Of a DNA stretch of 21,416 bases, positions 1 to 21,416 are shown piece after piece. The position numbers and the translations under genes were made by a program. The notes under the pieces are model-generated. The model was not told the origin of the DNA, made no database searches, and worked only from the letters and a program-made list of their open reading frames with translations. Numbering within the stretch: position 1 is the stretch's first letter; the number at the start of each line of letters is the position of its first letter. The stretch is taken from IMG/VR virus record IMGVR_UViG_3300037189_002135, positions 1 to 21,416 of that record; one strand, 5' to 3'. The DNA is from a virus.

Positions 1-1
1 A

Positions 2-115
2 TTCACCAATGAAGAGTGGAAAAAACACGAAGACCGTAAACGGTCTGATGTTTTCACTTTGCAACGTGCAATGACCAGATTGTGTGTTGCGTGGGGCAAA
101 GCCCCACGTTATTGA
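2..115 (+). CDS. C-terminal fragment of an unidentified plus-strand gene
   Basis: Reading from base 2 the plus strand is open for 37 codons and stops at TGA 113-115. The other two plus frames close early, at 10-12 and 72-74. The fragment is strongly charged (EEWKKHEDRKR) and ends in WGKAPRY. I do not recognise the family, and the start lies left of the window. The gene converges on the minus-strand late operon, and its stop codon abuts the stop of the neighbouring minus gene with no base between them. It is therefore probably the last gene of an oppositely transcribed block. Because the piece is so short, a chance open frame cannot be ruled out. Confidence 0.5.
   Translation, partial: FTNEEWKKHEDRKRSDVFTLQRAMTRLCVAWGKAPRY
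90..108. terminator. GC-rich hairpin at a convergent gene junction
   Basis: An 8-bp perfect stem CGTGGGGC / GCCCCACG closes on an AAA loop, seven bases before the meeting point of the two convergent genes. On the plus strand a T-rich run (117-126) follows after about ten bases; on the minus strand no T run follows. It could end transcription of the plus gene and, less well, of the late operon. The stem lies inside the last codons of the plus-strand fragment, so it could also be only coding sequence. Confidence 0.45.
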
Positions 116-421
116 CTATTTCTTTTTAGCGTTATTGCGTTTAGAAATAGCAGTAGCTTTGCGTTTAGCATCTGCTTTGGAAGATGCACCCCAAGCGTTC
201 AACGATAATAATAAACGAGTGGGTTCACCGTTAGGTTTTCGTTCCGGTCCGGGCATATTTCCCATGCGTGCCAAGAAACTGGCACGGCGTGGATTGTCTC
301 CCGATTTGACCGGTGCTTTTAAAGTTCCACCTGTTTGTTTTTTGTAAGACGCCCGGCCTTTTGCATTTAGTCCACCTGCCGGGTTCTTGCCTTCTTTGCG
401 TTGCCATGCTGCACTAGCCAT
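116..421 (-). CDS. DUF6321-like small basic phage protein
   Basis: This 101-aa, very basic protein resembles, from memory, the DUF6321 family of phage proteins of unknown role. The recognisable core is RKEGKNPAGGLNAKGRASY near residue 10, followed by a PRRASFLARMGNMPG segment and an AWGASSKADAKRKA C-terminal helix. The tail is rich in Lys, Arg and Asn. A DNA- or RNA-binding or virion-associated role is possible but unproven. ATG 419-421 follows the holin stop codon by two bases. There is no good Shine-Dalgarno sequence (AAAAAGTAATC only), so translation may be coupled to the holin. It is the last gene of the minus-strand operon. Confidence 0.7.
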   Translation of the reverse strand: MASAAWQRKEGKNPAGGLNAKGRASYKKQTGGTLKAPVKSGDNPRRASFLARMGNMPGPERKPNGEPTRLLLSLNAWGASSKADAKRKATAISKRNNAKKK

Positions 422-423
422 GA

Positions 424-669
424 TTACTTTTTGAAAGTTCCCGAAGTGGGATCACCGACTTGAGTTGCACCAAGTGAGAACAGTAAACACATGACAATGG
501 CAACGAGTGAACCTTTGAGCGGTTCGACTGAGAACAGGGCATTGTAGTTTGCGCCGAGTGCGATCCATCCTGCTGCGTATCCTTGAACAGCAGTTCGGAT
601 CAGTCTGTCTGCGAGGTCTTTCCACCAATCAGCGCTTTCAAAAGCTTTGATTAAGTTGATTGTAGGCAT
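424..669 (-). CDS. Putative r1t-type holin
   Basis: The 81-aa protein begins with a short amphipathic segment and then WWKDLADRLIRTAVQGYAAG, the WKD-x-x-x-R-x-x-RT-x-x-Q pattern of phage r1t-type holins. Two hydrophobic segments follow (about residues 27-45 and 53-70), and the protein ends in a short charged tail, GTFKK. Holins of this kind oligomerise in the cytoplasmic membrane and time release of the endolysin. The endolysin gene lies about 1.4 kb upstream in the same operon. ATG 667-669 has a good Shine-Dalgarno (AGAGGAG, about 9 bases upstream), and the gene overlaps the end of the DUF6378-like gene by 32 bases. The DUF2746-like gene upstream is a second candidate lysis membrane protein. 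Confidence 0.72.
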   Translation of the reverse strand: MPTINLIKAFESADWWKDLADRLIRTAVQGYAAGWIALGANYNALFSVEPLKGSLVAIVMCLLFSLGATQVGDPTSGTFKK

Positions 670-982
670 TTTGTTTCTGCTCCTCTATAGCGGCGACAGC
701 CCAGTAACAATCAGAATAGCCAGAGAGATCAACAAGGCTGTCGCGTAGTTTTTTAAGTTTCTTCTTTTTAATTTTACCATTTCCAAGACGAGATAGTTTA
801 ACTGCCATCATGAATAAAACGCCTTCAGATGGTGTCAGTTCGATACCGGAGAGTTCATAGAAAATGCGGGTGGTTCTGGAATAGTCGATGTATGGGTGAT
901 CGTATGCTTCACCTCTGTCTCCGAAAACTAAATGGTATGCTTCGGAACAGATTGATTCGTCTTTCCAACTGGTTGTGTCCAA
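638..982 (-). CDS. DUF6378-like phage protein
   Basis: This 114-aa protein carries the signature that I remember from DUF6378 phage proteins: GDRGEAYDHPYIDYSRT (about residues 21-37), a middle helix with LTPSEGVLFMMAVKLSRL, and a terminal DSLVDLSGYSDCYWAV helix. The function of the family is not established; the helical, acidic pattern recalls MazG-like folds, but that is only an impression. The start is a TTG (980-982), because the frame is closed by TAG at 998-1000 and there is no ATG before the conserved core. I see no clear Shine-Dalgarno. The metallophosphoesterase stop codon (984-986) lies one base upstream, so translational coupling is likely. A lysine-rich stretch (KIKKKKLKK) sits in the middle. 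Confidence 0.68.
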   Translation of the reverse strand: MDTTSWKDESICSEAYHLVFGDRGEAYDHPYIDYSRTTRIFYELSGIELTPSEGVLFMMAVKLSRLGNGKIKKKKLKKLRDSLVDLSGYSDCYWAVAAIEEQKQNAYNQLNQSF

Positions 983-983
983 G

Positions 984-1811
984 TCAATACTTTCTTGCTA
1001 AGAATTTTTCGAGAGTGGTGCCTTCGTATTTGCGGCAAAGGTATGAGAGCGATACAAACATCGGATCGTATGCTCCCTTTGATACTTCATGTTTTACAAT
1101 GATGCCTCGCCAGTGTGCGTTGCCTTGGAACCCTTTGTATTCTTCATCGTGAAGGTAGCAGGCTCCTGCAATTAATCCACATTGTTGTTGACCCCCGGAT
1201 AAGAAGCGTGTGGCAAAGTCTAGTGTTTGTTGATGGCCCATTGTAAATGAGTGTCCGATTGTTTTGAGTCGTGTTGCTGCTGCTCCACCGTATGGTTTAC
1301 CAGTCATGGGGTTTGCCCAGAAATGTGCATAGTAGATTCCGTCGATGTTGACTGGACGCAAATAGTCGTGAACAGTCCAGCCGTGTTGTGTGTAATTAAG
1401 GTCGTGTAAACCTAGTGCGCCTTCTAGTTTTGCATCGCCGTCAATAGCCCGACAGATACGGTTTTCATGGTTGCCTAAAAGCAAATGCCGTTCTGGAAGG
1501 TATTGTTTTTTCTGCCATTTTTTTCTAGCAGTGTTGTGTGTGTTCATTGGCTGACAAAGAATGTCAAAAGCTTTGTTAGCTGCGTCGATGTCTGCGACAT
1601 ATCGTCGGCCTTCGAATTGGCGTTTACCTGTGTCCCATTGGCTTAATGATTCCATATCCGCATGGTCGCCAAGATGAACAATGACATCAGGTTTTTTGTC
1701 CAGAATATATTGACCGATCCAATGTAGATGATCAGTTGGTACGTTTGGTTTGGCTTGTGTATCGGGGATGATTAGGTGTGTTTTACCTATTGATGTGTTT
1801 TCTTCTTCCAT
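984..1811 (-). CDS. Calcineurin-like metallophosphoesterase
   Basis: The 275-aa protein has the ordered metal-binding blocks of the metallophosphoesterase superfamily: IIPDTQ with Asp17, HLGDHAD with Asp49, LLGNHENR (113-118), a later YYAHFW histidine and GHQQ. Such enzymes hydrolyse phosphate mono- or diesters with two divalent metals; the phage substrate is unknown. By eye the usual D-x-H is D-T-Q here, and the usual GHxH is GHQQ. One metal site may therefore be altered, or the protein may belong to a subfamily with these residues. ATG 1809-1811 has a strong GGAGG six bases upstream, and the gene overlaps the DUF2746-like gene by 25 bases. Its place between lysis genes does not itself imply a role in lysis. 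Confidence 0.85.
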   Translation of the reverse strand: MEEENTSIGKTHLIIPDTQAKPNVPTDHLHWIGQYILDKKPDVIVHLGDHADMESLSQWDTGKRQFEGRRYVADIDAANKAFDILCQPMNTHNTARKKWQKKQYLPERHLLLGNHENRICRAIDGDAKLEGALGLHDLNYTQHGWTVHDYLRPVNIDGIYYAHFWANPMTGKPYGGAAATRLKTIGHSFTMGHQQTLDFATRFLSGGQQQCGLIAGACYLHDEEYKGFQGNAHWRGIIVKHEVSKGAYDPMFVSLSYLCRKYEGTTLEKFLARKY

Positions 1812-2077
1812 GGACCCCTCCGGTTATGCCATTCAAAATGTTCGTTAACCCGAGAGTTTACATCTTCAATGTTATTTTTTACGCGATCCACTTGATAGTT
1901 GACATGATCAATTTTGTTTTCGATTGATTCTAATTTGTTGGCGTTCATGCCGTGTTCTTCAGTGTTGAGTCGCCGGGTTTTGCGGGCTTGCCAGATGACA
2001 CCGACAAGAGCCAGACCGCCAGTGATGGACGCACTGATGATCTGGCTCAGGTCAGCCGCAAAAAGTATAGCGGTCAT
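1787..2077 (-). CDS. DUF2746-like membrane protein with coiled coil, possible holin partner
   Basis: With a start at ATG 2075-2077 the protein has 96 aa. An N-terminal hydrophobic helix (about residues 8-30, with SASITGGLALVGVIW) is followed by a basic ARKTRR stop-transfer patch. Then comes a heptad-like coiled-coil region (NKLESIENKIDHVNYQVDRV) and a RVNEHFEWHNRRG tail. This layout matches the DUF2746 proteins next to actinophage lysins, which are often proposed as second holins or antiholins. I chose 2077 over an upstream ATG at 2095 because it makes a 4-base ATGA overlap with the endolysin stop, the commonest junction in this operon. Function is inferred from topology and position only. 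Confidence 0.62.
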   Translation of the reverse strand: MTAILFAADLSQIISASITGGLALVGVIWQARKTRRLNTEEHGMNANKLESIENKIDHVNYQVDRVKNNIEDVNSRVNEHFEWHNRRGPWKKKTHQ

Positions 2078-3123
2078 GCAACTAATTTCTGCCATGTTCG
2101 TGGTCCGATAATCCCATCAACCGACAAACTATTGGATGCTTGAAAGTTTCGTACAGCAGCAGCAGTTAATGGACCAAAAATTCCATCAGCCACAACCGGA
2201 AAATTTTTAAGATTCAAAGCAATCTGTGCCATACGCACAGCTCCACCACTGCTACCAGACTGTAAGATCTGAGTTTGAGCATCAGCTAAAGCTTCAAGAA
2301 ACACATCGCCTTCTCCGGACGGAGCAGGATGGTTTTGAGCGGCAAGCCAATCAAAAAATTGTTTTGATGCTTCCTCGGTACGAGGCCCCCAAATTCCGTC
2401 AGCAGGAATTTGCAGGTTACGTTGCCACTCAACAACAGCAGCGGCCGTCTGAGGGCCATATACGCCGTCCTGAGAGACTCCTACGACCTTCTGAATATCA
2501 CGAACCTTATTGCCTGTAGATCCTAAACCATAGAACACACCAGAAGTCACGGGCGGTGTGGGAAATGGGGTAGTTCCCACAGAAGAATCGATTGCATTGA
2601 ACAGTTTATCCCACGGATAATCCGGCCCCGGATCGGTATGGCCACCCGGAACAAACGCAAAACTAATTTCACGGTGAGAAGTAATTCCAAAAAACTCTCC
2701 GCCTCGTAAAGCATTAGCGTCGAGGAAACGTACCGGAATCCCGTAACGATCACATAACGCACGAACCAGCGGTCCCACCTGAGTCTCAATCATCTGAGTT
2801 GAATAACCATCAGCCCAACCATCAGCTCCTTGAGACGCATAACCAGCCTGCTCAATACCAATCCCACAATTATTTGTAGGCGTATGAGCCGTATGCCAAG
2901 CAGTATCATCAGGTTGCACAGAACAAACAACACTGTCGTTGTCACAGCAATAATGCGCTGATGCTTGCGGCGCATTGCTGCCAGCAAAATATGATGCACA
3001 GTTTTCAGCAGTAGTTGAATACTCTCCTGCTTCCATATCGTGAATAACAATTAAAGTTACGGGGCTAGTGCGACCGGGCGTGTAATTGCGAGCTAAAATT
3101 TCTGGGATAGAATTAAGATCCAT
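2074..3123 (-). CDS. Endolysin: N-acetylmuramoyl-L-alanine amidase with two peptidoglycan-binding domains
   Basis: The 349-aa enzyme cleaves the bond between N-acetylmuramic acid and L-alanine at lysis. An Amidase_2 domain (about residues 8-175) shows likely zinc ligands His28 (IVIHDME), His150 (TSHREI) and Asp164 (HTDPGPDYPW), with Glu91 in GIGIEQAG as a candidate catalytic residue. Two PF01471-type peptidoglycan-binding repeats follow, roughly at 190-255 and 280-349, each with a DG-[VI]-x-GP-x-T motif. There is no signal peptide, so a holin is needed. ATG 3121-3123 was chosen over an upstream ATG at 3165 because it has a purine-rich GAAAGGA, although at only 3 bases, and avoids overlap with the fibre gene. 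Double cell-wall-binding repeats fit a Gram-positive host. Confidence 0.95.
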   Translation of the reverse strand: MDLNSIPEILARNYTPGRTSPVTLIVIHDMEAGEYSTTAENCASYFAGSNAPQASAHYCCDNDSVVCSVQPDDTAWHTAHTPTNNCGIGIEQAGYASQGADGWADGYSTQMIETQVGPLVRALCDRYGIPVRFLDANALRGGEFFGITSHREISFAFVPGGHTDPGPDYPWDKLFNAIDSSVGTTPFPTPPVTSGVFYGLGSTGNKVRDIQKVVGVSQDGVYGPQTAAAVVEWQRNLQIPADGIWGPRTEEASKQFFDWLAAQNHPAPSGEGDVFLEALADAQTQILQSGSSGGAVRMAQIALNLKNFPVVADGIFGPLTAAAVRNFQASNSLSVDGIIGPRTWQKLVA

Positions 3124-3146
3124 ATTTCCTTTCTTGAAAGTTATCG

Positions 3147-6100
3147 TTACGAACCACGAATCCATAATTGGGCTGCAACAGCCGTGATGGACGAAGTAGA
3201 TGTTGGAAGAGTTGAACCAGTAGCGGTCGCAGACAATCTAGGTGCCAACGGTGTAGCCAAAATACCGATGTTCGAGCCGTTGATAGCGACAGTACCGGTG
3301 TGGTTCGAAAGAACCGCAATCGCATACCTAGTTCCAGCAGTCATGGTGTAACTGGAAGACAGATTGATCGAACGCAAACCTGTGGAACCCAACCATGTGG
3401 TATTCGTCGGAGTCGAAGGAGTCGATGCAGCCAACGTCAACGTGGTCCCATCCCAAGTGTAAATTCCAGCGAAACAAGATGAGATTGTTCCGGCTGTGGT
3501 CACAACCACATTGATGGACGAAACAGTCACATCCCACATAGGAGAAACAAAAGTGAACCAAACTGTTCCGGTTGGGACTGTGATTGCGTTTGCAACAACG
3601 AACCTTGGGATGGTTTCGACGTTTGATGTGGTGGTCCCCAACCATCCTGCAAGCAACGTGTTTGTCACAGCAGTCCCACTAATTTTGGAGGCTGCAATTG
3701 CTGCGCTTGAAGACACGTTTGCATCTGTGATCTGTGACCATTTCAAACCAGTACCGTAAGTGGAATCTGCAATCAATACCTGAGCGTCGGTGCCGACCGT
3801 GCGGACAGTTGCAGCACTACTTGAACGCGTAAGAATGTCGCCCTTCGCGGTCAGTAATGACCGAGGGACAGCCAGTGCAGCCGTAGCGGTATCAGCAGTA
3901 TCAACATAAGTACGCAAATCTTCAACAGCAGACAACGCCGAGATCGCTTCGGTTGCTTTTTGAGCGGCAAAATCGCCAACAGCAACATGACCAGCATCAA
4001 CCGGATGCAATTGATCATTTGTCCAAGCCAATGGATCAGTTTTAACGGAACCAGTAACTTCAGCCCAATCCCATACAGCCCACCCATTAGTAGCAGCAAC
4101 AGTATAAAGTTCAGTAAGTCGTGCAGCCCAAGAACTATCATCAGATTGTTGCTTGTTAGATGGTGGAATTAACAAAGCAAACGATGGAGCATATCCAAGT
4201 GCTGTAGTAATTGAACTGACCATAGTTGATACTTTGGGACTAAAGTCAGTTCCAGCAGTTTCGTTAGAACCAAGAGCAATTACAACAAGTGAAGGCGCAA
4301 GTTGGGAATGATAATAAGACGCCCGTAACATTGATAACCAGTCAGCTGAAGTTGTAACGTTAACTGAGTTGTTGTAGTTATCAAAGTTTGAACCAAACAA
4401 TGCTGAGGTCCATACTCGTGTACCCACGGCCTCATCACCATCGTAAACATATGCACCATCAATAATAATATTGGCAACTGTACAGGTCACAGTAATTGTA
4501 TAGGTGCCACGGGTAAGTGAACCCGTTGACCAACGCACTACATCTTCTTGATCAGTGGTCATAGAATTATCGTAAGTAGGAGTAGTCAGTAAACTGGCAA
4601 CAGTTGAACCACCAGAGTCGGTCACGGCAATTGCAATTGAACCAGAACCAGCAGCAGGACGACGCACTCGATAGACCACTTCGGCAGAAGTGCCGGTAAA
4701 CGCGAGGGTAGCTGTGCCATTTGCAACAAGTGACACGGCCCGCAAACCAAGTCCTCGGGCAGTTCGAGTTAATGTTCCACTGACCGTTGTAAGTGTAGTA
4801 CCGCTACCGTCTTTAATTGTCCATCGCGGTGAGCGATAATCACCGGAATAAGCAGGAACGTATTGACCAATGCGACCGTTAGCATTACATAACTGCGCAA
4901 GGTTAGCAGCAAAGCGGCGCACCATAATCTGCGAAAACGGAGTCGTGCCGTTGTAGCCTTCACCAATTGAATCTCCAACCCATAAGATATCTGCGGTGGC
5001 ATTGCCGGAAGTCTTGCGGGCGTAACGCACAGCGGCAAGATCGCGATGCCAACGGCGAAGAGGAGCGATACCTTCACGTTGAATAACAGCATCAATACCG
5101 GGTGTAGATAACGCAACTGTTTGGGTACCCGAATTGTAAGTAATTGGAGTAGTAGCCGCAATAACACCTGATGCACCAGTAGCACCAGTAACACCTTGCG
5201 GTCCAGTCGCACCCGTTGCGCCTGTTGCCCCAGTTGCACCTGTTGCTCCTGTTGGAATACCAAAATTCAAAACAGGGTAATGAGAAGTCCCAGTGTTAGT
5301 AACAGTCGCTGTTGAACCAGCAGTTAAAGTTGTAACAGTTCCCACAGTTACCGGTGGTCCCGCATAAACAATCGGTGCAGTATTAGATACTGATTGATCA
5401 ACGGTGATGCACTTAACGTGCCAAACACCTTCTAACCAAGATTCGTTTTTGTTCCAACGTTCAACATCGACACCTTGTTGTTCACCAGTAGTGATGCTGT
5501 CAATGAAAACATTACGGATTTCATCACCAATTTTTAACTCAATAATTGATCGTGATTTCATCAACGCATTAAGTTCCGAGAAATCAACGTAAGGATCAGC
5601 ACCAACAGAAAACGCATAATTATGAGACACCGCGTCTTTAATAATGATTGGCAAATAAATTTCTTCTTGACGTTCCGGCACCGGCACAGCACGCAACGTC
5701 CATTTATTCAACACAGCATCTGCCGTATTTGTTGTGCCTGACCACACAAATTCTAATTCTTCATACTCGCCAGATCGCCCATCAATAGGAATCGTAGAAC
5801 CGTCTGAACTTAACGAACCTAAATTAGTAGCATCGCCAACAAACTTAACTGCGATGTCCGTACCGGAAGAAGACTCATCATAATTTGCACCTTCTAAATC
5901 AATACGAATAAATTGTTTGGCTTCAGTCGTACCAAAATTAATTTTGCCAGTACGTAACCAACCACTTGTAGCACGTGTAGAAGTTTCACCGCGTACACCA
6001 TCGTAGTTAGTAGCAAAATACAATTTGTCTTTGACGTTAACAATTGAATGAACTTCGGCTGCGCTTCCATGTGTATTAGTGATCATCAAATCAGTTGCAT

Positions 6101-7688
6101 AAGCTGGTTGTAAATCATCAACAAGTTGACCAAGGTTGATGCGTCCGACCCCGGTGTATTCTTCTAAACTTGTTGGTTTGTAACGGTTCCAGTTGAACCA
6201 AACGTATTGGCCTTTGCCTTCGAACGTGGTGACTCCGCCGTGAAAAGTGGAATCGTATGCGTTGAATGTTCCATCAGTGGTGATGCCGTCTGTTGCGTCA
6301 ATGTAGTTTTCAAGAACAATAACTGGACCGAATGAGATGCCCCCGGTTTGTTGAAAGGTGCCTAATCGAACACCTTTGCTTGTGCCAATTAAAACGTATC
6401 CGGCGTATGAGTACATGGTGTTGATAATTTCGCCGGTTGGTAGGGAAGCAACAGGAGATGGCGGATTTAATTTTGCTGCTGTCGTATCAAATGTGCAACG
6501 ATAAATTGTTGACGTTAATCCTGCTGTTGAAGATGAAAGTTGAATTGGATCGGTTGCAGAAAGATATACTCCGTCAGGACCTAATACGGCTGAAGTGAAA
6601 TGGGGCATCCAATTTTTATCATATGTTGCAATTGTGTCATCATTGGTATCTTTAATCTGTACTAATGAATCATTAGAATTTTCATAATGTTTTGCCAACA
6701 CATAATTGCCTGCAACAAGAACATCAGAATATTCTTTGTTGTTTGCACCATGACGACCAAAAACCCAAGTAGGTGAAACAGAAGCGGAAGTATTACCTGC
6801 AATTGAAATACTTAATTTGTAAACACCTGTTTCTCGTTGACTTACACTAGCAACAAAAACAGTTGTACCAGTTGCAATAGCAGCAGCAGTTGTTCCATTG
6901 TACGCTCGTTGCACACCAACAGTTGTTCCAACAACACTTGTAACCAATAACTGTTCTGAACCAATCAACAGAATCATTCCAGCAGACAATGCGGTATAAC
7001 CAACCGGAGTAGTACTAGTTAACGTAATCGAAGTTACAGAAGAAGAAAAATTACCATTAACAGTTGTGTACGTTGGACGATTAGAAACAGTAAAATAAAT
7101 GGCATTACCATTTGCGCCTAAAGAAGAAATCCATCCAGCAGCAGAAGTGCCTTCTGTGCCAGTGTTACCTTCAGTAAAAGTAAATGTTTCTCCACTGTTG
7201 ATAATTTTTGTAGAACTACCGATACTCCAAGAACTTACAGTTGGATCTGCCACATAATGAGATTGCCAACCATTGTTCAAACCGTTTGAAGATGAATTGC
7301 GAATGTAAATCAAATAATCTTGAATGTTGCACATCCAAGAATTCAAATAAGGATTTGAACTCAGAGTGCTAGTACGCAATGAAGTTGTATTAAGTAACGA
7401 TAATTCGTGTTGACTCCACGGATTAACGTTCAATGATTCATGAAACCGGCGACGACTAGAACCATCAAAAACATCAAACCAATATTGACCTGCACCTAAA
7501 CGAAAATCTGCACCGCTACGTTTCCACACATACACAGTATTAAGTGTTTGTTCAGTAGCTTCAGAATTAAGATCGTTCTGAGTGCGCATTGCTTCGACTG
7601 TGGTGCGTCGAAAGCTGGCAAGGTCCACTTCGTAGTGTTTGCCATTAAGAACAATAGGTAGATGGCTGCGTGTATTTAAAACGCTCAT
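3147..7688 (-). CDS. Large tail fibre/spike with collagen-like stalk and SGNH esterase domain
   Basis: The 1513-aa protein starts at ATG 7686-7688, overlapping the connector stop as ATGA; an upstream ATG at 7763 would run 79 bases into that gene. Residues 1 to about 780 are beta-rich, including a small barrel-like module (about 210-282) and repeated strand-turn patterns that could form a propeller. A Gly-x-Thr collagen-like stalk follows at about 813-838. An SGNH hydrolase comes next: block I VGDSIGEG with Ser907, block III ALGSNE with Asn1142, and block V NDQLHP with Asp1225 and His1228. A beta-sandwich of about 110 residues interrupts blocks I and III. A fibre motif (LTAKGDIL, about 1280-1340) and a C-terminal beta domain close the protein. 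It probably binds the host surface glycan and removes acyl groups from it. Confidence 0.82.
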   Translation of the reverse strand: MSVLNTRSHLPIVLNGKHYEVDLASFRRTTVEAMRTQNDLNSEATEQTLNTVYVWKRSGADFRLGAGQYWFDVFDGSSRRRFHESLNVNPWSQHELSLLNTTSLRTSTLSSNPYLNSWMCNIQDYLIYIRNSSSNGLNNGWQSHYVADPTVSSWSIGSSTKIINSGETFTFTEGNTGTEGTSAAGWISSLGANGNAIYFTVSNRPTYTTVNGNFSSSVTSITLTSTTPVGYTALSAGMILLIGSEQLLVTSVVGTTVGVQRAYNGTTAAAIATGTTVFVASVSQRETGVYKLSISIAGNTSASVSPTWVFGRHGANNKEYSDVLVAGNYVLAKHYENSNDSLVQIKDTNDDTIATYDKNWMPHFTSAVLGPDGVYLSATDPIQLSSSTAGLTSTIYRCTFDTTAAKLNPPSPVASLPTGEIINTMYSYAGYVLIGTSKGVRLGTFQQTGGISFGPVIVLENYIDATDGITTDGTFNAYDSTFHGGVTTFEGKGQYVWFNWNRYKPTSLEEYTGVGRINLGQLVDDLQPAYATDLMITNTHGSAAEVHSIVNVKDKLYFATNYDGVRGETSTRATSGWLRTGKINFGTTEAKQFIRIDLEGANYDESSSGTDIAVKFVGDATNLGSLSSDGSTIPIDGRSGEYEELEFVWSGTTNTADAVLNKWTLRAVPVPERQEEIYLPIIIKDAVSHNYAFSVGADPYVDFSELNALMKSRSIIELKIGDEIRNVFIDSITTGEQQGVDVERWNKNESWLEGVWHVKCITVDQSVSNTAPIVYAGPPVTVGTVTTLTAGSTATVTNTGTSHYPVLNFGIPTGATGATGATGATGATGPQGVTGATGASGVIAATTPITYNSGTQTVALSTPGIDAVIQREGIAPLRRWHRDLAAVRYARKTSGNATADILWVGDSIGEGYNGTTPFSQIMVRRFAANLAQLCNANGRIGQYVPAYSGDYRSPRWTIKDGSGTTLTTVSGTLTRTARGLGLRAVSLVANGTATLAFTGTSAEVVYRVRRPAAGSGSIAIAVTDSGGSTVASLLTTPTYDNSMTTDQEDVVRWSTGSLTRGTYTITVTCTVANIIIDGAYVYDGDEAVGTRVWTSALFGSNFDNYNNSVNVTTSADWLSMLRASYYHSQLAPSLVVIALGSNETAGTDFSPKVSTMVSSITTALGYAPSFALLIPPSNKQQSDDSSWAARLTELYTVAATNGWAVWDWAEVTGSVKTDPLAWTNDQLHPVDAGHVAVGDFAAQKATEAISALSAVEDLRTYVDTADTATAALAVPRSLLTAKGDILTRSSSAATVRTVGTDAQVLIADSTYGTGLKWSQITDANVSSSAAIAASKISGTAVTNTLLAGWLGTTTSNVETIPRFVVANAITVPTGTVWFTFVSPMWDVTVSSINVVVTTAGTISSCFAGIYTWDGTTLTLAASTPSTPTNTTWLGSTGLRSINLSSSYTMTAGTRYAIAVLSNHTGTVAINGSNIGILATPLAPRLSATATGSTLPTSTSSITAVAAQLWIRGS
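5175..5249 (-). repeat. Collagen-like Gly-x-Thr/Gly-x-x coding repeat
   Basis: Twenty-five codons encode Gly-Ala-Thr triplets with one Gly-Pro-Gln and minor variants, such as GATGATGATGATGPQG. At the DNA level this is a degenerate 9-base repeat (plus strand cagttgcac/cctgttgct type). Such stalks trimerise in phage fibres, and their DNA is prone to slippage and recombination. Here it separates the virion-anchoring half of the fibre from the enzymatic tip. Confidence 0.9.
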
Positions 7689-8578
7689 ACGCCCATGAAC
7701 CCATAAAGATCGAGAAGACGGCGGGACTCTTCGCTGGTACGCCGGTCTGCTTCCATACGCCAACGCAATGCTTGTTTAGCGTAGGTTTCGGCTGGAACTT
7801 CTAACGCGTTACGTGATTGTCCTTGACGGGTGAAATCTAAACGTAATGCTTCTTTGTCGTACATTAAACGACTGGCTGCACCAAAGGTAAGAATGTCTTC
7901 TGCTGAGATTGGTAAACCTACTGTGGTTTGTAAATTTGTAGTAGTAGATAAAGAAGTGGTGTCTAAAGTTTTAGCGTATGTGACACGAACATCAACATCT
8001 TCTTTGTAAAAACGACCGCGATCAATTTGAATTGAATAACCTGATGCATAATCGGCTGTGTCTTGATTGCGAACAAGTCGTGTTACGAGATTAAAAGATG
8101 GATACCCAACGCCGTCAAAGCTTTTTCGTTCCGCATCAAGAATACGGAATACTTCTCCTGTTGCCCCAGCTAAATCAATTTGATTTACATTGGCAGGAAA
8201 GTTGAGTGTGGTTGTAACAACTTTGTAAATGGATCGTGGAATAGCACGAAGTTCTTGAACAACCTCATTGAAAATAGCTTGCTTAGGGAATCGTGGTTCA
8301 ACATACATCGGGATACCGCCAGTATGACTGACAGCATCAGTGTTATTCCAACCACGTAAAACAGTTAACGTAGAACCAGAAAGATCCATCACAAGCATTT
8401 GCTCATAATCAAGTTCGATAACTGAACCAATGGCAAGATCCGGAGTCGGAGTGTACCCAGTAAGAATAGAAGTCGTAGAAGAATTGATTGTTGCACTTAA
8501 AGTATTAACACGATCACGACCAACAGCACCATCAAGTTTTGATTTAGTCGAATAAACAATGTTGTCAATAGTACTCAA
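7685..8578 (-). CDS. Putative head-tail connector/adaptor protein
   Basis: This 297-aa protein lies between the head genes and the fibre gene, where a head completion or adaptor protein is expected. An N-terminal beta module (about residues 25-93, with YEQMLVMDLSGSTLTVLRGW) is followed by a helix, NEVVQELRAIPRSIYKV. A beta-rich middle comes next, and then C-terminal helices ending MEADRRTSEESRRLLDLYG, an arrangement I associate with actinophage connectors. The start is TTG (8576-8578), overlapping the glycosyltransferase stop as TTGA, with GAGG five bases upstream. No ATG in the first residues offers an alternative. A short tail-tube or adaptor protein of a podovirus would fit as well; the exact position in the virion cannot be settled from sequence. 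Confidence 0.6.
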   Translation of the reverse strand: MSTIDNIVYSTKSKLDGAVGRDRVNTLSATINSSTTSILTGYTPTPDLAIGSVIELDYEQMLVMDLSGSTLTVLRGWNNTDAVSHTGGIPMYVEPRFPKQAIFNEVVQELRAIPRSIYKVVTTTLNFPANVNQIDLAGATGEVFRILDAERKSFDGVGYPSFNLVTRLVRNQDTADYASGYSIQIDRGRFYKEDVDVRVTYAKTLDTTSLSTTTNLQTTVGLPISAEDILTFGAASRLMYDKEALRLDFTRQGQSRNALEVPAETYAKQALRWRMEADRRTSEESRRLLDLYGFMGV

Positions 8579-9411
8579 GGCAACCTCAATTCGGTCTTGG
8601 GTTTTTGATTATGAGATTGGTATTCATCCCATAACTCTTCATTCAATTCTAACGTTTTAATATGACCGGTGCGAACACCAGTATGAACATACGTTGCATA
8701 CCCCAAAGAATTGGCACGCATACAAAACGCGATATCCTCCCCGAACTGCACCCCCTTAGATAAACCCTCCACAAACCAAGGATGTGGATTAGGTTGCCCA
8801 AACGCATCAGTACTGAAACCATCTGGATACGGTTTAGCCATATGCTGCAACACTTGTTTATGCACAAGAACAAACGCTGCGCCCGTAGCCAAAGCTTTAA
8901 CTAAAGTATTACGCGGATAATTTTCAATGGGTTCCGGAACAACCTGATCAGTCCCATCAAAAGCTTTGCGTGTTGCTCCAGCATAAATAGTTGGATACAT
9001 ACGACTTCGACCACCGGCAAAACACAAACCACCAATAATGTAACATTTTGGTTTTCTTGCTTTAGCTTTTCGATCCCCGTCATAAGCATGACCCAACAGT
9101 TGACATAAAGCATCTTTGTCGAAAGTCATATCAGAATCAATCATCATCAACCAATCCACATTTTTATAGATTGGATCTTTAAGAAACGCATCAACAATTT
9201 GCGAACGACCCTCCGCCACGCGCGGACCAGTCAATAACTCAATCGACCCACCGTTCACAATATGTTTGCATCCCGGAGTTCCATCGTCATGAACCATGTC
9301 ATAACGACATAAACTATTCCAAGAAGAGAACGTTTCATGCTTGATTGAACCAGCACTCAACGTAGAAATAGCAACACTTACAGCAGGATGAGGACGAGGA
9401 ACTTCTTGCAT
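8575..9411 (-). CDS. GT-A fold glycosyltransferase encoded among head genes
   Basis: The 278-aa protein has the marks of a GT-A (family 2-like) glycosyltransferase. They are an N-terminal VSVAIST strand, AEGRSQIVDAFL (66-77), and a DxD-type metal/nucleotide-sugar motif at Asp92-Ser-Asp94 in WLMMIDSDMTF. An acidic GEDIAF follows (223-228), then RTGHIKT with His249, the usual position of a third metal ligand. No membrane helix is seen, so it should be soluble. It sits directly after the major capsid gene, which suggests it may glycosylate a virion protein; modification of a host glycan is the alternative. ATG 9409-9411 has a perfect AAGGAGG four bases upstream, preceded by a strong hairpin. Confidence 0.78.
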   Translation of the reverse strand: MQEVPRPHPAVSVAISTLSAGSIKHETFSSWNSLCRYDMVHDDGTPGCKHIVNGGSIELLTGPRVAEGRSQIVDAFLKDPIYKNVDWLMMIDSDMTFDKDALCQLLGHAYDGDRKAKARKPKCYIIGGLCFAGGRSRMYPTIYAGATRKAFDGTDQVVPEPIENYPRNTLVKALATGAAFVLVHKQVLQHMAKPYPDGFSTDAFGQPNPHPWFVEGLSKGVQFGEDIAFCMRANSLGYATYVHTGVRTGHIKTLELNEELWDEYQSHNQKPKTELRLP

Positions 9412-9415
9412 ACAA

Positions 9416-9422
9416 CCTCCTT
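9416..9422 (-). promoter_or_regulatory. Perfect Shine-Dalgarno (AAGGAGG) of the glycosyltransferase gene
   Basis: Read on the minus strand, AAGGAGG lies four bases before the ATG. It is the strongest ribosome binding site in the window and is exactly complementary to CCTCCTT in the loop of the hairpin just upstream, so its access could be controlled by RNA structure. Confidence 0.8.
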
Positions 9423-9427
9423 AGTAA

Positions 9428-9469
9428 TGTGGCAGGAACCAGTAAGGAGGGGAACTGGTTCCTGCCACA
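9428..9469 (-). promoter_or_regulatory. 16-bp perfect hairpin with anti-Shine-Dalgarno loop
   Basis: On the minus strand TGTGGCAGGAACCAGT pairs perfectly with ACTGGTTCCTGCCACA around the 10-base loop TCCCCTCCTT. The loop contains the exact complement of the ribosome binding site that starts five bases after the stem. No T run follows, so it is not a classical intrinsic terminator. Candidate roles are translational control of the glycosyltransferase, transcript stabilisation of the capsid message, or a T-less terminator. Confidence 0.7.
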
Positions 9470-9470
9470 C

Positions 9471-9498
9471 AAAATTAGACAGCAATAATGCTATCTAA
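9471..9498 (-). terminator. Intrinsic-terminator-like hairpin after the major capsid gene
   Basis: On the minus strand TTAGATAGCA / TGCTGTCTAA form a 10-bp stem (one U-G pair) around TTAT and run straight into TTTT, two bases after the capsid stop codon. The stem is AT-rich, so termination is probably partial. It would let capsid mRNA exceed that of the downstream genes. Confidence 0.5.
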
Positions 9499-9500
9499 AA

Positions 9501-10646
9501 TCAGTAACCAAGGTTGGTCATACGGAACATATGCTTCTGGCCCTTGACCTGAAGACCTTCCTCACACACAACCTGACCCTTATCCGCATCACCGGTTTTT
9601 GCCAGCGACTCAAACACCAGCGGGCGAAGGACACGACGCGTCACAAGATCACGCTTAATAGCAAACGCATCAATGGGAGACACCCAACGGTTACGCACAA
9701 TCGGAAGCGAACCATACTCAGTCTCCACAAACGAAGTCGAAACACGACCACGCTTCGGATCATCAACCGTTTGACGAACAATAGCGGTATTACCGATATC
9801 GTTCAGATCCACAAGGCTGTTCGGATTCACAACAAGACGATCAGGAAGACCGCCAGCGTTGTAGCACTTCTGAAGGTTCGTCTGGACCGTAAGCGCCGTA
9901 AGCGTAGTGCTAGAGGCATCAACGTTAGTGGTAAGGAAATATGCCAGACCACCGGTCGTACGAATCTTCGAGCTGGTCGAGTTGTAGTACGAACCGTACA
10001 GGAACGCCTGCTCACGAGACTGGCTGTTCTCATAGGTACGAAGATGCAGTTGATGCGCCCACTGATCCGGAATACCATAACGCGGCACGACACGGCTAGT
10101 ACCAGTCATCTGAATAGCAGTCGGACCGAAGATCTGAGTGCAGTTCGTGGACTTGTTGGTGTCATCCGCACGGAAGTTAGCCGGATCGGAACCTTCAGCA
10201 AGAGCAGTACCAAGACCAATGATCACAGCACCAGCAGCATAATTGGTAGCAGTCCCAGCAAGCGCACGAGTGATCGTAAGAGCATCAGTCGAAATGGCGG
10301 TAACACGCACAACCTCAGGAGTCGCAACAGCAGCCTTGCGGATAGCAAGAACATCACCAGTGCTGAACTTGATACCATCACCAGCGGCCACGTTAAGAGT
10401 CGTGTCGCCAGTAGTCACAGCAGTAGTAGCAGAAACAGTAGAACGAGGAGCGAGGTTGCGCTCATCAAGCCACTGGAACTCAATCTGATCAACCGGTCGT
10501 TGTGACAGAACAGACATACCGTCCGACGCCATACCAGTCAGGAGCGGAAGCTCCTCGGGCGAGTACATATAAATGGCCTCGTCCATGTTAACGATAAGAC
10601 CATTAGTCAGATCGTAAGAAGTAGCGGTACCCGAAAGAGTAGCCAT
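9501..10646 (-). CDS. Major capsid protein, SU10/DUF5309-like HK97 fold
   Basis: The 381-aa protein matches the DUF5309 / SU10-type major capsid family as I remember it. It has an N-terminal segment ending PEELPLLTGM, a VDQIEFQWLDE strand, and an inserted beta module (about 72-145). Then come a CTQIFGPTAIQMTGTS segment typical of the family, a TGGLAYFL helix region, and a C-terminal VVCEEGLQVKGQKHMFRMTNL. It forms the icosahedral shell with the scaffold gene encoded two genes upstream. The Shine-Dalgarno AAAGGA overlaps the stop of the preceding gene, six bases away. Codons favour C in the third position more than in the neighbours (30 of 60 bases are G or C at 9721-9780, against 22 of 60 at 16021-16080), as expected for the most expressed gene. 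Confidence 0.9.
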   Translation of the reverse strand: MATLSGTATSYDLTNGLIVNMDEAIYMYSPEELPLLTGMASDGMSVLSQRPVDQIEFQWLDERNLAPRSTVSATTAVTTGDTTLNVAAGDGIKFSTGDVLAIRKAAVATPEVVRVTAISTDALTITRALAGTATNYAAGAVIIGLGTALAEGSDPANFRADDTNKSTNCTQIFGPTAIQMTGTSRVVPRYGIPDQWAHQLHLRTYENSQSREQAFLYGSYYNSTSSKIRTTGGLAYFLTTNVDASSTTLTALTVQTNLQKCYNAGGLPDRLVVNPNSLVDLNDIGNTAIVRQTVDDPKRGRVSTSFVETEYGSLPIVRNRWVSPIDAFAIKRDLVTRRVLRPLVFESLAKTGDADKGQVVCEEGLQVKGQKHMFRMTNLGY

Positions 10647-10652
10647 AACAGA

Positions 10653-10967
10653 TTATTCCTTTCCAAAATAGGGATTGTGTAATTGATCTTTACGAATTGT
10701 TTCGAGACGAGTCCGATCATCGGCCATCTCTTTAACCCCAATTGGATTCAGACTCTTATCAAGGTACGGCATAAAAGAACCATCTTGACGGGTTTCCCCG
10801 GCAACTCCAGCTTCCCATGATGGTTGAACCATCGGACGAAAAGGTTGACGCCTACCCCTTGTGGGAACTGCTGCGGATGCAAGAGAAAGATTTTTATCTT
10901 TCAGTTTGCAACCATAACAAGCAGGATCAAAATTTTCGCCACCATGAGGACCAGAATGGGTTCTCAT
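10653..10967 (-). CDS. Conserved small protein with CxxC motif between scaffold and capsid
   Basis: This 104-aa protein starts RTHSGPHGGENFDPACYGCK; the H-x-GP-x-G and CYGC (Cys17, Cys20) pattern recurs, as I recall, in small proteins at this place in actinophage genomes. Only two cysteines are present, so a zinc site would need the histidines or a partner chain. The remainder is polar, with ADDRTRLETIRKDQLHNPYFG at the end, where I would expect an exposed helix. ATG 10965-10967 overlaps the scaffold stop as ATGA, with AAGG five bases upstream. The role is unknown; the position suggests capsid assembly or a minor head component. Confidence 0.7.
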   Translation of the reverse strand: MRTHSGPHGGENFDPACYGCKLKDKNLSLASAAVPTRGRRQPFRPMVQPSWEAGVAGETRQDGSFMPYLDKSLNPIGVKEMADDRTRLETIRKDQLHNPYFGKE

Positions 10968-11530
10968 CGCGACCTTGCAGAATCACTTCCCTGCCATGTC
11001 GATGCATCAAACACGAACTTGTCATTGCCTTTTCGTGCCTGCTCAAAGATTTTGCCAAGCACTGCCACAGAAGCCTCTTCAGAAGTTGCACCACCTCGGC
11101 GCAACGCATGAAACTCCGTGTAAGCACTAGACATAGGATCACCCTCTTCAATTGGTGCAGCCGCATCACCAGAATCCGCACCTAACGAAGCACGAGCAAA
11201 GGTTTGGCCAGCATCAAAAACAGAAGACGACTCGGGAGCAGAAGGTTCCGGAGCAACAACACCACTAATAAGGTTGTAGCGGCTTGCTTCGGTACGAATA
11301 GCCTCTTCGGAAAGTTCTCCATCATAGGCTTTCATAAACAACTCAACCTGAGGATTGGTCCGCGGGTCAAGACCGGCTTCAAGAAATGCTAACTTACGCA
11401 TTGCTGCTTCACCAGCTTTGGCTTTTTCTTCGTTTCGCTTATTGGCTTGACGAAGGTTACGGATTGCATCAGATTCAGAAGCATCTTCGATCTCGTCGAT
11501 GTTCTCTGAGTAATCATCTGTCATGGACAT
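10964..11530 (-). CDS. Putative capsid scaffolding protein
   Basis: With the start at ATG 11528-11530 the protein has 188 aa. It has an acidic disordered N-terminus (DDYSENIDEIEDASESD), a charged helix, NLRQANKRNEEKAKAGEAAM, and RKLAFLEAGLDPRTNPQVEL followed by AYDGELSEEAIRTEA. The last pattern is typical of actinophage scaffolds. The rest is low complexity, with helices near the C-terminus. Scaffolds template the procapsid and then leave or are degraded. I prefer 11530 to the longer reading from 11614 because AAAAGGAG lies ten bases upstream and the extra 28 residues do not resemble scaffold sequence. The gene is two positions before the capsid gene, as expected. Confidence 0.72.
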   Translation of the reverse strand: MSMTDDYSENIDEIEDASESDAIRNLRQANKRNEEKAKAGEAAMRKLAFLEAGLDPRTNPQVELFMKAYDGELSEEAIRTEASRYNLISGVVAPEPSAPESSSVFDAGQTFARASLGADSGDAAAPIEEGDPMSSAYTEFHALRRGGATSEEASVAVLGKIFEQARKGNDKFVFDASTWQGSDSARSR

Positions 11531-11540
11531 TGAGGTACAA

Positions 11541-11548
11541 CTCCTTTT
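11541..11548 (-). promoter_or_regulatory. Shine-Dalgarno deciding the scaffold start
   Basis: AAAAGGAG on the minus strand stands ten bases before ATG 11528-11530. It fixes the scaffold start and rules against the upstream in-frame ATG at 11614. Confidence 0.7.
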
Positions 11549-11556
11549 CCAATACG

Positions 11557-11579
11557 CAATAATGCGGAGGACATTATTG
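11557..11579 (-). promoter_or_regulatory. 8-bp hairpin with anti-Shine-Dalgarno loop before the scaffold gene
   Basis: On the minus strand CAATAATG and CATTATTG form a perfect 8-bp stem around TCCTCCG. The loop CTCC can pair with GGAG of the ribosome binding site that lies eight bases beyond the stem. The layout repeats that of the hairpin before the glycosyltransferase gene (9428-9469). Confidence 0.6.
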
Positions 11580-11605
11580 GGGGACGGTAAAGAAATCATC
11601 TTAGT

Positions 11606-11683
11606 CACATTCACCGTTAAATGTGGATGATCTGCCCGACTAATTACACGTTAATCTGCGGGGAAGAATAACGGGTATCCGTT
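11606..11683. promoter_or_regulatory. Intergenic region with two short inverted repeats
   Basis: Within the only long non-coding stretch (11531-11779) there are two dyads: CACATT / AATGTG (11606-11625) and AACGG-GTAT-CCGTT (11670-11683). This region is the natural place for a late promoter serving the capsid genes. Possible minus-strand -10 elements exist (for example TGTAAT near 11645), but none has a convincing -35, so I do not call a promoter. Confidence 0.35.
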
Positions 11684-11724
11684 TTAGCTCACTCAAGGCC
11701 ATTGCTAGCTCACTTGAGGCCAAT
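11683..11724 (-). repeat. Two tandem 21-bp repeats, candidate operator
   Basis: Units 11683-11703 and 11704-11724 share 16 of 21 bases, with the core TAGCTCACT-YR-AGGCCA. They are spaced exactly 21 bases apart, so both copies face the same side of the helix. The two differing central bases are CA in one and TG in the other, which also makes CTCAAG and CTTGAG an inverted pair. The likely role is binding of a regulator that controls the capsid operon; the protein is not identifiable here. Confidence 0.5.
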
Positions 11725-11779
11725 CAGGAATAATTAAAGTATGCCCGAATTAAAAAGAAAATACAAGCATTTAAATTAT

Positions 11780-12895
11780 TTAAAAAGCGGATCCAATATT
11801 AGTTTCACCTGCTTTATTAGTTCCCACATTTTGTGCTTGTCCCTCGAACTCGGCTTTTCGTTGGGCTAAACGAAGACGTAATGCTTCTTGATTATTAGTA
11901 TTTACCCCAAAAGCATAATCAGCGGCTAACGATGCGGTGTTAGAAGCAGCGATATCAAGCGATGGTGCCTGAGATTGACCCGGTTTAGGAGCATTAAGAT
12001 CAGTCATGAAATGCATTTCCGGATTGCCAATATTAGCCTCACTCATATTGGCTTCAAAAAGACCTTTACTTGCCTGCATTTTTTGAAAACCTGCTAAAGC
12101 CTGATCAAAACCAATACCCTTCTGCGCCAAATTAGAAGCATAACTTAAATCCAATTTACCAAAAGTCATTTTTGCAGCAGCACCAATTTCCGCTTCTTGT
12201 GCTTGCTGAACAATAGTTGTTTTAGATTTTTCAGGATCAATAAAATATGCGGCTAAAGCATCATCTCCCTTAACCCCAAAATATTCTTTGAACGCTTCAC
12301 GAACCTTTGGATCAGCAGTAGTCACACGCTTGTAACCATTTTCCATACGATCATTAAGTTCCTGAGGCGACACACCAGAAGCAATAAGATTATGAAAATC
12401 TTTAGCAGGATCATCAAAAAACTTTGACGCAATAGGATACTGACGCAACACAGAAGTATAAGCCTGCTCTTTAGCAACATAATCAGCTGGACTAATAGCC
12501 TGCCCCTTAGCCGACAATTCTTTCAAAGCCGGAAAACGCTTCTCAAACTCTGGTCGTTCATACAACCACAACATCATACTATTAGTATCATCCGTACCAT
12601 TCTCAACCACATACTGCTCAAACGCAGTTTGCAAACTTTCTAAACCCCATGATTTTAACTGAGAAGTAAGATCATTTCCCGGATTAGTAAACTTGTAAAC
12701 ATCAGCAATTCCGTTGGGGAATTTTGATTTAAATGAATCTTGAGTTTGAACCCAAGCCATCAAATCATCTTGATTCTCAATTCCATGTTCGATCACATAA
12801 CCAAGTGCTGCCCCCTTCAACTCAGGTAAACCCCACCTGTCTAAAGTATTAGCAAACGTTTTAGCAGCAGTAGTCATCAAACCCTGATCAGCCAT
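11780..12895 (-). CDS. Helical-repeat virion protein of an actinophage family
   Basis: This 371-aa protein begins with two copies of a roughly 45-residue helical module. The first contains WGLPELKGAALGYVIEHG and the second WGLESLQTAFEQYVVENG, each ending F-x-x-[KR]-FP. Next comes SAKGQAISPADYVAKEQAYT, then VSPQELNDRMENGY and REAFKEYFGVKGDDALAAYF. I remember this series of motifs from structural proteins of actinophages with no assigned function. The C-terminus is Ala/Gln-rich and looks like a long helix. I chose ATG 12893-12895 (TGATG overlap, GAGG six bases upstream) over a GTG three bases earlier. The gene closes the ejection-like module and precedes the intergenic region. A virion role is inferred from context. 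Confidence 0.7.
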   Translation of the reverse strand: MADQGLMTTAAKTFANTLDRWGLPELKGAALGYVIEHGIENQDDLMAWVQTQDSFKSKFPNGIADVYKFTNPGNDLTSQLKSWGLESLQTAFEQYVVENGTDDTNSMMLWLYERPEFEKRFPALKELSAKGQAISPADYVAKEQAYTSVLRQYPIASKFFDDPAKDFHNLIASGVSPQELNDRMENGYKRVTTADPKVREAFKEYFGVKGDDALAAYFIDPEKSKTTIVQQAQEAEIGAAAKMTFGKLDLSYASNLAQKGIGFDQALAGFQKMQASKGLFEANMSEANIGNPEMHFMTDLNAPKPGQSQAPSLDIAASNTASLAADYAFGVNTNNQEALRLRLAQRKAEFEGQAQNVGTNKAGETNIGSAF

Positions 12896-13179
12896 CACAA
12901 ACCTCGTTTCTGCACAGTCGGAATAACCGGTTCTGCTCCGTTAGTTAAAGCTTGATGATCATTAACACTCGCTAAAAATGAAGCAGAATGATTAATAGTT
13001 TGTGGACCCCATGCTCCATCAGGCGTTGCTCCAATAGCGTGTTGCCATTCTTTTACCGCGGATTCAGTTTTGTTGCCATAATATCCATCGATACGACCAT
13101 CGTATAAACCGGCTGTATGAAGTAATCCTTGAATCCCTTCAACAAAATCTCCGCGCATCCCACGCGTTAACCAACTCAT
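12895..13179 (-). CDS. Stand-alone peptidoglycan-binding domain protein
   Basis: Nearly the whole 94-aa chain is one PF01471-type peptidoglycan-binding domain: RGMRGDFVEGIQGLL, then LYDGRIDGYYGNKTESAVKE and a WQHAIGATPDGAWGP repeat of the DG-x-x-G-x-x-T motif. No catalytic domain or signal sequence accompanies it. It lies between virion genes with ATGA overlap upstream and GTGA/TGATG overlap downstream, far from the lysis genes. It is therefore more likely a virion part that anchors to the cell wall at entry than a lysin piece. The Shine-Dalgarno is weak (GGGAAGA), consistent with coupling to the gene upstream. Confidence 0.8.
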   Translation of the reverse strand: MSWLTRGMRGDFVEGIQGLLHTAGLYDGRIDGYYGNKTESAVKEWQHAIGATPDGAWGPQTINHSASFLASVNDHQALTNGAEPVIPTVQKRGL

Positions 13180-14150
13180 GCGATCTTCCCCATCACACGC
13201 CCAAGTGCCACAGCCCCAGCAGAAAACGAAGCCTTAGCATTATTCGTACTACGCCATTCATTCATTTGACGAACATAACGTTCAGTCTCCGCAACCGTGA
13301 GAGAACGATCCACCGGATCTTTATCAGTAGGCGCTTTATGCACAATATCTCTCCACTTCGAATCCATTAAATCCACATTATCTCCATTGCCAAGTTCTAA
13401 AAGTTTTGCAATCGCTTCACGATGTGGTTGAAAATACTGTTTTAATGTAGTCCCACTATCAATAGTATTTGCCAACCAAGAATATTGTTGTTTTGCCCGA
13501 TCACGCACATCACCAAGAGCAGACTCAATATTCATATCTTCAGCAGCAATCTTTTTAGCAAAACCTAAAAGTTCGTCATCATTATATGTAACAAGATAAT
13601 CAGAAGCCGCAGCACGAATTTTATCTACAGCATCATGCACAATGCCCGGACGTTCTGCTGTATGAATATCGATATGTGCAGCAAGAGCATCGCGCAACAT
13701 ATCAGGACTCCAATGATTAGCAGCAGCAGTTGCAGCTAAATCGTCAAAGTTCCCTTCTAATCCCATTTGACCTTGATAGTTTTGAATAACAGCTTTAAAT
13801 TGTTCTGTCGCTTGTGCGACATTGTAACCAGAACCACCACTAGAACTCGAAGAACTCATACCCGCTTTACGTAACACATAATCAAGACCACCTTGGATTT
13901 GTGTAGGTGTTGCTGTGCTATTAGGTAAAAACATTCTTGAAATTTGATTCCATAATGGAGCAGCAGCAGGTTCCAAAAGCCAACCAAACTGTTCATCAGC
14001 ACCCGGATAAGCACCCATGACTTGCGCCCGAAATTGATCACGAGCATAAGTATCTAAACCACTAAAATCTGCTGACGTTAAACTTGGAGTGGGCGCCCTA
14101 TAGAAATGACTAAAAACATTTCCGGCATCGCGCATAACTTCATTAGCCAT
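13176..14150 (-). CDS. Unrecognised virion-associated protein, mostly helical
   Basis: I do not recognise the family of this 324-aa protein. A first half with aromatic-rich segments (QFGWLLEPAAAPLWNQISRM) is joined by a Ser/Gly linker (SSSSSSGGSGY, about residues 98-109) to a helical second half. That half includes NHWSPDMLRDALAAHID, QQYSWLANTID and VAETERYVRQMNEW. There is no membrane helix or signal peptide. ATG 14148-14150 has GGAGG eight bases upstream and overlaps the 740-aa gene by 8 bases; the downstream junction is ATGA. Sitting between the 740-aa protein and the peptidoglycan-binding protein, it is probably part of the same internal or ejected assembly. Confidence 0.6.
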   Translation of the reverse strand: MANEVMRDAGNVFSHFYRAPTPSLTSADFSGLDTYARDQFRAQVMGAYPGADEQFGWLLEPAAAPLWNQISRMFLPNSTATPTQIQGGLDYVLRKAGMSSSSSSGGSGYNVAQATEQFKAVIQNYQGQMGLEGNFDDLAATAAANHWSPDMLRDALAAHIDIHTAERPGIVHDAVDKIRAAASDYLVTYNDDELLGFAKKIAAEDMNIESALGDVRDRAKQQYSWLANTIDSGTTLKQYFQPHREAIAKLLELGNGDNVDLMDSKWRDIVHKAPTDKDPVDRSLTVAETERYVRQMNEWRSTNNAKASFSAGAVALGRVMGKIA

Positions 14151-16365
14151 TAGTTGGACCTCCGTATTTGCTTAAATCATATTTTGACATCATTTTAAGC
14201 CACGTATTCAAAAAATCTTCCGCAGCAAATTTTGAACTATAAATAGTATTAGCATTGTAATTTGCTTCGGCATTAAACGCAGCCGGGTCAGCGGGACGAC
14301 CTGCAAATGGATTATTGGTTCCGGGCAACTCATTGCCAGCAGAACCAAATAATGATGCATAAAGATCCGGATTCAAAGTTCCACTAGAAGATTGAGTAGT
14401 TCCCATTTTAGTAACAATCGAATTAGCCTCTGAAGCCAGATTGTAAGGTGTTGTTTTATCGTCGAACTCTCCTAACCCAGCTGTTGCACGCGCCTGATTT
14501 CGAGCAGTAGCCATATCTTCATTGCCTCGAATAGCCAAAGCAACATCAGCCCAATTCCGCAAATTATGATTAGCTCCAGATCCAGAATACAAATCCTGAA
14601 CATACGCCCGTGCAACACGATCCTGCGCTAACGGACTTGTGTCGTTAGAATCAATACCAAGACGTTGAGAATAAACGTGCCAAATCTCATCACTCAAACC
14701 ATAAGCCCCACGCGACCTAGAATCATCTCCCCAAGAATATGCAGTCCAACCACCCGGTCGTTTCAAAGCCTCCATAAAATTAGAAAGATCATCAGCTTTA
14801 TTGCCACCTGCAATAGCAAAACCAGTAGAGTTTAAAACTGGTCGAACTGCACCATCATTAAAAGTCACCGTAATCGAAGAAGGACTTTCTTTCCCATGCT
14901 CGTAATTAGCATGAACATCTTTGAATACACCAGAGTTGCTTTGTTGAGTACGCGCCCACTCATGCATTTGCAACATTTGTTCAGGAGTACCAGTTAAAGT
15001 CATACCAAGACCTTGAGTAAAAGCATTATCTGGAGCATTTAATTTTGATGGTGTGTAATCTTGCAAAACTGTAAGTCCAAATAATTTTGCTACTTCACGA
15101 CCAAAACCTAATGCAGTTGAATCTGGTCCACCACCATGAATAACCATATTGTCGTTGCCAGATCCGGTGTTCCATTCCATACCAGCTTTATCGGAGGCGG
15201 TTGCAGCTAAAATGGTGTCTAACTCTTCTTTTGTCCAGTTGCGACCAAGGCGAGATTGTGCCATTGAATTCAACGATTGAATTGCACTGCCATAATCATA
15301 TTGATTGCGTGTTGACTCAAGAATAAATTGTTTATTTCTATTGATTGAATCAACTAAAATATCATCTAAAGATTTGATTTGACTAGGATCAGAAACATTC
15401 TCATTAGCTTTGACAGTTGTATCAATTAATTTAGACCAAGCAGAAACAAACTCAGGATCATCAACGCTAGGATTATTGGGCGGGCCACCATTCTGAATTG
15501 CAGATTCACCAGCAGTCCCGCCACCAGCCCAAAAACCAGCAGCCCAAAGACGCTGCTTCAAACGCATAATATCTTCGTAATGAAAAGCACCAGAAGAAAT
15601 TAATTTCTTTGCATTGCCAACATTTGTAGTTTCTGGAACACCTTGCCCAAATGCGCCTGATTTGTTTTCTGCATTGTTTCGATACAAAGTAATAACAGTA
15701 GCAGCAGGAGCTTCAGGAGCATTACCGGGAACAACAACCTGTCCAGTACCACTTGTAGAAGTGCCACTAAATTGTTGTTGATCAGGAATTGGAATACCAA
15801 CTTTGGTACGCAATTCATTCATTTGCCCATAATCAAAATTGTCAACAACATCCGCAACATTTTGATTATCCAAATCAGGATAATCTTTTACGTTGATACT
15901 GGTTAATGCATAATCTTCGTTTTTTCTTAAAGTATCAGGGTCTTTAGAACCACCACTTGCGATTAAAGCTGGCTTAACTAAATTACCAGTTTTTAAATCA
16001 ACAAAATAATTATTTTGAATTTCAGGATTTTTAGCAGCCGAACGATTTTTAAGATCTTCAACCCCTGTTAAAGAAACACTATCAGAAATTGAAGTAGATT
16101 GAACTGAAGTTGATTCAGTCGGATTAGGAGCGGGTTCAACAAATTGATTAATGTCATCTTTTCCTTGCACAAAACCTAATTCAGAAATATTTTTTGCATT
16201 TGTATAAGAATCATTTGTTGACTTTAAAAGATCAGTTGGAAGTACATCACGATTAGAGGACATAACTTCGTCATAAGTAAGTAAATCCCCATTAGTAAGA
16301 TCAACCCACATATTGTTTTTATATTCAGAAGCTTGATCATTAACAATATCAAAAATTTTTAACAT
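14143..16365 (-). CDS. 740-aa virion protein with transglycosylase-like and degenerate M15-like regions
   Basis: Residues 14-75 and 115-177 are two diverged copies of a module starting NN-x-[WF]-VDL-x-x-G-[DN]-L. Residues 410-502 have the layout of an M15-type peptidase (GTPEQMLQMHEWA after the metal region), but the expected ligands appear replaced (Phe449, Thr456, and SSITVTF at the end). Around 525-630, GAYGLSDEIWHVYSQRLG with Glu532 about 21 residues before GAYG, plus PLAQDRVARAYVQDLY, recalls lytic transglycosylases and resuscitation-factor-like domains. It probably opens peptidoglycan locally during DNA entry. ATG overlaps the giant gene stop as TAATG, with GGAG seven bases upstream. 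The domain calls rest on pattern recognition. Confidence 0.6.
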   Translation of the reverse strand: MLKIFDIVNDQASEYKNNMWVDLTNGDLLTYDEVMSSNRDVLPTDLLKSTNDSYTNAKNISELGFVQGKDDINQFVEPAPNPTESTSVQSTSISDSVSLTGVEDLKNRSAAKNPEIQNNYFVDLKTGNLVKPALIASGGSKDPDTLRKNEDYALTSINVKDYPDLDNQNVADVVDNFDYGQMNELRTKVGIPIPDQQQFSGTSTSGTGQVVVPGNAPEAPAATVITLYRNNAENKSGAFGQGVPETTNVGNAKKLISSGAFHYEDIMRLKQRLWAAGFWAGGGTAGESAIQNGGPPNNPSVDDPEFVSAWSKLIDTTVKANENVSDPSQIKSLDDILVDSINRNKQFILESTRNQYDYGSAIQSLNSMAQSRLGRNWTKEELDTILAATASDKAGMEWNTGSGNDNMVIHGGGPDSTALGFGREVAKLFGLTVLQDYTPSKLNAPDNAFTQGLGMTLTGTPEQMLQMHEWARTQQSNSGVFKDVHANYEHGKESPSSITVTFNDGAVRPVLNSTGFAIAGGNKADDLSNFMEALKRPGGWTAYSWGDDSRSRGAYGLSDEIWHVYSQRLGIDSNDTSPLAQDRVARAYVQDLYSGSGANHNLRNWADVALAIRGNEDMATARNQARATAGLGEFDDKTTPYNLASEANSIVTKMGTTQSSSGTLNPDLYASLFGSAGNELPGTNNPFAGRPADPAAFNAEANYNANTIYSSKFAAEDFLNTWLKMMSKYDLSKYGGPTNG

Positions 16366-19300
16366 TAGTAATCTCCATTCGCACGATTAATAATATCTTT
16401 TGTCCGCAAATTAGTTGCAGGAAGAATCAAAGAATTCCACATAGAACGCAACTCCGGATTAACAGCAATAAACGAAGTTCCCCATTCAAGAAAATCATGC
16501 ACAGCCTTAGCAGTTTTCTCACGACCCAACTTCGAATTATCCGTAGACAACAATTTATGTTCAAACGAATAATCCTTATACCGTTTCACCATTTCACGTA
16601 AACCATCAAGATGACCCGGATCAGGAATATTAGGATTAGCCAAAGCCAAACTTAATTCATCCAACGTCCGCTCAGAAATATCATTACCAGAACTCGCAAG
16701 TTTCTCGGCAAACACAGGAAACTGAGCCTTAATTTTACTGGACTCCAAAGCCCATTGTTGAGTCAACATTTTACGTTCCGCACTATCAGCAGCATTAGCA
16801 AGTTGCGCATCGAACTCTTGTTTCAACGGGAAATAAACATTTGCTCCAACAGAATATTTGTAATTTGTATACCACTCTTCCAAACCATCACGATTACGTA
16901 AACCAGCCGCAACCATATCTGCATACGCTTGCGCCGAATAATCCGACTTGCCTTTGCTCTGCGGCATCAACCAAGGACCAGCTAACTTAAAAGACTGAAG
17001 AAGTTCACCATTATTATCCATCCACTTCAAAGCCTCACCAGTAGGCGCTAACGGTGCCTTACTACTCTTAGAAGAAGCAAACACAGTAAACGGTGAACCA
17101 TCCGGATGTTCACTTAAAAACACACCAAGAGCTTCTTCAAAACTCATGTTCTGCAACAATGCACCAAATTCAGGTGCCAATTTTTCATCTTTAAAATTAG
17201 CTTTAATGGATGACGAAGGCATCATAAAACCGGTCAAACCGCGAGTAAACAAATTGGCTCGCGCCCACATCTTTGCATTATCTAAATATCGTTCACGTTG
17301 TAAAGCCGATGCATTATCCGGTAAAGACAATGCATTAGCTTTTTCGGTTAACTTACGAATAGTTTCGGCATTTTCCGGAGTGGGATCAATCGTTTGGATC
17401 TCTGCTTTAATACGAATACCTTCAGCTTCCATCTGTTGAATAGCCGCAATAGCAGTTGCATTGACATCGCCAACTGACCGACCAAAATCACCAAAAATGC
17501 CTGAAGCCATTTTCACATACATAGGTGGAACAAATTGTTCTAACACATTGCGTTGTAAATCAATTGGGAAATCACCTTGGAATGGCGAATAAATTTTACG
17601 TGCAGCCTGTGGGCCACCAAGCATTTCTGGGAAATGATTAATAATTGCATTAGCAGAAACAACAGCGAGCGGACCCAAAGAAGGAAGATGTGAAAATTCA
17701 TGTGCAACATCAGGAATCACATTTTTAACAGACATTGAAAGCGGAGTAGAAACAGGAATAGCTAAACCTTCTCCGTCTTTACCATAAAGTGATTTGACTA
17801 AAACATTGTTAGTTAACAAGCCTTGCAAAGCAGCAGATCCCGGAATGGCAATCATGGATTCACCAGTTTCTGGATCTTTATTGCTGAACACAGTTGAACT
17901 AAATCCATGTTCAATTAATTGCATACGACGTAATGCTTCCGGTGAATAACGAACCGTATTTGTCCATCGTCGCAAAAACTGTTCTTGCGCAAACTCAAAT
18001 GGCATAATGTTTCGAGCGTATTCTTGAAACACAGAACGAATATGATGATCATGAATAAATGGAATTACATCGTTGATTGCACGATCAGTTGCAGTTTTAA
18101 TTGATAACTGTTCAATATTTGCATTGTGTTTAGTCCAGTTAACAATTGTTTGTAATTCTTTGTGATTAAATCGTGAAAGAAAATCTCCAACTTCTTCCAC
18201 ATCCATAAGATCACGACGCACTAAGACTTGCAATTCATTTCTAAAATCTTGAACAGTATTAATTGAATTGCGGACTTCAGGATGAATATTGTGCCAAATA
18301 TTTTGAATATAATTTTTGAATTGCAATTCCGTCATATCTTCCGCCATACGCGGAACCAACTCAGAAAAAGCTTTTTCTAAAACAGGATTACGTAAAGAAG
18401 TAGCCACAGCTTCAGCAGCTTGCAAACCATCTGCAAAACTTAAAGTAAACATAGGATGCCTAACAGCACCAAAAATCATTGGGTTAATAACCCGATCCCA
18501 ACCATGTTTAACAATTTTTTCCCATGCAGTATCCGGAGTTAATGCGTATAATTCCGGTGCAATGTATTGCGTAGGCATACGACTAAAAGCAACTTGCCTA
18601 ATACTGTTGATATCGAATCTGTTTTTCATCATCGGTTCAATGATTTCATGCAAATATCCACCAGTAGGAGCTTGATGCATTTGCATGAGATCAGTAGCGA
18701 TATTGTCTGCCCAATCGCGAAGAGCATCAGTATGTAACGCTCCTTCACGAACATGAACACCGTCAGCTGCAATGTTTCCAAAGTCGTCATAGCGACGCAT
18801 AGTGCGATCACCAAAAGGCATAAACTTATCAAGCGTTGCATTTTCTAATGGAACAAGTTTATCTTCCGCATGGAGATTAATAATCGATTGACGGTCCCTA
18901 TAAGGAATGTATTTGATTTCATTTGTATGAGGAATCTCTAAATAACCAGTTCCAATAGTTTTAGGATTACTAATTAAAGGACTTACAGTCCCATCAGGCA
19001 ACTGCGGATTAGGATGCCAATCTTCCAATAATTGAGTAATAAGATTTGCATCATCATAATTAGTAAAACCAACTGTTGAAAACGGAACCATTACACCATT
19101 AGATAAAACATCCTTATCGGCAATAAGAGAATTAATCCCTTTCGTATGCCATTGTGTTAATAATTGATTCAACAATTCTTCTTGATCAGCCGTACCACCA
19201 AGACCAAGAAGTTCATTCAATAAACGTTGATGCCCGCCATCAACAGACAACATGGTACTGATATGATCCGCAGTATGCCTATCAATCATAGGCGCATACA

Positions 19301-21416
19301 ACGTGCGTGTACCCGGAGTCGGAGGATTCAGAACCCGTGTACCATCATAATAAACCGCACGCGGATTTGCATAAACATATCCAGCATAATGCGGATTTTG
19401 CAATTCACGAAACGCAGCATCTGCGACAGCTTTAAGGTCTGTCTCATAATCTGCGATACGCAACGGGACTCGTTGGCTAATCATCACGTGAGCAAGTCCA
19501 CGATTCTGTGATTGTAAACGATTTAAGAAAGCAATCTGATCAACAAATTGTTGTTGAAGGCCAGTCGGAACAATTGCAAGTGTCTGAACCCCATCAGGTC
19601 CAATAATTGGTTTAGGAACATCTCCTAATGCTTGTCGTATGACATATTCCAATTGAGATTTTTGCGGTAATGCTCTGAGAGTATCTTGTAATTCTGGATG
19701 CAATAAATCAAACTCTTCTTGTAATAGCGGATCAAATTCTTTTCTGGCAAGCGCTCGATCCTGTTGCAACCAATACGCCACTTCATCGCCATACGAATGA
19801 TGATCCGTTAAAAAAGTGCGACGCATATTTTCAAAATAAGCAAGTTTTTCTTCAACTGTTTGAGCAGTATCAACCGCACCAAGAGTTCCATTCTGTAAAC
19901 CATGCAACGCGTTAACAAGAGTATCCAATTCAGAAGGTTGAATACGTCCAGCCAAACCTTCATTCAATGCAATACGCGCAATAGGATCATTACTGATCAA
20001 ATGATATTTAACTGCACGTTGGGGAGCTGACTCATCAAGAAGATGCTCATGAGTATCAAACGTAGCCCAATGCCCATTATCATTAACTTTCAAAACAAAA
20101 CGATCACCCGTATAAGCGCTGTCCTTTAACGCAATTTCTTTAGCAGCAACTTGACCAGAAATATTTTCTTCGATGTAATTACTTTTACCTACATCAGCAA
20201 GATGTTCATGAATAATACGTTTATAGATTTCACCGCGCATCATCGCTTGCGTTCCAGCGCCAACTCCACGCGCTAAATCAAACTTAGAAGTTAAACCTGC
20301 CGCTTGCACAAGAGCAGTACGATTAGTAGCCGGAGCCATAGTCAACACGGCCTGTTGCAAATCAGGAGGCAACAACCCAAATTCTACACGACGAATTGCA
20401 CGCAATGCTTTAGCAGTATAAAAATCTGCTGTTAAAGCCATATGATCAAATGCATTGAATAATGGTTTAACTGGTAATGCTTTAACTTCAGCACGTGTTT
20501 GATTTAAAACATTAAGAGTATTCTTAAATTCTTCTGGCTGTTCAAAACCAATGCTTTTCAAAAATTGTTGTTCAGCATGATCCCGTTCTGCAATCTCTAA
20601 TGCATCATGAGCAACACTTCGTGCTGGCTGCAAGAACGCCATTTCTTCTCCGCTTAAATAACGTGTTGCAACATTTTCCATGTAATCACTTAAATTGCGT
20701 GCGCCCATAGAATTGCTAATACGCCAAATCTCATCTGCCATACCACGTTTGTAAATCTGCCCCCACGCTTTAGCAGGCGCACGCGTCAACGCAGTTAACA
20801 AACCGCTGATAGGACCACGACTATCTCTTGTTGCAGCAGTAGCTAAATTAGATGCTGGGGCTAACATTCCTCGCCGGGAAACAAATGCAAGATATTCGTC
20901 TCCGCCGACCGAAGGAACAAAACCTCCACGCAATAATGCGGTAGGTCGCCAATACCTTGTCATAAAAGCATCTACATAGCGATTATTGTACATACCCATG
21001 AGGCGGCTAAAAGAAATTTTTCGCATCATGCCAAGTTGTTTTTGAAGTTGAACCAAATTTTTAAAATCTGGCATCATCATTTGAGTCGAATGTTGAGCCA
21101 TCGGATAAAGACCAACATTAAGTTTTTCAGAACCTGCTTGTAATAATGGAGATGTAACAGAATAAACGTTATCAATTGACTGAAGCATTTCTTGTGCAGC
21201 TTTTTGACCAGCTTCAGTTTTGTACATCCCCATATAATTAAAAAGTTCTTTAATGAATCCACGTTGAACAGCAATGCGTTGTCCAACTAAAGTATTAGAC
21301 GTAGGCGCTTGACCATACTGTTTAATAACTTCAAATACGGGGTTATGTTCTGTAAGGTGTGGTGCAACAACTTCACCATCAACATAAGATTTTTTAACTA
21401 CGTCATCGACCCATGA
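16365..21416 (-). CDS. Giant virion (putative internal/ejection) protein, N-terminus outside the window
   Basis: The frame is open from the right edge to the TAA at 16365-16367, 1683 codons; the Met at 21233 is internal, because 61 more codons precede it without a stop. I see no enzyme motif. Early on, YVDAFMTRYWRPTALLRGGF resembles a W-[RK]-P-x-x-LLR segment of large actinophage virion proteins. In the C-terminal third, IMPFEFAQEQFLRRWTNTV and SHLPSLGPLAVVSANAI recall giant polyvalent or internal virion proteins of the LPD38 kind. The protein is helical, with no signal peptide visible. Most likely it is packaged in the head or internal core and delivered with DNA; a capsid-associated role is possible. 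It is translationally coupled to the 740-aa gene. Confidence 0.65.
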   Translation of the reverse strand, partial: SWVDDVVKKSYVDGEVVAPHLTEHNPVFEVIKQYGQAPTSNTLVGQRIAVQRGFIKELFNYMGMYKTEAGQKAAQEMLQSIDNVYSVTSPLLQAGSEKLNVGLYPMAQHSTQMMMPDFKNLVQLQKQLGMMRKISFSRLMGMYNNRYVDAFMTRYWRPTALLRGGFVPSVGGDEYLAFVSRRGMLAPASNLATAATRDSRGPISGLLTALTRAPAKAWGQIYKRGMADEIWRISNSMGARNLSDYMENVATRYLSGEEMAFLQPARSVAHDALEIAERDHAEQQFLKSIGFEQPEEFKNTLNVLNQTRAEVKALPVKPLFNAFDHMALTADFYTAKALRAIRRVEFGLLPPDLQQAVLTMAPATNRTALVQAAGLTSKFDLARGVGAGTQAMMRGEIYKRIIHEHLADVGKSNYIEENISGQVAAKEIALKDSAYTGDRFVLKVNDNGHWATFDTHEHLLDESAPQRAVKYHLISNDPIARIALNEGLAGRIQPSELDTLVNALHGLQNGTLGAVDTAQTVEEKLAYFENMRRTFLTDHHSYGDEVAYWLQQDRALARKEFDPLLQEEFDLLHPELQDTLRALPQKSQLEYVIRQALGDVPKPIIGPDGVQTLAIVPTGLQQQFVDQIAFLNRLQSQNRGLAHVMISQRVPLRIADYETDLKAVADAAFRELQNPHYAGYVYANPRAVYYDGTRVLNPPTPGTRTLYAPMIDRHTADHISTMLSVDGGHQRLLNELLGLGGTADQEELLNQLLTQWHTKGINSLIADKDVLSNGVMVPFSTVGFTNYDDANLITQLLEDWHPNPQLPDGTVSPLISNPKTIGTGYLEIPHTNEIKYIPYRDRQSIINLHAEDKLVPLENATLDKFMPFGDRTMRRYDDFGNIAADGVHVREGALHTDALRDWADNIATDLMQMHQAPTGGYLHEIIEPMMKNRFDINSIRQVAFSRMPTQYIAPELYALTPDTAWEKIVKHGWDRVINPMIFGAVRHPMFTLSFADGLQAAEAVATSLRNPVLEKAFSELVPRMAEDMTELQFKNYIQNIWHNIHPEVRNSINTVQDFRNELQVLVRRDLMDVEEVGDFLSRFNHKELQTIVNWTKHNANIEQLSIKTATDRAINDVIPFIHDHHIRSVFQEYARNIMPFEFAQEQFLRRWTNTVRYSPEALRRMQLIEHGFSSTVFSNKDPETGESMIAIPGSAALQGLLTNNVLVKSLYGKDGEGLAIPVSTPLSMSVKNVIPDVAHEFSHLPSLGPLAVVSANAIINHFPEMLGGPQAARKIYSPFQGDFPIDLQRNVLEQFVPPMYVKMASGIFGDFGRSVGDVNATAIAAIQQMEAEGIRIKAEIQTIDPTPENAETIRKLTEKANALSLPDNASALQRERYLDNAKMWARANLFTRGLTGFMMPSSSIKANFKDEKLAPEFGALLQNMSFEEALGVFLSEHPDGSPFTVFASSKSSKAPLAPTGEALKWMDNNGELLQSFKLAGPWLMPQSKGKSDYSAQAYADMVAAGLRNRDGLEEWYTNYKYSVGANVYFPLKQEFDAQLANAADSAERKMLTQQWALESSKIKAQFPVFAEKLASSGNDISERTLDELSLALANPNIPDPGHLDGLREMVKRYKDYSFEHKLLSTDNSKLGREKTAKAVHDFLEWGTSFIAVNPELRSMWNSLILPATNLRTKDIINRANGDY

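Follow-up and report, generated by a model that had tools for sequence, protein, structure and literature searches.

A tail fiber of an uncultured phage carries a predicted SGNH esterase domain with Ape1-like architecture

The tail fiber of an uncultured phage contains a predicted SGNH/GDSL esterase domain (positions 3930..5105, minus strand, insert included) that is built like the peptidoglycan esterase Ape1, with a carbohydrate-binding-like beta-sandwich inserted into the catalytic core. We put at roughly two in three the probability that this domain is an active SGNH O-acetylesterase which removes O-acetyl groups from a glycan on the host surface during adsorption. The DNA analyzed, called the window here, is the whole of an IMG/VR virus record of 21,416 bases and is perhaps a genome fragment. 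A search of 50,697 phage records found no DNA-level relative of the window as a whole.

The fiber gene (3147..7688, minus strand) encodes 1513 amino acids from an ATG at 7688, where it overlaps the stop codon of the upstream gene in an ATGA. Residue numbers follow the sequence-only reading that preceded this analysis and are counted from that ATG; the listed open reading frame is 25 residues longer. The N-terminal half, which is probably the virion-proximal part, includes a segment (5532..6620, minus strand) related to phrog_11667 and to gp47 of the Streptomyces Manuelvirus WRightOn (24% identity to gp47), and the contigs most similar to the fiber's distal half do not match this segment. Before the esterase domain, as had been proposed, there is a collagen-like stretch of GATGATG type (5166..5252, minus strand; residues 813-841). 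It forms a short stalk of about 29 residues and scores 16.7 bits against PF01391, under the cut-off of 27.2. Beyond the esterase, a linker and tip make up the C-terminal part (3150..3929, minus strand), which lies within a stretch common to two other viral contigs, L016 and L004, at 68-70% identity. The tip is probably beta-rich and is likely to make the receptor contact.

The sequence-only reading had picked out three motifs, namely GDS with Ser907, GSNE with Asn1142, and DQLH with Asp1225 and His1228, and all three lie exactly where it placed them in the fiber. Ser907, the predicted nucleophile, belongs to the block I motif GDSIGEG (4956..4976, minus strand, with GDS at 4976-4968). Asn1142 of block III (4260..4271, minus strand) and the block II glycine, Gly1099 (4392..4394, minus strand), are predicted to contribute to the oxyanion hole, and block V (4005..4016, minus strand) supplies the predicted catalytic residues Asp1225 and His1228. 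A gap of roughly 230 residues between blocks I and III had been attributed to an insert. The distance from Ser907 to Asn1142 is 235 residues and the insert is indeed present, but its position can be stated more narrowly, as it lies strictly between blocks I and II.

The order of the motifs says little by itself, since shuffling the protein 5000 times gave 25 copies with a similar series, and we relied instead on the evidence of the family. The domain was aligned across 20 viral loci (the window and 19 viral contigs, which are 19-81% identical to the window). The block I serine is kept in all 19 aligned sequences that cover the site and the block III asparagine in 18 of 18. The block II glycine is present in 17 of 18, whereas block V retains its histidine in 17 of 17 and its aspartate in 16 of 17. 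Thus, the earlier impression that the domain looks active is borne out insofar as catalysis can be inferred from residues that are intact here and near-invariant in relatives. In one relative (L025, 4850-5977), the block V aspartate is lost and the motif reads SKKH; to judge from this change, that protein is possibly inactive.

A search of solved structures with the single protein sequence found only the collagen-like repeat, and profiles were therefore needed to place the domain. A scan of NCBIfam gave nothing useful. The isolated domain scores 37.8 bits against PF13472 (Lipase_GDSL_2), over the Pfam cut-off of 32.9. Furthermore, phrog_15881, which carries the label "tail protein", matches residues 30-390 of the 399-aa domain (E 3e-29) and is matched by 19 of the 20 members of the alignment.

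Structure prediction and comparison with known esterases, which had been suggested as a check on the domain, gave a predicted alpha/beta SGNH fold that superposes on Ape1. AlphaFold2, supplied with the 20-sequence alignment, returned a confident model (pTM 0.87, mean pLDDT 80.8). In it, the first core strand leads into block I and a helix, after which the chain forms a beta-sandwich region of roughly 130-140 residues; the glycine of block II and the asparagine of block III follow this region, and the DxxH motif precedes the last helix. The model resembles many solved SGNH enzymes (Z 14.8-28.4), and the best match over its whole length, insert included, is Ape1 of N. meningitidis (4k3u; Z 28.4, 312 residues at 2.7 Å). 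Two further Ape1 structures, 8gkd and 8gld, each give Z 25.4, with a Foldseek E value of 1.2e-15 for 8gkd, whereas the other listed SGNH enzymes reach Z of about 18 or less over about 150-200 residues, a length that covers the core but leaves out most of the insert. That the serine, histidine and aspartate of the model would come within hydrogen-bonding distance is only implied, by the 2.7 Å superposition on Ape1. Identity to Ape1 is about 17% in the structural alignment. When the family profile is aligned with the N. meningitidis protein, GTNE falls opposite block III, DGVH opposite block V and GDSHTAG opposite block I, the last of these pieces being weak by itself. Predicted viral proteins with a similar structure include those of Rhodococcus phage ReqiPoco6, Klebsiella phage Sin4 and Proteus phage Mydo.

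The inserted beta-sandwich (4428..4841, minus strand) had been described as carbohydrate-binding-like, and its predicted fold agrees with that description. When modeled alone (pTM 0.80), it matches carbohydrate-binding modules of the CBM6/35/61 type and the N-terminal domains of CE2 esterases at Z of about 8-9.5, scores that are tied with those of other jelly-rolls, so that we do not assign it to one CBM family. At the sequence level, 6 of 18 members show a weak relationship to CE2_N, the best at E 0.001, and a CE2 esterase with a solved structure is weakly matched as well (E 0.0018). The CBM match is generic, and "carbohydrate-binding-like" is a fair term for the insert when used as a statement about its modeled fold. 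In comparisons with the closest relatives, the insert has diverged at roughly double the rate of the catalytic core (dN of about 0.31 versus 0.14), which would fit adaptation to variable glycans.

The same domain with its insert occurs in minor tail proteins of cultured phages, namely Arthrobacter Amigovirus and BrayBeast, and Gordonia phages Gudmit, Sekhmet and Samman98. These homologs, which are annotated as minor tail protein, esterase or hydrolase, are 25-27% identical over the domain; the hosts of the cultured phages that sequence searches brought up are Gram-positive actinobacteria (Arthrobacter and Gordonia). In BrayBeast, a second open frame (L007, 5145-5937, minus strand) matches the esterase profile with the insert region skipped, which suggests a plain SGNH protein encoded near the inserted one. 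Against the closest full relative of the window's domain, dN is 0.20 and dS is saturated, and no dN/dS can be given for the closest pairs for this reason. Two more distant relatives yield dN/dS of 0.13-0.16. Together, these figures indicate purifying selection.

From the collagen-like stretch onward (3150-5258), the fiber is 66-73% identical to contigs L003, L004, L010, L011 and L016, as far as these reach. The approximately 810 residues before that stretch match, among the loci tested, only the Streptomyces phage protein (24%). This mismatch of anchors is informative for L003, L010, L011 and L016 because these contigs extend upstream of the stalk; L004 begins inside the esterase domain and says nothing about the anchor. 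In L004 a tape-measure gene lies downstream, whereas the known part of the window is without one, and GC content ranges over 39-65% among the five module-sharing contigs. Since the distal part is shared and the anchors are unmatched, the stalk looks like the edge of an exchangeable distal module that runs from the collagen-like stretch to the C-terminus.

Searches of bacterial genomes returned no relative when the close subgroup was used; with the broader subgroup, relatives came up in Blastococcus, Hamadaea and Haloferula. The Hamadaea assembly holds a fiber-like relative that is probably of prophage origin. The Blastococcus proteins (L030-L034) are cell-encoded and carry the SGNH domain with its insert after a Thr-rich linker. 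In L030, the one Blastococcus protein scanned, a cutinase domain precedes the SGNH domain, so members of the family may well differ in the substrates they act on.

The layout of the domain is already known, as it is seen both in Ape1 and in other phage tail proteins. The Ape1 enzymes of N. meningitidis (4k3u and 4k7j) and C. jejuni (8gkd) share with it the SGNH core and a carbohydrate-binding-like sandwich inserted after block I; in Ape1, the CBM35-like domain is inserted within the SGNH domain (PMC9487903), spans residues 104-221, and has been proposed to hold the enzyme on the cell wall (PMC6174289). However, Ape1 is a free-standing periplasmic enzyme of the cell, encoded near patB, whereas the domain described here belongs to a 1513-aa virion fiber that also has a collagen-like stalk and a distal portion and is encoded among capsid, endolysin and other phage genes. 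For this reason we call it Ape1-like rather than Ape1. CE2 esterases (4xvh, 2waa and 2wab) also combine an SGNH core with a jelly-roll weakly related to the insert, but theirs lies N-terminal to the core. The actinophage minor tail proteins that match phrog_15881 have both domain and insert, yet they are shorter (377-597 aa), end in the esterase domain without the C-terminal part, and are putative in function.

Among phage proteins with demonstrated activity, the tailspike gp41 of Acinetobacter phage Aristophanes has an SGNH domain modeled on Ape1 4K7J and is a proven capsule deacetylase that removes an O-acetyl group (PMC8471582). It is likewise a receptor-binding protein with an Ape1-modeled domain, although it belongs to another phage group with a Gram-negative host and is likened to the fiber here by its published description. 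Coliphage G7C gp63.1 (4QNL) is a virion-borne SGNH-type O-deacetylase that is required for infection (PMC13123978); it is absent from the best 50 structural matches to our model, an absence that is no evidence of difference. SGNH fibers of Klebsiella prophages are active esterases (PMC13123978), and spikes of Klebsiella prophages reach DALI Z scores above 30 to Ape1 (PMC12115436). In a survey of Curtobacterium prophages, too, tail proteins that resemble Ape1 4K7J and have a central beta-barrel were described (PMC9862828).

The sequence-only reading took the domain for a probable deacylase of a host surface glycan. Its fold, residues, insert and place after the stalk all held up, and the precedents of Aristophanes gp41, G7C gp63.1 and the Klebsiella prophage fibers make the deacylase role the most probable one. 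The data themselves show the sequence, its conservation, the predicted fold, the Ape1-like layout and the sharing of the distal module; we infer the catalytic activity, the acetyl leaving group, the binding of a glycan and the role in adsorption. On this reading, the fiber would present an active serine O-acetylesterase between its short stalk and its distal tip. Once the tip touches the cell, the sandwich may hold a glycan chain beside the active site, where Ser907, activated by His1228 and Asp1225 and aided by an oxyanion hole of Gly1099 and Asn1142, would remove O-acetyl groups from the cell-surface glycan. Such deacetylation could either alter the receptor in a way that makes binding productive or allow the virion to move down to its final receptor.

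The substrate could also be peptidoglycan of the cell wall, a serious alternative given that the nearest fold belongs to a peptidoglycan esterase. The domain would then de-O-acetylate MurNAc at C6, as Ape1 does; its task would be to open a path for an enzyme that cuts the wall, not to modify a receptor. Consistent with this idea are the rank of Ape1 as the best match to the whole model, insert included, the wall-holding role proposed for the insert of Ape1 (PMC6174289), and the Gram-positive hosts of the cultured relatives. However, the activity proven for Ape1-modeled phage proteins is capsule deacetylation (PMC8471582), substrate is poorly predicted by the SGNH fold, and identity to Ape1 is low. 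Moreover, no muramidase was identified in the window, whose endolysin is an amidase. The match to Ape1 fits a peptidoglycan substrate just as well as a surface glycan; we regard such a substrate as rather unlikely, although it is the most serious competitor to surface-glycan deacetylation.

Binding of a glycan without turnover is also conceivable, and the relative that lacks its block V aspartate might hint at a catalytically weak or dead esterase that is retained as a lectin. Against this, every catalytic residue is kept in the window and likewise in nearly all relatives, and the faster change of the sandwich than of the core is the reverse of what a purely lectin-like role predicts, which makes such a role improbable. 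Even less credible is an SGNH O-acyltransferase that adds acyl groups in the manner of PatB or OatA. The SGNH domain of OatA is indeed among the structural matches (Z of about 15.7), but the esterase Ape1 is matched far better, no AT3 or MBOAT acyl-donor membrane partner was identified among the scanned window proteins, and a virion would hardly have access to an activated donor.

This analysis adds the precise architectural match, the stalk-bounded module, the relatives in culture and the placement of the insert between blocks I and II. The vague labels "SGNH esterase" and "tail protein" are thereby sharpened to an Ape1-type architecture with a built-in putative binding domain and named residues, and a case is added of probable receptor-modifying enzymes that move between phages as a stalk-bounded module. 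Cultured relatives such as Arthrobacter phage Amigo and Gordonia phage Sekhmet make the function testable. A bolder and rather doubtful proposal is that an Ape1-type cassette of stalk, SGNH domain with inserted binding domain, and tip is widespread and passes as a whole from phages of one tail type to those of another; in bacteria with exposed walls, its target would be O-acetylated peptidoglycan or a wall polymer. If true, wall de-O-acetylation by tail fibers would be an unrecognized entry step.

The genes around the fiber run along the minus strand from an open-ended 1683-aa protein, the largest of the window and without a match among phages, through several genes without clear families to an SU10-type major capsid protein that matches phages from many hosts. 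These are followed by a glycosyltransferase-like gene, a 297-aa gene, the tail fiber, an amidase endolysin with peptidoglycan-binding repeats, a small protein and a metallophosphoesterase. From capsid to fiber, the gene order is like that of the Streptomyces Beephvirinae phage WRightOn, in which three window proteins (the 372-aa protein, the 297-aa protein and the fiber) have weak matches. The glycosyltransferase-like gene (8575-9411, minus strand; phrog_34859 and phrog_1574), which lies between the capsid gene and the fiber cluster, could glycosylate virion proteins. The metallophosphoesterase gene (984-1811, minus strand) adjoins the lysis genes; its product is 50-70% identical to counterparts in the fiber-domain contigs L003, L011, L014, L016, L020 and L024, where it is also encoded close to the fiber.

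A small domain of the fiber (residues 229-304 in numbering from a TTG start) recurs in the preceding gene (8300-8518, minus strand; E 2e-5). A look-alike that matches tail-fiber PHROGs is found at about residues 75-141 of the capsid protein (gene 9501-10646), and one domain is thus possibly common to three neighboring virion proteins.
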